64,000 nt of DNA from an uncultured bacterium (lineage in GTDB: Bacteria > Desulfobacterota > GWC2-55-46). The translations under genes were made by a program, and so were the position numbers. Where the stretch lies: positions 62,001-126,000 of the forward strand of contig CAJPGC010000003.1 in NCBI GenBank assembly GCA_905339405.1. Direction: 5' to 3'. Shown piece after piece: positions 1-64,000 of this stretch. How positions within the stretch are numbered: the first letter of the stretch is position 1; each line of letters starts with the position of its first letter. The notes under the pieces were generated by a model that searched no databases, had not been told where the DNA came from, and was given only the letters and a program-made list of their open reading frames with translations.

Positions 1-260
1 CTTGAAAGGACGCAGTTCTTCTCGAGGGGGAACCCGTCCCCGGAATTCAGGATTATCCGGGCGGTGCCGATAAGCTCGCCCATTTCGTTGAACGCGCCGA
101 AATGCACCGAATGGCGGTCGAAGGCGTCTATCTCGAGCCCATCCGGATGGTCCTCGGGTTTTTCAAAACCCCTTTCCTCGCAGTAGACCTTGTACCTGAG
201 CCTGTAGACCTCTTCAAGCTCGACCGCGGAAGAAACCTTCTTGAAATGGATGGGAGCCAT
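1..260 (-). CDS. PEP-CTERM/exosortase-associated acyltransferase, N-terminal fragment
   Basis: The reverse strand reads ATG at 260 down to the window edge without a stop, giving about 86 residues that begin MAPIHFKKVSSAVELEEVYR. The pattern RYKVYCEERGFE, then LEIDAFDRHSVHFGAF and LIGTARII, is typical of the GNAT/autoinducer-synthase-like acyltransferases that accompany exosortase loci (N-acyl amino acid synthase relatives). The C-terminal half lies outside the window. No good ribosome site is visible before this ATG. The neighbouring CAAX-protease-like gene and the NtrC-type regulator fit the same PEP-CTERM locus, so the exosortase itself is probably to the left of base 1. The family call is firm; the acyl substrate is unknown. 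Confidence 0.8.
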   Translation of the reverse strand, partial: MAPIHFKKVSSAVELEEVYRLRYKVYCEERGFEKPEDHPDGLEIDAFDRHSVHFGAFNEMGELIGTARIILNSGDGFPLEKNCVLS

Positions 261-411
261 GTGATAAAAACCCAATCTATGATTTAATAGCTAAAGCCAT
301 CCTGATGGATGCCCTTCAGCCAATACTATTTATATTAAGCTTATCGTCAGTTTGAAGGCAAAATTATACACTTTTTTTGAACCGCACTCTATCGCAAAAA
401 AAGGACCTCTC

Positions 412-1095
412 TTGAAGAACGGAACAGCAGCACGGGTCGCGCCTTTTGCCGTTTTCATGCTCGTCATCGGGGCCCAGGAGGCGATGTCATATATCCCCGG
501 CCTCCCGCAGGCATTCACGGATAACGCTGGCGTGTTCCTGTATCCGCTGCGCGTACTGCTCGCGGCCGCGCTCATAGCCGTCTTCTGGAAGAAGTACGTC
601 GAGATAGACATGCGCGACCTGCTGAAATACAGGGAGACCTTCCTGGCGGCCGCCGTGGGGCTTATCGTCTTCGTGCTGTGGATAAACATGGATTTTGACT
701 TCGCCAGGTTCGGCGAGCCCAAGCCCTTCGACCCGGGCGCGCTTGGAGGCGGCCCTGCGGGAGCCGCGCACATGGCCGTGAGGCTTTTCGGCGCGGCCGT
801 CATTGTCCCTGTCATGGAAGAGCTGTTCTGGAGGTCTTTCCTCATAAGATACATAGACAAGCCCGATTTCCTGAGCGTCCAGATCGGAAGGTTCTCTCTG
901 AGCGCGTTTGTCATATCAACCGTCCTGTTCGGACTGGAGCACAATATGATAGCCGCCGGAATGATGGCGGGCGCGGCATACAATCTACTTCTATACAGGT
1001 CAAGGAGCGTAACTCAATGCATCGTGGCCCACGCCACGACCAACCTCGTCCTGGGCATATACGTAATAATGACCGGAAGCTGGAATTTCTGGTAA
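412..1095 (+). CDS. CPBP/CAAX-protease-like membrane protein of the exosortase system
   Basis: An intramembrane protein of about 227 residues with several hydrophobic segments. The three CPBP motifs are present in order: EELFWR (EExxxR), FGLEHN (FxxxH) and HATTN (HxxxN). This is the signature of the ABI/CAAX prenyl-protease family, and the compact length with an early ARVAPFAVF segment resembles the PEP-CTERM-associated CAAX-like subfamily. An in-frame TTG at 352 gives a 247-residue version, but the TTG at 412 has AAGGA just upstream and yields the usual N-terminus of the subfamily, so I chose it. The gene lies between an exosortase acyltransferase fragment and a sigma-54 regulator. The substrate is not known; a role in processing exosortase cargo is inference. 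Confidence 0.8.
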   Translation: MKNGTAARVAPFAVFMLVIGAQEAMSYIPGLPQAFTDNAGVFLYPLRVLLAAALIAVFWKKYVEIDMRDLLKYRETFLAAAVGLIVFVLWINMDFDFARFGEPKPFDPGALGGGPAGAAHMAVRLFGAAVIVPVMEELFWRSFLIRYIDKPDFLSVQIGRFSLSAFVISTVLFGLEHNMIAAGMMAGAAYNLLLYRSRSVTQCIVAHATTNLVLGIYVIMTGSWNFW

Positions 1096-1317
1096 CGCCA
1101 GCCCCGCTCCCGGCTTCCCTTTTCCCTTATCGGCCTCAGAATTTTATCATATTCTTCAAAGGAATTCAGCATCACCGGGCTGAACCTGAAATACATTTAT
1201 TTTTCATATAGTTGCGCTACAAAACAGCTCTTTCATCTCTTTTGCGGCGGCCCCCTCCTTGTGTAAAAACCCTTTTTGTGATTAGATTAGCAGGCCCATC
1301 GAGCGGGCAAAGGTCCG

Positions 1318-2709
1318 ATGAAAAAAATCCTTATAGTCGACGATGAGGATTGCATCAGGCTTGTTCTCTCCGAGTTCCTCAAAAACAGGGGTTTTGCCTC
1401 CTGCGAAGCGAAAGACGGCTTCGAGGCCGTCTCTTTGTTCGCAACGGAGCGCCCCGACGCCGTGCTCCTTGACCTGTCCATGCCCGGCATGGACGGCATG
1501 GAAGTGCTCTCCAGGCTTACGGCGCAGGACCCTTCCGTCCCTGTCATCATCCTTACCGCGAATGGCCAGATAAGCTCCGCCGTACAGGCCGTGAAGTGCG
1601 GAGCGTTCGACTTCATCCTGAAGCCCCCTGATTTCGAAGAGATCACGCTGAGGCTAAACCGCGCCGTAGAAAAAGCCAATCTTAAAAAAAGCCTCGCGCG
1701 CCTCTCCAATTCGGTCGAGGCCTCCTTTGCCAGGCACCTCGGCAAAAGCCCGGCCGTCAAGAATGTCATAAGCCAGGTGCACAGGGTCGCTCCTTCACCG
1801 TTTTCAGTCATCATACAGGGCGAGACAGGCACAGGGAAGTCGACGCTCGCCGAATTCATCCATAATCTCTCGGCCCGCTCCGGCAAGCCATTCGTAAGGG
1901 TGGATATCGGCGTCATACCGGAGACAATCATAGAAAGCGAGCTCTTCGGCCATTCAAAGGGCGCTTTCACCGGCGCGGACAGGGCGAAAAAGGGCTACTT
2001 CGAGTCGGCCGACGGAGGGACCGTCTTCATTGACGAGCTCGAGAACACCTCTGCCCAGGTCCAGTCAAAGCTCTTGAGCGCGGTCGAACAAAAAAGCGTA
2101 TACCCCATCGGCACGGCGCGCTCCGTGCCTGTCGACTTCAGGCTCATCGCCGCCACCAACACGGACCTTTCCGGCATGGTGCGCCTCAAGAGGTTCAGGG
2201 AAGACCTCTTCTACAGGCTGAGCGAATTCACCATACACCTCCCGCCGCTTCGCGAAAGAAAAGAGGACATCGGCTTTCTCGCGGAGCGCTTCTGCGACGA
2301 GGCCTGCGAAGAGCTCAAGAAAAAGCCGCTCGAGATAGACAATGGTGCGATGGAACTTCTGATGCGGTCCAGGTGGCCGGGAAATGTAAGGGAGCTCAAG
2401 AACGTCGTGAGAAGGGCGGTGCTCCTGTCAAGCGGCGGCTCCCTCACGAGGGATTGTCTCTCGGAGGTCATGGGCGCTCCGGCGGCCGAAGCCATGCTCA
2501 ACGAGGCCTGCTCATCGATGCCGCCTCTGAAGGAGACCTCTTCAAGGGCGATTTCCGAAGCCGAAGCTGCCGCGATAAGGCAGGCCCTTACCCTTTCCGG
2601 CGGCAACAAGACAAGGGCCGCCTCCATCCTGCAGGTCGATTACAAGACGCTACTGACGAAGATAAGACAGTACGGCATCGGCCCATCGATTGAAGCCAAC
2701 CCTGATTGA
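1318..2709 (+). CDS. prsR: Sigma-54-dependent NtrC-family response regulator (PrsR-like)
   Basis: This 463-residue protein has a receiver domain (residues 1-120, acidic pair D8/D9, phospho-acceptor D52 in LLDLSMPGMDG), an AAA+ sigma-54 interaction domain (about 140-370, Walker A GETGTGKS, GAFTGA loop, FIDEL) and a Fis-type helix-turn-helix near the C-terminus (GGNKTRAASILQVDYKTLL). The GAFTGA loop shows that it should contact sigma-54 RNA polymerase. No histidine kinase lies beside it within the window; a PrsK-type kinase may be to the left. Sigma-54 promoters at 2815-2830 and 39458-39473, the second before a PEP-CTERM gene, make it a plausible regulator of exosortase cargo. The architecture is certain; the PrsR identity rests on context. 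Confidence 0.8.
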   Translation: MKKILIVDDEDCIRLVLSEFLKNRGFASCEAKDGFEAVSLFATERPDAVLLDLSMPGMDGMEVLSRLTAQDPSVPVIILTANGQISSAVQAVKCGAFDFILKPPDFEEITLRLNRAVEKANLKKSLARLSNSVEASFARHLGKSPAVKNVISQVHRVAPSPFSVIIQGETGTGKSTLAEFIHNLSARSGKPFVRVDIGVIPETIIESELFGHSKGAFTGADRAKKGYFESADGGTVFIDELENTSAQVQSKLLSAVEQKSVYPIGTARSVPVDFRLIAATNTDLSGMVRLKRFREDLFYRLSEFTIHLPPLRERKEDIGFLAERFCDEACEELKKKPLEIDNGAMELLMRSRWPGNVRELKNVVRRAVLLSSGGSLTRDCLSEVMGAPAAEAMLNEACSSMPPLKETSSRAISEAEAAAIRQALTLSGGNKTRAASILQVDYKTLLTKIRQYGIGPSIEANPD

Positions 2710-2814
2710 CTTAGTCTTCCCCTTATGGAATCAATTCCACAACCCTGTAACCGGCTCCATACCCAGCGAGCCTCCTTTTATTTTTAAATTCCATAAAATC
2801 AAGCTGTTAGCTCC

Positions 2815-2830
2815 TGGCACGGCTCTTGCC
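2815..2830 (+). promoter_or_regulatory. Sigma-54 (-24/-12) promoter
   Basis: TGGCACGGCTCTTGCC matches the sigma-54 consensus TGGCACG-N4-TTGC, with GG (2816-2817) and GC (2828-2829) separated by exactly 10 bases. It lies 44 bases before the ATG of the secreted-protein gene at 2874 and just after the sigma-54 activator gene. A GCCAAT-N4-ATTGGC inverted repeat (2828-2843) overlaps the -12 element. Confidence 0.85.
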
Positions 2831-2873
2831 AATGTATATTGGCAGATGTCAAACCTGTTCCAGGAGGCACGGT

Positions 2874-3566
2874 ATGAAAAAGAGCTATATGTCGATAATC
2901 CCTTTTCTCATTTTCACCGTCAATACAGCGCAAGCAGGAACGCCAGAGCCACTTCCGAATATAAAAGAAGCTGCAAGCTACGCCAATATCGACATCAAAG
3001 GCACGCATACCCCCATGGAGGTCTTCCGTCATTTCAGCTCGGAGTGCGCCGGGGGCAAGCTTTATTTCCTTGCCTCTCTTAAAGGGGGCAGGTTCGTAAG
3101 GCTCACGCTACTCAACTACCCGGACGCGGCATCCTACATGGAGACCGACGGCGACGGGAAATACCCCTGGCTCCTCGCTTGCGATGGAGACACAAAGTTC
3201 CTGGTCGAAAAAGAGTACAGTTCCGGCCCGGGGAGAGGAAGCTTCCGGCTTTACAAAGGCAGGGCCCTTGAAGGGATAGATTACGCCGTAAACAGGCCTT
3301 CCGAACAGGAGCCGCCCTCCGGCATGGATGACGCGGCGTTCTCAGTGAAGATGGCCTCCGAGCTTGCCGCGTACAAGATGAGCTTCATAAGCTCCAATGG
3401 CGGGACGAGGTTTTCGGGGCGCTATGAGAGCGCGGCAGGGGAGTGCGACACTGTATCGGTCACGCGCCTTATCGGGAACGGGCCGGCCACGCGCTTCAAG
3501 GTCTGCTCGGGAAGGGTCCATGCGTTATCAAACCCCCTGCCCCCGATGATGGCGGCGGCTGAATAA
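2874..3566 (+). CDS. Uncharacterized secreted protein under sigma-54 control
   Basis: A 230-residue protein whose N-terminus (MKKSYMSIIPFLIFTVNTAQA) is a clear Sec signal peptide ending in an AxA-like site. The ATG at 2874 is preceded by AGGAGG at 2862-2867; an in-frame upstream ATG at 2826 falls inside the promoter and is rejected. The mature part has two or more cysteines (SECAGGKLYF, LLACDGD, AGECDTV, VCSGR) that could form disulfides, but I recognise no family. There is no PEP-CTERM tail. It is the only gene behind a near-perfect sigma-54 promoter and is followed by a terminator, so it is monocistronic. Periplasmic or surface location is inferred. Confidence 0.75.
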   Translation: MKKSYMSIIPFLIFTVNTAQAGTPEPLPNIKEAASYANIDIKGTHTPMEVFRHFSSECAGGKLYFLASLKGGRFVRLTLLNYPDAASYMETDGDGKYPWLLACDGDTKFLVEKEYSSGPGRGSFRLYKGRALEGIDYAVNRPSEQEPPSGMDDAAFSVKMASELAAYKMSFISSNGGTRFSGRYESAAGECDTVSVTRLIGNGPATRFKVCSGRVHALSNPLPPMMAAAE

Positions 3567-3597
3567 AAAAAGACCCGCCTTTCGGGCGGGTCTTTTA
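3565..3597. terminator. Bidirectional intrinsic terminator between convergent genes
   Basis: AAGACCCGCC-TTTC-GGGCGGGTCTT forms a 10-bp GC-rich stem flanked by A and T runs on both sides. It serves the plus-strand secreted-protein gene and the minus-strand helicase gene. Confidence 0.9.
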
Positions 3598-3620
3598 AGC
3601 TTGCCTTTATAAAGGACGGT

Positions 3621-4892
3621 TTACCTCTGATAATTCCTGTCCTTCTTCTCAAACCTGCGTGCAGGCCTCGCGCTGGCGAAGCCAGGCTTTCTTCCCTGGC
3701 CCTGCGGCTTCCTATCCTGCCTGAAAGACGGGGCCGAGTCAGTTGAAAATGAAGGCTCGTTCTTGAAGCCGGGTATCTCCTGAACTTCGATGTTGCGGCC
3801 GAGGAGCTTCTGGATGTTCCTCAGAAGGTCGCGCTCCTCGGAGGCCACGAGCGAGAGCGCCATTCCAGAGGCTCCGGCCCTGCCGGTCCTGCCGATGCGG
3901 TGGACGTAGTCCTCGGGCACGTTGGGCAGGTCGAAGTTCACGACATGCGGGAGGCTGTCGATGTCGAGGCCGCGCGCGGCGATGTCGGTAGCCACAAGGA
4001 TACGCACAGCGCCTTTCTTGAAGTCAGCGAGGGCCTTTGTGCGGGCGGCCTGGCTCTTGTTGCCGTGTATGGCCGTAGAGTTTATGCCGTCTTTCAAAAG
4101 CTGGGTCGCCAGCCTGTTCGCGCCGTGCTTGGTGCGGGTGAAGACCAGAGCCTGCTGCCAGTCCCCTTCTTTTATGAGATGGGCGAGGAGCTCTCTCTTT
4201 TTCGTCTGCCCCACGGGATGGACTACCTGAGAGACGGTCTCGGCCGCGGTGTTCCTGCGCGCCACTTCGACCATCTCCGGGTTTTGAAGGAGACCGTCGG
4301 CAAGACGCTTTATCTCGTCGTTATAAGTGGCCGAGAAAAGGAGGTTCTGCCTTTTGGCGGGCAGGAGCCTCAGTATCCTCTTTATGTCGTGTATGAAGCC
4401 CATGTCGAGCATGCGGTCGGCCTCGTCAAGGACGAGTATCTCGACCTTCGAGAGGTTCACGGTGCCCTGCCCGGCATGGTCGAGAAGGCGGCCCGGGGTG
4501 GCTACGAGTATGTCGATGCCGCGCCTCAACTGGTCTATCTGCGGGTTTATTCCCACTCCGCCGAATACGACAGCCGAATGAAGGCGCAGGTTCTTGCCAT
4601 AAGTGCGCACGCTGTCCGCGACCTGGGCCGCGAGCTCGCGCGTGGGCGTCAGTACGAGCGCCCTGGGAGCGCGACCTCTCGCGCCGCCCTGCTCTCCGGC
4701 GGAAAGGAGCTGGAGCATCGGGAGCGTGAAGGCGGCCGTCTTGCCGGTGCCTGTCTGCGCGCCCGCGAGCACGTCGCGGCCTTCGAGTATTACGGGGATG
4801 GTCTTCGCCTGTACGGGCGTAGGCGTGGTGTAGCCCTGAGCCTGGACAGCACTCAGCAGTTCGGCCTTGAGGCCGAGAGAATCAAATGACAT
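3621..4892 (-). CDS. rhlE: DEAD-box ATP-dependent RNA helicase (RhlE-like)
   Basis: A 423-residue DEAD-box helicase. The order of motifs is F..L and Q-motif (GYTTPTPVQ), motif [31 protein letters not shown] (LFSATY), and [10 protein letters not shown] in the second RecA domain. A basic glycine/arginine/lysine-rich tail after residue 370 ([22 protein letters not shown]) fits RhlE-type RNA binding. It unwinds short RNA duplexes and is normally linked to ribosome assembly and cold adaptation. The start has CCGGAG upstream. A promoter near 5044-5071 leaves a leader of about 150 bases with a strong hairpin. The gene is transcribed alone, toward the shared terminator. The family is certain; the precise RhlE/CsdA subtype is less so. 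Confidence 0.92.
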
Positions 4893-5071
4893 TAATTACT
4901 CCGGAAACAGCCTACTCAATTGTGATTGAGCCGGTCTTTAGGCAGGTTCGTTTAAGGTTGTTCTGGGTGAGGTTGAAAAAAGGTTGGTCAACCAAGACAC
5001 AGCCTGCCGCCGACCGAATGGCGGCAAGGTTTAAGAATATAGGACTATAGCACAGAAAAGAATGATTGCAA
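4893..5071 (-). promoter_or_regulatory. Promoter and long structured leader of the helicase gene
   Basis: On the minus strand TTGCAA (5066-5071) and TATAGT (5044-5049) are 16 bases apart, a plausible sigma-70 promoter. The leader of roughly 145 bases contains TGCCGCC-N8-GGCGGCA, a strong hairpin. Long leaders are common on cold-induced helicase mRNAs; regulation here is inference. Confidence 0.45.
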
Positions 5072-5135
5072 ACGCAAAATGATGATGTTCATTTTCCCGG
5101 GTCATATTTCGCTTAAAAATAGGCTAGTTACGGCT

Positions 5136-6908
5136 TTAATATTTTTTAGCGCCCCGGCCCTTTAAATGTTGTTTTTTCTGCCAGTGTGGTTTCGGCGCGG
5201 GATGTCTTCCCTCTTTTTCATAGCCGCAGAGTATGGCCTTCTGCTCCTCCCTGCCCTTCGCGCTCTTCTCGACGAAGACAGGCCTGCCCGTGAAGGGGTC
5301 GCGCCCGGTCCAGTAGACGAGCGTCGAGAAGGTAGAGGGCGTCGGCGTAAAGACCTGCACCTGCTCGGGGATAGAGCCGAGCTCCCTTGTGACGAAGCTC
5401 TTCAATTTTTTCATGTCGGCAGCCGTGCAGCCGGGGTGGGCGGCCATGAGATAGTACGAGAGGAACTGCTTTAATCCGGCCTCCCCGGTAAATTTGTAGA
5501 AAAGCTCCTTGAACTTCACAAGCGCCTCCGGGGTGCAGCCCGGCTTGCCCATCTGGTCGAGCACGCTTGTCTCGGTGTGCTCCGGGGCTATCTTCATCTG
5601 GCCCGAGACATGGTGGGCGACCAGCTCCTTTAAATATCTCTCGCCGTCTTTCCTGTCGGCAAGCACGAGGTCGTGGCGTATGCCTGAGGCGACGATTGCC
5701 TTCTTGACGCCTTCTATCGAGCGGACAGCCTTAAGCAACGATATCTGCTCGTCATGGCCGAACTTCATGAGGGGGCAGACCTTCGGGGAGATGCAGCTTT
5801 TTTTCATGCAGCAGCCGCTCTTCTCCATCCTCGTGCACGTGGTCGCGTACATATTCGCCGACGGCCCACCTACGTCGTGTATCCTGCCCTTGAAGAGCGG
5901 GTGCCTGGCGATCTGCCTTGCCTCCGCGATTATCGACTCACTGCTTCTGCTCCTCACGCGGCGGCCCTCGTGGACTGCTATTGCGCAAAAGCCGCATTCA
6001 CCGTAGCAGCCCCTGTGGGTCGAGATGGAAAAGCGTATCGTCTCCAACGCCTTTACCTCGCCGTCCTTCTTGTGGAAGGGGTGCAGGTCGCGCTCGTATT
6101 TGATGTTGTAGACAGCGTCGAAATCCTTCTGCTCGAGGTAGAAGGCCGGAGGGTTCTGGACGAGGTACCTGTCGGCATGCCCCTGCGCGAGCCTCGAAGC
6201 CGTTGCCGGGTCGTTGTTGTTATAGAAAAGCTGGAAGGCCCTGGTGAAAGCGTCCTTGTCTGCCGCGGCCTCCTCGAACGATGGCAGCTCTATTGAGCCT
6301 TCAGGAAGGGTCTTCGAGATATAGCAAAGGCCGCGGACGATAGATGCGTCTTTGCCGTCCTTGAGGCATCGGGCGAGCTCGACGACTGAGCGTTCGCACA
6401 TGCCATAGAGGAGAAAATCCGCCTTCGCGTCGAACAGGACCGAGCGCCTTACGCTGTCCGTCCAGCAGTCGTAATGCGCTACGCGGCGCAATGAAGCCTC
6501 TATGCCGCCGAGTACTACAGGCTTCGGCTCTTCTCTCGAATACCTTCTGATGAGGTTTGTGTAGGCGATGGTAGCGCGGTCAGGGCGGCGGTCGTTCCTG
6601 CCGCCGGGCGTGTAGTCGTCGCGGTTTCTTTTTTTCCCAGAGGCCGTGCGGTTCGCGACCATCGAGTCGATGCAGCCGGCGCTGACGCCCCAGAAGAGTT
6701 GAGGGATACCGAGGCGCATGACGTCGTCGTTTGAGATATCGGGCTGGCCGATGACGCCGACCCTGAAACCCGCCTCGAGGAGGACCTTGCCTATTACAGC
6801 GACGCCGACGTAAGGGGAGTCGATGTAGCTGTCGCCCGAGACCAGCACAACGTCGAGCCGGTCCCAGCCAAGCTTTTCCATCTCTTTTTTCGTAGTCGGC
6901 AGAAACAT
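5136..6908 (-). CDS. ygiQ: YgiQ-family radical SAM protein (UPF0313)
   Basis: A 590-residue protein whose N-terminal region (DVVLVSGDSYIDSPYVGVAV, GVSAGCIDSMVANRT, DDYTPGG) is diagnostic of YgiQ. The radical SAM cluster motif is RGCYGECGFC (CxxxCxxC) near residue 300, and the C-terminal part carries the basic tail KGRGAKKY common in the family. The B12-like N-terminal fold and the [4Fe-4S] centre are conserved, but the physiological reaction of YgiQ is not established. It is shorter than the roughly 740-residue E. coli protein and resembles the shorter versions of other phyla. It stands alone between the helicase and the divergent cupredoxin gene. Confidence 0.92.
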   Translation of the reverse strand: MFLPTTKKEMEKLGWDRLDVVLVSGDSYIDSPYVGVAVIGKVLLEAGFRVGVIGQPDISNDDVMRLGIPQLFWGVSAGCIDSMVANRTASGKKRNRDDYTPGGRNDRRPDRATIAYTNLIRRYSREEPKPVVLGGIEASLRRVAHYDCWTDSVRRSVLFDAKADFLLYGMCERSVVELARCLKDGKDASIVRGLCYISKTLPEGSIELPSFEEAAADKDAFTRAFQLFYNNNDPATASRLAQGHADRYLVQNPPAFYLEQKDFDAVYNIKYERDLHPFHKKDGEVKALETIRFSISTHRGCYGECGFCAIAVHEGRRVRSRSSESIIAEARQIARHPLFKGRIHDVGGPSANMYATTCTRMEKSGCCMKKSCISPKVCPLMKFGHDEQISLLKAVRSIEGVKKAIVASGIRHDLVLADRKDGERYLKELVAHHVSGQMKIAPEHTETSVLDQMGKPGCTPEALVKFKELFYKFTGEAGLKQFLSYYLMAAHPGCTAADMKKLKSFVTRELGSIPEQVQVFTPTPSTFSTLVYWTGRDPFTGRPVFVEKSAKGREEQKAILCGYEKEGRHPAPKPHWQKKQHLKGRGAKKY

Positions 6909-7035
6909 CTGTTTTCTTTCCGTTATTCGGTCAACTCAAGGACATTTTACTCCAGCGGGCAGACATGGTCAATCGGCAAAGTCCCGGCTGTGGTATGCTT
7001 TAATTGTCGGCGCGGCCTGAACAGGAGACTTTCTG

Positions 7036-7446
7036 ATGGTAAAAGCCATTTTCATACTCCTCATTCTGCTCTCAACGCCGCTTCCGTCTTTTTCAGCGGA
7101 GGAAAGCGGCGTCTACACCGCGGCGGCAGATTCTGACAACGTGCAAAGGGTCGAGCTGACCGCCGGCAGCTACTTCTTCAAGCCGGAACAGATCATCGTC
7201 AGGGCCGGAGTCCCGGTGGAGCTCGTAATAAGAAATGAGTCGAAGGTCGTCCCACACAACTTCGTGATGGAATCGCCTGAGGCTGGAATGGACTTTTCCG
7301 AATCGCTTTCAGGCAACGGCAACCTTACGGTTGTAAGGTTCACGCCCACCCGGCCCGGCAAATATCCCTTTTACTGCGACAAAAAGCTACTCTTTTTCAA
7401 GAGCCACAAGGACAGAGGCATGGAAGGCGTGGTGGAAGTGCGCTGA
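7036..7446 (+). CDS. Periplasmic cupredoxin-domain protein
   Basis: This 136-residue protein has an N-terminal signal peptide (MVKAIFILLILLSTPLPSFSA) and a single cupredoxin-like beta-sandwich. Likely type-1 copper ligands are the His in VPHNF, Cys in FYCDKK, His in SHKDRGM and Met in GMEG, which matches the plastocyanin/azurin order His, Cys, His, Met. It would be a small electron carrier or copper-binding protein in the periplasm. AGGAG lies a few bases upstream of the ATG. The CMD-family gene follows but has its own promoter, so the two need not be one operon. The domain call is strong; the redox partner is unknown. Confidence 0.85.
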   Translation: MVKAIFILLILLSTPLPSFSAEESGVYTAAADSDNVQRVELTAGSYFFKPEQIIVRAGVPVELVIRNESKVVPHNFVMESPEAGMDFSESLSGNGNLTVVRFTPTRPGKYPFYCDKKLLFFKSHKDRGMEGVVEVR

Positions 7447-7461
7447 CCCCTCCTCCGCGAT

Positions 7462-7490
7462 TTGACCATTCAAATGAACGGGGATATACT
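7462..7490 (+). promoter_or_regulatory. Sigma-70-type promoter for the CMD-family gene
   Basis: TTGACC (7462-7467), a 17-base spacer and TATACT (7485-7490). Transcription would start near 7497, which rules out the in-frame TTG at 7499 as a start codon and supports the ATG at 7529. Confidence 0.65.
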
Positions 7491-7528
7491 TTTTTTAAAT
7501 GATTTCCGTTATCAAGCGGAGGCCCGAC

Positions 7529-7879
7529 ATGAAAGAAGACATGAAAAAAGAGCTCCCTGGATTTCTTCAGGACGTTATCAAAAAATACCCCAAAATATGG
7601 GACAGCTTCGACGCCCTCGGCAATTCGATAAGCGAACTGCCCGGAGGCATCGACAAGAAAAGCCAGCATCTCGTGAAGCTTGGGATAGCCATAGGAGCCG
7701 GGCGCGAGGGGGCCGTCCATTCACATACGCGCAGGGCCAAACAGGCTGGTTTCACCAACGAGCAGATTTACCATACCGCCCTGCTCGCGATAACTACGCT
7801 GGGCTGGCCAGGAGCGGTTGCGACCCTGTCGTGGATAGACGACGAGCTAAAGGAAATCAAAACGAAAAAGGCCGCGTAG
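7529..7879 (+). CDS. Carboxymuconolactone-decarboxylase (CMD/AhpD-like) family protein lacking the CxxC
   Basis: A 116-residue protein starting MKEDMKKELPGFLQDV, with GGAGG six bases before the ATG. The fold signature is the central stretch KLGIAIGAGREGAVHSHTRRAKQAGFTNEQIYHTAL, which matches CMD-family helices. In AhpD the corresponding segment carries CxxC plus a histidine. Here the cysteines are replaced (EGAVHSH) and only the histidines remain, so a thiol peroxidase-reductase role is unlikely. Related single-domain proteins of this type are widespread in anaerobes with no firm function. It is followed by a bidirectional terminator shared with the large minus-strand operon. Confidence 0.8.
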   Translation: MKEDMKKELPGFLQDVIKKYPKIWDSFDALGNSISELPGGIDKKSQHLVKLGIAIGAGREGAVHSHTRRAKQAGFTNEQIYHTALLAITTLGWPGAVATLSWIDDELKEIKTKKAA

Positions 7880-7910
7880 CAGCTAAGAATTGATAGCGGG
7901 TAGATGAAAT

Positions 7911-7942
7911 AAAAAAAGGCGCGCCAGAGGCGCGCCTTTTTC
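7911..7942. terminator. Bidirectional intrinsic terminator ending the 30-kb operon
   Basis: A perfect 8-bp stem GGCGCGCC-AGA-GGCGCGCC (7918-7936) with seven A on the left and six T on the right. It terminates the CMD-family gene on the plus strand and CysN, the last gene of the long operon, on the minus strand. Confidence 0.9.
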
Positions 7943-7974
7943 CGTTCAACTGATTTGACTTCAAAGCCTGTTTG

Positions 7975-9189
7975 TCAGATGATTATCCCGCCAGCCACAG
8001 GAGTACCGGCGTGTTCGAGGACGAACCTTCCAAGCTCCGGTATCTCGGAAAAGCTGTCTATCGCGACCATGCCGTCGAGCGTTATCTCGACCTCCGCGAC
8101 CTCGGCGGGCTTTATTACCGTGAGGTCGTCTTCTGTCTTCTCGGTCGCCGGGTCAAAACGCTTGTATATCTTGTCTATCCTGCCAATTGCCTCCTGCGTG
8201 GCGCATTTGAAGACCATGGGCAGCCCGAGCCTGTAATCCTGGTCCACCATCCAGAATATGTTAGCCCTTACGCTGCTGGTTATGAAAGCGGGCTCGGTGT
8301 CCGCGAGGATGTCTCCCCTTTTAAGCGCGGCTTCGGCGGTTATGCCTACGCACTCCCCTGTTCCGGCTTCGGTCATCCCCTCTTCCATGAACTTCATGAC
8401 GCAAGTTATCCTGGTCTTTGTCTTGCCCGGATATACGACGACCTCCTGCCCGGGTTTAAGCCTTCCGGCTTCCACGCGGCCGACTGGCACAGATTTTCCG
8501 CTCACCTCATAGACGTCCTGCACCGGGAAGCGCAGCCCCTTCTCCTCTACCTTCAAGGGCTCGAAGCTGTCGAGGGCCTCGAGGACGGTCGGGCCTTCAT
8601 ACCAGGAAGAGATCGGGCTTTTGGCCGCGACGTTCTCCCCGGCGCTCGCCGAGATGGGGATTATATATGCCGGGGCCAGGTTGAACCTCGCAAGCGCAGC
8701 GATGGCATCCCTGCTTACGGCGTCGAACCGCTCCTTTGAATATCCCACGAGGTCCATCTTGTTCACGATGACCGCTATCTGCCTGACGCCCAGGAGGCTC
8801 AGCACGAAGCAATGGCGGAGCGTCTGCTCCTGTATGCCCTGAGAGATATCCACAAGCAGGAGCGCGGCCTCTGCCTGGGAAGTGCCGCTGACCATGTTCT
8901 TCAGAAACTCCTTATGGCCGGGGGCGTCTATTATTACGTATCTCCTCTTCGGAGTGGCGAAAAAGGTATGGGCTATGTCTATGGTTATGCCCTTTTTCCT
9001 CTCCTCCTCGAAGTTGTCCATTATGTACGCGAACTCGAAAGGCTTGCCGAGCTCCTCGCAGGCGCGCCTTATCTCGTTCATCTTCTCGGCCGGAAGCGAC
9101 CCGGTGTCGTGGAAGAGCCTTCCCACGAGCGTTGACTTGCCGTGGTCAACGTGCCCGACTATGACTATGTGCAATGACCTCTCGTCCAT
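7975..9189 (-). CDS. cysN: Sulfate adenylyltransferase subunit 1 (GTPase)
   Basis: A 404-residue EF-Tu-like GTPase: G1 GHVDHGKS (residues 10-17), switch region [14 protein letters not shown]3 DAPGHKEF, G4 NKMD, then two beta-barrel domains. This is the regulatory subunit that couples GTP hydrolysis to APS formation from ATP and sulfate by CysD. The protein stops after the barrels, so there is no C-terminal APS kinase (CysC) domain as in NodQ-type fusions. It is the last gene of the 16-gene operon, 15 bases after cysD, with AAGGGGG upstream. Its presence at the end of a polyketide operon suggests activated sulfate is needed, but no kinase or sulfotransferase is in the window. Confidence 0.92.
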
Positions 9190-9204
9190 TTTTCGGATCC
9201 CCCT

Positions 9205-10008
9205 TTACATGTAGCCTAGCGAGCGGAGCTTCTGCATCGTGTAGGCGTCTTCCTTGTCCTGCGCCCTGCCCGCCCTCTCGGATGTTGTGGTAGTCTCAAG
9301 CTCGGTGACTATCTCGTCGACGCTGGAAGCGGCTGAATCGATCGGGTTGCAGCACGGCGCGCAGCCTATCGAACGGAACCTCTTCCCTTCCTTGCTGAGA
9401 TAGAGCTCGCTTATGGGTATGTTCTCCCTCTGCACGTACTTCCAGATGTCCATCTCGGTCATGTGCAGTATCGGGTGGACGCGGCAGTGGTTGTCGTCCG
9501 CCACGGTCGACCTGTACTGGTCCCAGAGCTCGGCGGGCTGGTCCTCGTAGTTCCATTTGAACTGCTCGTCCCTCGGGGAGAATATCCTCTCCTTGGCCCT
9601 TATGCCGTGCTCGTCCCTCCTGATTCCCAGGAGCAGGGCCTTGAAGCCGTGCTTCGCGATGGTCTGCTTCAACGCGTTGGTCTTGAGCTCGTTGCAGCAG
9701 TCGAGCTTCGTGCCCTTGCCGGGGCCCATGCCGGCTTCCACCTGCCCGTCGTTCCTTCCGACTATGAGGTCGAGCCCCCACTTTTTTGCGTACTCGTCCC
9801 TGAACTTGTACATCTCCGGGAATTTGTAGGTGGTGTCGATGTGAATGACCGGGAAGGGTATCTTCCCGAAAAAGGCCTTCCTGCAGAGCCACAGGAGGGT
9901 CGTCGAGTCCTTCCCGACCGACCACAGCATGGCTATGTCCTTGAACCTGTAATAAGCCTCCCTGATGATGAAGATGCTTTTATTCTCGAGCGCGGTCAAA
10001 TGGTCCAT
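9205..10008 (-). CDS. cysD: Sulfate adenylyltransferase subunit 2
   Basis: A 267-residue PAPS-reductase/ATP-sulfurylase-fold enzyme. Near the N-terminus lies the PP-loop LWSVGKDSTTLLWL (as in CysD SIGKDS), followed by HIDTTYKFPEM, LDCCNELKT and GIRRDEHGIRAKE, ending in YMQKLRSLGYM-like sequence that is typical of CysD. It catalyses ATP + sulfate to APS + PPi with CysN. It is a little shorter than the usual 300 residues. AAGGAGGG precedes the ATG. The next upstream gene ends 12 bases away, so translation is probably linked to the phosphatase-superfamily gene before it. Confidence 0.94.
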   Translation of the reverse strand: MDHLTALENKSIFIIREAYYRFKDIAMLWSVGKDSTTLLWLCRKAFFGKIPFPVIHIDTTYKFPEMYKFRDEYAKKWGLDLIVGRNDGQVEAGMGPGKGTKLDCCNELKTNALKQTIAKHGFKALLLGIRRDEHGIRAKERIFSPRDEQFKWNYEDQPAELWDQYRSTVADDNHCRVHPILHMTEMDIWKYVQRENIPISELYLSKEGKRFRSIGCAPCCNPIDSAASSVDEIVTELETTTTSERAGRAQDKEDAYTMQKLRSLGYM

Positions 10009-10020
10009 GAGAACCCTCCT

Positions 10021-11379
10021 TTATCTTGTAGCCGTATCTGCTCCGGCAAGGCTTTCGAGTATCAGCGGGGCGAGCTTTTCTATGTGAAGCCTCCCGGAGG
10101 TCATCATGCCCAGTGGCATTATGCAGTGAGCGTCGTGCCTGGTATGCATGCCCCTGAACGCGCTCCTTCCGAAGACCTCGCTCTTTTTGAGGTTGCCCTT
10201 GAGGTCGTACCCGTCGTTGGCGACGCAGACGAGGTCAGGCGCCTCGTCCATGAGCCTTCCCCTGTATATGTCTTCCTTGAGGTAGACCTCTTTCATCACC
10301 TTCGACCCGTCCGGCCCGGAGATGGCCTTGAGCGCGTCCTTGAGTTCACTGGCCACAGAAGCCCTCTGGGACGGGTCGACCGACCCGCGAGGGTACTTGC
10401 CCCTGACGTTCAGGTATATCCTCGAAGGGTCCATGCAGAAAGCACGCGAGCCCAGGGCGACCTGCTCGTAATACTCTTTGCCGGAATCGAGCGTGAGCCA
10501 GCCGTTCTCTCTGAGCCACGCGTTCAAGTAGACCTCTGTTTTTATCGCCGTGAAGCCGTGGTCGGACATGGTCATGAACTTCCCCTGCCCGCCGGTCAAG
10601 TCCATGAACCTGTCGTAAAGCGAGCCGACTAACCTGTCGAGCCTGTCGTAGACGGCGAGGAACTCGCCGTTGAAAGCGTGGGAGGCGTCGAACGCCGCGT
10701 CATAGAAAAAATGGTGCACCCTGTCCGTTTCAGTCACCACGCCGATGAAGAGCTCCCAGCCGCCCTTCTCGAGGAAATGCTCATAGGCCTTAGCCCGCTT
10801 CTCTAGAGAAAGCGCGACCTCCTTGAAGAACGCCGCGCTGTCCTCTACGGCCTTGTTCGAATCGACGTCGGACATATAGCCCATCGACGACAGGTAATCG
10901 TACGCCGCCGCCGGGTAAGTCCCTTTCTTGAGGTCTGGGCAGACGAAGCCCGCCGTCAGGACGCCGTTCATCGGGCGCGCCGGATAAGTCTGCGGGATGT
11001 TGAGAACCACCGAGCCCGCAGGTGAGGCGAAAGCGCCCGCGAAGGCGGCCTTGAGCCCGGAGTCCCTCATGCCGGAGGTGCCCCCGGCTATCTCCCAGAC
11101 GGCCGGGGTCCTGACGTCTTCGTATGACGGGAACCTCATGGAATAGGTGCCGGGCTTCAATTCCATGAAGCCGAATATGCCGTGCTCAGCCGGGTTTGTC
11201 CCGGTGAAAAAAGAGGCCCACGAGGTCGAGGAGACATCTGGCACCGGCGCGTCCATCTGGCTGAGACCGTGACCGGCCTTAAGTATCCTCGCCAGGTTCG
11301 GCAGGACCCCCTTTTGCAAGTATGTTTCGAGCAGGGTAAACGGCGCGCCGTCTATCCCCAGGACCATTACCTTTGACAT
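10021..11379 (-). CDS. Alkaline-phosphatase-superfamily phosphodiesterase/nucleotide pyrophosphatase (PDE1)
   Basis: A 452-residue soluble protein of the type I phosphodiesterase/nucleotide pyrophosphatase family. It begins VMVLGIDGAPFTLLETY with the first metal aspartate, has the nucleophile region PDVSSTSWASFFTGTNPAEHGIFGF and the second metal site MSDHGFTAIKTEVYLN, with a late HTRHD. These proteins cleave phospho- or sulfo-esters; specificity cannot be read from sequence. I placed the start at the ATG at 11379, which has GAGGTGAGGG upstream; a GTG at 11391 is in frame. It is one of two family members in the operon (the other is at 24197) and sits directly before cysDN. No signal peptide is seen, so it is probably cytoplasmic. 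Confidence 0.82.
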   Translation of the reverse strand: MSKVMVLGIDGAPFTLLETYLQKGVLPNLARILKAGHGLSQMDAPVPDVSSTSWASFFTGTNPAEHGIFGFMELKPGTYSMRFPSYEDVRTPAVWEIAGGTSGMRDSGLKAAFAGAFASPAGSVVLNIPQTYPARPMNGVLTAGFVCPDLKKGTYPAAAYDYLSSMGYMSDVDSNKAVEDSAAFFKEVALSLEKRAKAYEHFLEKGGWELFIGVVTETDRVHHFFYDAAFDASHAFNGEFLAVYDRLDRLVGSLYDRFMDLTGGQGKFMTMSDHGFTAIKTEVYLNAWLRENGWLTLDSGKEYYEQVALGSRAFCMDPSRIYLNVRGKYPRGSVDPSQRASVASELKDALKAISGPDGSKVMKEVYLKEDIYRGRLMDEAPDLVCVANDGYDLKGNLKKSEVFGRSAFRGMHTRHDAHCIMPLGMMTSGRLHIEKLAPLILESLAGADTATR

Positions 11380-11398
11380 CTTATCCCTCACCTCTCCA

Positions 11399-13621
11399 TT
11401 AAGGCAGCCACGACCAGACCTCGACCATGACGAACCGCACTATCGCCCCTGTAAAGGCCACAATGAGCGGCTTCCAGCCGCTCTCTATCTTCGCCTCGCC
11501 GGTCATATCGGGCTTGAGCATCATCTGCGGGTTCGGTATCTCGGTGAGAACGCGCACCACCTTGCCCTGCGCCGACTCCTCGGCGCTGGGGGCTATCGCT
11601 ACAACGCTTCCGAAGAACAGGCTCGTGGGATATGCCCAGGGCCTGACCTTGACTCTCGCGCCGACCCTGCTCTCGTCGGCAAAAGCCTCTGGCAGATATA
11701 TCTCGGCCTGTATCGTCGAGGCGTCGTGTATCACAGCGAAAAGGTCGTTCTCGACGAGTATGCCGCCGACCTTCTTGTCTATATGGGCGGTTGCGACCTG
11801 CCCGCTCACCGGCGCCTTGATGACGCAGCGCGCCAGATTTTCAGAATAGAACCTGAGGCGCGCATCGAGGTCCCTCACGAGCGCCTCCTGCGCCTCTATC
11901 TCCTCGGCCCTCGCCCCGCTCATGACGAGGTCAAGGTTCGCCTTCTCTATCTCGATTTTCTTTTCGTCGACTGAGGCGGTCTTTGCGGCGGCCTCGTACT
12001 CCTCCTGCGACACCGCGCCGCCCTTGTGGAGCGCCTCAAGCCTTACGGCCTCTTTTTTGCTGAACTCGTAATGGGTGCGCGCGGCCTCGAGCTGCTGCCT
12101 GGCCTTTGTCACCTCTTCGGGCTTGGCCCCCGATTTGAGGAGCTTGAGGTCAGCGGCCGCCTTGTCGAGGTTCGCCTTCGTCGCCTCGTAGTTCTTCCTG
12201 TGCTCCCTGTCGTCCAGGCGCGCCAGGGCGTCCCCGCTCTTGACCGAGTCGCCCTCCTTTACGAGCACCTCCACTATCTCTCCGGAGACCTGGCTGTGGA
12301 CTTCGACGTTCTTAAGTGACAGGAACCTGAACGGGCCTCCGGTCTCGTAAGGGTAAGGGATGAAAAGGAAGAGAAGCGCCGCCGCGATAAGAAGCCTTTT
12401 TCTGAGTTTTCCGTTTGCCTTGGGGAATATCTTCATTATGTATTGCACCGCCCTTTGCTGTCTGATGGACCTTGATAACCAGTTCCTGTACTTGAATATC
12501 ACCGTAAGGATGATGATGAGCGCTCCCGCCCCTCCCATCCTTTTTATAAGCTCCGCGGCCCCGAAAAAGACAAGCGCGAGAGCGCATCCCGTGGTAAACG
12601 CCAAGGCCGCCAGCCCGTAGCCGATAAAAAGCCGCCTGTCGTGCTTCGAGAACTTCTCAGGCAGCGGGCTGCCGGTCAACCAGGCCGCAGCCGCTGACAC
12701 GGCCCTGGACCTGAAGGCCGGTATCTCCATCCAGTTGTCGAAAAGGTACTGCCCGTCCGTGGGAAGCAGGGCGATGAGCCTTGCCGTCCCGTCAAGAAGC
12801 CCCGCGATGCCTATTATCAGAAAAAAGGTATGCAGGCCGCTGGACGCGTCGGTCATCGTCCAGAATATCATACCTGCCGCGGCCACAAAGAGCGAATAAT
12901 AGGCGGCGCTGAAGAAGACCCACGCCCTGCCCGTTTTGCTGCTTATCTCCCAGACCCTTCCCCTGCAGTAGAACTTGGGGATGAAGTCGTAAGCGTACCA
13001 GAGCCCGAACTCGTCGACCCTGCCGCCGAAGCGCGCGCACGCCACTCCGCGGGCTATCTCGCCCGGTATGTTCACGAAGAGGTAGCCCGCCAGGAAGACC
13101 TGGTGGAGCGGCAGCTCGGTAAAAAGCCTCTTCAGGTCGTAAAGGAGCCTTGTCTGCTCCTGGTACGCTATCATCACCGCGAGCGCCAGCAGACAGCCCC
13201 ATACGGTCATGGCCGGCTTCGTGAACGCCCAACCCAGCGCCCCGGCAAGCGCGGTGAAGAACCTGTCCGGGTCGAAGAACTTGTGCCGCTTCCAGGTGTC
13301 GGGCAGCGTGCTCTCGAACAGCTCTCCGCCCGTTGCCTTGCGCTCGCCGACCAGCAGGCCGGCTGCCTTCAGACGGCCCACAAGGCCGTTCAGGTGCTCC
13401 ATGCTTATGGGTACGTTGAAGCGCTTGGTAAAGGCCGTCTGCACGATGGGCAGCGTAAACTTGCCGTTGAGCAGCATCGCAATGAAGTGCTCCTCTTCCC
13501 CAAGCTCTACCCTGCCGCCGGTGTCCGGGTCCTCGAATATGTATACTCGATGCCCGCGCTGCTCGAACCTTACCGAGGTCTTAAGGTCCTGCCTCATCGC
13601 ATACAGGCCCTGGCCGCTCAT
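11399..13621 (-). CDS. Inactive M50 (site-2 protease-like) membrane protein fused to an HlyD adaptor
   Basis: A 740-residue fusion. Residues 1-100 form a PqqD/winged-helix-like domain (VELGEEEHFIAMLLNGKF). Residues 130-420 are a multi-helix membrane region like M50 'putative peptide zinc metalloprotease' proteins, with the conserved TDGQYLFDNWMEIP loop. Residues 430-700 are an HlyD-type periplasmic adaptor (FLSLKNVEVHSQVSGEIVEVLVKEGDSVKSGD, long coiled coil, then the return barrel). The expected zinc motif HExxH near residue 187 reads PGEIARG, so the protease is probably dead and now acts as a membrane anchor. The gene overlaps tolC-like by 4 bp, so the two should form an envelope-spanning exporter. 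No ABC or RND pump lies in the operon. Confidence 0.85.
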   Translation of the reverse strand: MSGQGLYAMRQDLKTSVRFEQRGHRVYIFEDPDTGGRVELGEEEHFIAMLLNGKFTLPIVQTAFTKRFNVPISMEHLNGLVGRLKAAGLLVGERKATGGELFESTLPDTWKRHKFFDPDRFFTALAGALGWAFTKPAMTVWGCLLALAVMIAYQEQTRLLYDLKRLFTELPLHQVFLAGYLFVNIPGEIARGVACARFGGRVDEFGLWYAYDFIPKFYCRGRVWEISSKTGRAWVFFSAAYYSLFVAAAGMIFWTMTDASSGLHTFFLIIGIAGLLDGTARLIALLPTDGQYLFDNWMEIPAFRSRAVSAAAAWLTGSPLPEKFSKHDRRLFIGYGLAALAFTTGCALALVFFGAAELIKRMGGAGALIIILTVIFKYRNWLSRSIRQQRAVQYIMKIFPKANGKLRKRLLIAAALLFLFIPYPYETGGPFRFLSLKNVEVHSQVSGEIVEVLVKEGDSVKSGDALARLDDREHRKNYEATKANLDKAAADLKLLKSGAKPEEVTKARQQLEAARTHYEFSKKEAVRLEALHKGGAVSQEEYEAAAKTASVDEKKIEIEKANLDLVMSGARAEEIEAQEALVRDLDARLRFYSENLARCVIKAPVSGQVATAHIDKKVGGILVENDLFAVIHDASTIQAEIYLPEAFADESRVGARVKVRPWAYPTSLFFGSVVAIAPSAEESAQGKVVRVLTEIPNPQMMLKPDMTGEAKIESGWKPLIVAFTGAIVRFVMVEVWSWLP

Positions 13622-15006
13622 TTTCCCGCAGCCGTCTCTTCCAGCCCCGCAAGCGCGTCCGCGTCCATCATGAGGCCCATCGCGTGCCGCAAGGCCGCCC
13701 TCGCGTGAAAGCCGTCGTAGCGCGCCTTTATGTATTCAGCGTCAGTCCTGGTCTTCAGGTCCTCCGCGTCGAGCACGTCAGTTGACGTCCTGGCGCCGTG
13801 CTCAAAGCCGAACCTCGTCACCCTCAGGTTCTCGTCCGCCTGCGTAAGGGCCTCCTTTGTCACCTCTATCCTCTTTTCAGAGGCCTTGAGGCTGAGGAGC
13901 GCCTCGTGCACCTCTGAGTAAATGTCGTTTTCGAGGTTCAGCATCTCAAGCTGCTTTTGCCTCTCGACGGACTTGGCAGCGTCGACGCCCCTTCTGTTGC
14001 CGCCCCAATCCCAAATGGTGTACTCGAGGAGGAGCATGGCGGTCCACTGGTCTTCATCCGTGGTAGGCTGCTCAGTCTGGTGGATGTACTCGGTCACGAA
14101 CTTCACGCCCGGGTAGCTTTCAGACTCGCTGGCCTTCCTTTCGTAGAGGGCCGCCCTGCTCCTGCCGAACGCCCCTTTCATGTCCGGCCTGTTCTCGAAG
14201 GCGACCCTTCCAGCGTCAGCAGTGTTTATCTCGGGCCCGCCCGTCTCCGGGAGCGGCTCCGCGCTTATCTCCGCGTTGTACGGCCTGTTCAACATGATGT
14301 TGAGCTTTCCGGCGGCGACAAGGTGGTCGTTGTCGGCGGTGATTAGCCCTTCGCTCGCGCGCGCCGACTCGACCTTTACCTTCAGGAGATCGTTCTTCGA
14401 GGCCCTGCCGCGGTCATGGAGGAGCTGCATATCTTTCAGGTGGGCCTGCACGGTCTTCAGGTGCTGCTCTGCCGTCCTCTTGAGCTCTCCCGCCTTGAGG
14501 AGCCCTATGTACGCCTCCTCGGTCGCGTAAAGGAGGTCCTGGGCCGCCTGCTTCTCGTCGTGGCCAGCCGACTCTTCGCCTGCCTGGGCCTGCCTGTACG
14601 TATTCAGTATCTTCCCGCCCGCGAACACGGGCTGCTCGAGCCTCAATGCCACGCCGTAGGTGTCCTGCTCGCCGTTGAAGACCGTCCTGTCCTCGGCCGG
14701 TATCGGCCCGACCCCGCCGCCGAACGTGCCGTACTCGCCCTTCCTGATGTTGAGGTGCGGTTCCGGCTCTTTGTGCGAAGCGTAGGCGTTCGCGCTTATA
14801 ACGGGGAAAAACCCCGCGTAGCTCTCCTGCCTCTTGAAGCCTGCCTCAACGGCCTTTTCCTGGAAGAACCTGAGCTTGAGGTTCGCCTTCAAGGCCTCTT
14901 CCCTGGCCTCGTTCAACGAGATACCCGACGCTTCGCCCGAGAACAACAGCGCCGCCGCGAGAGCGGACAACGCAAAAGACTTTCTAAAAAATCCTGAACG
15001 CTTCAT
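13618..15006 (-). CDS. TolC-family outer-membrane efflux channel
   Basis: A 462-residue protein with a signal peptide (MKRSGFFRKSFALSALAAALLFSGEASG). It shows the two-fold repeat of TolC: alpha-helical segments rich in Ala/Glu/Leu and coiled-coil heptads (AEQHLKTVQAHLKDMQLLHDRGRASKNDLLKVKVESARA and a second copy ending FEHGARTSTDVLDAEDLKTRTDAEYIKARY). It forms the trimeric exit duct in the outer membrane. Its stop overlaps the start of the M50-HlyD fusion by 4 bp (ATGA), so the two are translationally coupled. It follows a radical SAM gene after 22 bases. The substrate is presumably the product of the upstream synthases; this is inference from context. Confidence 0.92.
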   Translation of the reverse strand: MKRSGFFRKSFALSALAAALLFSGEASGISLNEAREEALKANLKLRFFQEKAVEAGFKRQESYAGFFPVISANAYASHKEPEPHLNIRKGEYGTFGGGVGPIPAEDRTVFNGEQDTYGVALRLEQPVFAGGKILNTYRQAQAGEESAGHDEKQAAQDLLYATEEAYIGLLKAGELKRTAEQHLKTVQAHLKDMQLLHDRGRASKNDLLKVKVESARASEGLITADNDHLVAAGKLNIMLNRPYNAEISAEPLPETGGPEINTADAGRVAFENRPDMKGAFGRSRAALYERKASESESYPGVKFVTEYIHQTEQPTTDEDQWTAMLLLEYTIWDWGGNRRGVDAAKSVERQKQLEMLNLENDIYSEVHEALLSLKASEKRIEVTKEALTQADENLRVTRFGFEHGARTSTDVLDAEDLKTRTDAEYIKARYDGFHARAALRHAMGLMMDADALAGLEETAAGK

Positions 15007-15028
15007 TATGTTTGTACAACCCTACCTT

Positions 15029-16960
15029 TCAGTGTGCCGAGGCCTTCCTGTATCTCAGGTCCGCGAGCTCCATCCATATATTCTTGAATATCTCATCGCC
15101 GTATCTCGTCTTGAAAGCCGCCGGAGGCTCTGCAGTCCACTCGGGCGGGGTGAAGCCAACGCCGTTCACCCCTGCGGCGGCTCTCTCGCATATGTCTTTA
15201 AGGTAGGCGGAGTGGAACTCCTCAACGCTTTTGAAGCCTTCTCCCCACCTCACCAGGAAATCCACGAACACCTCTGTTACGAGCCTGGGCACTAGCTCCC
15301 TGTCTGCGGTGGCGGCCTGCATGTATTTGTAGACTGAGGGGAAGAGCTCGTCGTACGCGCGCCTGAACTGCTCGGGGGCCGGAAGCGCCCTGTCGTCCTG
15401 CTCGAGGACTATCTCCCCGGCCGACTCCCTCTCTATCTGTCTTTGCACCTGAGGAATCAGGGCGTCTATCGTCTGTACGTACCTCGCGTGCTGGAAAACA
15501 AGCGCTGAAACCCTCCTCAAGAGCTGGGGCGCCGTGTCCATCGTATGGCTGATTATCTCCTCGACATTGCTTTTCGCGCCTTCAGGCGCGGACAGCCTCA
15601 GCCGCTCGATAGCGGCTTTTTCGGCCTTAGAAGAAAGCCTTCTCATGCTCCGGCCCGTTGTCCCTGCCGCCAGTGAGACGAAGCCCTTCACCCTCGCCGT
15701 AAAGCTCTCCCAAGAATAGACCTGCTCCAGCAGCCACTTGTACCCTTCGAGCAGCTCTACCCTGCTCATCAGCCTGGGAATTATGTTCGTGTATGAGCGT
15801 GAATGGCCCAGGCCCCTGTTCCTGGCCATGTCCACGACCCTTCCCTCGCGCTTGAGCCTCGCCCAGAGCTTCGTTCCGAGCGGGGCCTTCAGCATATTTA
15901 TGCCGATGCTCGTAAGACACGACCTCTGGATGAAGTCGTACTGGCTCTGGAATATGTCCCCTTTGTCATGGTCGAAACCGACTATCATCCCAGCCCGTAT
16001 ACCTATCCCGTAGGAGAGTATGCGGTGAATGTTCCCGAGCATGTCGCCCCTCAGGTTCTGCGTCTTGTTGACGCCCTTGAGGGATTCGTCGTTCGGGGAT
16101 TCCACTCCCATGAAGACGAGGTCGAAGTTGGCTTCGGCCAGAAGGCGGAGGAGCTCCTCGTCGGCGCTTATGGCAATCGACATCTGGCTCGAAAAGGTAA
16201 GCGGCTCGTCGAGCCCGGCGTTCAGCGCGCAGAGCTCGCGTAAAAGCTCCTTCGCGTACTTCTTGTCGCCGCTGAACTCGTCGTCGCAGAAGAATATGCT
16301 TTTGAAGCCGTAGCCCCTCATCGCCCTCACCTCCTCCAGCACCCTGGAGACGGGCTTGTGGCGCGGCTTTCTGCCGAAGAGGAAGACGACGTCGCAGAAC
16401 TCGCAGTCGAAAGGGCAGCCCCGCGTGGTCTGTACCGTGCCCATCGCGTATTTGGGCATATCTGCCTCGATGGAGCTCCAGTCGGGCAGAGGGCTTTTTT
16501 CGAGGTCGGGCTTTTCTATCTGCCTGTATTCCTCATTGAGCTTGCCTGATTCCCAGTCGTTCAGGAATTTGGGCCATGTAAGCTCCGCCTCGTTGACGAA
16601 GAGGACGTCGAAGCGCCCCCTGTAGTCGTGCGGAGAGCCGGAGACGCCGGGGCCGCCAACCGCCGTAAGCGCGCCCCGAGCGCGCATTATGGCGGAGACT
16701 TCCCTGCACCTGTGCATGTGGGCCTTGTAGCCGGTAATGCCCATGAGGTCGACCTTGAAGCCGAAGTCGGTGCCGCTGTCTATGCGTCCGTGGACGAGCT
16801 CGTCCCATATCCTGACGTTGTAGCCGCTTTTGGGCGTGAGCGCGGCGAGGGTCGCCAGGCCGAGCGGCGGGAAGTTGTTCCTCACCTCTGCGGACTCCTC
16901 GCCCGTTACCCACAGGCCTTCATTGTCGGAGAACGGGCTTACGAGCAGGATGTTCTTCAT
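15029..16960 (-). CDS. Radical SAM protein with B12-binding-like N-terminal domain and DUF4070-like C-terminus
   Basis: A 643-residue protein. Residues 1-150 form a B12-binding-type Rossmann fold (NILLVSPFSDNEG, VDLMGITGYKAHMHRC, VGGPGVS) without the DxHxxG lower-ligand motif. The radical SAM core begins TTRGCPFDCEFCDVVFLFGRKPRHKPV (CxxxCxxC). The C-terminal YTNIIPRLMSRVELLEGYKWLLEQVY matches DUF4070, as in hopanoid-type radical SAM enzymes. The last 200 residues are extra and helical. The reaction is unknown; methylation, dehydrogenation or C-C bond formation on a lipid or polyketide is plausible. The start overlaps the SDR gene by 4 bp. Confidence 0.88.
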   Translation of the reverse strand: MKNILLVSPFSDNEGLWVTGEESAEVRNNFPPLGLATLAALTPKSGYNVRIWDELVHGRIDSGTDFGFKVDLMGITGYKAHMHRCREVSAIMRARGALTAVGGPGVSGSPHDYRGRFDVLFVNEAELTWPKFLNDWESGKLNEEYRQIEKPDLEKSPLPDWSSIEADMPKYAMGTVQTTRGCPFDCEFCDVVFLFGRKPRHKPVSRVLEEVRAMRGYGFKSIFFCDDEFSGDKKYAKELLRELCALNAGLDEPLTFSSQMSIAISADEELLRLLAEANFDLVFMGVESPNDESLKGVNKTQNLRGDMLGNIHRILSYGIGIRAGMIVGFDHDKGDIFQSQYDFIQRSCLTSIGINMLKAPLGTKLWARLKREGRVVDMARNRGLGHSRSYTNIIPRLMSRVELLEGYKWLLEQVYSWESFTARVKGFVSLAAGTTGRSMRRLSSKAEKAAIERLRLSAPEGAKSNVEEIISHTMDTAPQLLRRVSALVFQHARYVQTIDALIPQVQRQIERESAGEIVLEQDDRALPAPEQFRRAYDELFPSVYKYMQAATADRELVPRLVTEVFVDFLVRWGEGFKSVEEFHSAYLKDICERAAAGVNGVGFTPPEWTAEPPAAFKTRYGDEIFKNIWMELADLRYRKASAH

Positions 16961-17748
16961 GCGGGCTCCTCACGCTGAGCAGGCTTTGCCGCCCTGCCTG
17001 CCGCAAACGGCGCGACAAGGCCGTCGCCGAACGCAACGCCTTCCGGCAGGCTCGCGATATATCTTATGAGGCTTGCGGCCCTGTCGGGCGCGAGCGAATA
17101 GCCGGGCGCCTTTATGGGACCGTTCTGCTCCCAAAGGGGAGTGTCCACGGCGTCCGGCAGGAGGGCGTGCACGCGCACCCCGTACTGGCGCATCTCCTCG
17201 GCCAGGGACTCGGAAAGCCCCATCATCCCGAACTTGGAGGCGCAGTAGGCCGAATCAAAGGCCCTGCCTTTTCTTCCTGATACCGAAGTGACGTTTATTA
17301 TCATCCCTTTTTTCTGTTGGGCCATGACTGCTGCGATTGCCCTGTTGCAGAAGAACGTGCCCTTGAGGTTCGTCTCTATCACTTCGTCCCACTCCCTCTC
17401 CGAAAGCTGGAGGAGGGTCTTGGGGCCGCTGTCTTTTGCCCTCAGTATTCCCGCCGAATGCACGAGGATATCTATTGAGCCGAACCTTCTTACGGCCTCC
17501 TCGGCCATCATGGCCATGTCGGTCTCAGAGCGGACGTCCACGGCCATTCCCGTTACGGCCCCCTTGGCGGCGAGTTCGGCGACCGCTGCGTCAACCGGCT
17601 CCTGCCTGAGGTCGGCCACGAGAACGGATACGCCGTCTTCGGCAAAAAGGGCGGCCACCGCCTTGCCGATGCCGCTCGCGCCTCCCGTGACGATTGCCGT
17701 CTTTCCGGCGAGCCGCGCCCTTATCCTGCCGTCGAGTACGCTTTTCAT
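16957..17748 (-). CDS. Short-chain dehydrogenase/reductase (SDR2)
   Basis: A 263-residue classical SDR. The cofactor motif is TGGASGIG (TGxxxGxG), followed by VLVADLR, HSAGIL (NAG-like), the catalytic Ser in NVTSVSGRKG and YCASK (YxxxK). The proton-relay Asn lies in EVIETNLKGTFF. It should reduce a ketone or oxidise an alcohol with NAD(P). It overlaps its upstream and downstream neighbours by 4 bp each, so it belongs firmly to the polyketide operon. It resembles SDR1 at 22544 in layout and C-terminal IRYIASLPEGVAFGDG versus ITYMMALPEDTVVGDP, so the two may be duplicates that act on related intermediates. Confidence 0.9.
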   Translation of the reverse strand: MKSVLDGRIRARLAGKTAIVTGGASGIGKAVAALFAEDGVSVLVADLRQEPVDAAVAELAAKGAVTGMAVDVRSETDMAMMAEEAVRRFGSIDILVHSAGILRAKDSGPKTLLQLSEREWDEVIETNLKGTFFCNRAIAAVMAQQKKGMIINVTSVSGRKGRAFDSAYCASKFGMMGLSESLAEEMRQYGVRVHALLPDAVDTPLWEQNGPIKAPGYSLAPDRAASLIRYIASLPEGVAFGDGLVAPFAAGRAAKPAQREEPA

Positions 17749-20003
17749 CTTTTCCTCAAAACGGCCATGAACGCGCTCCTGCCGGAGGCCATGCCCCGTT
17801 CGACGTCATCTTTGAACTGCGTCATCCTCGTGAACGACAGATGTCCGCTCTCTTCCATTGCTTCGAGATACTTGAACCTGTACTCGCAGTACCTCTCCCA
17901 GGTATCGGCCGTGCACTCGAGGCGCTCCTCGACGCTGAAACCCGCCTCGTCGAAGGCCGCGAGGAACCCCGAAAGGCCCGTTATGCCGTCAGAGGCCTTC
18001 ATCGCGCCCGAGCCTTCATTTGAATCGGCCATGTCGAAAACCGCGACGTACCCGCCGGGCCTGATTAGCCTTTTCATCTCGGCCATGAACGCCCGCCTGT
18101 CGCTATAGTAAAAGCAGGGCTCGATGGCGAAGCAGCAATCATAAGAGTCCGGCTCGACAGGGAGAGTCCCGTCCTGGTTGACGCCTATGAACTCTGCCTT
18201 GTCTATCGAGGTCCTGCACCTCTCTATTTTCCAGTATGAGAAGGTCGCGCCCGTGACCCTGGCCTCGGGAAAGCTCTCGGTCAGGAGCTTGGCCATGCCG
18301 CCTTCATTTGAATCGAGGTTGAGGACGCTTTCTCCTGCCGCTGGCGTCATCGATATCAGCTTGCGCGCGAGGTTGAAGCAGGCGTCCCGCTGCGAGCGCG
18401 TCGAGGCGTCCCAAAGGCCCGTGCTCCTGAAGCCCGAGTACCCGAAATAGTCCGCGCTTATCCAGTGGTACAAAGGCCAGTCAGACCTGCGCATACCCCC
18501 GAAAGACGTGCTCGCCGCCTTTCTCCTCTCGTTCTCCCTTACGTAGCCCTGCCATATCTCGAGCCCGCCGAGCGGGTTTGGGACGTAGTCCCAGCCGTCG
18601 AGGTTCCTGGTGGCTATCTCCGGGCCGAACGGGTTGGACACGCCTATGAAAAGACCGTGCGGACTGGCGGTAAGCGACCTTATGCCCTGGTTGTAGGGGT
18701 TTCCGAAGCCGTGCTGGGTAACGGGCTCCCAGGACGACCCATCCCTGCTCCTCCAGAGGTGGCAGCCCGCGAAGTTTTCCATCATGCTGTCTATGCCGAT
18801 GCGCCTCAAATTCATCTTCTTAGCGTAAGGGAGCTTCTGGAGGTCGAGGAACGGGAGCATGCTGCACCAGTTGAGAGTGCCCGCGTATATCCAGCCGTTA
18901 TACGACTCCATCTCCCATATGTATCCGTTGTATATCCTGTTGAAGCCCGCCTCGTAGCCGGAGACAGGCAGCTTGAAGCCCTCGGGCGTATGCCTCTGCT
19001 CGCCTACGACGACTTCCCAGCTGTCGTCGGGGTGTATCCTCAAAATCTCGGCGGCGGCCGGGCCTATTATGTGGTCGTAATCAAAGCCGCCGTTCTGTAT
19101 GCCGGTGCCCACGTATAGCGCGTCTCCGTGAGCGCACATCGTCATCGCCATCTCGTTCAGGTTGCCCCTGTACGCGCCGTGCGTGACGACCTTCTTCCAT
19201 TTATACGGAGGTTTGCCCTCGCAATCGCTCTTCCATATCTGGCAGCCCGTCGTCGGGTTGAACGTCCCCGCGTATAAGTGGCCGTTAAAGACCCCGAGCT
19301 CGTAGATGGAAAGGTTTTCGGGGTCCCCGAAGCCGTACTCGCTGACCTCGGTCCACTTGCCGGAGGCGGGGTCATCGGTCTCCATGACGACAGGGAAGTC
19401 GGATATGCAGGGCTTGCCATCCCAGCCGAAATCGCTGAACCTGCCGGTAGGGGCTATGTAGAGCTTCCCTTTGAACGCTTCCAGGGAACGGAAGGTGTTG
19501 ACCTTTCCGTTCTCCATTATCGGCGCAAAGCTGAACTCGCGTCCGTCCCTGGTCATGAGTATCCCCGGGTCCTTCGCCTTTTTAGGCGCCCAGGTAGCGA
19601 TGCAAAGCGTCTTCTCGCCATCCTTTTCGAAAACGGACATGGCCCGGTAGCCGATGTCCCTCGTGACCATGTTCCCTTCCCTGCCGAGCACCAGGGGAGA
19701 CCTGTAGGCCTTCCTCCATTCGCCCTTCTCAGGGTTCAGGGCCCAGACCTCGACCTGCCTGTCCTTTATCTCCCAGACGTCCTTCGGGCATTTTATGGGC
19801 CAGGGGTTGAGGGTGTGCGCCTTATGCATTTTTATCATGCACAGGTTCGCCCTCGTGACCCCTACGAAGAGCTCTCCGTTGAACCACGCCATTGAATGGG
19901 GGTACGCGTTCCATCCGTCTCCGAAGCCGTTCCGGGAAGCCAGCCTGTAGCTTATTATCCTGTTCTCGGTATTTCCCTGCTGCATATCCCTTTGCCCGCT
20001 CAA
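17745..20003 (-). CDS. Beta-propeller-like domain fused to a SAM-dependent methyltransferase
   Basis: A 752-residue fusion. Residues 30-490 contain repeated blades with motifs such as NGELFVGV, KGKLYIAP, NGHLYAGTFN, GDALYVGTG, NGWIYAGT and HGLFIGVSNPFGP, each followed by a W/SSWE or IWKS strand, which fits a seven-bladed propeller. Residues 510-752 form a class I methyltransferase (VLNLDSNEGGMAKLL in the place of the usual DxGxGxG motif I, GVNQDGTLPVEPDSYDCCFAIEPCFYY as motif II/III, then LIRPGGYVAVFDMAD). The SAM motif I is degenerate, so activity is not certain. It overlaps both neighbouring genes by 4 bp. I know of no characterised protein with this architecture; the propeller may bind the substrate or a partner. 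Confidence 0.8.
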   Translation of the reverse strand: MSGQRDMQQGNTENRIISYRLASRNGFGDGWNAYPHSMAWFNGELFVGVTRANLCMIKMHKAHTLNPWPIKCPKDVWEIKDRQVEVWALNPEKGEWRKAYRSPLVLGREGNMVTRDIGYRAMSVFEKDGEKTLCIATWAPKKAKDPGILMTRDGREFSFAPIMENGKVNTFRSLEAFKGKLYIAPTGRFSDFGWDGKPCISDFPVVMETDDPASGKWTEVSEYGFGDPENLSIYELGVFNGHLYAGTFNPTTGCQIWKSDCEGKPPYKWKKVVTHGAYRGNLNEMAMTMCAHGDALYVGTGIQNGGFDYDHIIGPAAAEILRIHPDDSWEVVVGEQRHTPEGFKLPVSGYEAGFNRIYNGYIWEMESYNGWIYAGTLNWCSMLPFLDLQKLPYAKKMNLRRIGIDSMMENFAGCHLWRSRDGSSWEPVTQHGFGNPYNQGIRSLTASPHGLFIGVSNPFGPEIATRNLDGWDYVPNPLGGLEIWQGYVRENERRKAASTSFGGMRRSDWPLYHWISADYFGYSGFRSTGLWDASTRSQRDACFNLARKLISMTPAAGESVLNLDSNEGGMAKLLTESFPEARVTGATFSYWKIERCRTSIDKAEFIGVNQDGTLPVEPDSYDCCFAIEPCFYYSDRRAFMAEMKRLIRPGGYVAVFDMADSNEGSGAMKASDGITGLSGFLAAFDEAGFSVEERLECTADTWERYCEYRFKYLEAMEESGHLSFTRMTQFKDDVERGMASGRSAFMAVLRKR

Positions 20004-21643
20004 GCGGTCGCGAACGCCTCGGAAAGCTTGTCCCAGCTGCGGGCCTCTTCTTCCGGGGTTACGCCCTTGATGCGGTTCTGCACTATCTTCTGCCTCTCGC
20101 GCACTATGAGCCTGTGCGCCGGGTTGGAGCCGTCAACCACCGACTTCTCGGCTGAATCGAGGTAAACGAAATAACAGTTCTCGACTGAGGTGAAGAGCCT
20201 TATGACCTGCCTTACGGCCTCCTCCGAGTCCATCGTGCTGTGCTTCCATTTATCGTAATAACCGGTAAGCGAATACTTCTTCCTCATCTCCGGCGTTGAA
20301 ACCGGCGAGACCGGCAACACGAGGAACGCGTTCACCGAGTAGAAGTTCAGCCCGTTTTCGTTCGTCGGGTACGAGTTCAGGAAATCTATCGTATTCTGCA
20401 CCGTCTTGTCGGTCTCGCCGGGGAAGCCCACGAAAAGGGTCGAGTAGGTGTTTATGCCGGCGCGGTTCAAGGCGTGGATCGCCTCAAGCGACCTCTCGGG
20501 AGTGACCTTTTTGCTCATGTTCTGCAGTATGAGCGCGTCCCCCGACTCTATTCCAAGTGCCATCGAATAGCATCCGGCGTCGCTTAGCATCTCGGCCGTT
20601 TCGTTATCTATGACGTCCGTCCTGGTAAATCCCCTCCATTTAACGTTGACCTTCTCTTTTATGAGGGAGCTGCAGAAGGTCTTGAGGTGGTCCTTGTTCA
20701 AAAAGAGGTTCTCGTCGACGCAGCAGACGTGCTTGTCGCCGAAGCGCCTGCTCATGCACTTGAGCTCGTGTATGACGAGCTCCCACTTGCGGTTGACGAG
20801 CTTTCTTTCGAGGCCGACGAAGTCGCAGAAGCTGCACCTGTAAGGGCAGCCCTGCTTGATGCTCACCGGAAGCTCGAAACCGATTATCCCGGGGTCTACC
20901 GAGTCCCAGTCGATTGCGAAGTCCTCGAGGAGGTAGGGCTCCTGCTCGATGGGGTTCTGCACGTACTCCCCGTCCCTGTAATACCCGAGGCTCGGCAGGC
21001 CGTAGGGGTCGGAGCCCGACCTCACCGCCTCGATGAGCTTAAGAAGGGTCGTCTCTCCCCTCGAGTTCACGACGTAAAAGTCGGCAGTGTCCTTTCTCTC
21101 CCCGAAGAAGTAGTGCATCTTCGTGAGCCACTCCATGGGGAATTCGGTCAGCTCGCCCTTGTCGTACAGTTCCCTTATCTTGTGCGACTTGAAGAGCTTC
21201 GTGCCGCCCACTATCACCTTTATGCCGGGCACCCGCTCCTTCATGTACGCCGTTATCTCTGATATGAGCCTGGGGAATATGATAAGAGAGCTTGATATTA
21301 TCCCGAACTCGGGGTTCGAGGCCAGCGCTTGGTCGACCCTGTCCAGCTCGTCGGCGAAGTTGTTTATGGTGCTGACCCTCAACCCGAGCTTTTTCCTTAT
21401 GAGGTCTGAGATGTAAACCGCGTTCAGGAACGTCGGCGAATGCGCCGTCCTGGGTATCTGGTCCCATTCCGCCTTCGCTGCCGCCAGGTCGCGGTTGTTC
21501 TTGAAGTAATGGCGGAGGAAATCGAAGGAGCACTGGTAGTCGTCCATGTACAGCTTGAAGTTGTGGACGACGCCCCCGGTCGTTATCATCGCCTTGTCGG
21601 TGTAGGCGTAGTTGCCTATGACCAAAGCGTCTATCTTACCCAT
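20000..21643 (-). CDS. Radical SAM protein (second in operon)
   Basis: A 547-residue radical SAM enzyme. An N-terminal B12-binding-like domain (residues 1-200, GIISSSLIIFPRLISEI, IVGGTKLFKSHKI) lacks an evident cobalamin His motif. The [4Fe-4S] motif is KQGCPYRCSFCDFVG near residue 280, followed by VDENLFLNKDHL and a GIESGD / VGFPGETD core, which is the pattern of MiaB/HemN-like Elp3-type radical SAM proteins. It overlaps the propeller-methyltransferase gene by 4 bp, so their products may act in sequence. Its cysteines are distinct from those of the radical SAM protein at 15029, so the two probably act on different steps. No accessory auxiliary-cluster domain is obvious. Confidence 0.88.
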   Translation of the reverse strand: MGKIDALVIGNYAYTDKAMITTGGVVHNFKLYMDDYQCSFDFLRHYFKNNRDLAAAKAEWDQIPRTAHSPTFLNAVYISDLIRKKLGLRVSTINNFADELDRVDQALASNPEFGIISSSLIIFPRLISEITAYMKERVPGIKVIVGGTKLFKSHKIRELYDKGELTEFPMEWLTKMHYFFGERKDTADFYVVNSRGETTLLKLIEAVRSGSDPYGLPSLGYYRDGEYVQNPIEQEPYLLEDFAIDWDSVDPGIIGFELPVSIKQGCPYRCSFCDFVGLERKLVNRKWELVIHELKCMSRRFGDKHVCCVDENLFLNKDHLKTFCSSLIKEKVNVKWRGFTRTDVIDNETAEMLSDAGCYSMALGIESGDALILQNMSKKVTPERSLEAIHALNRAGINTYSTLFVGFPGETDKTVQNTIDFLNSYPTNENGLNFYSVNAFLVLPVSPVSTPEMRKKYSLTGYYDKWKHSTMDSEEAVRQVIRLFTSVENCYFVYLDSAEKSVVDGSNPAHRLIVRERQKIVQNRIKGVTPEEEARSWDKLSEAFATA

Positions 21644-21656
21644 CGCAGCCCATCCT

Positions 21657-22541
21657 TTACAGGTTTTTTCCCAGGAACGCGGAAGCCCTCTCCCAGACCT
21701 CGTCCTTAGACGCTATGAGGAAATGCCCGCCCATGAGTCCCCTTATCTCAACGAGCTCAAGGGGCTTATTGTATTTTCTAGCCTCAGAGACAAGGGCGGC
21801 GGCGTGCTCGAACGGCACGAACCTGTCCTTTGCCCCGTGTATGACAAGCACTGGTATCTTAGCGTCTTTGATGTAGGTCAGGGCCGAGCGCTTGCTGAAG
21901 TTCTCTTTCGCCCTGAGGTCCGATTCGGGAGGCCAGCCCAGCGCATTCTTGACGCCGCTCACGCCGTAGGCGTCGTATTTTTTCATGTCCTTGTCTTTTT
22001 TCATCCAGTTCTCGTAGTGGCGAACGTGCATGGCAAGGTCAGTGACCCCGCTTATGTCGACGACCGCCTTCGACTTGAGGCCGTGGGCGGGGTCGAGCGA
22101 AGAAAGGAGAGCTAAAAAGCCGCCGTGGCTTATGCCGACGAAGGCGATCCTCTCCGGGTCGACGTAGGGCTCCTTGATGAACTTTTTGTAGGCCGCTATT
22201 ATCGATTCGAACTCGCGGGCGTCACCAAAATACTTCGACGCGTACTCGACCGAAAAGACGGCGTACTTCTGCCCGAGGCTATCGGCCACCTCGTCCATCT
22301 CGAGGAGGTGCTTTGGCCCGTACTTCTCGTCCTTGTCGGAAAGCGAAGCCCCGCCGTGTATGAGGATTACCCCCGGGAGCTTTTTGGCGCCTTCAGGTAC
22401 CGACGCCCAGCCGGTAAGAGAGGTCCCGTCCGATATCGAATATTCGATCTTCGATACGTTAAGCTTCGTCTGCTTGGCCTCGGCAAAAAAGAAAAGTGAA
22501 GCTACCGCGAACACTGAAAGGAATACGGCTGTCTTTAGCAT
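21657..22541 (-). CDS. Secreted alpha/beta hydrolase (dienelactone/prolyl-oligopeptidase-like)
   Basis: A 294-residue protein. The correct start is the ATG at 22541 (AAGGGGG just upstream, two bases after the SDR1 stop). An open frame continues upstream to 22961, but that is antisense or shifted coding of SDR1. The N-terminus MLKTAVFLSVFAVASLFFFA is a signal peptide. The core shows GVILIHGGASL, nucleophile elbow VGISHGGF (GxSxG) and late IPVLVIHGAKDRFVP followed by a final GGHFL histidine, a full Ser-Asp-His set. It would act in the periplasm on an ester or thioester, perhaps the exported product. The substrate is unknown. Confidence 0.85.
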   Translation of the reverse strand: MLKTAVFLSVFAVASLFFFAEAKQTKLNVSKIEYSISDGTSLTGWASVPEGAKKLPGVILIHGGASLSDKDEKYGPKHLLEMDEVADSLGQKYAVFSVEYASKYFGDAREFESIIAAYKKFIKEPYVDPERIAFVGISHGGFLALLSSLDPAHGLKSKAVVDISGVTDLAMHVRHYENWMKKDKDMKKYDAYGVSGVKNALGWPPESDLRAKENFSKRSALTYIKDAKIPVLVIHGAKDRFVPFEHAAALVSEARKYNKPLELVEIRGLMGGHFLIASKDEVWERASAFLGKNL

Positions 22542-22543
22542 TG

Positions 22544-23299
22544 TCAAACCCCCTTTCTCTTCCTTGTCTTGAAAGGCATCATCACCGGGTCTCCGACGAC
22601 GGTGTCTTCCGGCAGCGCCATCATGTAGGTTATGAGCTCCGCGACCTGTTCCGGCTCGAGCGCCACGCCGAACTTGCCGGACAGCGCCGACGACGAAGTC
22701 ATGGGCGTGGCCGTCAGTCCCGGGAAGACCGCGTGCACTTTCACCCGGAAAGGCTTCATCTCCTCGGCGAGCGACTCGGTGAGGCCCGCCACTCCGAACT
22801 TCGAGGCGCTGTACGCGGGAGCGTAAGGCTGCCCCTTCAAGCCGGCCGGGTACGAAGATACGTTTATTATGGTCCCCGACCTTTTTTCCATCATCTCGGC
22901 GAGCACCGCCCTGTTCGACAGGAATACCCCTGTGAGGTTCACCCTCAGGACCTCGTCCCACTCGGAGAGCGGCAGTATGGAGGTATTGACCGGAAATACC
23001 CTGGAGGACGAGCCCTTTCCAACGCCAGCGGAGGCCACAAGGCCGTCTATCTTTCCAAAGGCGGCGAGGGTCTCCTCGCGCATCCTGTCCATATCAGCTT
23101 CGCTCGTGACGTCGGCCACAAGGGCATGCCCCGCCCCCCCCGTCCCGGTGACCGCGGCGAGCGTCTCTTCAAGCTTCGCCCTGTCCCTTCCTACCGCGAC
23201 GATCGAAGCGCCTTCCGCCGCGAGCATTACCGCCGCCGCCCTTCCTATGCCGCTGCCAGCTCCGGTGACTATGACTGCTTTCCCTTCGAGGCTGCCCAT
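22544..23299 (-). CDS. Short-chain dehydrogenase/reductase (SDR1)
   Basis: A 251-residue classical SDR with TGAGSGIG at the cofactor site, VASAGVGKG, the catalytic Ser in NVSSYPAG and YSASK. It should be an NAD(P)-dependent oxidoreductase of a hydroxy or keto group. The gene abuts the alpha/beta hydrolase gene at 23300 with no spacer and is followed after two bases by the secreted hydrolase. Its relatives include FabG-type reductases, and it could supplement or replace the ketoreductase step of the synthases, or act as tailoring enzyme. Confidence 0.9.
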   Translation of the reverse strand: MGSLEGKAVIVTGAGSGIGRAAAVMLAAEGASIVAVGRDRAKLEETLAAVTGTGGAGHALVADVTSEADMDRMREETLAAFGKIDGLVASAGVGKGSSSRVFPVNTSILPLSEWDEVLRVNLTGVFLSNRAVLAEMMEKRSGTIINVSSYPAGLKGQPYAPAYSASKFGVAGLTESLAEEMKPFRVKVHAVFPGLTATPMTSSSALSGKFGVALEPEQVAELITYMMALPEDTVVGDPVMMPFKTRKRKGV

Positions 23300-24193
23300 C
23301 TATCTCGCCTCCGCGTAGTTCTTCCCGGAAGAAGTCCTCGCTGAGCCGTCGATGAACGCCTTCAGGGCGGAAGCGAAAAACTCAGGCGCGAGCGCCGGAT
23401 GGAAATGGCCCTTGCCCGGCACCATGACACCGGCGCTGTCCTTTATGAGGCCCTTTAGAGAAGAGTACGTCTCGAGGAACATCGAGTGCTCTCCGTAAAT
23501 GACCAGCACCGGGCAGCGGACGGATTTTATCATCTCGGCCGTTATTACCGAGCCCCTGAACTCGGCGAGCGCGGAGGTCTCGGAGATGAGCTTCTGCCAG
23601 TGCGCGGCCGACTTCCTGCCCCCGTTCCAGCTGCCGAAAGGCAGAAAGAAGTCCGCTTTCCGGCAGCCCTCGCGAGCTTCCGCGAGCGCGGGAGCAGAGA
23701 GCTTCTTGAGCATCTCGGAATCTATCTCTGTCGAATCGTCAAGCTCGATGCCGGCGTTCAGGTACTTTTCCTTCAGGCTCTCCATCCAGTATTGCCACTC
23801 CCTTAGCCTGGGGGTCGGCTGCAGAGACCTTACGACGGCGTCCGCGAGCGTCAGCGTCTCCACCCTCTCTGGATGGGCCGACGCGAAATGGAGCGCAACC
23901 GCCCCGCCGTAGCTGTGGCCCGCAATGTGCGCTTTTGAAATATCAAGCGAGTCCATCAGGGCGAGGAGGTCCTGCTGGAGCGTGCCCGTATCATAACCGG
24001 AAGGGGTCATGTCGGATGAGCCGTGGCCTCTCATCTCGATGAGAGTCACCCTGAAGCGGTCGGCAAGGAAGCTTACCACCTTCGGATACCAGAAAGCCAT
24101 GTTGGCCCCGAGCCCGTGCACCAGCACCAGGTCGGGCCCGCTGCCCGTCCTGAAGTAATTGAGCTTTATCCCGTTTGCGTCTATCTTAGGCAT
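23300..24193 (-). CDS. Cytoplasmic alpha/beta hydrolase
   Basis: A 297-residue alpha/beta-fold hydrolase: oxyanion HG in VLVHGLGANMAFW, nucleophile GHSYGGA (GxSxG), SSDMTPSGYDTGTL cap entry and the late histidine in VPGKGHFHPALAPE. No signal peptide, so it should be cytoplasmic, unlike the second hydrolase of the operon. It lies three bases after the phosphatase-superfamily gene and directly before SDR1. A thioesterase-like role in releasing the chain from the ACP is attractive, because neither synthase has a thioesterase domain, but that is inference. Confidence 0.88.
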   Translation of the reverse strand: MPKIDANGIKLNYFRTGSGPDLVLVHGLGANMAFWYPKVVSFLADRFRVTLIEMRGHGSSDMTPSGYDTGTLQQDLLALMDSLDISKAHIAGHSYGGAVALHFASAHPERVETLTLADAVVRSLQPTPRLREWQYWMESLKEKYLNAGIELDDSTEIDSEMLKKLSAPALAEAREGCRKADFFLPFGSWNGGRKSAAHWQKLISETSALAEFRGSVITAEMIKSVRCPVLVIYGEHSMFLETYSSLKGLIKDSAGVMVPGKGHFHPALAPEFFASALKAFIDGSARTSSGKNYAEAR

Positions 24194-24196
24194 ACC

Positions 24197-25777
24197 TTAC
24201 TCTATGTAGCCGAGCATCTTAAGCTGCGACATCACTACGTCCGATTCCCCGTCGTCCTTCTTCTCCGCCTGACCACCCATTGAAAGCGTTCTGCCCTCGA
24301 CGGCAACCGGGGCGGCCTTCATCCGTTCGTCCGTGAATATCTCCGAGGGCACCCTTCCGGTCAGGTCCTCCGGGACGCTGAGGCCGAGGCTGTAAAGGAG
24401 CGCGGGCGCGACGTCAGTAATCTTGAGCGGGCCGAAGCTCCCCTTTTTAATGCCCTCGCCGAAGGCCATGAAAATGCCGTCGAGGCTGTGGCATCCGGCA
24501 GGCTCGGTCCTGGGCTTCAACGCTTTGTCCGAATTCAATATGGAGACCATGCCGCCGTCGCGCATGAGGACCGTGAGGTCGGGCGCGAGTTCCGAGTACT
24601 CGCCGGGAAACGCCTCTTCCCTCGTGAGCACCTTTGAGACCGGACGGCCCCCTTTTTCATCCCTGAACTCGTAGAGACCTTTCCTTATCCTCTCGCGCAC
24701 CTCGTGGTACTCGCTTTCGGAGACACCGGGCTTGCCTTCTGCGGCCTTCCTTATATATATGCCGTTGCTACTCGGCGTCCACGCGTAAGCGACCGTCCTG
24801 CCGTAGTCGAATATCCCGTTATGCGAGGAGATGCGCCCCTCTGTGAGCTGCCCGGGCGCGGCAAAGGAGTCGGGCTCCGACCAGTGCAGCAGGCCGTTGT
24901 CATGGAGCCATTTGTTCAAATAGAATATCTCGCCGGTCGTCTGAAAGCCGTGGTCGGAGGCCATGAAGACGGACGCCCCCGGCCCGGCGAGCTCTACTAT
25001 GCCGCTTATGATATTGTCGAGCTTTCTGAAATAATCGAGGCAAAGCTCCCTTATCGCGTCCTTCTCCGGAGTTCCGGTAAAGCCCTCGAGCCCGAGTATG
25101 TACGGCCAGAACAGGTGCTGGAGCTTATCGACTCCGTCGAAGACTACCGCAGTAAGGTCGCATGGGTCTGTGACCATTACGCGGCGGACTATCTCGAACC
25201 AGTTCCGCTCCCTTTCGATATGCGACCTTATCCAGGCCGAAGCCTCATCGGCCGGCATGGCCCCGCCCTGGAAACATTTCTTTTCCTGCTCGAGGTGGAA
25301 CCCGAGCGTCTTTATGTCGACGCCTGGGATGGTCTTCATCACTTCATAGAACTGCGGCGGCCAGGTAGCCCTTTTCAGGTGCTTCCAGGGTATGAAGCCG
25401 GAGACCAGGTAGCCGTTGACCTCCGCAGCTGGAGACATGCCGTAAAAGTTGAACGAGGCAACCCTCTTGCCCTGCCTCCCGGCTATAGACCAGATGGTCT
25501 CGCACTTCACGTCCTTCGAGTCGTTGAGCTTGAGGACGACCCCGCTGTCTTTCTCCTCGGGCCTCAGGAAGTCGAATATGCCGTGGCTCCCCGGCTCCCT
25601 GCCCGTCATGAGGGATATCCACGCCGGAGGCGTAAGCGGGTTTGAGGTCGAGTTGAGGATTGCCCTCGACCCTGAGGACGAAAGGGCCTTGAGCCCCGGC
25701 ATCACTCCGGAGTCCATCAGAATGTCCAGGACCTTGAATACGGCTCCGTCGAGCCCTATGAAAAGAGTCTTTCCCAA
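24197..25777 (-). CDS. Alkaline-phosphatase-superfamily phosphodiesterase (PDE2)
   Basis: A 526-residue member of the type I phosphodiesterase/nucleotide pyrophosphatase family. It starts TLFIGLDGAVFKVLDIL (metal Asp), has the nucleophile segment NPLTPPAWISLMTGREPGSHGIFDFLR and a second metal site FMASDHGFQTTGEIFYLN, with a later TEPAGCHSLDG histidine. It is related to but distinct from PDE1. It follows the acyl carrier protein gene after 10 bases and precedes a hydrolase. Such enzymes in lipid operons might act on phosphodiester or sulfate-ester intermediates; a link to ACP phosphopantetheine cannot be excluded. Confidence 0.82.
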   Translation of the reverse strand: MGKTLFIGLDGAVFKVLDILMDSGVMPGLKALSSSGSRAILNSTSNPLTPPAWISLMTGREPGSHGIFDFLRPEEKDSGVVLKLNDSKDVKCETIWSIAGRQGKRVASFNFYGMSPAAEVNGYLVSGFIPWKHLKRATWPPQFYEVMKTIPGVDIKTLGFHLEQEKKCFQGGAMPADEASAWIRSHIERERNWFEIVRRVMVTDPCDLTAVVFDGVDKLQHLFWPYILGLEGFTGTPEKDAIRELCLDYFRKLDNIISGIVELAGPGASVFMASDHGFQTTGEIFYLNKWLHDNGLLHWSEPDSFAAPGQLTEGRISSHNGIFDYGRTVAYAWTPSSNGIYIRKAAEGKPGVSESEYHEVRERIRKGLYEFRDEKGGRPVSKVLTREEAFPGEYSELAPDLTVLMRDGGMVSILNSDKALKPRTEPAGCHSLDGIFMAFGEGIKKGSFGPLKITDVAPALLYSLGLSVPEDLTGRVPSEIFTDERMKAAPVAVEGRTLSMGGQAEKKDDGESDVVMSQLKMLGYIE

Positions 25778-25787
25778 AAGCCCCTCC

Positions 25788-26069
25788 TTACTTCAGATGC
25801 TTCGCGAGAAAATCCGCTATCTCGGAAACCTTTATCTCGTCGACGTAGTTGCCGTCCTTAATGAGTATCTCCTCGAAGGGGAGGCCCCTTTTGCCGAAGC
25901 GTTCCTCTATGGCGCCGACGAGCTGCACGACGTCTATGGACTCGAACGCGAGGTCCGCTATTATGCCGGTCTGGGGCCCTATGCCGCCCGAGAAACCGGT
26001 GTCCCAATCGGCCGTCATCTCAGAGAGGATCGCTATCGTCTCCTGCAGAATCTTTTCATTGTCAAGCAT
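25788..26069 (-). CDS. Acyl carrier protein
   Basis: A 93-residue ACP with the attachment-site serine in LAFESIDVVQLVGAIEERFGKRG (F-E-S-I pattern). It is acidic and helical as expected. The ATG at 26069 overlaps the stop of the second synthase by 8 bases and has AGGAG upstream; an upstream GTG at 26081 is in frame. It would be phosphopantetheinylated by the PPTase domain at the C-terminus of that synthase. It supplements the three ACP domains in the first synthase, and may receive a starter or finished chain. Confidence 0.92.
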   Translation of the reverse strand: MLDNEKILQETIAILSEMTADWDTGFSGGIGPQTGIIADLAFESIDVVQLVGAIEERFGKRGLPFEEILIKDGNYVDEIKVSEIADFLAKHLK

Positions 26070-29000
26070 GCTGTTTATCACTCCTGTTATTTATCACGCC
26101 CGCTGAAACAACGCCACCGGTGAGGGTGGTTGCCGCCAGCAGGAATATATCCTTTTTTCCATCGGCCAGTTTTGCCGGAACCTTTACTTCAAACGTCCAG
26201 GCGGCCCTGTCTACCTTCGTTATCTCTATCTCCCGCTGATGGCCCAAAAGCCCGAGACCGACCGACTTGGAAGCGGCCTCTTTCGCAGACCAGGCCCTCA
26301 GCATCGTTGCGTTGTCGAGCGGGCCGCCGCTACGAAGGGTTTCCAGTTCCTGGACGCTGAACGCGCCCGCCTCAAAGTCTTTGTCAAGCGGCCTTTCAAT
26401 CTCAAGGTCGACCCCGACCCCGTCGGCAAAGACAGCCGCCGCCAGCGCCCTCCCGCCGGAATGAGAGATGGAGATGACCGGCGCCTGCCCGTCCCAGCAG
26501 GCTATCTTTACCCCGGGCGCGCCTGAGGCGGCCTTTACAACCTCGATGTCAGCGGGCAGTATCTCTTTTCCGCGAGTTTCCTTTATCAAAGCCCTTACTG
26601 CGTCCTTCGCGGCGGCGCGGCCAAGGAGCCATTCGGCCCTCCTCTTCGGTTGCGCCGAAAGAGCGGCGAACTCCTCTTTTTCATTCTTTGAGAGGACGAG
26701 ATGGCCGAGCACCCTCTCCCATATCCTGTCATGGCCCTCGAGGAAGCCTGCAGGTATGCTGTCGATGAGCACGCACTTCGCATTGCCGGGTAAAAGGCCT
26801 TCGACCGGGGTCGCCAGAGAGTTGCCAACAACCGACGCCCTCACTTTATAATAGCTCTCCGGCATCTCGAAGCGCTTGTCCCACCAGCCGGTAAGCCTGT
26901 ATCTCAATCCCGAGCCGTCGATGAGGTCAATATCAGACCTAACCTGGTCAGGGCCGACGAGCTCTATCCTTGCCCTGCAGCGTACTTTCTCCGGATATTC
27001 CATGCAGGGAGCGAAGAGCTCGAGCTTCTCCAGCCTGAACGGGAATATATGGAAGCCGCTTTCAAGATGGTCTGAGGTCCAATACGCGATTACCTGGCCA
27101 GCCGCGTCAAGCGCTACAGGGTCGCTCAGGAACTCGACTTCAGGGTCGCTGAAAAGCCCTTCCATCGGCATCGCCCTTATGACGGCCGAAGAGCCGTCCT
27201 CGCCCCATTCGTCCATGCTCTCGACGGCCTGCAAAGACGGGCCGTGGAACATGAAGTCAGCGTAAAGGTCCTTGCCGGCCCACCTGGAGGGCCGAGCGGA
27301 CTTCAACGGCCTTGAGTCGGCCGCGGGCGCTTTCGGGTATTCAGGGGCGAATACCATCACGCCCTCTACTATTGGCAGGCCGGGCCTTATTGCTGCCGGG
27401 TTCGCCGGGTCAGCGTCCCTCAGCTTTACTTCCACCTCTCCGTTGCCCTTCAATACCGCGTGGGCCTGAAGGGTCCTTTTGCCTTCATCGAGGCCTATCC
27501 ACCTGTAGCCCCTTACCTCTTTCATGCCGACGAGCTTTTGCCCCGGCTTGAGAAGAGAGCCAGCCGCGCCGAGTATCTCCATGCTGAACGTAAGCGGCAC
27601 CACGGGGAGCGCTGTCAGCGACGCGTCAGCGTCCGATACCTTGCGCCCTAGAGTGTGGTCAAGTAGGAACCTGTCTTTTTTCGGGTCGAGCCTGCATATG
27701 GCTATCGCTTCATTCGTGGTAGCCGATACTACCTCGCTTATGAACCTGTGGCGCGAAGGCGTAGGCGTTGTTGCGCGCTCTTTAGCTCCAACGGGGGCAG
27801 CGGCCTTCTCCGGGCCTCCGAGGAAGGCCTTCAGGACCTCTTCCTGTCCCTTGAGGAAATCTTCCATGTTCCTCATGTACTCGCGCATCACTCCCTCGGG
27901 GCTTTCATCAATTGGAGGCGGCGCGCTCTCCTGCGGCTTGACCGGAGAGCCCGGGGCGGCCTTGCGGAACTGCTCCGCGTCCTTTCCGAGAGCTATCCTC
28001 GGGAGGAGCGTATTTATGTTCACCTTCTGGCGGGCCTGCTTTTGCGGCTCAGCGCCGTCTATATCCATCTTCTTCGGTGACCTGTGCCTGTACAGGGCCG
28101 CCGGATCTATTGTGACGTGATTCGCGTGCATGAGGCAGACAAGCTCGTTCAGCTGCTGGAGGCCCGGCCTCCTGTGCAGGTTCGAGGCTATCGCGAGGTG
28201 CGCCCTTTTTTTGAGGACGTCCTCAACGAAAGCCGTAAGGTTGCCCCTCGGGCCGACCTCTATGAAAGTGCGCACGCCGGAGGCGTACATCGCCTCTATC
28301 GTCTCGACGAACCTTACCTTCTTCGACCACTGGGAGGTGGCCAGTTCGCGTATTCCGTCAGCGTCCTTCGGGAACGGAGAAGCGGTCGCGCACGAATATG
28401 TCTCTATGGCGGGCGCCTTGACCTTGACCTTCTCAAAATGTTCCCTGAGCGCGCCGGAGACCCCTTCGAACAGGGGAGTATGATACGCCCTGCTGAACGG
28501 CAGCCTCATGCACAGCACGCCCTTTGGCTTGAGTTCCGCCTCGGCCCTCGCCATCTCTTCCTCGGGGCCGCACAACACGAACTGGTTCGGACAGTTCTCC
28601 ATAGCAACCCACGCCCTTCCAGCCGACCCTGCAACGAACTCTTCTATGTCTTTTCTGTCAGCCGCCCCGGCTGAAAGCAGTATGCCCTCGGGTATCGCGC
28701 CCTTTGAGGCAAGCCCCTCGTAGACGGAGTTGACACCGAGGACGAAGTCTATGAAGCTGTCCCCGTCTTTTATGTCGAGCATGCCTGAGGCCAGAAGCGC
28801 GTTGTACTCCCCGGTGCTGTGGCCGCAGAGCGCGTCGGCCTTTATCCCCAGGAGCTCCATCATCTTGAGCATCGCCATGTTCGCGGTGAAGACTGACTCC
28901 GCGGCCGAGTCCATGGCCCATAACCTCGACGAGGTGTCCTGCCCGAGAGGCAGCGGGAATATCGTATGGCTAGGAAGGTACTCGCGCTTCCTCTTTATGA

Positions 29001-30828
29001 ACGCGCTGTCAGAGAGGTCGAAGACCGAGCGCACCTCCGGGAAGTCCATGCAAAGGTCCTTGAGCATGTCAGCGTACTGCGAGCCTTCGCCCGGAAAAAG
29101 AAAGGCTACCTTGCCGTACTTTACGTCCTGCTCCTCGAAAAAGTAGATGCCGCTCCTGTCGCGTATGCGCCTGCACTCCGGGTCTTTTAGCTTTCCGGCC
29201 GCGTATTCGAGCTTCTTCGCGAGGTCTTCCGTGGACGAAGCTATAAGAGAGAGCCGGTATCTGGCGTCCTTGCGCCTGCTGTTCAGGGTATAGGCTATGT
29301 CCTTTATTGCAGCTTCTTTCCCGCCGCCTCTCGCGAAGCGCGCCAGGCTCTCGGCCTCCCTTACGAGCCCCTCTTTCGTATCCGAGCCTAGGAGAAACGC
29401 CTCGGTCGGCCATAAGTCGTTGTGATTGACCCACTCCCTGTTATCGGGATGCTCTTCCAATATCGCGTGAGCGTTTATGCCCCCGAAGCCGAACGCGTTT
29501 ACGACGGCCCTCCTCGGGAAATCGCCCCTGCCGTGTATCCAGGGCCTTGTCTCTGTGTTGATGTAAAAAGGTGTCTTGTCGACCTCGAGCTTCGGGTTCG
29601 GCTTCTCGCACAATGTAGGCGGCAGCACTTTGTGATAGAGCGCTAACGACGTCTTTATGAGCCCGGCTACCCCGGCCGCCGGTATAAGATGGCTTATCAT
29701 CGATTTGACCGTGCCCAGGGCAACAGACGGCCTTCCGTCCCTTTCGCCGAAGACCCTCCTCAGCGACTGGAGCTCCGTCTCGTCTCCCATCGGCACTCCA
29801 GTGCCGTGGGCCTCCACCAGCCCGATGGTCGACGGCGCTATCTTCGCTTCGTCGTAGGCCCTCTGCATCGCGAGCGCCTGCCCCTCGACGCGCGGCGCGA
29901 GAAGACCCAAAACCCTGCCGTCGCTCGCCACGCCTACAGATTTCAGTACAGCGTATATCCTGTCGTTGTCCCTCAAGGCGTCTGATTTGCGCTTCAATAC
30001 AACGAAGCCCACCCCTTCGCCGAGGAGCGTGCCGTCGGCGGCCTCGTCAAAGGCGCGAAGCTCCTCTTTCCTCGAGAGGGCGTTTATCTGGCAGAATATC
30101 ATGAGTATCGGCGGAGGTATGTACGCGTTCACACCGCCCACTATCGCAAGGTCGTACCTGTGCGCCCCGAGGTCCCTCATACCGTGCTCGATTGCCACGA
30201 GAGAGGAGGCGCACGCGGCGTCGACTATGTAGTTCGTGCCCATGAGGTTCAGCCTGTTGGCTATGCGCCCGGCGAGCACGTTCGGCACGAGGCTCGGAGT
30301 CGTCTCGGCGGTAAACGGCGGCAGCTTGTCCTTGAGGCACTTCCTTATCCTCTTGAGCTCATCCTCTGAATAATGGGGGTTGAGCTCTCTTAAGATGTCT
30401 ATGGTCTGGTCTATCACGACCCCGTGCTGATAGAGGTTCGTGACTCCCCTGTTTATGTAGGTGCCCCTGCCGATGATGACGCCGGACTTCTCGGGGTTGA
30501 TGGTGTCCTTGTCGTAACCGGCGTCGAGCAGGGCCTCGTTCGCGACCCTAAGGGCGAGGTAATGGTCAGGCTCGCCGCCGTCTATCGACTTCGGCATGAC
30601 CCCGAACTCAAAGGGGTCGAAGGTCGCGAGACTCCCGAGATAGCCGCCTTTTTTGCAGTATATCCTGTCGTTGGAGGCAGACGACGGGTCGTAGTACCTC
30701 CCGGCCTCCCAGTCCGGCGGAGGGTCCCCGATGCAGTTGCGCTTGGAGACGATATTCCGCCAATAGGTCCTGACATCGGGCGCGCCGGGGAAGATGCACG
30801 ACATGCCTATTATAGCTATGTCCTCCAC
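26062..30828 (-). CDS. Type I polyketide/PUFA-like synthase: KS-AT-DH-PPTase
   Basis: A 1588-residue megasynthase. Residues 1-460 are a ketosynthase with Cys204 in DAACASSL, EAHGTG and SHLIPAAG as the two histidine motifs. Residues 580-900 are an acyltransferase (FLFPGEGSQY, GHSTGEY near 669). A low-complexity linker with a helical stretch follows, then a double hot-dog dehydratase (DHTLG near 1057, DPVALDAAGQ as the second acid). The C-terminal 190 residues are a Sfp-type phosphopantetheinyl transferase (GVDLEIERP near 1474, WSAKEAASKS near 1512). The order recalls PfaB/C-type PUFA synthases with a built-in PPTase. Its start overlaps the upstream synthase by 13 bp, so they must act together. 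Confidence 0.93.
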   Translation of the reverse strand: MEDIAIIGMSCIFPGAPDVRTYWRNIVSKRNCIGDPPPDWEAGRYYDPSSASNDRIYCKKGGYLGSLATFDPFEFGVMPKSIDGGEPDHYLALRVANEALLDAGYDKDTINPEKSGVIIGRGTYINRGVTNLYQHGVVIDQTIDILRELNPHYSEDELKRIRKCLKDKLPPFTAETTPSLVPNVLAGRIANRLNLMGTNYIVDAACASSLVAIEHGMRDLGAHRYDLAIVGGVNAYIPPPILMIFCQINALSRKEELRAFDEAADGTLLGEGVGFVVLKRKSDALRDNDRIYAVLKSVGVASDGRVLGLLAPRVEGQALAMQRAYDEAKIAPSTIGLVEAHGTGVPMGDETELQSLRRVFGERDGRPSVALGTVKSMISHLIPAAGVAGLIKTSLALYHKVLPPTLCEKPNPKLEVDKTPFYINTETRPWIHGRGDFPRRAVVNAFGFGGINAHAILEEHPDNREWVNHNDLWPTEAFLLGSDTKEGLVREAESLARFARGGGKEAAIKDIAYTLNSRRKDARYRLSLIASSTEDLAKKLEYAAGKLKDPECRRIRDRSGIYFFEEQDVKYGKVAFLFPGEGSQYADMLKDLCMDFPEVRSVFDLSDSAFIKRKREYLPSHTIFPLPLGQDTSSRLWAMDSAAESVFTANMAMLKMMELLGIKADALCGHSTGEYNALLASGMLDIKDGDSFIDFVLGVNSVYEGLASKGAIPEGILLSAGAADRKDIEEFVAGSAGRAWVAMENCPNQFVLCGPEEEMARAEAELKPKGVLCMRLPFSRAYHTPLFEGVSGALREHFEKVKVKAPAIETYSCATASPFPKDADGIRELATSQWSKKVRFVETIEAMYASGVRTFIEVGPRGNLTAFVEDVLKKRAHLAIASNLHRRPGLQQLNELVCLMHANHVTIDPAALYRHRSPKKMDIDGAEPQKQARQKVNINTLLPRIALGKDAEQFRKAAPGSPVKPQESAPPPIDESPEGVMREYMRNMEDFLKGQEEVLKAFLGGPEKAAAPVGAKERATTPTPSRHRFISEVVSATTNEAIAICRLDPKKDRFLLDHTLGRKVSDADASLTALPVVPLTFSMEILGAAGSLLKPGQKLVGMKEVRGYRWIGLDEGKRTLQAHAVLKGNGEVEVKLRDADPANPAAIRPGLPIVEGVMVFAPEYPKAPAADSRPLKSARPSRWAGKDLYADFMFHGPSLQAVESMDEWGEDGSSAVIRAMPMEGLFSDPEVEFLSDPVALDAAGQVIAYWTSDHLESGFHIFPFRLEKLELFAPCMEYPEKVRCRARIELVGPDQVRSDIDLIDGSGLRYRLTGWWDKRFEMPESYYKVRASVVGNSLATPVEGLLPGNAKCVLIDSIPAGFLEGHDRIWERVLGHLVLSKNEKEEFAALSAQPKRRAEWLLGRAAAKDAVRALIKETRGKEILPADIEVVKAASGAPGVKIACWDGQAPVISISHSGGRALAAAVFADGVGVDLEIERPLDKDFEAGAFSVQELETLRSGGPLDNATMLRAWSAKEAASKSVGLGLLGHQREIEITKVDRAAWTFEVKVPAKLADGKKDIFLLAATTLTGGVVSAGVINNRSDKQHA

Positions 30829-33800
30829 GGCCCTCCCCCGATTACTATTTCCAGCTCTCCTTTTTTGCCGTCGACTATCTCATCTACGAAGAGCCTTCGC
30901 CCGTCAACAGGCGGCACAAGCTCTATGCCTTTTTCCGCGAACTGGCTCCGTACTTCTGGTGTGACCATGCCTGTCTTGTCCCAGGGGCCCCAATGTACCG
31001 CGAGCACCCTCGCGGGCCAGCGCCTGTCCATGTAGCGGCCTATGCCCTTGACAGCTTCGTTGGCGGCGGCGTAATCGCCCTGCCCCCTGTTGCCGAAAAA
31101 GCCCGCAACCGACGTGAAAAACGCCATGAACTTCAAGGAGGCGGGCCTCAGCTTCTCAAGGAATATGAGCGCGCCGTCCACCTTCGTGTCGAATACCCTG
31201 TCAAAAGACTCGGGCGTCTTGTCTTCGATGAGCTTGTCCTCGATGACCCCCGCGCCGTGTACGACGCCGTCTATCCTGCCGAAGTCCCTGTATATGCCGT
31301 CTATGAGGCTGCCGAAAGCCGCCTCGTCCCTTACGTCCGCTGCGTAGTAGTGCACTTCCGAGCCTGCGTCCTTTATCTTCCTGAGATTCCGGCCCACTTC
31401 CCTTTCAGCCAATATCCGCGACAGTTCGCGCTCTATGTCGGTGACAGCGAACTTCACGCCCCTTGCGCGCATATCGGCGATGATGGCTGGTTTAAGCTCT
31501 TTGTCCTCGACCCCGGCCGTAGCTGCAGATTCTTTTGACGGGGCGCTTCTGCCAATCAAGATGAGCTTCGGGCCATATCTCTCGGCCATCTCGAGGGCTA
31601 TCTCAGCGGTAATGCCCCTGGCGCCTCCGGTGATGACGATGACCCAGTCTTTCTGTATCGCATGGCTCTTGCCGTTGGCGCTTATATCTTCGGCCACCGC
31701 CTTTATTATCTTCCTGCGTCCGCCCTCGAACCTCACCTCTACCGGGCCATCGCTTGCCATCTCTGAAAGGACAAGGCTCGCGGCCTTTTCCGGCAAGGCC
31801 TCTTTTTCGAAAGTCACAGCCTTGCAGCGCACGCCGGGCCACTCTATAGCGGCGGTCTTGAGGAAGCCTGCCGCGCCGTCCTGCCCGGGAAGGCAATCGC
31901 CTTCTGTGTTGTCTGCCATGACCGAGAAGAGCCAGCCGAAGCCGCTTTTCGCGGCCTCATCGAGATCGGTTTTCAACGCCTTCGAAAGGAAGTAGAGGCC
32001 TTTTACGTCGGAGCGGAGCTCTTTTTTCCTGGACTTGAAATCGGCGGCAGAACTTTTGCGCATCGGCCTCAAGTGTATAAGCCCTTCTACCCGGCCCCTC
32101 GCAGAGCGTATCCTGCCTATCGCCTCGCTTACGGCGTCCCAGTCGGAAAGGTCGGTTATCTTCTCGGCCCTCTTTGAACCGTTGCCAGCACCTATAATGA
32201 GCGCCTTGCCGCCGTTTGCTTCTATCCGTGAGGCGAGCGCGTCAGCATAGCCGTCGCCGTCGTCGGTAATGAGAACCAGCCCGCTGCCGAATACGGGCGT
32301 TTTCGCCGGAACTGGCGCGTCGATTTCCTTAAGGACGAACCTCGGGGCCCCTGAGGAAGAAGGCTTCACCGGAGCGGGCTGAGATTGCGGCCTTTCTGCG
32401 CGGCTTGCTTCGCCGTTCCCGAGTACGCGAAGCCCCATGTCGGCAACGCCCTTCATCGTCTTTATCCTTGAAAGCTCGTCGACGGCGGCCTTGAGCTTTC
32501 CGCCTGCTTCTCCTTCGAAAGACTTCGCGAAGGCGTTCATTATCTCGACGCGCTTTATCGAATCTATCCCGAGCTCGGCTTCCATGTCGACTTCTGTGTT
32601 GAGCATCTCAACGGGGTAGCCCGTCCTTTCGGCGGCCACCTTGAGGAGCGCGTTCATCAGCTCTTTGGCCGTATGGCAAGGAGTGGCCGCTTGCGGCGCG
32701 TTTTCAAGCTTACCGCCTTTGGAATCTCCAAGCGCGCCGAGGCTTCTTTTAACTATCGCGTCGAGGGTCTTGAGCTTTGAGAGCTCGTCAGTCATGGCGC
32801 GAAGGGCCTCTTTGCCGGGGCCCTCGATTGATTTCACGAAGCCGTTCATTATCTCGACGCGCTTTATCGAATCTATCCCGAGCTCGGCTTCCATGTCGAC
32901 TTCGGTGTTAAGCATCTCAACGGGGTAGCCTGTCCTTTCGGCGGCTACCTTGAGGAGCGCGTCCATCAGCTCTTTGGCCGTATGGCGCGGAGCGGCCGCA
33001 GGGGCGGCGGCTGGAGCGTTTTCAATCTGCTGGCCGGATTCTCCGAGCGCGCCGAGGCTTCTTTCTACTATCGCGTCGAGTGTCTTGAGTTTCGAGAGCT
33101 CGTCCGTGATTGCGCGCATGGCCTCTCTTTGACCGCCGTCGAAAGTCTTGACAAAGGCGTTCATTATCTCGACCCGTTTTATCGAATCGATTCCGAGCTC
33201 GGCCTCCATGTCGACTTTCGTGTTGAGCATCTCGACAGGGTAGCCCGTCCTCTCGGCGGCTATGCGCAGCAGCTCCGCTGAAACCGTCTCTTTTGAATGG
33301 CCCCTTTTGGCCGCCGCTTGAGGGGCGGCCACTTGCGGAACCAGTTCCTTTTTCTCGACGGGCTTTTCCGTTTTAACTATTGGCACCTGTCCGGATTGAA
33401 TAGCCACCGGAGCTTTCATCGGCGCGTAATCTTCCGGGGCCGAGCCCAGGTACGACATCATGACTTCCTTTTGTGTCTCAAGGAAACGGGACATCATCTG
33501 CTGGAACTGCATCAGCACTTCGTGCGATTGCCTGTTCGACGCGAACGGAGCGGCGGCCGCCTGCCCTGGCAGTATCTCATGCCTGGCCTTGAGCTGCGCC
33601 TCCCCCTTCTTCGCCATCACGAACCTCTCGGCGGGCCAGCGCGATGAAGCCCTGCCCTGGCGCACTGACGAGCCGTTCACGACCCAGGCCGTCGCGCTCC
33701 CCTTGCCCGCTTCAGCAAGTTTGGAGAGGTCGAGCCTGTTGAGCTTACGGCCCCTGTAGAGCCTGTCTAGCGACAGGTTTACGCCGTTTGCGGCGAGCTG

Positions 33801-36800
33801 CCCGAGGGCCTTCATCATCTGTTGGAGAGATGCACCTGACGCGTCGACCGGCACCGGGAGAAGCTCCCTGCCTTCGAGTATCTGCTTCGTCAGGTTCGTA
33901 AGAACGCTTCCAGGGCCGCACTCGATAAATATGCGCGCGCCGGAGGCGTACATAGACTCTATCTCGTCGACGAACCTCACCGGCCTCACTATGTGCTCGA
34001 CAAGGCTCGTCCTAAGGGTATCTGCGTCAGCCGGGTGCGGCATCGCGGAATTGTTCGAATAGACGTCCATAGAAGGGGCTGACATGCCTATGGTCGAGAG
34101 GAAACCGGAAAACCTTGCCTTGGCGGGCGCAACCAGGGGCGAATGGAAGGCCCCCGCAACCGGTATCTGCTGCGACTGGAGGCCTTTTGCCTCGAGCGCG
34201 GCAGCGGCTTCCTTCAACGCTTCCCTGCCGCCGGATATGACGGTCTGCTTCGGAGAGTTTATGTTCGCTACGACAACGCCCTTTACAGCCTTTAGAGCCT
34301 CTTCTACCTCGGCCGCTCCGGCCTTCACCGCGGCCATCGAGCCGAGGTCAGAGCCTTCGGCCGCTTCTATTATCGAGCGGCCCCTCGCTTCCGACACCCT
34401 GTAGAGGTCCTCTTCCGTGAATACTCCCGCAGCAGCGAGGGCCGTGTACTCTCCATAGCTGTGGCCAGCCGACATATCTGGGCGTACGCCAAAAGAGCTC
34501 AAGAGCCTGAACGCGCCGAAAGAGGCCGCGCCGAGGGCGCTCTGCGCGATGTTCGTCCTCGCGAGCTCCTTGCGGGCCGCCTTCTCCTCTTCAGGGCTGA
34601 AGTGCGGCACAGGGAATATGTAATCCGAAAGCCTTCCGTTCACGCGCTCCGAAAGGACGCAGTCGGCCTTCTCAAAGGCCTCCCGCGCTTCCCTGAAGTG
34701 CATCGCCAACTCGGAGAGCATCCCCGGGTATTGCGAGCCCTGGCCGGGAAAGAGGAAGGCCACCTTGCCTTTTACCGGGTTTTCGGTGTAATAGATGCCC
34801 CTGGGGTCTGAAATATCCTTCGCCCCTCCGTTGAGCGCTTTTATCGCGGAGAGCGCCTTTTCCATGAGGTCCTCGATCGACGAGGCGACTATCGCCAGTT
34901 TGTACCGGGCCTCTTTCGAGGAATTTTCCAGGTGCACGGTATAGGCGAGCTCTGAGAGGCTTACGCCCCTGGCACCCGTAAGCTGCTCCTTGAAAGCGGA
35001 GAGTGCCGCTGCCATTTGAGAGGCGCTGTCAGCGGACCATATGAAGAGCTCGTGCTTGAGGCTGCCCGCCATGCACTCGGAGCCGTACTCCTCGAGCACC
35101 GCGTGGAAGTTGGTCCCTCCGAAGCCGAAGGCGTTAACACCGGCCCTTCTCGGGAACTCGTTTGCCATCCAGGGCCTCGCCTCGATGTTGAGATAGAGCG
35201 GGCCTGTCTTGAAGTCAGCCTTGGGGTTTGGCTTGTCTACGCCCGCGGTTGGCGGCATTGTCTTGTAATAGAGAGAAAGAGCGGCCTTCAATATGCCGGC
35301 GAGCCCGGCCGCGCCCTTTGTATGGCCTATCATCGATTTCACCGAGCCTATGGCGCAGCCCCTCACGGGAGCGCCGTTCTCCTTCAGAAGAAGGCTTGCC
35401 GACTCGGCCTCTGTCTGGTCGCCCACGACGGTGCCGGTGCCGTGCGCCTCTATGAGGCCGAGCGTGGCCGGTGAGAAGCCCGCCTTTGAGTAGGCCCTCT
35501 TCATCGCCGCGAGCTGGCCCATCGGGTTGGGGGCGGTCATGCCCTTTTGCCTGCCGTCGCTCGACCCGGCGACTGATTTAATGACAGCGTATATCCTGTC
35601 GCCGTCGCGCTCCGCGTCGGCGAGCCTCTTTAGTACAAGGAATACCACGCCCTCGCTTATGACCGTGCCGTCGGCCTTCTCGTCGAAGACGCTGCATTTG
35701 CCGCTCTTGGAGAGCGCGTGGGTCTTGCAGAAGCACAGATATGCGAAGGGGTTCTGGCCAGCGTCCGCTCCGCCCACGAGCACGGTGTCGCTCGTGCCCG
35801 ACTCAAGCTCCCTGCACCCGTCGTACAGGGCCGCGAGAGAAGAGGCGCACGCGGCATCTACCGTATAGTTCACCCCTCCCAGGTTGAACCTGTTCGCGAC
35901 CCTCCCGGCAAGCACGTTCATGAGGATGCCGGGGAAGGAGTCCTCGGTCCAGTCAGGCAGGAACTTGAAGGCCTCTTCAGGAGATTCGAAGAACGACGTA
36001 AGGGCCGAGCGCAGCACGTATGCCTGCCCGAGCTCCCCGATGCCGCCGCCGGTGCCTATGATGACCGACGTGCTCTCGCGGTCAAAGCCTTTTTCAAGGA
36101 AGCCCGCGTCCTTCAAGGCGGCACGGGCCGCCTCAAGCGTAAGCAGGTGCAAAGGCTCTATCGATTTCAGAGTGCTCGGCGGCATGCCGTAGACAAGCGG
36201 GTCAAAGGGGACGTCCTCGAGAAAGCCGCCAATCGTCGAATAGACCCTGTCCTTCGTCTCGGGGTCCTTATCGAAGTACTGCCTCGTGTCCCACCTGTCG
36301 GCCGGGACCTCTCTTATCGAAATCTTCTTGCCGAGGATGTTCTCCCAGTACTTGCCAGCGTCAAGCGCCCCCGGAAGAAGGCAGGAGGCCCCGACTATCG
36401 CTATGTCCGATCTTGAGCCGCATTCGACTTCCCTTTTCGAAGCCACAAGCGCGGTGGAGGCTTCCGAGACCTCCTCATGGAGCTCTTTTATGGTTGTTGC
36501 CCTCTCGCGGCAGGCCGCGAGCTGCCCGACCATGAAAAGCCCTTCCCTTTTCTGCATCTCCGGGTCAACTGGCACGAGATAGGGCTGGCCTTTTTCTCCG
36601 GCGCGCCTGTTCCTGTCGAGCCCCTTCGAGGCTATCCTCGACTTTCCGAGGATAAGCTCCTCGAGGGTCTTCCTCACCTCTTCCGCGGCGGCCCCTTCGG
36701 CGCGCATCTTTTTTTTCAAATTATTGAACGAGTCCGCGAACGGGCCCTCAGTCGACCTGACCGAGTGGCCCGGGCTTATCTCAAGCACCCGTGTGACTTT

Positions 36801-38465
36801 GCAGGCTATGGCATTCTCCTGGAAGACCGGAGAGATGGCCCCGGTAGCGGTTATCTCCTCAGTGAACAGGTATGCCGTTCCGAGCAGCACGCCTGCTTTC
36901 ACGCCTTTTTTCGCAAGGGGGCCCATGATGACGGCACACATCGCGGCTGAGACAGAGTCGTGTATACCGCCAGCGAAAAGTATCTCGAACTCGCCGGGCC
37001 TGTGCTGGCCGGACTTGATGAGAGATTCGAGCTTCCTTACCATCCCCTCCCATAATACGAATGAGGTCTTGGGGCCGATGTGGCCGCCGCACTCGTTGCC
37101 CTCGAATATGAAACGCCTCAGCCCCTCCTCGACGAACATCTCCAATATCGAAGCGGACTGCACATGGGTAAAGGTCTTTATGCCGAGCGATTCGAGCTCT
37201 TTTGCCTGGGCTGGCATGCCTCCGGCAAGCACCGCGTAAGCCGGTGAAAAAAGGGAGAGCGCCTTGAGCTGTTCCCTGTAAAGCTCCTCCGGGTTGAAAC
37301 CGAGTAGACCCACGCCCCAGGGCCTCTCACCCAGCGCTGAGGCAGTCTCCTTGAGGATCCCTTCGGCTTCGTCTTTTTTCAGTGTTGAGATGGCTATGAA
37401 AGGCAGGCCGTTGTTCCTGGCGACTTCTTTGGCAAAGGCCGGGCAGTCGCTTACGCGTGCCATGGGCCCCTGAAAGACAGGGAAGTCGACCCCTATGGAC
37501 TTTGCCAGCGGAGCGCCCTTCGCCAGCGGCTTCGCTGTTTTGGCAGAGGAGACGTGCCAGGCAAGAGAGGCCTTCAACGCCCTGAATGCCTTCTCAACGG
37601 TCGCGTATTTGGAAAAACTGGACGCGAACGAGGCGTCCTGGCCGAGCGGCCAAAGCTGGCCGTCTTCCCAGCCGACGAGGCCCAGCATGAACTCATGCCA
37701 TTCATCCGGCGTGGGTGCGGAAGCCTCTTTGGCATTCATTTTTTCAATAGACGGGTTTCCCGGCCTCGCGTAGACCCTCCAGGGGCAACCGAAGTCAAGG
37801 CCCGGCAAGGCGGTCTCGCTGCCGTCCATTCTCGAAACGGCCGATTTGACGACATCTTTTACAGAAGATTCTTCAAGGAGAAGCAGCTGGGAGTCGAGCA
37901 CGGCCCCTGAGGCGCCTGCCATGTAACAGGCGGCTATCGTGGAGAGCCCCACTCCGCCATGCGCCCAGACGGGTATAGTCACCTTGCCTGCCAGCTCCTG
38001 GAGGAGTACAAAAGAGGTCAGCTCTCCGGCCGGGCCAGCGGCCTCTGTTCCCCTGGCAACTATCCCGTCAAAGCCGTCCTTCTGGGCCTTGAGCGCCTCG
38101 TCAAGCGAGCGCGCCTCTTGAAAGACCCGCACCCCCTTGCCGCGTAAAAAGCGCAGAAGGCCGGAGACCTTAATGTCCTGTTTTCTTGAGGTAATTATGA
38201 CAAGGCGGATGTTTTCGGAAAGGATGCCTGTTATGGCATCTGCCCTGGATGCGTCTATTCTTATGCCGAGGGAGCCTTTTTTACCCGAAAGACGGTTTAA
38301 GGCAGCCGCGATGGCGTCAGTGCGGACGAGCTCCAGGTCCAGCACACCTGTGTTGCCGGAGCTTGCGGCTGCCAGCGGTATGTCTGGGTCTGCCGTACAC
38401 GGAGGAGAGTAGGCGGCCAGGCTGAAAGAGCCGTATGTATTTGTTAACTCTGGAAAAATTGCCAT
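30816..38465 (-). CDS. Giant PfaA-like synthase: NPD-NPD-KS-AT-ACP-ACP-ACP-KR
   Basis: About 2549 residues from the ATG at 38465 (CAGGTG upstream); an in-frame TTG at 38489 is possible. Residues 1-250 look like a degenerate nitronate-monooxygenase (NPD/FabK-like) half, and 310-620 like a full one (QGPMARVSD, NECGGHIG with the catalytic His near 458), which should supply enoyl reduction as PfaD does. Ketosynthase follows (DAACASSL near 872, EAHGTGT, GHTKGAAG), then acyltransferase (GHSYGEY near 1335), three near-identical ACPs (GIDSIK serines near 1759, 1865 and 1968) and a ketoreductase (ITGGARGIT near 2280, GDYAAAN near 2465). With the second synthase it has all domains for iterative, fully reducing chain growth. 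Confidence 0.93.
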   Translation of the reverse strand: MAIFPELTNTYGSFSLAAYSPPCTADPDIPLAAASSGNTGVLDLELVRTDAIAAALNRLSGKKGSLGIRIDASRADAITGILSENIRLVIITSRKQDIKVSGLLRFLRGKGVRVFQEARSLDEALKAQKDGFDGIVARGTEAAGPAGELTSFVLLQELAGKVTIPVWAHGGVGLSTIAACYMAGASGAVLDSQLLLLEESSVKDVVKSAVSRMDGSETALPGLDFGCPWRVYARPGNPSIEKMNAKEASAPTPDEWHEFMLGLVGWEDGQLWPLGQDASFASSFSKYATVEKAFRALKASLAWHVSSAKTAKPLAKGAPLAKSIGVDFPVFQGPMARVSDCPAFAKEVARNNGLPFIAISTLKKDEAEGILKETASALGERPWGVGLLGFNPEELYREQLKALSLFSPAYAVLAGGMPAQAKELESLGIKTFTHVQSASILEMFVEEGLRRFIFEGNECGGHIGPKTSFVLWEGMVRKLESLIKSGQHRPGEFEILFAGGIHDSVSAAMCAVIMGPLAKKGVKAGVLLGTAYLFTEEITATGAISPVFQENAIACKVTRVLEISPGHSVRSTEGPFADSFNNLKKKMRAEGAAAEEVRKTLEELILGKSRIASKGLDRNRRAGEKGQPYLVPVDPEMQKREGLFMVGQLAACRERATTIKELHEEVSEASTALVASKREVECGSRSDIAIVGASCLLPGALDAGKYWENILGKKISIREVPADRWDTRQYFDKDPETKDRVYSTIGGFLEDVPFDPLVYGMPPSTLKSIEPLHLLTLEAARAALKDAGFLEKGFDRESTSVIIGTGGGIGELGQAYVLRSALTSFFESPEEAFKFLPDWTEDSFPGILMNVLAGRVANRFNLGGVNYTVDAACASSLAALYDGCRELESGTSDTVLVGGADAGQNPFAYLCFCKTHALSKSGKCSVFDEKADGTVISEGVVFLVLKRLADAERDGDRIYAVIKSVAGSSDGRQKGMTAPNPMGQLAAMKRAYSKAGFSPATLGLIEAHGTGTVVGDQTEAESASLLLKENGAPVRGCAIGSVKSMIGHTKGAAGLAGILKAALSLYYKTMPPTAGVDKPNPKADFKTGPLYLNIEARPWMANEFPRRAGVNAFGFGGTNFHAVLEEYGSECMAGSLKHELFIWSADSASQMAAALSAFKEQLTGARGVSLSELAYTVHLENSSKEARYKLAIVASSIEDLMEKALSAIKALNGGAKDISDPRGIYYTENPVKGKVAFLFPGQGSQYPGMLSELAMHFREAREAFEKADCVLSERVNGRLSDYIFPVPHFSPEEEKAARKELARTNIAQSALGAASFGAFRLLSSFGVRPDMSAGHSYGEYTALAAAGVFTEEDLYRVSEARGRSIIEAAEGSDLGSMAAVKAGAAEVEEALKAVKGVVVANINSPKQTVISGGREALKEAAAALEAKGLQSQQIPVAGAFHSPLVAPAKARFSGFLSTIGMSAPSMDVYSNNSAMPHPADADTLRTSLVEHIVRPVRFVDEIESMYASGARIFIECGPGSVLTNLTKQILEGRELLPVPVDASGASLQQMMKALGQLAANGVNLSLDRLYRGRKLNRLDLSKLAEAGKGSATAWVVNGSSVRQGRASSRWPAERFVMAKKGEAQLKARHEILPGQAAAAPFASNRQSHEVLMQFQQMMSRFLETQKEVMMSYLGSAPEDYAPMKAPVAIQSGQVPIVKTEKPVEKKELVPQVAAPQAAAKRGHSKETVSAELLRIAAERTGYPVEMLNTKVDMEAELGIDSIKRVEIMNAFVKTFDGGQREAMRAITDELSKLKTLDAIVERSLGALGESGQQIENAPAAAPAAAPRHTAKELMDALLKVAAERTGYPVEMLNTEVDMEAELGIDSIKRVEIMNGFVKSIEGPGKEALRAMTDELSKLKTLDAIVKRSLGALGDSKGGKLENAPQAATPCHTAKELMNALLKVAAERTGYPVEMLNTEVDMEAELGIDSIKRVEIMNAFAKSFEGEAGGKLKAAVDELSRIKTMKGVADMGLRVLGNGEASRAERPQSQPAPVKPSSSGAPRFVLKEIDAPVPAKTPVFGSGLVLITDDGDGYADALASRIEANGGKALIIGAGNGSKRAEKITDLSDWDAVSEAIGRIRSARGRVEGLIHLRPMRKSSAADFKSRKKELRSDVKGLYFLSKALKTDLDEAAKSGFGWLFSVMADNTEGDCLPGQDGAAGFLKTAAIEWPGVRCKAVTFEKEALPEKAASLVLSEMASDGPVEVRFEGGRRKIIKAVAEDISANGKSHAIQKDWVIVITGGARGITAEIALEMAERYGPKLILIGRSAPSKESAATAGVEDKELKPAIIADMRARGVKFAVTDIERELSRILAEREVGRNLRKIKDAGSEVHYYAADVRDEAAFGSLIDGIYRDFGRIDGVVHGAGVIEDKLIEDKTPESFDRVFDTKVDGALIFLEKLRPASLKFMAFFTSVAGFFGNRGQGDYAAANEAVKGIGRYMDRRWPARVLAVHWGPWDKTGMVTPEVRSQFAEKGIELVPPVDGRRLFVDEIVDGKKGELEIVIGGGPWRT
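32500..33270 (-). repeat. Three tandem ACP-coding repeats
   Basis: The segment starting with TTCATTATCTCGAC (plus strand) recurs at 32536, 32845 and 33160, giving periods of 309 and 315 bases (103 and 105 codons). The copies are nearly identical over about 100 bases around the phosphopantetheine serine, so recent duplication or gene conversion is likely. Tandem ACPs are a hallmark of PUFA synthases. Confidence 0.9.
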
Positions 38466-38489
38466 AGCATTCACCTGCGGCGTCAACAA

Positions 38490-38773
38490 AAACCGGTTTG
38501 GAAATTGTCATTGAGGGGAGCGGCCCCAGAGCAAATTGTAAAAAGCTTTGTTCAAACAATACTATCGGCCCGTCCATGCGCTTACTGAAGTATAAAATAC
38601 CCTCAGTAGCGTCCATTGTTCAAGGGAAATGGCGCGGCCCGATATAATGTGCAGATTTTTCCGGTTTTTTTCAATGACTTACAGCACAAAGAGCCTGAAC
38701 GGCTTATTCAGTAGAAAAACGCGGCTTATCACCGTTTTTTTACTGTTTCCAAAGCCGCTCAGGGGCGCCTATT
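38490..38773 (-). promoter_or_regulatory. Probable promoter region of the 16-gene operon
   Basis: No gene is seen here. On the minus strand TTGAAC near 38618-38623 and TATTTT 18 bases further could be a weak sigma-70 promoter. A 7-bp stem GCGGCTT/AAGCCGC (38721-38758) followed by a T-rich run may weakly terminate the PEP-CTERM gene, so some read-through from its sigma-54 promoter into the operon is possible. I see no good -24/-12 element in this gap. Confidence 0.3.
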
Positions 38774-39415
38774 TCAGGTCAGCTTTCTTTTCCTGACATA
38801 GAACCACCCGCCGCCCATCACGCCCACGGCAAAAAGCACCAGGGTGCCCGGCTCAGGCACGGTGCTGGTCACGCCGTTCACAAGGCCGAAATAGAGCGTG
38901 CTGCTCTTCTCGAAACCGATAAGATATTGGTCCGGGGCTGTCCACGAAGGGAATGTGGCGGAAAGGTCCAACAAAGATGTGTTCAGGATATGCTGCGTGT
39001 AAATGGTGTCGATACCGGCCAGCGTTTCGATTGAAAGAAAAAAGCCGATATCAGACGTTGAGACGGGAAAAAGGTCCTGCAGGGTAAACCCGGCGTCAGC
39101 GTCCCTTACTACACCGGTGCCAAAGTTTATGGTGGCTGACTGAACATTGCCGGGCGTAGTCTGGTCTGCCGGGTCGAAAACCGTTATCAGGTCGGCAGGG
39201 TTGTCTATAAAATAAAAGCCGAAGGTCGTACCGGCCCCGAGCGCGCCGAGTAAGTCATAGAGCTCGACCGTACCGGCGAACACGTCCGGGCTGAAGGTCT
39301 CGGAACCGTTGTCACTTGCCCACATGGCGGGGTTCGGGTTCACTATGGTCGCATTTACACTTCCACTCGAGAAGTGCAAAAGAACGGCGATCAGAACGAT
39401 CAGTAATTTTTTCAT
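38774..39415 (-). CDS. PEP-CTERM sorting-domain protein
   Basis: A 213-residue exported protein: signal peptide MKKLLIVLIAVLLHFSSGSVNA, a low-complexity secreted body rich in Thr/Asp/Ser, and a C-terminal exosortase signal TVPEPGTLVLFAVGVMGGGW followed by the basic tail YVRKRK. The PEP motif, hydrophobic segment and basic end are exactly the PEP-CTERM layout, so XrtA-type exosortase should cleave it and hand it to the extracellular matrix. It has an individual sigma-54 promoter. AAGGAG lies six bases before the ATG. The function of the passenger part is unknown. It is the first gene upstream of the polyketide operon, which may be chance. Confidence 0.93.
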   Translation of the reverse strand: MKKLLIVLIAVLLHFSSGSVNATIVNPNPAMWASDNGSETFSPDVFAGTVELYDLLGALGAGTTFGFYFIDNPADLITVFDPADQTTPGNVQSATINFGTGVVRDADAGFTLQDLFPVSTSDIGFFLSIETLAGIDTIYTQHILNTSLLDLSATFPSWTAPDQYLIGFEKSSTLYFGLVNGVTSTVPEPGTLVLFAVGVMGGGWFYVRKRKLT

Positions 39416-39457
39416 ACAGCCTCCTTGCAGATAAGTAATCCCTTAGAAAGAAAATTA

Positions 39458-39473
39458 AGCAAAAAATGTGCCT
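39458..39473 (-). promoter_or_regulatory. Sigma-54 promoter of the PEP-CTERM gene
   Basis: On the minus strand AGGCACATTTTTTGCT, with GG (39471-39472) and GC (39459-39460) 10 bases apart, matches TGGCAC-N5-TTGC except for the first base. It lies 43 bases before the ATG. It mirrors the promoter at 2815 beside the sigma-54 activator gene. Confidence 0.8.
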
Positions 39474-39479
39474 GAATCA

Positions 39480-39840
39480 AAAACCTGATTTTGCAAAACC
39501 TTGACTCTACAAGTACATGAAAATGTAAAAAAAGCTGACATATTGAAGGAATTTTTTACACTTGGATATACTTTAGCCGCTAAAGCCTTATAAGGCGTTT
39601 ATAGTTTTTTAACGCCTGTTTGAGACCACATAAAGCTCACTGATGTTTATACTATTTCCCGGCCGAAGAGTCGATAACAACATATCGCTATTATTTCCAG
39701 CTGTCAAAAAGCCGGCCCTTCGGGAACCGCCTGAAAGATTCCGGGGGGAATGTACCTCTATAGCTGCGATAATGAAAGACTTGCTTGAGGAAGTATATCA
39801 ATAATCAATAGTTAGCAGTTTTCTCCTGAACAGGTCTTCC
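39480..39840. other. Intergenic stretch without a supported gene
   Basis: AT-rich sequence between the PEP-CTERM gene and the hemerythrin gene. It holds the upstream region of the sigma-54 promoter, where binding sites for an activator would be expected, but I cannot define a clear repeated operator. No open frame of note. Confidence 0.5.
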
Positions 39841-39879
39841 AAAAAAAACAGCCCAGGACCTTTGATGCTCCCGGGCTGT
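39841..39879 (-). terminator. Intrinsic terminator of the hemerythrin gene
   Basis: On the minus strand ACAGCCCGGGA and TCCTGGGCTGT pair as an 11-bp stem with one G-T wobble, followed by eight T. It lies about 30 bases after the hemerythrin stop codon. Confidence 0.88.
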
Positions 39880-39908
39880 CTCGTTTCATAATGCCTGTCG
39901 AAAAAAAT

Positions 39909-40313
39909 TTATGCGGCAATCTGGTCGAATTTGTTGTACAGGATATTTTCTTCCTTGCTGATCCTGGTCTTGATGGCGACCGTTATCTTTCCCAGGTCCC
40001 TGGCGAATGAAAATTTTTCTCCGCCCTTCGAATACTTTTCCACAAACTCAAGCGCTGTCTTGGCAACTGAATCCATGTCCTGGGCAAACATATGAAGCGT
40101 CTGCTTGAGGTTGTCGTCTTTTTCAGCGGCCTTTTTGAGAACAGGATAGAGCTGGGTATCTTCTTTGCGCAGATGAGACAATAATATGGTTTTTATTGAT
40201 AATATCCAGGCCTGAGTTTCCTTTGAATCGATGTTGGCGCTCCTGAGCTTTTCAAACAAGGCCAGTACCGACTCATGGTCTTTTTTCAATTCGTATACGA
40301 GTATCGAAGGCAT
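39909..40313 (-). CDS. Hemerythrin-domain protein
   Basis: A 134-residue four-helix-bundle protein. Candidate iron ligands are the His in LKKDHESVLALFEKL, the His and Glu/Asp in LLSHLRKEDTQLYPVL, and Glu residues in ISKEENILYNKF; the Hx(n)HxxxE type spacing of hemerythrins is recognisable, though the final histidine pair is weak (HMFAQDMDS, SKEEN). It would sense or bind O2 or NO, or store iron. AAAGGAG precedes the ATG. A perfect sigma-28 promoter 40 bases upstream suggests motility or chemotaxis co-regulation, as hemerythrins can serve aerotaxis. Confidence 0.8.
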   Translation of the reverse strand: MPSILVYELKKDHESVLALFEKLRSANIDSKETQAWILSIKTILLSHLRKEDTQLYPVLKKAAEKDDNLKQTLHMFAQDMDSVAKTALEFVEKYSKGGEKFSFARDLGKITVAIKTRISKEENILYNKFDQIAA

Positions 40314-40358
40314 TCCGGTTCTCCTTTTATTGTATTACTTTCCGACCAGCCTTGTAAT

Positions 40359-40385
40359 TTATCGGCAGCATACGGAGAAACTTTA
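40359..40385 (-). promoter_or_regulatory. Sigma-28 (FliA-type) promoter
   Basis: On the minus strand TAAAGTTT, an 11-base spacer and GCCGATAA, identical in every consensus position to the enterobacterial sigma-28 promoter. Transcription would start near 40352, 39 bases before the hemerythrin ATG. Confidence 0.85.
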
Positions 40386-40458
40386 TGTTTCAGTGACACT
40401 CTGGTTAAATGTTTTGAGCAGACAGCGCAGCAGCAACTAGATTATTGAGAGAAAAAAC

Positions 40459-40500
40459 TGGCGGAGGGTGAGGGACTCGAACCCACCTCCCATTACCGTA
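40459..40500 (-). other. tRNA-Ser 3'-end fragment: attachment site of the island
   Basis: The minus strand reads GGTGGGTTCGAGTCCCTCA followed by CCCTCCGCCA, i.e. T-arm, acceptor 3' strand, discriminator G and CCA of a serine-type tRNA, but no 5' half, D-arm or anticodon arm is present before it. Such a fragment is the usual left-over of integration into a tRNA 3' end. By geometry the island lies to the right and the intact tRNA should be at its far end, beyond 64000. The integrase is 1.4 kb away. Confidence 0.75.
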
Positions 40501-40540
40501 ACCAGTTGATTTATAAATATAATTTATCGCTTAAATTAGT

Positions 40541-40562
40541 CTTGGGGACAGTCTGGGGACAC
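40541..40562. repeat. Tandem direct repeat next to the attachment site
   Basis: TTGGGGACAG-TCTGGGGACAC: an imperfect 11-base direct repeat beside the tRNA fragment. Similar arrays are often seen beside tRNA-integrated elements, possibly as integrase arm-binding sites. Confidence 0.4.
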
Positions 40563-40630
40563 ACTTTTTAACTCCGTTTAATTTTGAAAATAAAACTCGT
40601 TCAACTGCCCACTCGGCTCACTCGCCAGCG

Positions 40631-41062
40631 CTAAGACGATTTTAACAAAGAGACGACCTTTTCGACGAATTCCTCGGCTATTGATACGGCCTCTTTGGCT
40701 TCTTTGTCGGAGATAGTCCCAACCGTGTCATAGGTGGCGCGATTGCGCTTACGGCGCATTCGGTCCATGACGGCCAGGGCATCTTCATATTCCCGGCCAA
40801 GTGCGATCTCCAGGAACTGAACCACTGTAGCATGATGTGCCTCTCCGTCAGTGCGATAGCCCTTTGAAAACATGAAGGCCCGCCCCGCCTGTTGCATCGC
40901 GTTATAAGCGATATTGAAAGCCCACTCAGGACTTGTCTCTAAGACAGACCGGGCTGTAGAGACATCCCGTTTGGCTATGGCGAGGCAGTCTTCGACCTGT
41001 TTTTTGGAGAAGCGACCACTTTTTATGCGTCCTTCTTCAAGCAGCTTGGAGTAATCTGTCAT
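40631..41062 (-). CDS. HEPN-domain protein (toxin of an MNT/HEPN pair)
   Basis: A 143-residue helical protein of the HEPN superfamily: a HEPN core (AIAKRDVSTARSVLETSPEWAFNIAYNAMQQAGRAFMFSKGYR) and a late RNRATYD motif corresponding to the R-x4-6-H/Y catalytic segment of HEPN RNases. Start at the ATG at 41062; a codon 12 bases earlier is also in frame. It overlaps the nucleotidyltransferase gene by 26 bases, the normal arrangement of HEPN/MNT toxin-antitoxin modules in which the nucleotidyltransferase modifies the HEPN tyrosine. The role as a toxin here is inferred from the pairing. Confidence 0.85.
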   Translation of the reverse strand: MTDYSKLLEEGRIKSGRFSKKQVEDCLAIAKRDVSTARSVLETSPEWAFNIAYNAMQQAGRAFMFSKGYRTDGEAHHATVVQFLEIALGREYEDALAVMDRMRRKRNRATYDTVGTISDKEAKEAVSIAEEFVEKVVSLLKSS

Positions 41063-41639
41063 CGACCTTCCCAATCAGCATTATTCTGGGGCCTGATAGG
41101 ACCTCGTGTACGAAGTCGCCTTTTTGACCAAGTCTCTTTTCCGCTTCGCTTCGCGTATAGATCGTGTAATTGATTTCCCGGTTCAGGCGGCGCTCGATAT
41201 GTGACACGGCCGGAGCCACTTCGCGGTCCGTTGCCTCACCTATTATCATGAGGTCTATATCGCTTGTTGCTGCCGCCTCACCGCTTGCATAGGACCCAAA
41301 TATAAAGGCAAGCTCAATGTCTGGAAACTTCTCGAGGGCCGCCTTTAGCTCTGCACCGGCTCCGCTGGTCTTGAGAAAGATGTTCATGAGGTCAGATATG
41401 ATCGGTGAATCTTTACTGAGAGAATAGTGTTTCTGTTTTCCAATCATCTCGTGTTTGAGTATAACGGCCTTCTCAAGGTGCGATAGTTCCCTTGCCAGAG
41501 TCCCCGGAGGCTCTTTGAGAACCGAAGCCAGATGCCGGATGTAGAAGTCTTCCCCTGGATGAAAAAAGAAATGGGACAAAACTTTCACTCTGAGTTTTGA
41601 TGAGAACAGGTATTTCAATGTCAGAGGAACAGTATCCAT
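41037..41639 (-). CDS. Winged-helix/nucleotidyltransferase (MNT) antitoxin
   Basis: A 200-residue protein with an N-terminal winged-helix domain (SHFFFHPGEDFYIRHLASVL) and a C-terminal minimal nucleotidyltransferase domain (FIFGSYASGEAAATSDIDLMIIG, with GSxxxG and DxD). The ATG at 41639 has GGTGA upstream; an in-frame ATG at 41651 is close to the transcription start. MNT antitoxins AMPylate or otherwise neutralise partner HEPN proteins, and their winged helix can repress the operon. A clear promoter with a palindrome over the -10 box lies directly before it, so autoregulation is likely. Confidence 0.87.
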   Translation of the reverse strand: MDTVPLTLKYLFSSKLRVKVLSHFFFHPGEDFYIRHLASVLKEPPGTLARELSHLEKAVILKHEMIGKQKHYSLSKDSPIISDLMNIFLKTSGAGAELKAALEKFPDIELAFIFGSYASGEAAATSDIDLMIIGEATDREVAPAVSHIERRLNREINYTIYTRSEAEKRLGQKGDFVHEVLSGPRIMLIGKVDDRLLQAA

Positions 41640-41661
41640 ATCATTCACCATGTCGCTTTTT

Positions 41662-41698
41662 TAGCTACGATTGTAGCTAAATCAGCAACAGTTGTCAA
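41662..41698 (-). promoter_or_regulatory. Promoter with palindromic operator for the MNT/HEPN operon
   Basis: On the minus strand TTGACA (41693-41698), a 17-base spacer and TACAAT (41670-41675). The -10 box lies inside the perfect inverted repeat TAGCTAC-N4-GTAGCTA (41662-41679), a likely operator for the winged-helix antitoxin. Confidence 0.75.
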
Positions 41699-41731
41699 GT
41701 CAGGATTATTTGAGAATTTGTCGCGGATTGT

Positions 41732-41783
41732 GCAGACGCTGTCTGCAATTTTTCATTATGTAATTGGCCAGACGCTGTCTGGC
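41732..41783. repeat. Pair of CAGACGCTGTCTG palindromes
   Basis: GCAGACGCTGTCTGC at 41732-41746 and GCCAGACGCTGTCTGGC at 41767-41783 share a 13-base core 35 bases apart. The second is followed by TTTT. They lie between the integrase stop and the MNT promoter, so they may be integrase terminators or binding sites. Confidence 0.6.
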
Positions 41784-41874
41784 TTTTCTGAGAAAATGAA
41801 GGAGTAGCCAATTACTGTCTATTCTATCGGCCGATAGAGGTTAATGAATTATCATGCAAATAGCGCCCTTTATA

Positions 41875-43092
41875 TTATTCATCACTCAGCTTTTTTAGAC
41901 CAGCTCGGCTACTCAACTCCACAACCTGGCCCTGCTTGCTGAAAGCTATTCTCTGATTTTCAATGGTGGAATGGGCGTATTTGAGGGTCGTCCTTATGTC
42001 GGTATGACCGAGGATGTCGCCGATGGATTTAAGGTCAGCCCCGTCTTTAAGCAGGTTCGAAGCGAGGGAATGGCGCGTTGCATTGTAGAGCGGCAGGTCC
42101 AGCTTTTTTGCCGTTTGCACCTCAGCCCATATCTTGTTTATGGTATTCTGCGCGTAAGGCCTATTGGTGCGCGGGTTGAGAAAAACGAACGCCTCGGGAT
42201 GTTTGCCACTGCAATGCTCCTTTAAAAGCGTCAGTACAACTGGGTTAATGGCCCTCGGCCTTGATACCTTGCCCTTCACCCTTTCCCTTATGATCCTGTC
42301 CGAGTAAGTCCTTAAGACAATAAAGCATTCGTTTTCAAAATCTATATCCCTGACCTTCAAGGCCCTGGCTTCTCCTGGCCTTATGCCCTGAAAGGCGAGA
42401 AAGGTGAATATGGGCCTGTCGCTTTCTGGAATGGCATTGAGGAGTTCATGCTGGGTGACCCTGTCGATCCAGCGTGGGGCCTTCCTGTCGAGGGTTACTG
42501 TTGGGAAGGCAGGCTTTTTCTCAATCTTATCGAGCCGGCGAAGGATATTGAAGAAGTTCTCAAGCGCGTTTATAATATTTTTGATGTACTTAAGGCTTAA
42601 CCCTGACGGCAGCTTCTCATAGAACTGCTGTATGTGGTATGTCCTGATCTCGCGCACGTCAATGCCTTTGAAAGACTTGAGATAGAACTCGTCTTTGTAA
42701 CGTTTGAGGCACCTTGTATAACTTTGAGCGAGATTTCCTTTCTCCCTTTCCTTGTCCTTGCTCTCGTACCAGGCCTCGATGAGAGTCTCAAAAAGAAAGG
42801 TCTTCAGGTCCGCTGATACGTATTTCGATGGGTCGAAGATGTGCTGGTCGATCTCGTAGCGAATAGCTTCGAGGACTCTCGCGGCTCTCCGGTGGCTGTC
42901 GAGAAGATGGCCGTGACGGTCGGAGTATATTTTGATGCGCCCGTGCCTCTTTACGTAAATGTCAATAAAGCACCGCCCGGGCGTTGTTTTGCACTTCTTA
43001 CAACCCAGCGGATTCCCCTTGAACGGACCTCGGCACTTGGGGCACTTTTCCTTTGTCCTTATTGTCCCAGACATGCTTAAAGTATCGTCCAT
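41875..43092 (-). CDS. int: Tyrosine recombinase/integrase with N-terminal zinc ribbon
   Basis: About 405 residues from the ATG at 43092. An N-terminal zinc ribbon (CPKCRGPFKGNPLGCKKC) precedes an SAM-like core-binding domain and a catalytic domain. Catalytic residues visible are Arg in GIRPGEARALKVRDIDF, His/Arg in NATRHSLASNLL, and His/Tyr in LGHTDIRTTLKYAH. This is the integrase expected to catalyse insertion at the tRNA-Ser attachment site 1.4 kb away. The island genes share its lower GC. No excisionase is recognised nearby. The upstream in-frame TTG at 43113 overlaps an SD-like AAGGAAAAGG and is less likely to be the start. Confidence 0.93.
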   Translation of the reverse strand: MDDTLSMSGTIRTKEKCPKCRGPFKGNPLGCKKCKTTPGRCFIDIYVKRHGRIKIYSDRHGHLLDSHRRAARVLEAIRYEIDQHIFDPSKYVSADLKTFLFETLIEAWYESKDKEREKGNLAQSYTRCLKRYKDEFYLKSFKGIDVREIRTYHIQQFYEKLPSGLSLKYIKNIINALENFFNILRRLDKIEKKPAFPTVTLDRKAPRWIDRVTQHELLNAIPESDRPIFTFLAFQGIRPGEARALKVRDIDFENECFIVLRTYSDRIIRERVKGKVSRPRAINPVVLTLLKEHCSGKHPEAFVFLNPRTNRPYAQNTINKIWAEVQTAKKLDLPLYNATRHSLASNLLKDGADLKSIGDILGHTDIRTTLKYAHSTIENQRIAFSKQGQVVELSSRAGLKKLSDE

Positions 43093-43374
43093 CTGCCTTT
43101 TCCTTGTCAACACAGAAAAACTCTACCCGTAGCCACCATCGCCGCTATCCGACGTCGGGTGGCGCCCTTTCGTAAAGCCTCCAGAAAGGTATTACCTCCG
43201 AATGAGGAATTTACGATGCCTTGGACAAAAAAAATCGTCGAACTGGGGTAATTTCGTACCATGTCCGGCAGAATGGATTTTATTAATTTAAAGTGAGGTT
43301 ACCTGAGGCAGACGTACTGAAAGGTAAGAGGCTGATTATCAATCTGTTTTCCAACAGAAAAGGGGTTCCGTACC

Positions 43375-46227
43375 TTAATCTTTTAACATCTTCAAAAGCC
43401 TTTCTATCTCGTTTTCCTTTTCCTCGTTTATAATTGCAAGCAGGATGCTCTTCCAATTATTCCGGCCTCCGTCATTGCCCAGTTCAGCGTAAAATTTCTT
43501 TTGTATCTTCTCAATAAGACCGCCGTCTCCTGAACCAGGCGCTTTTCTATCCGCAAGAATTTTATATAACGATTCAAAGCTACCCTCCAGCTTCCTGTGT
43601 ACAGCCTCCCTCTTCATCCCGGCATCGTCGAATTTGATAAGCCGTTTTATCTGCTCGTTAGTGGGAAGGGTTGTCGCCGGCTTTATTTTCTTTCTCAGAA
43701 AATTGAGCAGCTCCGGCGTTGTCAACGCGTTGATTTCGACCCTGCGACTGCGACACCGGTCATCTTTTTTGATTTGCTTTTTCCTGCTCATCTTGCCTAT
43801 ATCCACGAAAAAAAACCTTTTTTCCTCATCGGATAGCTTATTGAAGAGTTCATTGTATGTTTTCCTGGACTCATAGACCTCTGCATCGAACGCTTTTATA
43901 TCTCCGTTTCCATCAAACTCAACCTTTTTAAGATCCAAAAGGTCGGCATAAGTAAGGCCTATGTCGATAACGTTCAGTGGCCGCTCAAATGTATGGCCGC
44001 CCTCAGCTATTCTTTCGTGTATCAGGTAACCGCTCAGGTCGCAGTCGTGCAGGACGTACACCTCCATGCCGCGGGAGATGAAAAACTCCATGAGTGTCTT
44101 CTGAGCCCTTGTGCTGAACCCCTGCCCCAGGATGAGCGCGAGGCCGAGCTCGTCGAGAATACCTGAGTTCTTGAGCACTTCGCTGAAGCCCTGCTTCTCT
44201 ATAAAGAGGACTTTTTTGCGCTCGAGTTCATACGGAAGGTCAAATTCCAGACGCGATGATTCGAACCTGGCAGGGACGATTCTGGATTCGCACTCAGTTA
44301 AAGAGGAAAATCTCTTAATAAGCTCTGCCGTGTCTTTTGTTCCGAGGGGGACCTCGGTCGTGGAAATCGGGTCGTAGAAGAAGCCGCGCCGTTCCAGGAG
44401 TATCTTTTCCTGAAGCCATGGCATTTTCTTGTAGAACTCTGTCAGGATTTCGTTCCTGAACCTGTTGGAATCGTGACCGGTCAAGCTTATCTCATGGCCG
44501 GTATTCATGTTTACGATTCGTCTGACAGAATAAAATACCTGCCTTACGAATGATTGACACTCCCAATTTCCTGTAGCTTCCTTTCCTCCCTCAAGAAAAT
44601 ACCGGCGCATCAATTCTATCTTCGAGTATTTTCTTTTCCCAACCGGCGACTTCGCCGTTTTTCCATTTTTCTGTAATCGTCTTACCTCCCTGACAACGTC
44701 ATGTACAAGGAACTCGGTCAGTTTTATAAGTTTTGCTTTAGGGCTGATCTCCTCCTTTGCCTCCGAACCCCGTTTCCATTTCTTAGCGGCGTCGTCAAAA
44801 AAATCGTCATCGTCCATCTCCCCAAGGTAGATATCCGCCTTTGACTTATCATGGAATTCTATGGCAGGGGAGATTAGATGGATAAACAGAGTGTACCCCG
44901 TGAGCAACTCATCAAAAAAATACGCCCTGTTCAGCAACTCGCCAAACTCCGATACAAGATATTTGCCATCGCAGAAATCAATAAGATCTTCATCCCACTT
45001 GAAAGGCATGGGTCTGTAAACGATGGAGTGGTTTACCGCAGCCAGAACCCTGTTCCGCGATGCAGCATCAGAGGCGTGATTCTCTTTAAGGCCGCCAAAA
45101 ATCTTCTCGATTAGTTCTCGCTCGATTTTCCTGTCAGCGATTGTAGTTTTTGGATATTCTTTTTTCTCGAGGTCCTTTGCAAGGAAGCCTTCGATCACGA
45201 AAGGTATGGTTGCTCCATTCCTCCTCAGTTTGCCTGCGGCCATCTTGTAACGAAGACCCTTTCCATAAATCTTCCTAAAGATACTTTTCCCGACCGTCTT
45301 TTTCCCGAACAATCTGTGGTCCGGCGCTCCTGTAGTCTTCTTGAGGCTTTCATAAAGACTTCTTATTGATTCCTCATCCGGTCTCCCTTCCCTGAAAAGA
45401 CCTTTGAGTTTTTTGTACTTTGATATCGGAAGATTTCCAGAGACATCGGAGAAGACTGAACAGAATTGTTTTATGGTCTCGCGTGTGTTGTTCTGGTACC
45501 TTAGCACAAGAAGCGACATAAAAGACTCAAGGGCATAGTAATGCACTGAATTGTTGTATTTTTTTAACCTTGTTCCAGCTCTTGCCGTATTATCTACCGA
45601 CGGAAAATCGATTTCACCGTCATTGCCGGAGACATATCGAAAATCTACGCATGGATTAACGAGCCTGTACGCCTCGATGGTCTCGATGACCTCTTCTTTA
45701 CTTATCTCCACCCCAGATATATAGACGCCGCTTTCAAAACTTGTGTCCTCGATATATTTTATGAATCCCCTGCCCATCTCTTGTTCACCCAACGCAAGAG
45801 AGACACGATCAGGTCTGTATGTGATTTTCTTGCCGTCACAGACAAAGGACAGCCCGTAATCTTTCACGCAGCATATTCCGATGATGGTTTTCAGGGCATT
45901 GCCCTGCGCACCTCGCGCGATCGCACGGTAGCTTCTCTTCGAGGATACGAAGTGGTCGAAATCATAAATCCTGATTAGGGCCTTTTCAGGGATACCGCCA
46001 GCGCTGTCGCAGATTCCAAACTCTTGTGACTCCTTTGAATGGATGATTTTGATGCGCTTCTCCCGAACTTTCAGCTCATCAAGCGCATCCAGGGAATTGT
46101 CGATCAACTCCTTCAGAAAGACCCTGTGCCACTCGCTTTCTGTCAGGCCGGTCGTTGTCTCAAGCCCCTTGCGCGTGAAATACTCGCTGACGCGTTTCTC
46201 CGCGAGCAAGAGTTTTTTACTGCTCAT
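43375..46227 (-). CDS. Single-chain type IIB DNA topoisomerase-like protein (fused Topo VI B and A, Topo VIII-like)
   Basis: A 950-residue protein. Residues 30-130 are a GHKL ATPase: ELIDNSLDA (Glu40, Asn44, Asp47), DSAGG (74-78), GAQGNA (106-111). Residues 330-410 resemble a transducer (AAVNHSIVYRP). A winged-helix region carries VRQVFYSVRR with the likely catalytic Tyr566 (compare RDIYY of Spo11/Topo VI A). A Toprim-like domain follows: Glu677 (LFIEKQG) and Asp728/Asp730 (HDCDLSG). This B-A order in one chain is the layout of Topo VIII, known from plasmids and integrated elements, but at 950 residues it is longer. AAGGACC precedes the ATG. It sits beside the integrase. Activity is unproven; a role in element maintenance or transfer is inferred. 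Confidence 0.82.
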   Translation of the reverse strand: MSSKKLLLAEKRVSEYFTRKGLETTTGLTESEWHRVFLKELIDNSLDALDELKVREKRIKIIHSKESQEFGICDSAGGIPEKALIRIYDFDHFVSSKRSYRAIARGAQGNALKTIIGICCVKDYGLSFVCDGKKITYRPDRVSLALGEQEMGRGFIKYIEDTSFESGVYISGVEISKEEVIETIEAYRLVNPCVDFRYVSGNDGEIDFPSVDNTARAGTRLKKYNNSVHYYALESFMSLLVLRYQNNTRETIKQFCSVFSDVSGNLPISKYKKLKGLFREGRPDEESIRSLYESLKKTTGAPDHRLFGKKTVGKSIFRKIYGKGLRYKMAAGKLRRNGATIPFVIEGFLAKDLEKKEYPKTTIADRKIERELIEKIFGGLKENHASDAASRNRVLAAVNHSIVYRPMPFKWDEDLIDFCDGKYLVSEFGELLNRAYFFDELLTGYTLFIHLISPAIEFHDKSKADIYLGEMDDDDFFDDAAKKWKRGSEAKEEISPKAKLIKLTEFLVHDVVREVRRLQKNGKTAKSPVGKRKYSKIELMRRYFLEGGKEATGNWECQSFVRQVFYSVRRIVNMNTGHEISLTGHDSNRFRNEILTEFYKKMPWLQEKILLERRGFFYDPISTTEVPLGTKDTAELIKRFSSLTECESRIVPARFESSRLEFDLPYELERKKVLFIEKQGFSEVLKNSGILDELGLALILGQGFSTRAQKTLMEFFISRGMEVYVLHDCDLSGYLIHERIAEGGHTFERPLNVIDIGLTYADLLDLKKVEFDGNGDIKAFDAEVYESRKTYNELFNKLSDEEKRFFFVDIGKMSRKKQIKKDDRCRSRRVEINALTTPELLNFLRKKIKPATTLPTNEQIKRLIKFDDAGMKREAVHRKLEGSFESLYKILADRKAPGSGDGGLIEKIQKKFYAELGNDGGRNNWKSILLAIINEEKENEIERLLKMLKD

Positions 46228-47364
46228 ACCAAAGGTCCTTATTTAAGAAAGATAATTGATAGCAATGGTTTTCCTCGTTGTTCCTGAAGCAAGCCAAGCA
46301 ATAAAAATGCTTTTTTTTCTCTATCCTTCGCTGTAACTATTTGATTTACGTGCTGTCCCTCTTAAGCCAGGCAGTCATGCCGCTTAACCTGATATTACAT
46401 TTTCTGGGCAATTTGAGTCAAGTTTTCCTTCTTACCCGACCTGAGCTTGCCGCAGAAATTCATCTTTTATCGTTATCCTGTGGGAGTTGTGTAAACGCCA
46501 AAATCAGCCGATTAGGTGAGGGGTCGTATCCGAGAAATTTACGCTGTAATAACCATGGAAGAAAATTGATATTTCGCCTATTTTTTGCATTGCATGTAGT
46601 AAGCAGGTAAGCATGAAAGAGGCTGTCGGGCTTTTTTCCTGAATGTTTCTGGACAGAGGATATGCCCGAGGGCATGCGTTTGGGCATGGTCGGGACCAAA
46701 TCTGGTCCATTTTTCCAGAAAGAAGAAGACAAATTCAGAAAAGACCCAAATCTAGCCCATAATCGCTGATTCCTTCGGAAAATCACCAACTTTAAGAATG
46801 ACACATCGGCTCATCCGGAATGTGCCCGTGAACCGTCTATATAGAGCATCATAACTTTGCATCCCTATGTTGGTTCTCAGCTCGTCGTTGAGGCGCACCC
46901 AAAAGTGCGCTTCACTCCTCACCTTCATCGTGCCTTAGTCTGCTTTGTTCTGACGCTTTGTATAATTTTTAACAAATTATCTGTGGCACAAAGACCTTGG
47001 CTGAAAATACTGCTTTTAAGCCATTTCATAGACTTTGCCGAAGCATGCTTCGGATCTGCATCTCTTTTCCGCTTTTTTTAGATTTTTCTCCCCTATCAGA
47101 TGATTTTCAAACATTCGCGGTAATACATATATGGAGCTTATCGTCTCCGTCAAGAGTTGCGTATGGCAACCGGACATTTCAGTAGGCGCTTAGCCGAAAC
47201 TTTTTTAAAAAACTCGCACTGCTTAAAGGGCGTAGTCTGCCCTGGATCCGGCTGTATCATGCCGGTTAAGACATAACATATAAATACTTATATGTCGGCT
47301 CTATAAAACTTACTCGGGACGCCATGAAATTGATTGGCTCCACCCCTAAACGGAAGGACTCACC
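46228..47364. other. Long non-coding stretch with palindromes
   Basis: No convincing gene is visible in about 1.1 kb; the open frames here are short and without a ribosome site. It holds inverted repeats GCGCAC-N6-GTGCGC (46893-46910), GGACCA-N4-TGGTCC followed by ATTTTT (46693-46714), and ACATATAA-N4-TTATATGT (47276-47295), and the promoter-like element GGTAATACATATATGGAGC (47119-47137). Confidence 0.55.
47119..47137 (+). promoter_or_regulatory. Shared upstream element of the small-protein family, copy 1
   Basis: GGTAATACATATATGGAGC; almost the same sequence occurs at 47887 before the second paralog. The TACATAT core may be part of a promoter. Confidence 0.45.
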
Positions 47365-47745
47365 ATGAATCAGGAAAAATATGTCGCAACCGGACTCAGG
47401 CTGGTCAAAGGCCTCATCGACCATTTTCAGTGCGTGTTTCTGAAGACCCTCTTTAACGGTTTCAGCGATAAAAAACGCCTTCAGTGGCTTGAGTGGACAT
47501 GTCACACCCTTTACCCGGAGACGAGATGGATGAAGCTGGACCGGTGGATGGAAGGGATGTTCAGAGGCGACATGAACAGAAGTCCAGGTAAGGTGGCTTC
47601 GATGAGCGTCAACTACTTCAGGATGAAATCAAGGATGTATCCGTTCCTGGTAAAAATGGCTCAGAGGATTAAAAACAGGGTTTTGATGAGGCAGCGGAGG
47701 CACCAGGAGGAATATGCCAGCCAGGAAGACGAGTGGCAGGGTTGA
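47365..47745 (+). CDS. Small helical protein of unknown family (paralog 1 of 3)
   Basis: A 126-residue protein with AAGGA upstream of the ATG. Sequence recalls its two downstream neighbours: FLKTLFNGFSDKKRLQWLEW, YPETRWMKLDRWMEGMFRGDM, then a basic end PFLVKMAQRIKNRVLMRQRRH. The pattern FL..L..GFS(D/E)..RLQW, YP..W..L...ME..F..DM and PFLVK.AQR.K.R is shared by all three. The protein is helical and basic at the C-terminus, so nucleic acid or membrane binding is possible, but I do not recognise the family. It lies in the integrated island between the topoisomerase and the toxin-antitoxin pair. Confidence 0.75.
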   Translation: MNQEKYVATGLRLVKGLIDHFQCVFLKTLFNGFSDKKRLQWLEWTCHTLYPETRWMKLDRWMEGMFRGDMNRSPGKVASMSVNYFRMKSRMYPFLVKMAQRIKNRVLMRQRRHQEEYASQEDEWQG

Positions 47746-47751
47746 CGTTTG

Positions 47752-47787
47752 CCCTTTTCAGCGGTTTGGTGCGTTTGGCGGTTCATA
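47752..47787 (+). repeat. Downstream repeat of paralog 1
   Basis: TTCAGCGGTTTGGTGCGTTT followed by GGCGGTTC; the related TTCAGCGCGTTTGGTGCGTT stretch lies after paralog 3 (48715-48750). Shared flanks support duplication of a whole unit. Confidence 0.55.
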
Positions 47788-47886
47788 GGTTTTGTCATTG
47801 AAGCATTATTATGCTCGACTGGGTTGTCTATCACGCTTCCTGTCATATCTGCGTCACCCGGTAAGTGAGTAGATTGAGAACTTTAG

Positions 47887-47905
47887 GGTAATACATATTT
47901 GGAGC
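47887..47905 (+). promoter_or_regulatory. Shared upstream element, copy 2
   Basis: GGTAATACATATTTGGAGC, one mismatch from the copy at 47119, 47 bases before the start of paralog 2. Confidence 0.45.
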
Positions 47906-47951
47906 CTTTGAGGAACGATTAACTTAACCCTTAAACTAAAGGAGGTTTCCC

Positions 47952-48323
47952 ATGACACAGGAAAAAAACGCAATCACTGCCGCCAGGATGATCAAGTCTG
48001 TAGATGATCATCATCAAAAGCTTTTTATCGAGGGTCTTCTTGCAGGGTTCAGTGAAGCCCAGCGCCTTCAGTGGATGCAGTTGGTTTGTGAGATGACCTA
48101 TCCCGATCTCGTATGGGATGATCTGGAGGCACTGATGGAGAAAAATTTCGAGAAGGACATGAAAAAGACCCCATCGGATGTGGCGTCCTTATGCCAGCGC
48201 CACTTTGAAATGAGCCCCAAGACGCTGCCTTTTCTCGTAAAGGTAGCTCAGCGGGTAAAACTAAGGGTAAGAACACGGATGAGAAGGCATCCTGACAAGC
48301 AACAAAAAGCACGGGAGGATTGA
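47952..48323 (+). CDS. Small helical protein of unknown family (paralog 2 of 3)
   Basis: A 123-residue protein with AAAGGAGG before the ATG. It aligns with paralog 1 over its whole length: LFIEGLLAGFSEAQRLQWMQ, YPDLVWDDLEALMEKNFEKDMKKTPSDVAS, PFLVKVAQRVKLRVRTRMRRH. Its TGA ends one base before the ATG of paralog 3, so the two are translationally coupled. The basic C-terminus (arginine/lysine every third or fourth residue) suggests an amphipathic helix. Function unknown. Confidence 0.8.
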   Translation: MTQEKNAITAARMIKSVDDHHQKLFIEGLLAGFSEAQRLQWMQLVCEMTYPDLVWDDLEALMEKNFEKDMKKTPSDVASLCQRHFEMSPKTLPFLVKVAQRVKLRVRTRMRRHPDKQQKARED

Positions 48324-48324
48324 T

Positions 48325-48749
48325 ATGAGGACCAATTTAAAGGAAAGGGCAGGGCGTCTTGCGAGGTATGTAATCCGTCTGGATGAGATCCATCAGAGGC
48401 ATTTTATCTCAACCCTGTTCGAGTGCTTTAGCGAAAAAGATCGTTTTAAACGGCTCGAGTGGTCAGCCACTCGGTATACCCCAAAAGCAAAGGGCTCAAG
48501 AGCAACAACTGGATGGAAAAAGTCTTTACACAGGACATGAAGAAGACCCCGATGGGGGTGGTTTCCATGTGCAGACATTACTTTGGAATCAATTCAAAGA
48601 TGATGCCGTTCCTTATCAAGACGGAGCAGAGGATTAAAATGAGGATAAGAATGAGACGGGCAGGCACCCGAAGAAACCTGCAGACTCGGAGACCGTGGAG
48701 GCTTAAGGCCGGGCCCCCTTCAGCGCGTTTGGTGCGTTTGGTGGTTTAG
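48325..48749 (+). pseudogene. Frameshifted third paralog of the small-protein family
   Basis: The frame opens at ATG 48325 (GGGAGG upstream) with RHFISTLFECFSEKDRFKRLEW, which aligns with paralogs 1 and 2, but after the tryptophan near 48462 it runs into unrelated sequence and stops at 48540. The homology continues in the next frame (VSHSVYPKSKGLKSNNWMEK, then VFTQDMKKTPMGVVSMCRHY and PFLIKTEQRIKMRIRMRR) to the end near 48665. A single missing G would restore the frame. Either the copy is inactivated, there is a base-calling error, or a frameshift is used. Confidence 0.75.
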
Positions 48750-48750
48750 C
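48715..48750 (+). repeat. Downstream repeat of paralog 3
   Basis: TTCAGCGCGTTTGGTGCGTT followed by TGGTGGTTTA resembles the repeat after paralog 1 (47752-47787). Confidence 0.55.
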
Positions 48751-48816
48751 GCTCTTTGTCGGTGCTCATGGTTAAGGCGGAGGTTGCGATGCTTTTGATG
48801 TCAAGTGCTGTTATGT

Positions 48817-49203
48817 TTATTCGTGTGTGTGCTTTCTGAAAAACGAAGCGGCCTTAGCCTTGTCCATCTTCCCTTCGGCAACCAAGCGCACCATGGCCTC
48901 GAAGCTAACCTCGCTGGCATGAAGTTCAAATCCGTTCATTAGGAGGAACACTAAGGCAGCTACCGCGCCGGTGCGCTTGTTCCCGTCCACAAAAGGATGA
49001 TTGCGTATTATGTGGAAGAGGTAGGCTGCGGCCATCTCGCAGATATCGGCATGCAGGTAATCCCCGCTATAGCCAGCGGCGGGCATCGCTATGACGGATT
49101 GTAGCAGTTCAATGTCTCGGATGCCGGGGCTTCCGCCGTACCGCGCTATCTGGTTGCTGTGGATTTCGATGACCTCATCGAGGTCCAGAAAGACAGGTTC
49201 CAT
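48817..49203 (-). CDS. doc: Fic/Doc-family toxin
   Basis: A 128-residue Doc-type protein with the active motif HPFVDGNKRTG (HxFxxGNKR), the family's phosphotransferase centre that in Doc phosphorylates EF-Tu. Upstream helices GSPGIRDIELLQSVIAMP and a short C-terminus fit the death-on-curing subfamily. Its ATG shares one base with the stop of the AbrB-type antitoxin (TGATG), which makes the two translationally coupled, a typical toxin-antitoxin arrangement. Confidence 0.92.
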   Translation of the reverse strand: MEPVFLDLDEVIEIHSNQIARYGGSPGIRDIELLQSVIAMPAAGYSGDYLHADICEMAAAYLFHIIRNHPFVDGNKRTGAVAALVFLLMNGFELHASEVSFEAMVRLVAEGKMDKAKAASFFRKHTHE

Positions 49204-49430
49204 CAGCTTGCGAGCTTCTTAAGCGCGCGGCCATACTTCCGGTTGACCTTTTCAATAGCCTCCTCGAATTGCTTCCGGCGTTTTTCATCCCTCACCGGTG
49301 AGATTATGAGCATCTTGCCGTCGGTAGAGATGTCGAGCGGGGTCTTGTCGTCAATATCGAGGAGTTCGAGCACGCCTTTGTCTATTACGAGCGCCAGGCT
49401 GTTGCCGTGCTTGGTAAGCTTTTTTATCAA
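49203..49430 (-). CDS. AbrB/MazE-family antitoxin
   Basis: A 75-residue protein: swapped-hairpin DNA-binding domain (LTKHGNSLALVIDKGVLELLDI) followed by a basic and acidic helix that should bind the Doc toxin. It starts at TTG 49430 with GGAGG 7 bases before. The promoter and operator at 49451-49498 support autoregulation. Confidence 0.9.
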   Translation of the reverse strand: MIKKLTKHGNSLALVIDKGVLELLDIDDKTPLDISTDGKMLIISPVRDEKRRKQFEEAIEKVNRKYGRALKKLAS

Positions 49431-49450
49431 GGCAGTACCTCCAGAAGTCC

Positions 49451-49498
49451 GTAGTTACATTGTTACTACATTGTATCATCAAGATTGACTGGCGTCAA
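49451..49498 (-). promoter_or_regulatory. Promoter and palindromic operator of the AbrB/Doc operon
   Basis: On the minus strand TTGACG (49493-49498), 17-base spacer and TACAAT (49470-49475). Directly after the -10 box is GTAGTAACAATGTAACTAC (49451-49469), a nearly perfect 19-bp palindrome that can bind a dimeric AbrB-like repressor. Confidence 0.7.
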
Positions 49499-49667
49499 TA
49501 TGGGGATTTAATTACTGACTATGCCCCCGAACGGTGCGAATCAGCATCTCTTGGTGCTTATGCTTTTTGACCGAAGATTCTCCCTCAGGGACTCACCTTC
49601 GTGGTTCTTTTTCACGGCAGCCACATCGCATAGGCATACTGTGTTGCTGAAGTTGCATAATTCCGAT

Positions 49668-50666
49668 TCATACCCTGAAAGTTACCAGAGCATCCAGGAG
49701 CGGACTCCTCCTTATTTCATATTTCCTCATCAAAAACTCCTTGGAAAGAACTTTTACCTCGGCCAGACCGAAAAACTCAGCGAAGCCCTCAAGGCTACGG
49801 AAGACGTAGCACCGGCCGACGGTTTTCTCGTTGGTCGCGTAGGGGTGGTCAGGGACTTCCGCAAGTGCCATGGGAAAGGCCTGAATGAACTTCTCCTTAT
49901 AGAATTCCGGGGGTCTGAACTCGTCGCCATACTTATGGAGTAGATAGAGGGTGTAGAGGAATGAGCGCTGTACGATGGTGAGGTCAGAGTAGCCGTCGCA
50001 ATAAGCCCAGTTGAAAGCCTGGGTATAAGCCCTGAAAAGTTCCAGATAAACGCCGCCCCTGCTACTTTCCAGAGCAAGGCGGCACTTTTTTGTGAGTATG
50101 AACTTGTCTTTGTACTTCCTGATAAGCCCGGCCATGCCAGCCACAATCCTAACGGTGTGTAAGTCGAAAAAATCAGGCTCTGTGTTTATCCCGCCCAAAA
50201 GAGCCTTGTCCGGATATATCTCTGAATAAGTCATAGCCGCCTCCCGACAGAACTGCCTCGGCAGGTTACCCTTTGCAGTGGCCTTGAGTCCGTCAGTGCC
50301 TATGGCATCGGCAAGGAGGGAAAAGAGCTTCAAGACAGGCGCCTCAGGCTGACAGTTCAGTCCTTCGGCAAAGGAGGCAATGCCAGGGGAGGAAAAAGGG
50401 AAGTCAAGGAACCTGTGCATCTGTCCAGGCGACAGACCGGAGAATTCAGCAAGGGGTGTCCAGTTCCTGCGTTCCATAACGCGATTGGCAACTGCCTGCG
50501 CCTCGGCGAGAGAGCCAGCGGGGCGGTCATCGAATTCTTTTCTGATCTCCTCTGCTATTTCCTGCGCCACTGGGAGTAGCGTCTTGGTGGCCTGTCCAGA
50601 CATACAGCACTTTTTGAACTTTTTGCCGCTTCCGCAGGGACAAAGGTCGTTTCTGCCTGCTTTCAT
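49668..50666 (-). CDS. SEC-C zinc-motif protein of unknown function
   Basis: A 332-residue protein beginning MKAGRNDLCPCGSGKKFKKC, a textbook SEC-C metal-binding motif (CPCGSGKKFKKCC) at the N-terminus. The remaining 300 residues are helical, with no other domain I recognise. Proteins of this kind often accompany mobile or defence genes. GAGGG lies before the ATG. It stands between the AbrB/Doc pair and a nucleotidyltransferase remnant. Confidence 0.85.
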   Translation of the reverse strand: MKAGRNDLCPCGSGKKFKKCCMSGQATKTLLPVAQEIAEEIRKEFDDRPAGSLAEAQAVANRVMERRNWTPLAEFSGLSPGQMHRFLDFPFSSPGIASFAEGLNCQPEAPVLKLFSLLADAIGTDGLKATAKGNLPRQFCREAAMTYSEIYPDKALLGGINTEPDFFDLHTVRIVAGMAGLIRKYKDKFILTKKCRLALESSRGGVYLELFRAYTQAFNWAYCDGYSDLTIVQRSFLYTLYLLHKYGDEFRPPEFYKEKFIQAFPMALAEVPDHPYATNEKTVGRCYVFRSLEGFAEFFGLAEVKVLSKEFLMRKYEIRRSPLLDALVTFRV

Positions 50667-50743
50667 GCGCCCTCATTAGTATGTTTTAAATGCTGGGAAT
50701 ATTAACGCCAGCGTCGGCAGGTAGGTTGTTGCTTATGATGCTA

Positions 50744-50950
50744 TCATTGTGCAGCGTAAACGACTTCACCGGCTTTTGCGTATTCAACAACTGAAGACTC
50801 CCCCTTACTCCACTCATCCGGCGTCATTGCTATGGCCTCTATAGGCTCGAACACCTCGTATATGGCGTCTGAGAGGATATCTATCCATTCACGGTAACCC
50901 TTGCCGATAAAGTCCTCTGGTAAAACAATGCGATTGTTATCGGTACCTTA
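50744..50950 (-). pseudogene. C-terminal remnant of a nucleotidyltransferase-like gene
   Basis: The minus strand encodes about 65 residues, read through to a TGA at 50744-50746: DFIGKGYREWIDILSDAIYE, then VFEPIEAIAMTPDEWSKGES and VVEYAKAGEVVYAAQ. This is the typical C-terminal end of minimal nucleotidyltransferase proteins. A stop lies upstream in the same frame and no start codon or catalytic GSxxxG/DxD segment is present. I read it as a degraded remnant. Confidence 0.6.
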
Positions 50951-50961
50951 TGTTGCTCATT

Positions 50962-53661
50962 TCAGACTGGCCAAATAAGCGAGAACAGTTCCACTGCAGG
51001 ATGTTTGAATGGAACGTCAAGCTCAACTTTTTTTGTAGAGACAAGATCTATTCCGGATGCAACGATCTCACGGATTTCTTCAACATTAGCAGGGGGTACC
51101 GATGAGTCAGCCTTGACGTCCCGGCCTAAGGCTATACCATTCAATTCAAGCAGCAGTTCCCAATCGTGAAGCATTCGAAGGCCTTCTTGGGAGTGGACAA
51201 TACCGACAATTTTGCTGCGAATGCTGGTCCTTTCGCTGGTAACGCTGTCAAACACCCTAAACAGAAGCACAGGCTGCTTGAGCCTAGCAGCAGGAATGGC
51301 TGCAACGCTTGAGGTGCCGTCCAGCGCCTGCTTGAGAGCCTGGTCGATGACCTTATGGCCAACACCAAGTACCCGTTTTGCTGCATCCATTCCACGCAGA
51401 TTTCGATCAAATACCATTTCTTCATAAGACGCCTTTACCCCTGGATCAACGAGCCACCTATCAGGAGTTTTGAAAGATAAGCCTTGCTCCTCCTTTATAG
51501 CACGCCTGCCATTCACGGTGAGCATTGCTTCCAGAAAGGGCTGAAGCGCCGGCAAATCAATGCGTGGGATCTTATCGGAGACCTCTTTATAGTCAAAACG
51601 GCTACTGTTACCGATTATTTTTTTTACCGTATCAACTGCGTCAGAACCGCCAAATCGGGCTGTTTTCGAATCAAACCATCTGCTTAGCGAATCAGATGCT
51701 AAAGCGGCTCCGCCCGTAAAAATCTCATTGAACATGGAAGGGGAAGTCATGCCAAGAACAAGCTGGAGGAGATCCTCAGGTTCATCCATAGCCGACCCGA
51801 GTGCCTGCATGATGCTGTTGATTTTTGTGTTCAACTTGTCCCAGATTCTTGATTCGACCGTGTCAGGGTTGCGCAAAGTGACTACTTCGACTTGACGGGT
51901 CTGGCCATACCGGTTGAGTCGGCCAACGCGCTGATGAAGGCGCATCGGGTTCCAAGGGAGGTCAACATGAATAAGGCTGTGACAGCGCTCTTGGAGGTCA
52001 ATCCCTTCGCCACCAGCTTCGGTACACACGATAAAGCGAACCTTCCCCAAGTTGAATCTTTCTGACGCATTTTCACGAGCGTCATTAAGTACCAACACCC
52101 TTCCGTTGGAATCGACCACACCTTCCGCACGATTGTCACCATTGATGAAGGTTGCGCAATTGTCGCCGAATTCCTGGAACAGTCGTGAAAGAAGCAGAGA
52201 CTGGGTTGCTTTGTATTCGGTGAAGAAGACAATGGTTCGATCTGCAAATTTCGTCTTGAGCAGGTCGATTATTTTGCCGATTTTAGTCTCGTCGCTTACC
52301 AGCTCAGCAGCAGCTATCAATTTCTGGAGACGTGGTGACTCATCTTCCATAAGGCGCACGGCTTCAGCTAGTTCAACGATCTTCTCTTCCAATTTGGAGA
52401 TTTCATCGTCATTGCCAGTGGTCTGAAGCGATTCATATTCTGAAATTTTGGATCTAGTCTGCTGTAATTTCTCCTCCAGGTGTCCCAGCTCTTTCTGGCT
52501 CTGAATTATGCGCGCAAGACGTCCCTTCAGGGCCCGCCTGATTGCCGCAACAGAGCTCGAGGCAAGCTTCTGCATCGATATCAGCACCAGCATTACTGCC
52601 CGGCCGTCAACTTCGCCCAGTGATTTTGCATACATTTTCCCAGTGGCAATAAACTCCGTCATCATTTTATAGAAGTCTTCTTCCTGGGGGGAGTAGGCAT
52701 AGGTCTCAGGAGTAACCAGGGGCGGAAAGAAGAGCTTATTGCCGTGAAGATCGGTTACATTCTGCTTGTTGTTGCGAATCAGAACCTGACGCAGTAGGTG
52801 AAGCTGCTCGTTAAACTCTTTTTTAGGATCAAACAGGTCTGGCCGAAGCAGTTTCAAGAGAGCGAGAAAGCCATAATTTTTGCCGCGATGTGGTGTTCCG
52901 GTAAAGAACACCATGGATTCCACTCTACGCACTTCCTGCAAACGTTCCACAAGCTTGTACGCAAGAGTGGGCCCTGCCTCCTCGTCTGCATTGAGGTGAT
53001 GAGCCTCGTCAACAAGGATCAGATCCCATGGATCACTTTCGATTAACCGGTCATGTCGGCCTTTGCGGTCATCCCGGAGAGTATGAAATGACGCGACGAC
53101 CTGGTTGTGGGTGTTCCAGAAGTCTGATTTTGGGGTATCGGCTTCGGCAACATACTTCGCAAGGCGAATGTCAAACATATCCCGAAGACGAAATTGCCAT
53201 TGATCGACAAGCGACGCTGGACATAGAACCAGCAACCGCTTGACGGTTCCTTTCGAGAGGAGCGGCCAAAGGATCAGGCCTGCTTCTATGGTTTTCCCCA
53301 GACCGACATCGTCAGCCACCAACCAGCGTGTGGGCCATGTCTCGTTGACACGTCTACATACCCATAATTGATGAGGCAAGAGGGCTATCTTTGACCTGGA
53401 GAAGACCCCCCAGGTATCGTTCACTGACACTATTGCTGCAGCTTGTGCGCGCGTCAGAACCTCAAGTGGTGAATCCCATAAAGCTTTGGTTATCGCCTGT
53501 TCAGGAGATGAAATACGGGTTAATTCAGTCTTGTCGATTGCCTCGATGCCATGTTCAAAGCGGACGAGCGTGGTTAGCCCTTTATCGAATTCGACCTTGC
53601 CGTTGCCGAACTTAGCGTGTCGAACGAGGTCGCCAGGAGAAAATGGTAATTCATTGGACAT
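50962..53661 (-). CDS. SNF2-family DEAD/DEAH helicase (defence-type)
   Basis: About 899 residues from the ATG at 53661, which has GAGGAG upstream and overlaps the previous gene by 11 bp; a longer frame starts at 53697. An N-terminal DNA-binding-like segment (FSPGDLVRHAKFGNGKVEF) leads into helicase motif I (ADDVGLGKTIEAG), DEAH (LVDEAHHLN), FTGTPHRG, a coiled-coil insertion (residues 410-490) and the C-terminal QRVGRLNRYGQ. It is like RapA/DISARM DrmD-type SNF2 enzymes that remodel or translocate along DNA. As last gene of the DUF499/sacsin-like operon it is likely an effector of phage defence. Confidence 0.88.
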   Translation of the reverse strand: MSNELPFSPGDLVRHAKFGNGKVEFDKGLTTLVRFEHGIEAIDKTELTRISSPEQAITKALWDSPLEVLTRAQAAAIVSVNDTWGVFSRSKIALLPHQLWVCRRVNETWPTRWLVADDVGLGKTIEAGLILWPLLSKGTVKRLLVLCPASLVDQWQFRLRDMFDIRLAKYVAEADTPKSDFWNTHNQVVASFHTLRDDRKGRHDRLIESDPWDLILVDEAHHLNADEEAGPTLAYKLVERLQEVRRVESMVFFTGTPHRGKNYGFLALLKLLRPDLFDPKKEFNEQLHLLRQVLIRNNKQNVTDLHGNKLFFPPLVTPETYAYSPQEEDFYKMMTEFIATGKMYAKSLGEVDGRAVMLVLISMQKLASSSVAAIRRALKGRLARIIQSQKELGHLEEKLQQTRSKISEYESLQTTGNDDEISKLEEKIVELAEAVRLMEDESPRLQKLIAAAELVSDETKIGKIIDLLKTKFADRTIVFFTEYKATQSLLLSRLFQEFGDNCATFINGDNRAEGVVDSNGRVLVLNDARENASERFNLGKVRFIVCTEAGGEGIDLQERCHSLIHVDLPWNPMRLHQRVGRLNRYGQTRQVEVVTLRNPDTVESRIWDKLNTKINSIMQALGSAMDEPEDLLQLVLGMTSPSMFNEIFTGGAALASDSLSRWFDSKTARFGGSDAVDTVKKIIGNSSRFDYKEVSDKIPRIDLPALQPFLEAMLTVNGRRAIKEEQGLSFKTPDRWLVDPGVKASYEEMVFDRNLRGMDAAKRVLGVGHKVIDQALKQALDGTSSVAAIPAARLKQPVLLFRVFDSVTSERTSIRSKIVGIVHSQEGLRMLHDWELLLELNGIALGRDVKADSSVPPANVEEIREIVASGIDLVSTKKVELDVPFKHPAVELFSLIWPV

Positions 53662-56600
53662 ATTCGATCTCCTCTTCGGCTTCTGAATCAGTAACAACTG
53701 TTGTTTTTAGCAGATCGACCTGCAGGTGCGGATCCATGGCCACGATCAATAACGGCAGATCGAATGCATTGTCGAATTTTGCCTTCTCTTTGCCGAGGTG
53801 CTCACAAAGGAACTCATAGATCATTTTTGATCGGGTCTCGTAGTCTGTACAACTATTCAAACCAGAACAGCCTAGACGCTCCAAAAATTCACGAACGGGT
53901 CTTCTTGGCACATAACAAAATTGATATGCGAGCTGGTTGTTAATAATTTTTTTCCTTGTAAGCTCACGAATTACAAAGCAGGCCCCCATGCCGAGAGCTC
54001 TGTCGATTGGCGGGGCATCCGGACCGCCCCCCTGAAAATCCGGATTGATACGTGGTGAGGTTATATGTTTCAAACTGAACGGCCTCTGAATCCTATCAAT
54101 GGCCATGAAGCTGTGAACGTACTCGTCAAGCCAGTAGCCAAACAGAAAAATCGACACGAACTCCTTCATCCAATGAAAATATTCAGGGTCCTGGATCTCG
54201 TCCTGAAGATAGTTTTTTATGACGGTCATCCACTCGTCCAGTCCATCCTTATTAACAGTGACAAATCTGTCCATCCATCCTTTCGAATGGCAAAGCTCTA
54301 TGAAGGATCGGTGCTGTTCAGGTTTACTCCGGCCGATGGTGTGACAAGCCCCGAGCAGAAAAAGTGTCAACCATCCCTTTCTCGCTTCGGGCTCATTTTT
54401 CAGAAAATCATGCTTCAGTGAGGGAAAACATCCACTTGGAAAAGCCCTACGTTCATAAAGCATAATCTGCTGTTGTTTGTTAAGTTGCCACCAGTCATAG
54501 ATGGCATTTAGGGCTTTCTTTGGATCATGTGGAGGCTGTGGCTGCTGAATTGGTACAAAATTAACTTTGACCACCAGCCTCCGTAAAAGTTCATCTTTAT
54601 CGCTTTCGTTCCAACTTTTGAGGTATTCGTGGGATTCACCAATAGCGTCCAACCATGTTCCTGTAAGGCCATTCTCCCTGATATAACGGGCTACCTTAAA
54701 TCCCAAATCCCCGTTCACTAGGTACTGCAAGGCGGCTTGCTGCTTGACCTCGCTATTTGCATCACATACCCAATCTGCTAATATCTCAGTGGGAGCATCG
54801 TAACGAGGCCGGCATCTCCTGAAAAATGCTCTCCCTGCTTCATCATAGATGTCAGACAACCTAGCACTCTCAGGCGCAAAGCGAACGCGAAGTTCCTCTT
54901 CCTTATCCCCAATCCCTGCACAGAGAAGAACTCTTGAAACCGTCCATTCTCCTGAAGCGTTTTTGAACAGCAGCGTTGCCAACTCATCAGTAGCCTGTTT
55001 TTTTTCTTCCTCCTTGAGCTGATCCCAGACAAGGTTGGCGATTGCCTCAAGAGTCCTTGCATTATTATCTTCGCAACATTGTCCATCTATCTGTTGAATT
55101 AGGGTCGAGAAATCCAGTTTCCGTATGCTGCGACCCAGGTCAAGTCGTCTGAGTAGGATTGCAATGTCAGATGCTATGCAGCATTCAACAGGTACTCCTA
55201 CACCTATAAGCTGTTCTATCACCTCTCGTTGCCCCCATGGTCCGGACAGTTCATGCCTAATACTGTCATCACCGACCATCTGTTCATAGGGAAACGGTAA
55301 ACCATTAGGAATTGGACCGTTACTAAATTTTGTCAGCGCCTGCATTGCGAGCGAGAAACAAATTTTCGTTCCGTCTTTGCTATTTGCTGCAATTAAAAGA
55401 GTTCGCCAGATTGATGCTATGAATCCTGCCACTGAAATACTGTCAGCTAAATGGAGTTTTTGTCTTGCAGATGGCCAGTCGGTCTCGAATTGGTCGACAA
55501 GATATGCTATCTTTACTCCGAGTTCTCTGCCGATTTTTTCTGCTAATCGTATATTTTCTTCTGATTCACCTGCAAGTCTTCCGCGACCTGCATCCAAAGA
55601 AAAAGCAGCGCTTACCGCAAACCCGAGACTCTCATCCTCGCGTGTCGGAGCTGTGACCCAAACTGAAGGCACTTCTTTTGACAGCGCTGTGAATCCAGAA
55701 GGGTTGAGAGCAAAGAAGATTACACCCGATTTAATGCGGAAAACAATTCCGAACATGCTTACCGTCTCGCTCCCCTCCGGAGCTTCACATTTACCAATCT
55801 CTATACCTTCAAAAAGTTCGCCAGGGTTCCAGCTTATCGTCTTCTCACAATTAGGACTTGCAACGACTATTCTCCTTATCGCTCGCCCGAATACACTAAG
55901 GAGTCCGACCAAACGCCGAAACCTTACCAGAATTTTGTCTGCGAGGACTTCTTCGTTGAGCTGCAATTCTATTAGAGTACCCTGATATCGTCGATCTTCC
56001 GAAAAGTGCGCAAGCCTTGCCACTGTGGATAGGGAGGGCGTCCAGGGTTGCGGTAGAACTCCTCCCGCGATTTCCACACGCAATACACCGCTCAAAATGC
56101 ATGGCCGGTCGCAGCACAGGAATACGCTTTTAAAGCCAAGCCCGAATTTTCCAGTAACGCCTTCGCCGATAGGTTTGTCGGAAGATGATAGGATCAGCAT
56201 TTTTTCAAGATCCCTGTGGTAACCTCTCTCTCTGCCCTTGACAGTTCGTCCCGTCGCATTAATCATTCTGCCCCAGTGCATAAAGCGAATAATCGCTCCC
56301 TCGATATCAACGACTAATTTCTGGGAAGAAACCGGAATCTGTGGGCCTCCGTCATCATCGGGGTCGAAAAACCCAAGCTCTATCGCAGCGTCATCAGCAT
56401 TCTGAAAGAGCTCAAACGGGAGACTTTGTACATCATACTGATAGTCCTTCAATTTCTGCTTCACTGCTTCAAGGACAGCCTTTTTTGCCTCTTCGTTATC
56501 CTGCAGGATCTTGGCAATGCATTCTTTTTTATTATCAAGTTCCTTAGACAGCAGATCCAGTCTTCCTGAAGATGATTGGGATGAGTTTTTGTTCTCCTGA

Positions 56601-59600
56601 TATCGTTCTCTTGCCTGGTCGTAGTTTTCCAGAACTTTTCTCAAAGGCTCACTTTTATTGTGAGCATTGAGCTGCCTCAGCGAGTATGGCAGATGATCCA
56701 GGATCATTCCACGGACGACATCAATTTGCAGTTGATCAGTTTGATCAATCTCCTGCCAAAGTCCATCCAAAACAGCACGAGGCTGGTAATAGCATTTATC
56801 CAGTATATATCTGATGGTTTCCTTGAGGAGTGAGGATAGCTCTTCAGATGTAAAATTATCTGGTTTAATATTGCGGAGAGGAAGATAAACACGCCGATCA
56901 CCGTCCCATTCTGGAGCACCGGCAATTATTGTTGAAAACTCTCTGGCAAGATGAACCTTTAATTCGTATCCCATCAAATTGAGTACTGCGACACTATCTT
57001 CGTCGACAATTCTGAATGCAACCTCAAGAGAGTCAAGAATTTTGGCAGGCACGTAATCGCGAACCCACGTCCTATTACCATCAGAATCAACTCTTTCTGC
57101 TGATTTCCACCCGATCTGACTCGGACTCACTACCCAATCATAGGAATGTTTACCGAGAAAGTGCTTTGCGAGTTCCCTCAAACGCGGCCCCAACAAACAG
57201 AGCAAGGCCCCAATCAGCTCTTCTCGCACAAGGCCGTTCCATTTATTAAAATAGTCTTCAATAATCCTCGGAGCAGCCTGAATCGCACGCCCTATATCAA
57301 CAGGGCCAATTTTCCTGCCTCCTGCGGCATTAAATTGTCCTGCATCGACAGCAACATCTGAAAGAATTTCTGCCAATGATTGCTCAAGAACATACTCATC
57401 ATCTACGTCAGTAACTCCGGTACATAACTCACCAGCTGATTTCCATTTTCCTGTCTTCGTTCGTAATGTCAATCTACTCAAATTGAATTTTGCTTCGGGC
57501 TGGTCGTTACAAAATAATCGCAGATACAATTTGAATGCATCTTCTGCAGCCTCGTTGATATGGGAGCACTCAGAAGCAAGTTGCTGCAAAGCACTTACGA
57601 GCATATCTGTAGAAACTGGTTTTGCAATCGCTGGTAGAAGAATGCTAAGGCACTTTTCTTCTCCGAATTCCTTAAGAGCCCTATTGACAATGCTCCATGA
57701 CGGCATTGCCTCAACCTTGGATAGAGCTGGCATGGCTTTAATAAGTCCAGAGTCGACAGATAAATCAATCTGACCAACTTTGTAGCTATCAATTTCAGCC
57801 ATCAACAATCCAAGCCTTTCAAGTGCCGCATCGCTTGATGCAAAACATGTTTTCTTGAGGTATTCCAACGCTGTAGATTTTAGAATGTCTTCACCGAGAT
57901 CAGCGACATCGGCATAACAATAGTCTGCTTTTGAAGCTAATATCTGCACATCCTGTGACAATACCTGTATGTTGATGACATCGGCGGGCCGTATTATCCC
58001 GCCACTTCGAAGTGGAAGCCACGCTGTCTCTCGCATAATACGAGAAGATTCTTCACGGAGTGGACTATGATAATTTTCAAGCATCTCCACTATCAATCGC
58101 CAGAAACTCCCTGGATTCCTACTCTCCAACGCAATTCGAATAATTGACGACTCATCGAGAGGCGTTATCCAATCCTTCTGCTTTTTTACAATTACGCTAT
58201 TATTACTCTTTGCAATAATCTGTATTGAAGAGGCCAGGCCGATCGGCAATGCCTTACCAGTATCAAGGTACGCACTATTATCGACTCGGCATCTGCCTCC
58301 ACCCTTCAATACGTGAAACGGCAAAGTTGTCCAGAGATGCCTATCTTCTATAGATGCTAAAATTTCTTCGCATTCAGTATCGGTGAACGGCTCTTGACTA
58401 ATATCATTTGTACCAATCTTCTCCAACTCGGCGATGACAGCCGAAGACTCGATCTCTTTGATTCCCAGACTTTCCCAGCGTGCAGAAGGCAAGTTTTCGA
58501 CTAACCCCCTGCCAAGTATATTCCACGCATCATTCGACTCAATACGCGAGACCAGACGCCACAGCTTCTCCCAGGCAGGAGATTGCTGATGTCGAGCTAC
58601 CCAGAGAGTAGTATTATCATCAGCATAATGGGCCTCGTGACCGTGAAGTAAATATCTCAGTCCCAAAATGGCGGATTTGTCCTGACCAGGATTATCTACA
58701 TGTTCAATCAGTTTGCGCCGCGCATGAGCAGGACCGAGCTTCTTCTGAGTCGCACCAAGCGACATCAGTATTGCCATTCCATCATTGGATGATGGAAGAG
58801 TTTCAGAGTTAATAAAAAGGGTCTTAAATGTATCGTTCTTAATGAGAAGTATCTGCTCTTGGGGAACAGCGTCAGCAAGCCAACGCGTAAGACCAGCCGA
58901 TGACACGGCAGAATTTCCTAGAGCAAATCCGAATAGATTGTTTCGCTTGAGAGCATTTTCCAGCGTTGCATACGATACAGCAGCAACTTGTAGTGTCCTT
59001 GCATCAATTGCTTGGATAATTCTAAGATCAGGGTTAGTTCTCAAGATTCCGGAGCGCTGGTTTTCATCCTGTTTGCGCAGTAATTCACTGGTAACATCGA
59101 GACAGCGATCAAGTGCAACATTTTGTATAAGGGGCGAGTCGATCATGTCATGTATGGTTCTCAGCCATAAAAGTACATCAGCTCTCTGCGGTTTGGCCTC
59201 ACCAGGTTTTTCGTTATCATCAAGATCTTTGGGTAAAATGATGACATCCGCGTCACATCTCCAAAGTGCTGAGATAATATTTTCAGGGACGGCAGTCCTC
59301 GCAGAAGCGTCCTGCGGCCCTATCGAAAGTCGATACTGCGGGAGAAGAAATCTCACGACATTGACAACTCGTTGGCGATGTTGCCGCATGGCAGCAATCG
59401 GCGTGTTGCGGAATCCCTCGCGAATCAGCGCTAAAAGGGCCTTCTGCGGTCGTTCAGTCCCCAGATAAGGGCCAGCGGCTTTCTCTAGAAAGCTTGCAAG
59501 ATAATCAAGCTGTGTTGAAGACGAGAACGCCTTGAACGTATCTCCACCTAGAACCATTGCTAGCTCATTTTCAGACCACTGTTCAACCCTTAGGGAGATC

Positions 59601-61186
59601 GATGGTGCTTCAACATCGACGAAACTGACAGCATCCCCCATCGAATCAAGCATGGGCAACACAGTCCACGGCCGGCTTGGCTCGCCTTTTGGAGGTGCTG
59701 GTAACAGCAGCAGCCTGTGAGCCTTTCGATGGTCAATTTTCCGCCATACTTGTGCTTCACGCTCTACAATTCTGCACCATGAGTGATTGGCGCAAATGCT
59801 TTGCTTGAACATTCCCAAAAAGCTTTTACTCGAATTATCTTTGGAGGATGATTTGTTAATCGCATCAGTGAGTGCATAAATATCAGATTCGCATAGACTG
59901 TTAGTGCGAATAAATTTCTCGAGTGTAGGTATAAACAACGGCAATGATATCTGGCGTGCCAGTTCATTGTTCCAACACCTACGAAGTCCAGTTTCATCAA
60001 GGCTCTCGATATCTACCTTTGAATCTTCTCGAATCTGACTGAACGCGAAGATGCCTCGTCTACCTGCATCCACAAAGAATTGACCGTGGATGTAAATTTT
60101 GTAGTCGGTCTGTGAGTTAACATTTGATGCCTCAAAAAGGTGTGATTCTTCTTCGAGAGGGAGAAAAAGCGCCCACTGGATTGATAGCTTTCCATTCCCT
60201 TGTTCTTGTCGACATATAAGAATGCTTCCTTCCGGACGTGACTTGTCTTCCGCTGGGCACAGGTGTCCCCTTTCGTCACGGTAATATGTCTTCGGCCATT
60301 TGTGATGCTGCTTGAGTTTCGCAAGTACCGAAGAATCAAGAACCTCTATTTTGTTACCGTGAAAATGCAAAGAAAATTTGTCGACTGCGTCATGAACTTT
60401 CCCTGTTGAGCTTGCGACTGAAGATTTGCGTTCGAGTCGTCCATCTGATTCGAGCATCAGCGTGAAATTTATGCGCGAAGTAGCCGATGGCAGTAATGTA
60501 ATGCTGGATAGATTCGGTAGTAGTGGCAAAATTGAAGCAAGCCGACTCCTAAGAGAGCTGTCGCGGAGAAAAGATAGATCAGGACCATCAAATCCTTCAT
60601 CTCCAGGAAAACGCTCCATTATTGAGCCTGTTTTTTCACCGTTCTCTGTGACTAAATGTCTTTGCTGACGAAGGGGGATCCAAAGAAAAAACCAGGTAAT
60701 ATCTTCACCAGATATTTCACGAGCGGCATTTTCAAGCTCGTTCCATTCGAAATCAGAGACATTTTCCCAGTGTGGATGAATATTGTCGTCGGAGATATTC
60801 CATGGGTTAAGGATTTCGCGGTGAATCTCTGTGCCGTCATTTGCAACATAGAGAAACGCTTCGCATAGATGAAATATGCTCTTCATCCCGAGTCCGAACT
60901 TTCCAATCGTGCCTTCCTCTGCAGCTTTTGTATTCTCGGCAAAGGATGCAATTGCTTTTTTGTCACTCTTTTTGAACTTTCCGTTGTTGTAGCAGAGTAA
61001 CCCTGGTCCATGCAGTAGCGGATTATTAGCATGCGGAAAGCCTGCGTGGTAACCAAAAACAAATCTTTGCGCTTCCGCGTCATCGGCATTCTGAATCAAC
61101 TCCTTCAGTATCGGAAAACCACTCTGATACCGATCTCGGAGGTTATCAGTAATAAGATTGATAATATTTGCAGTTAGACCCGGCAT
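53651..61186 (-). CDS. Giant double-GHKL sacsin-like ATPase protein
   Basis: A 2511-residue protein with two sacsin-type GHKL ATPase modules. The first has KELIQNADDA, GPGLLCYNN and IGKFGLGMKSIFHL in residues 25-110. The second has LPFELFQNADDA near 1592, VTGKFGLGFKSVF near 1682 and the same order. Between them are about 1400 helical residues with few recognisable domains, and another 700 residues follow. Sacsin N-terminal modules are related to Hsp90 ATPases and occur in bacterial defence clusters. It is 193 bases after the small PUA-like gene and overlaps the SNF2 helicase by 11 bp. Whether it senses infection is unknown. Confidence 0.85.
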   Translation of the reverse strand: MPGLTANIINLITDNLRDRYQSGFPILKELIQNADDAEAQRFVFGYHAGFPHANNPLLHGPGLLCYNNGKFKKSDKKAIASFAENTKAAEEGTIGKFGLGMKSIFHLCEAFLYVANDGTEIHREILNPWNISDDNIHPHWENVSDFEWNELENAAREISGEDITWFFLWIPLRQQRHLVTENGEKTGSIMERFPGDEGFDGPDLSFLRDSSLRSRLASILPLLPNLSSITLLPSATSRINFTLMLESDGRLERKSSVASSTGKVHDAVDKFSLHFHGNKIEVLDSSVLAKLKQHHKWPKTYYRDERGHLCPAEDKSRPEGSILICRQEQGNGKLSIQWALFLPLEEESHLFEASNVNSQTDYKIYIHGQFFVDAGRRGIFAFSQIREDSKVDIESLDETGLRRCWNNELARQISLPLFIPTLEKFIRTNSLCESDIYALTDAINKSSSKDNSSKSFLGMFKQSICANHSWCRIVEREAQVWRKIDHRKAHRLLLLPAPPKGEPSRPWTVLPMLDSMGDAVSFVDVEAPSISLRVEQWSENELAMVLGGDTFKAFSSSTQLDYLASFLEKAAGPYLGTERPQKALLALIREGFRNTPIAAMRQHRQRVVNVVRFLLPQYRLSIGPQDASARTAVPENIISALWRCDADVIILPKDLDDNEKPGEAKPQRADVLLWLRTIHDMIDSPLIQNVALDRCLDVTSELLRKQDENQRSGILRTNPDLRIIQAIDARTLQVAAVSYATLENALKRNNLFGFALGNSAVSSAGLTRWLADAVPQEQILLIKNDTFKTLFINSETLPSSNDGMAILMSLGATQKKLGPAHARRKLIEHVDNPGQDKSAILGLRYLLHGHEAHYADDNTTLWVARHQQSPAWEKLWRLVSRIESNDAWNILGRGLVENLPSARWESLGIKEIESSAVIAELEKIGTNDISQEPFTDTECEEILASIEDRHLWTTLPFHVLKGGGRCRVDNSAYLDTGKALPIGLASSIQIIAKSNNSVIVKKQKDWITPLDESSIIRIALESRNPGSFWRLIVEMLENYHSPLREESSRIMRETAWLPLRSGGIIRPADVINIQVLSQDVQILASKADYCYADVADLGEDILKSTALEYLKKTCFASSDAALERLGLLMAEIDSYKVGQIDLSVDSGLIKAMPALSKVEAMPSWSIVNRALKEFGEEKCLSILLPAIAKPVSTDMLVSALQQLASECSHINEAAEDAFKLYLRLFCNDQPEAKFNLSRLTLRTKTGKWKSAGELCTGVTDVDDEYVLEQSLAEILSDVAVDAGQFNAAGGRKIGPVDIGRAIQAAPRIIEDYFNKWNGLVREELIGALLCLLGPRLRELAKHFLGKHSYDWVVSPSQIGWKSAERVDSDGNRTWVRDYVPAKILDSLEVAFRIVDEDSVAVLNLMGYELKVHLAREFSTIIAGAPEWDGDRRVYLPLRNIKPDNFTSEELSSLLKETIRYILDKCYYQPRAVLDGLWQEIDQTDQLQIDVVRGMILDHLPYSLRQLNAHNKSEPLRKVLENYDQARERYQENKNSSQSSSGRLDLLSKELDNKKECIAKILQDNEEAKKAVLEAVKQKLKDYQYDVQSLPFELFQNADDAAIELGFFDPDDDGGPQIPVSSQKLVVDIEGAIIRFMHWGRMINATGRTVKGRERGYHRDLEKMLILSSSDKPIGEGVTGKFGLGFKSVFLCCDRPCILSGVLRVEIAGGVLPQPWTPSLSTVARLAHFSEDRRYQGTLIELQLNEEVLADKILVRFRRLVGLLSVFGRAIRRIVVASPNCEKTISWNPGELFEGIEIGKCEAPEGSETVSMFGIVFRIKSGVIFFALNPSGFTALSKEVPSVWVTAPTREDESLGFAVSAAFSLDAGRGRLAGESEENIRLAEKIGRELGVKIAYLVDQFETDWPSARQKLHLADSISVAGFIASIWRTLLIAANSKDGTKICFSLAMQALTKFSNGPIPNGLPFPYEQMVGDDSIRHELSGPWGQREVIEQLIGVGVPVECCIASDIAILLRRLDLGRSIRKLDFSTLIQQIDGQCCEDNNARTLEAIANLVWDQLKEEEKKQATDELATLLFKNASGEWTVSRVLLCAGIGDKEEELRVRFAPESARLSDIYDEAGRAFFRRCRPRYDAPTEILADWVCDANSEVKQQAALQYLVNGDLGFKVARYIRENGLTGTWLDAIGESHEYLKSWNESDKDELLRRLVVKVNFVPIQQPQPPHDPKKALNAIYDWWQLNKQQQIMLYERRAFPSGCFPSLKHDFLKNEPEARKGWLTLFLLGACHTIGRSKPEQHRSFIELCHSKGWMDRFVTVNKDGLDEWMTVIKNYLQDEIQDPEYFHWMKEFVSIFLFGYWLDEYVHSFMAIDRIQRPFSLKHITSPRINPDFQGGGPDAPPIDRALGMGACFVIRELTRKKIINNQLAYQFCYVPRRPVREFLERLGCSGLNSCTDYETRSKMIYEFLCEHLGKEKAKFDNAFDLPLLIVAMDPHLQVDLLKTTVVTDSEAEEEIEYVQ

Positions 61187-61378
61187 TTAAGATGCTCCAT
61201 TGACATCAACTGGTCTTTTGTTCTGTTTTCTGGAGATCCCTGTTCATACTCATTTATCAAGCCAACTTCCATGAACAGCTCAAGAAAAATTACCTGCTGT
61301 GTAGGCCTTATTCACAACCCACTTGACCGACCTTATTTCCATTATTATTCGATGGATATTACTTTTTTCTTCCATCTT

Positions 61379-61786
61379 TTACTTCAAGAAGTCCGGTGTT
61401 CTGCAAATCGAATAGGGCCTGATGTAACCTTCTGAAATATTTCTACCTGAGGACCGCAAAATTAGATCGGTTTTGACATGTCCTTTCCCGATCCTTTTCA
61501 AGGCCTCAAACTTATAGGTGGTTTTAAAATTCTTTTCTGATGACTGTTCAATTTTGATATCTACTAGACGACCCCAGTATAAAAGTTTCGAGGTCGATTC
61601 GGCGGCAGCAAAAATTATAGGCAGAATTTGGTTTTCTTCCATTGACTCTTGCAGTAGTTCGATGCCTGACTTCCAGTTTGTTTCTTCCTTAAATACACCT
61701 TTTCCGGCTTTCTCATAGGCTGCATGTAGCTTTTCGGAATGAAGAATTGTGTACACACAATAAGGCGAGAGAACCAAATCACTCAT
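61379..61786 (-). CDS. Small PUA/EVE-like protein of the defence operon
   Basis: A 135-residue protein beginning MSDLVLSPYCVY with GAGGAGGGG before the ATG (an upstream in-frame ATG at 61810 is unlikely). Residues 55-135 (ILPIIFAAAESTSKLLYWGR, TYKFEALKRI, DLILRSSGRNISEGYIRPY) resemble a PUA/EVE-type beta-barrel, a fold used to read modified bases. The similarity is only a visual guess and the family is unproven. It lies between the DUF499 ATPase and the sacsin-like gene, probably in one transcript. Confidence 0.65.
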   Translation of the reverse strand: MSDLVLSPYCVYTILHSEKLHAAYEKAGKGVFKEETNWKSGIELLQESMEENQILPIIFAAAESTSKLLYWGRLVDIKIEQSSEKNFKTTYKFEALKRIGKGHVKTDLILRSSGRNISEGYIRPYSICRTPDFLK

Positions 61787-61827
61787 AAGCCCCTCCTCAG
61801 AGTTCGGCAAGTTCTCAGTAAAAACAA

Positions 61828-64000
61828 TTACTCCTTCTCAAACCCCTGGCTCGTGAACTTCAGCGTCCGGCTATTCTCCGTGACAGTCCTCACCACGTTA
61901 TCCGGTGCGCCTGAAGGTATCTCAGCCTCTATTTCAAGAGTTACCTTTATGTTCGATCCGACCAAACCAGCCAAATGAGCGATCACCTCATCGGCGATGC
62001 GGCTGGCATCACGGCCTACGCGAGTCGGGTCAAGGATGACCGTTCCATGAAAGCGCTTCGGCTGCACTGACCCAGGTGTAGTAATTACCTTTCCTTCCGG
62101 CGATGTTACTTGTTCTCGTCCTTCCGTCGGTCCCACATGTGCTGCGCCTACTGGTGGCTTTGCACTTTCAGCATCCAATTGCTTGCGCGCTACTTCTGGC
62201 TTCACGAGCAACCCTGGCGCATCAGAATCGGCCAGAGAAACATTTTGACCACCGCGCAGTCCGCGATAGCGGTTGGCGCTTTCATCGAAGCTGTCTGCGA
62301 AGGCGAATGCATCGTGCTCCCATGTCAGCAGCGCGACACCTTCTCGAATCGCGCTTAGCAATACGAAAGAATCCCTGAGCCGAGGTAGGTATAGGTACCG
62401 TCCAAAATCTTCACATAGCTGTCGTATGGCTACGTGATCGCCGCGCCAGAGCGGTATCTTATCAAGCTCCATCCTCAACCGCGAGGCTGCAAAGCCAGTG
62501 ACCAGCAACTCTTCACTCCGCAGTTTTTTACTTGCGCGAACGGCCAACGCATCGTGTCCTGAGATTCTAAGCGCCTGCCACTCGACTGCTGCCTGGGGCG
62601 ATGTCTGTACCGGCACCAGCAGCCATTGATAAGTCTCCGGCAGCCGCGCAGTCACGGTACCGTCTGCTGATGCCTTTTGGGTTTCAGCCTGTTTTACCTG
62701 GTGCGGTGAGAGGTCAAGCACCTCTTTCTCCGACAAGATGGATTCCCATGCGAGATAACGGCGTGCGGCCTCATCAAGATCTTGTAGCCGACTCTTGTCA
62801 GCTGCGAGGAAAACGAGGGTATTTCGATACAGACGAGGCGTATTCCCTCGCAAATCGAGAATAGCCTTGGCGGCGATTATGGCTTCGTTATCAAGCTCCT
62901 TGCTGTATACATAGTCGATACCGAGCACTACAAGTCGTGCATCGAGGTCGTCGGGCACGTCCTGGCCCGAACGGGGCAAGGGATGAACGCGGCTGAATTC
63001 CCCAATCTTACGCAGATCAGCACGAAGTCTTTTTTCGAGCTCCTGCACCACTTTGTCAGGATCACGCTTGAGCTGGTCGGCACGGTCCTCGGCGATTTTG
63101 GTGACTGTGGGCTGGGTCGAGTACCAGTAGCGCGGCCCATCCTGATAGAGATAAGTTGCCGCCCCTGCTAACCGGCGCAGAGCATCGCCGAAAACCGCAG
63201 GCGACTCGCCAGGCATCACGCAGCCGAGTTTTACTTGCCGGTCCTCAAGGCCGCGATGAGCTGCAGCTGCTGTAGGTGCCGACCCGAGATAAATGGTGCG
63301 CGCAACACGCCGAGACGCAGAAAACTTTCCAAGCGTAGGCAGACCGTCAAGTTTCATTGGCAGCGAGTTTGGACCATCCACATCCTTTTCAATAATCGGC
63401 ACCCAATTATCGGAAAGATACCGTGTAAGTTCGAATTGTACGCGCGGATCGTCAATTGATATATTAGCTGGCATTATTAAAGGGTTGCGGTCCCCCTTCT
63501 CCCATAGACTGTGGATCACCGCAGCCATTAAACGGAGTACTCCTCGAGTGCGCTGGAACTTCACAAGGGTGGACCAGTCGGTATATAGCCGGTCAAAGAT
63601 CTCCGGATGGATCGGGTATGCAGCCTTAAGCCTTTTCTCGTACTCGGAGTCTTTGCACTCAGGCGGGAACTCCTGTTGCTGAGTACGGTACATGTCCGCA
63701 AATGCGCGCGCAACCACATCACGATCCTTGAATTGAGTCTGATCGATAAGTGGCTCGAACAGTCTACGCCGCACAATCTCGAACCCTTCCTCAGCGCTGG
63801 CCGGCCGCCACGAGGATTCAACACGCCCCACTACGTTACGCAGCCGGTCGAGCGCTTCTCGCCCGCGCTGTCCGCCTACTTCCACATCGTCTGCCTGGGT
63901 GTGGGGCGAGCCTCCCGTATCCGACGCAGGAAGGCTTATCACCAACAAACAGTTATTAACCAGCTTTGCTGACTCGGTCAGTGCCTGGGCAAAGGTGAAC
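61828..64000 (-). CDS. DUF499-family ATPase, C-terminal part (partial)
   Basis: An open frame of 724 residues that continues past base 64000 without an upstream stop (FTFAQALTESAKLVNNC, then LLVISLPASDT). The sequence KLVNNCLLVISLPASDTGGS, EGFEIVRRRLFEP, YPIHPEIFDRLYTDWSTLVKFQRTRGVLRLMAAVIH and IMPANISIDDPRVQFELTRYL is typical of DUF499 proteins, which are AAA+-type ATPases linked to a DUF1156 methylase in antiphage clusters. The Walker A region is outside the window. A C-terminal 100-residue domain (HGTVILDPTRVGRDASRIAD, SNIKVTLEIEAEIPSGAPDNV) is also present. A DUF1156 methylase gene would be expected just to the right. Confidence 0.85.
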   Translation of the reverse strand, partial: FTFAQALTESAKLVNNCLLVISLPASDTGGSPHTQADDVEVGGQRGREALDRLRNVVGRVESSWRPASAEEGFEIVRRRLFEPLIDQTQFKDRDVVARAFADMYRTQQQEFPPECKDSEYEKRLKAAYPIHPEIFDRLYTDWSTLVKFQRTRGVLRLMAAVIHSLWEKGDRNPLIMPANISIDDPRVQFELTRYLSDNWVPIIEKDVDGPNSLPMKLDGLPTLGKFSASRRVARTIYLGSAPTAAAAHRGLEDRQVKLGCVMPGESPAVFGDALRRLAGAATYLYQDGPRYWYSTQPTVTKIAEDRADQLKRDPDKVVQELEKRLRADLRKIGEFSRVHPLPRSGQDVPDDLDARLVVLGIDYVYSKELDNEAIIAAKAILDLRGNTPRLYRNTLVFLAADKSRLQDLDEAARRYLAWESILSEKEVLDLSPHQVKQAETQKASADGTVTARLPETYQWLLVPVQTSPQAAVEWQALRISGHDALAVRASKKLRSEELLVTGFAASRLRMELDKIPLWRGDHVAIRQLCEDFGRYLYLPRLRDSFVLLSAIREGVALLTWEHDAFAFADSFDESANRYRGLRGGQNVSLADSDAPGLLVKPEVARKQLDAESAKPPVGAAHVGPTEGREQVTSPEGKVITTPGSVQPKRFHGTVILDPTRVGRDASRIADEVIAHLAGLVGSNIKVTLEIEAEIPSGAPDNVVRTVTENSRTLKFTSQGFEKE

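Follow-up and report, generated by a model that had tools for sequence, protein, structure and literature searches.

A probable deep-branching, single-chain Topo VIII-type topoisomerase encoded beside a tyrosine integrase in an uncultured Desulfobacterota bacterium

The locus and the encoded protein

The window analysed here is a 64,000-nucleotide stretch of a contig from an uncultured bacterium of the Desulfobacterota, whose GC content drops at about 38.5 kb, from 59% to 44-50% beyond that point. The high-GC flank of the island so marked holds the gene of a multi-domain synthase; ketosynthase, acyltransferase and several carrier domains are seen in it, and, read by eye, it resembles a polyunsaturated fatty acid synthase subunit. 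Within the island, an uninterrupted open reading frame that starts with ATG behind a Shine-Dalgarno-like AAGGA encodes a predicted topoisomerase (Table 1). Downstream, after 261 bp, comes a tyrosine integrase gene of the same orientation, and the neighbouring genes encode MNT-HEPN, Fic, a DrmD/HmaA-like helicase, a sacsin-like ATPase, HmaC and a DUF1156 methylase.

Table 1. Coordinates of features in the window and at the related loci discussed in the text
Feature	Sequence	Coordinates	Strand	Details
Topo VIII-type single-chain type IIB topoisomerase	window	43375..46227	-	950 aa
GHKL ATPase domain	window	45544..46197	-	residues about 11-228; NF003218 match, AF2 with Foldseek to Top6B, invariant residues
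All-helical H2TH-like region	window	45265..45543	-	residues about 229-321; family profile against S. shibatae Top6B 2zbk_B
Transducer domain	window	44803..45264	-	residues about 322-475; invariant Lys463
Winged-helix (5Y-CAP) domain	window	44308..44640	-	residues about 530-640; Tyr566 in VRQVFYSVRR; Foldseek to Top6A/Spo11
Toprim domain	window	43681..44214	-	residues about 672-849; E677, D728, D730, E831; PF21180/NF003335
Tyrosine integrase	window	41875..43113	-	412 aa; PF00589 E 6e-24, phrog_1 E 4e-44
Multi-domain synthase	window	30816-38489		2557 aa
Inverted repeat	window	41725-41785		two copies of CAGACGCTGTCTG, 36 bp apart
Tandem paralogs	window	47365-48749		126 and 123 aa, third copy frame-broken
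Defence-rich stretch	window, on into L118	50962-64000
Split B and A genes, Thermodesulfovibrionia	L019	6989-8392 and 8389-9489
Element with split Topo VIII (G222)	L014	5839-19926		14,040 bp
Cyanobacterial members	L039	6950-9457
	L056	2576-5170
	L088	6938-9448
	L079	6953-9457
	L041	6965-9081
Topo VIII-type genes on phage contigs	L104	6974-9385
	L107	6109-8571
	L108	6977-9469
P. polymyxa Topo VIII, pPPM1a	NC_017543	313419-315674		751 aa

The first-pass annotation had proposed a single-chain enzyme of the Topo VI type with its key residues intact, and both claims stand, as the one frame holds GHKL, transducer, winged-helix and Toprim domains. The GHKL motifs consist of the N-box KELIDNSLD (residues 39-47, with E40, D43 and N44), D74 and G78, and RGAQGNAL (residues 105-112); in the second half, Tyr566, E677, D728 and D730 are all found. 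Glu831 and, in the transducer, Lys463, which lines up with the corresponding lysine of Topo VI, are further key residues absent from the earlier list. Profile matches are weak and fall in the correct places, with NF003218 (Top6B) at residues 13-112 (E 2.3e-6) and PF21180 (Top6A Toprim) at residues 673-745 (E 4.7e-4); NF003335 (Top6A) matches at E 7e-5, and the Top6A Toprim matches span residues 668-745. Across the 2.65-Mb host genome this frame is the sole match to PF21180, and among 14 control genomes the profile matched in four archaea only.

In a 30-sequence family alignment, K39, E40, D43, N44, D74, G78, R105, G106, G109 and N110 are invariant in the first half and K463, Y566, E677, D728, D730 and E831 in the second, as are R562 and R569 of the winged helix; the conservation of Tyr566, Glu677 and Asp728 in orthologs, with which the annotation was to stand or fall, is thus observed. 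The key residues are kept in nearly all of about 80 relatives. Since the genome and viral scans were baited with KEL(V/I)DN, and those of viral contigs additionally with RGxxGN, the conservation of these two motifs among the scanned sequences partly reflects how they were selected; the bait leaves that of the tyrosine and the Toprim residues unaffected, and relatives found by bait-free tblastn carry the same motifs. Taken together, the motif set, profile matches and invariant residues are far beyond chance. The protein is apparently a full and active type IIB topoisomerase on one chain, and the intact frame and residues argue that the gene is under selection.

Structure prediction points in the same direction. 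A family profile searched against the PDB matched S. shibatae Top6B through the GHKL, H2TH and transducer regions (E 1.3e-33) and, at E 2.4e-14, 1d3y, a crystal structure of Top6A. The AF2 model of the full chain is of modest confidence (pLDDT 70.6, pTM 0.50), with helices at residues 233-321 in the H2TH-like region and low-confidence segments at residues about 355-390 and 407-442 within the transducer; its 16 best Foldseek matches in the PDB are all Top6B (best E 1.9e-16), at low TM-scores against known structures. Residues 530-950, modelled separately (pLDDT 77, pTM 0.75), gave seven confident matches, all of them to Top6A/Spo11 (E 1e-4 to 0.02) and with low TM-scores of 0.2-0.4, so that a Topo VIA-like fold is recovered. 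A different placing of the winged helix against the Toprim domain may explain these low scores. As modelled, the first half is Top6B-like and the second Top6A/Spo11-like.

Two peculiarities that had been attributed to the protein do not survive comparison with its relatives. Its motif III, GAQGNA, had been called divergent, and yet RGxxGN(A/G)L is the consensus of the Topo VIII relatives, including the P. polymyxa enzyme (RGALGNGL); we use this motif as a Topo VIII signature observed in the present analysis, not as a published definition. Likewise, the fused relatives are 703 to 1005 aa long, among which 950 aa is large and no outlier.

Relatives and phylogenetic placement

Searches by tblastn found plasmid-borne relatives in Pseudomonas (two megaplasmids), Synechococcus elongatus PCC 11801 and Halalkalicoccus jeotgali, and a better placed relative, G354, used as query, also found a plasmid protein of Paenibacillus polymyxa M1. 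The gene for the latter, on pPPM1a, is presumably that of the Topo VIII reportedly characterised by Gadelle et al. (2014). When genome and viral collections were scanned, they yielded 80 and 18 loci, respectively, a few archaeal Topo VI pairs among them. The protein aligns end to end with its relatives, including plasmid, phage and integrated copies and the P. polymyxa plasmid Topo VIII, at an identity of only about 20-25% to other family members; even its nearest relatives are below 40%. No match to the topoisomerase was found in the INPHARED phage collection or in PHROGs.

The closest relative is a pair of genes in a Thermodesulfovibrionia (Nitrospirota) MAG, at 33% and 35% identity, followed by an excisionase-like HTH gene and a tyrosine integrase. 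Unlike the protein studied here, it is split into B and A genes, which overlap by 4 bp. The split form occurs in 25 of about 80 relatives, and the fused or split state changes at least 13 times over the tree.

Topo VIII-type genes also lie on three phage contigs, two of which (IMG/VR contigs L107 and L108) carry the copy near genes for head, neck and terminase proteins; in the Lachnospiraceae group the copy adjoins a ClpX-like gene and a primase. In the reviews consulted, Topo VIII is placed on plasmids and integrated elements, and phages are named for Mini-A alone. In a cyanobacterial branch, from Calothrix, Symploca, Nodosilinea and Xenococcus, the N-box of the GHKL domain and RGALGN are retained and the catalytic tyrosine and the Toprim motifs are lost, which leaves an ATPase whose cleavage half is dead or has been replaced.

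Among known enzymes, the nearest kind is Topo VIII, as the annotation had supposed. The P. polymyxa enzyme (Gadelle et al. 2014; Takahashi et al. 2020; via PMC7614492, PMC8185306 and PMC8084294) aligns over its full length (two BLASTP segments, E 2e-14 and 2e-7) and has in common the one-chain domain order, the catalytic residues, RGxxGN(A/G)L and, most likely, the mobile setting; it differs in size, the present protein having inserts in the transducer, the inter-domain linkers and the C-terminal part, and, at about 23% identity, the two fall apart in the tree, the present protein belonging to a separate deep clade. Fusion of the B and A parts on one chain, which is usual and not universal in Topo VIII, is found in the 950-residue frame. 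Topo VI (PDB 2zbk, 2q2e, 9o8p, 1d3y and 1mx0) is alike in its GHKL-H2TH-transducer and winged helix-Toprim folds, tyrosine, acidic residues and transducer lysine. It differs in its two separate subunits (Top6A and Top6B), in being a housekeeping gene and in motif III, where Ile or Leu replaces the Asn (Asn110) present in every Topo VIII relative of a 49-row tree. The scores of the present protein are far below the Topo VI family cut-offs (15.4 against 380.7 bits for top6b; 21.8 against 424 for Top6A). The Mini-A proteins, viral and consisting of an A subunit only, have the Topo VIA-like core in common and are without the ATPase half; the presence of GHKL and transducer domains sets the protein apart from them.

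Trees were computed with five Topo VI pairs as outgroup, in quick searches without bootstrap. The five Topo VI sequences are split from all Topo VIII-type sequences at 100. The protein, a fused relative from the same phylum (G224) and the Thermodesulfovibrionia pair form a clade at 99, which groups with the Lachnospiraceae/phage group at 96-98, and neither grouping falls within the bulk of Topo VIII. A topology that joins the clade to Topo VI before the remaining Topo VIIIs gave p 0.18 in the AU test, a value that does not reject it; given this and the long branches, the clade may be nested in Topo VIII or sister to it. Of the new subfamily that the annotation had thought possible, what is seen is a deep, well supported clade of three members, which might hold that rank.

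The mobile element and the surrounding island

The mobile context proposed for the gene is supported by the adjacent integrase, and integrases also lie near 41 of the 104 relatives' loci (loci of about 3-20 kb); the topoisomerase most likely sits with the integrase on a small integrative element. Comparison with genomes of the same family brackets the insertion at about 41.76 and 47.03 kb, which leaves room for the topoisomerase and integrase alone. Direct repeats of at least 16 bp flanking the gene, or shorter ones near the borders, did not rise above shuffled sequence, and no tRNA genes were found in the window; as attachment repeats were not found around this copy, the borders are bracketed only. 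The G224 copy is flanked by a 27-bp tRNA-like repeat, which was considered as an attachment pair and dropped because an intact tRNA-Arg lies inside the interval.

Elsewhere in the family, the split Topo VIII of G222 lies inside an element bounded by perfect 48-bp repeats of a tRNA-Arg(ccg) 3' end, together with genes for an integrase, a terminase large subunit, a replication initiator and a primase-helicase. A capsid gene was not recognised in it, and by its gene content it looks like a phage satellite. In G354, the topoisomerase has a primase-helicase on one side and a regulator on the other, and an integrase is present as well.

The small tandem paralogs of the window, which have no match in Pfam or PHROGs, were entertained as element genes because one stands beside the L019 topoisomerase; they were rejected since they occur in same-family genomes in which no such topoisomerase was found, adjoining a SEC-C gene in two cases. 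Upstream of the MNT-HEPN gene pair, the inverted repeat CAGACGCTGTCTG may be an operator, and the adjoining stretch 41643-41759 recurs near the SEC-C gene in same-family genomes. Parts of the defence-rich island also recur in such genomes. Farther along, the defence-rich stretch encodes a DrmD-like SNF2 helicase (PADLOC DrmD, 1124 bits), HmaC (781 bits), the DUF1156 methylase, a 2511-aa protein in which two ATPase regions are of the sacsin type, and a second SNF2 helicase that ends in a NO VEIN domain; a complete DISARM set was not noted within it.

Interpretation and significance

It is most plausible, at a probability of roughly 0.85 for the explanation as a whole, that the locus encodes a fused (B-A) type IIB enzyme of the Topo VIII group, from a deep lineage, carried together with the tyrosine integrase by a small integrative element that lies in a variable island rich in defence genes. 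The protein would accordingly be a distant, early-branching member of the known Topo VIII kind and no new type of enzyme. From the directly observed domain order, residue conservation, fold match, relatives and integrase linkage, we infer a dimeric, active enzyme serving the element. Two chains would form a homodimer whose GHKL gate would shut upon ATP binding, with Lys463 sensing the bound nucleotide; the two Tyr566 residues would cleave a bound duplex in both strands, assisted by Mg2+ at E677, D728, D730 and E831, and a second duplex would pass through. The enzyme would then reseal the break and return to its starting state on ATP hydrolysis. This two-gate strand passage is drawn from the known mechanism of Topo VI and the intact residues. 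The likely service would be to relax and unlink the excised circle or the replication products of the element. The activities reported for Topo VIII are weak and variable (PMC7614492).

Less probably, the clade is a type IIB subfamily of its own, sister to Topo VIII and perhaps including the Lachnospiraceae/phage group. Its high support, its position outside most of Topo VIII, the tolerated grouping with Topo VI and the low identity to other members speak for such a rank, whereas the GN(A/G)L motif, the domain order, the fused form and the integrase linkage are common to Topo VIII, and deep placement is unreliable on long branches. A bolder version, in which the clade and the Lachnospiraceae/phage group make up a third subfamily between Topo VI and Topo VIII, living on phages and on minimal integrative elements of topoisomerase, excisionase and integrase, appears rather doubtful.

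It is unlikely that the gene is an inactive, decaying remnant of a dead element. Neither attachment sites nor a replication gene were found beside it, many Topo VIII enzymes look partly inactivated according to the review (PMC7614492), and the cyanobacterial branch illustrates such loss of catalytic residues; set against this are 950 stop-free codons with every catalytic residue kept at such distance from the nearest relatives. A defence role, which the annotation had floated, is supported by none of the analyses made here: that the protein is a type IIB-derived nuclease which cleaves invading DNA in the manner of the Wadjet/MksG or Gabija Toprim nucleases seems very improbable. The defence genes listed above do adjoin it, and Toprim dimers akin to Top6A serve in defence (PMC13040014, PMC10123090). 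However, the topoisomerase matched no PADLOC family at E up to 1, it retains the catalytic tyrosine and full ATPase and transducer machinery, and MksG differs in the 5Y-CAP and catalytic tyrosine (PMC10123090). Moreover, the relatives are found with integrases, replication and phage genes, settings that suggest mobile-element maintenance and not a defence system, and the nearby defence genes are best read as ordinary neighbours on a common island.

Topo VIII has been thinly studied, with 77 bacterial members counted in a 2021 review and three tested biochemically, the plasmid-borne P. polymyxa enzyme being one of them (PMC7614492). A deep-branching and apparently intact member, whose closest relative comes in two pieces, provides a handle on how fused and two-subunit forms interconvert, and a way to ask of what use an enzyme like Topo VI is to a mobile element. 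With its phage-borne copies, split operons and catalytically dead cyanobacterial forms, the broader set assembled here enlarges the family available for studies on the origin of Topo VI and Spo11.
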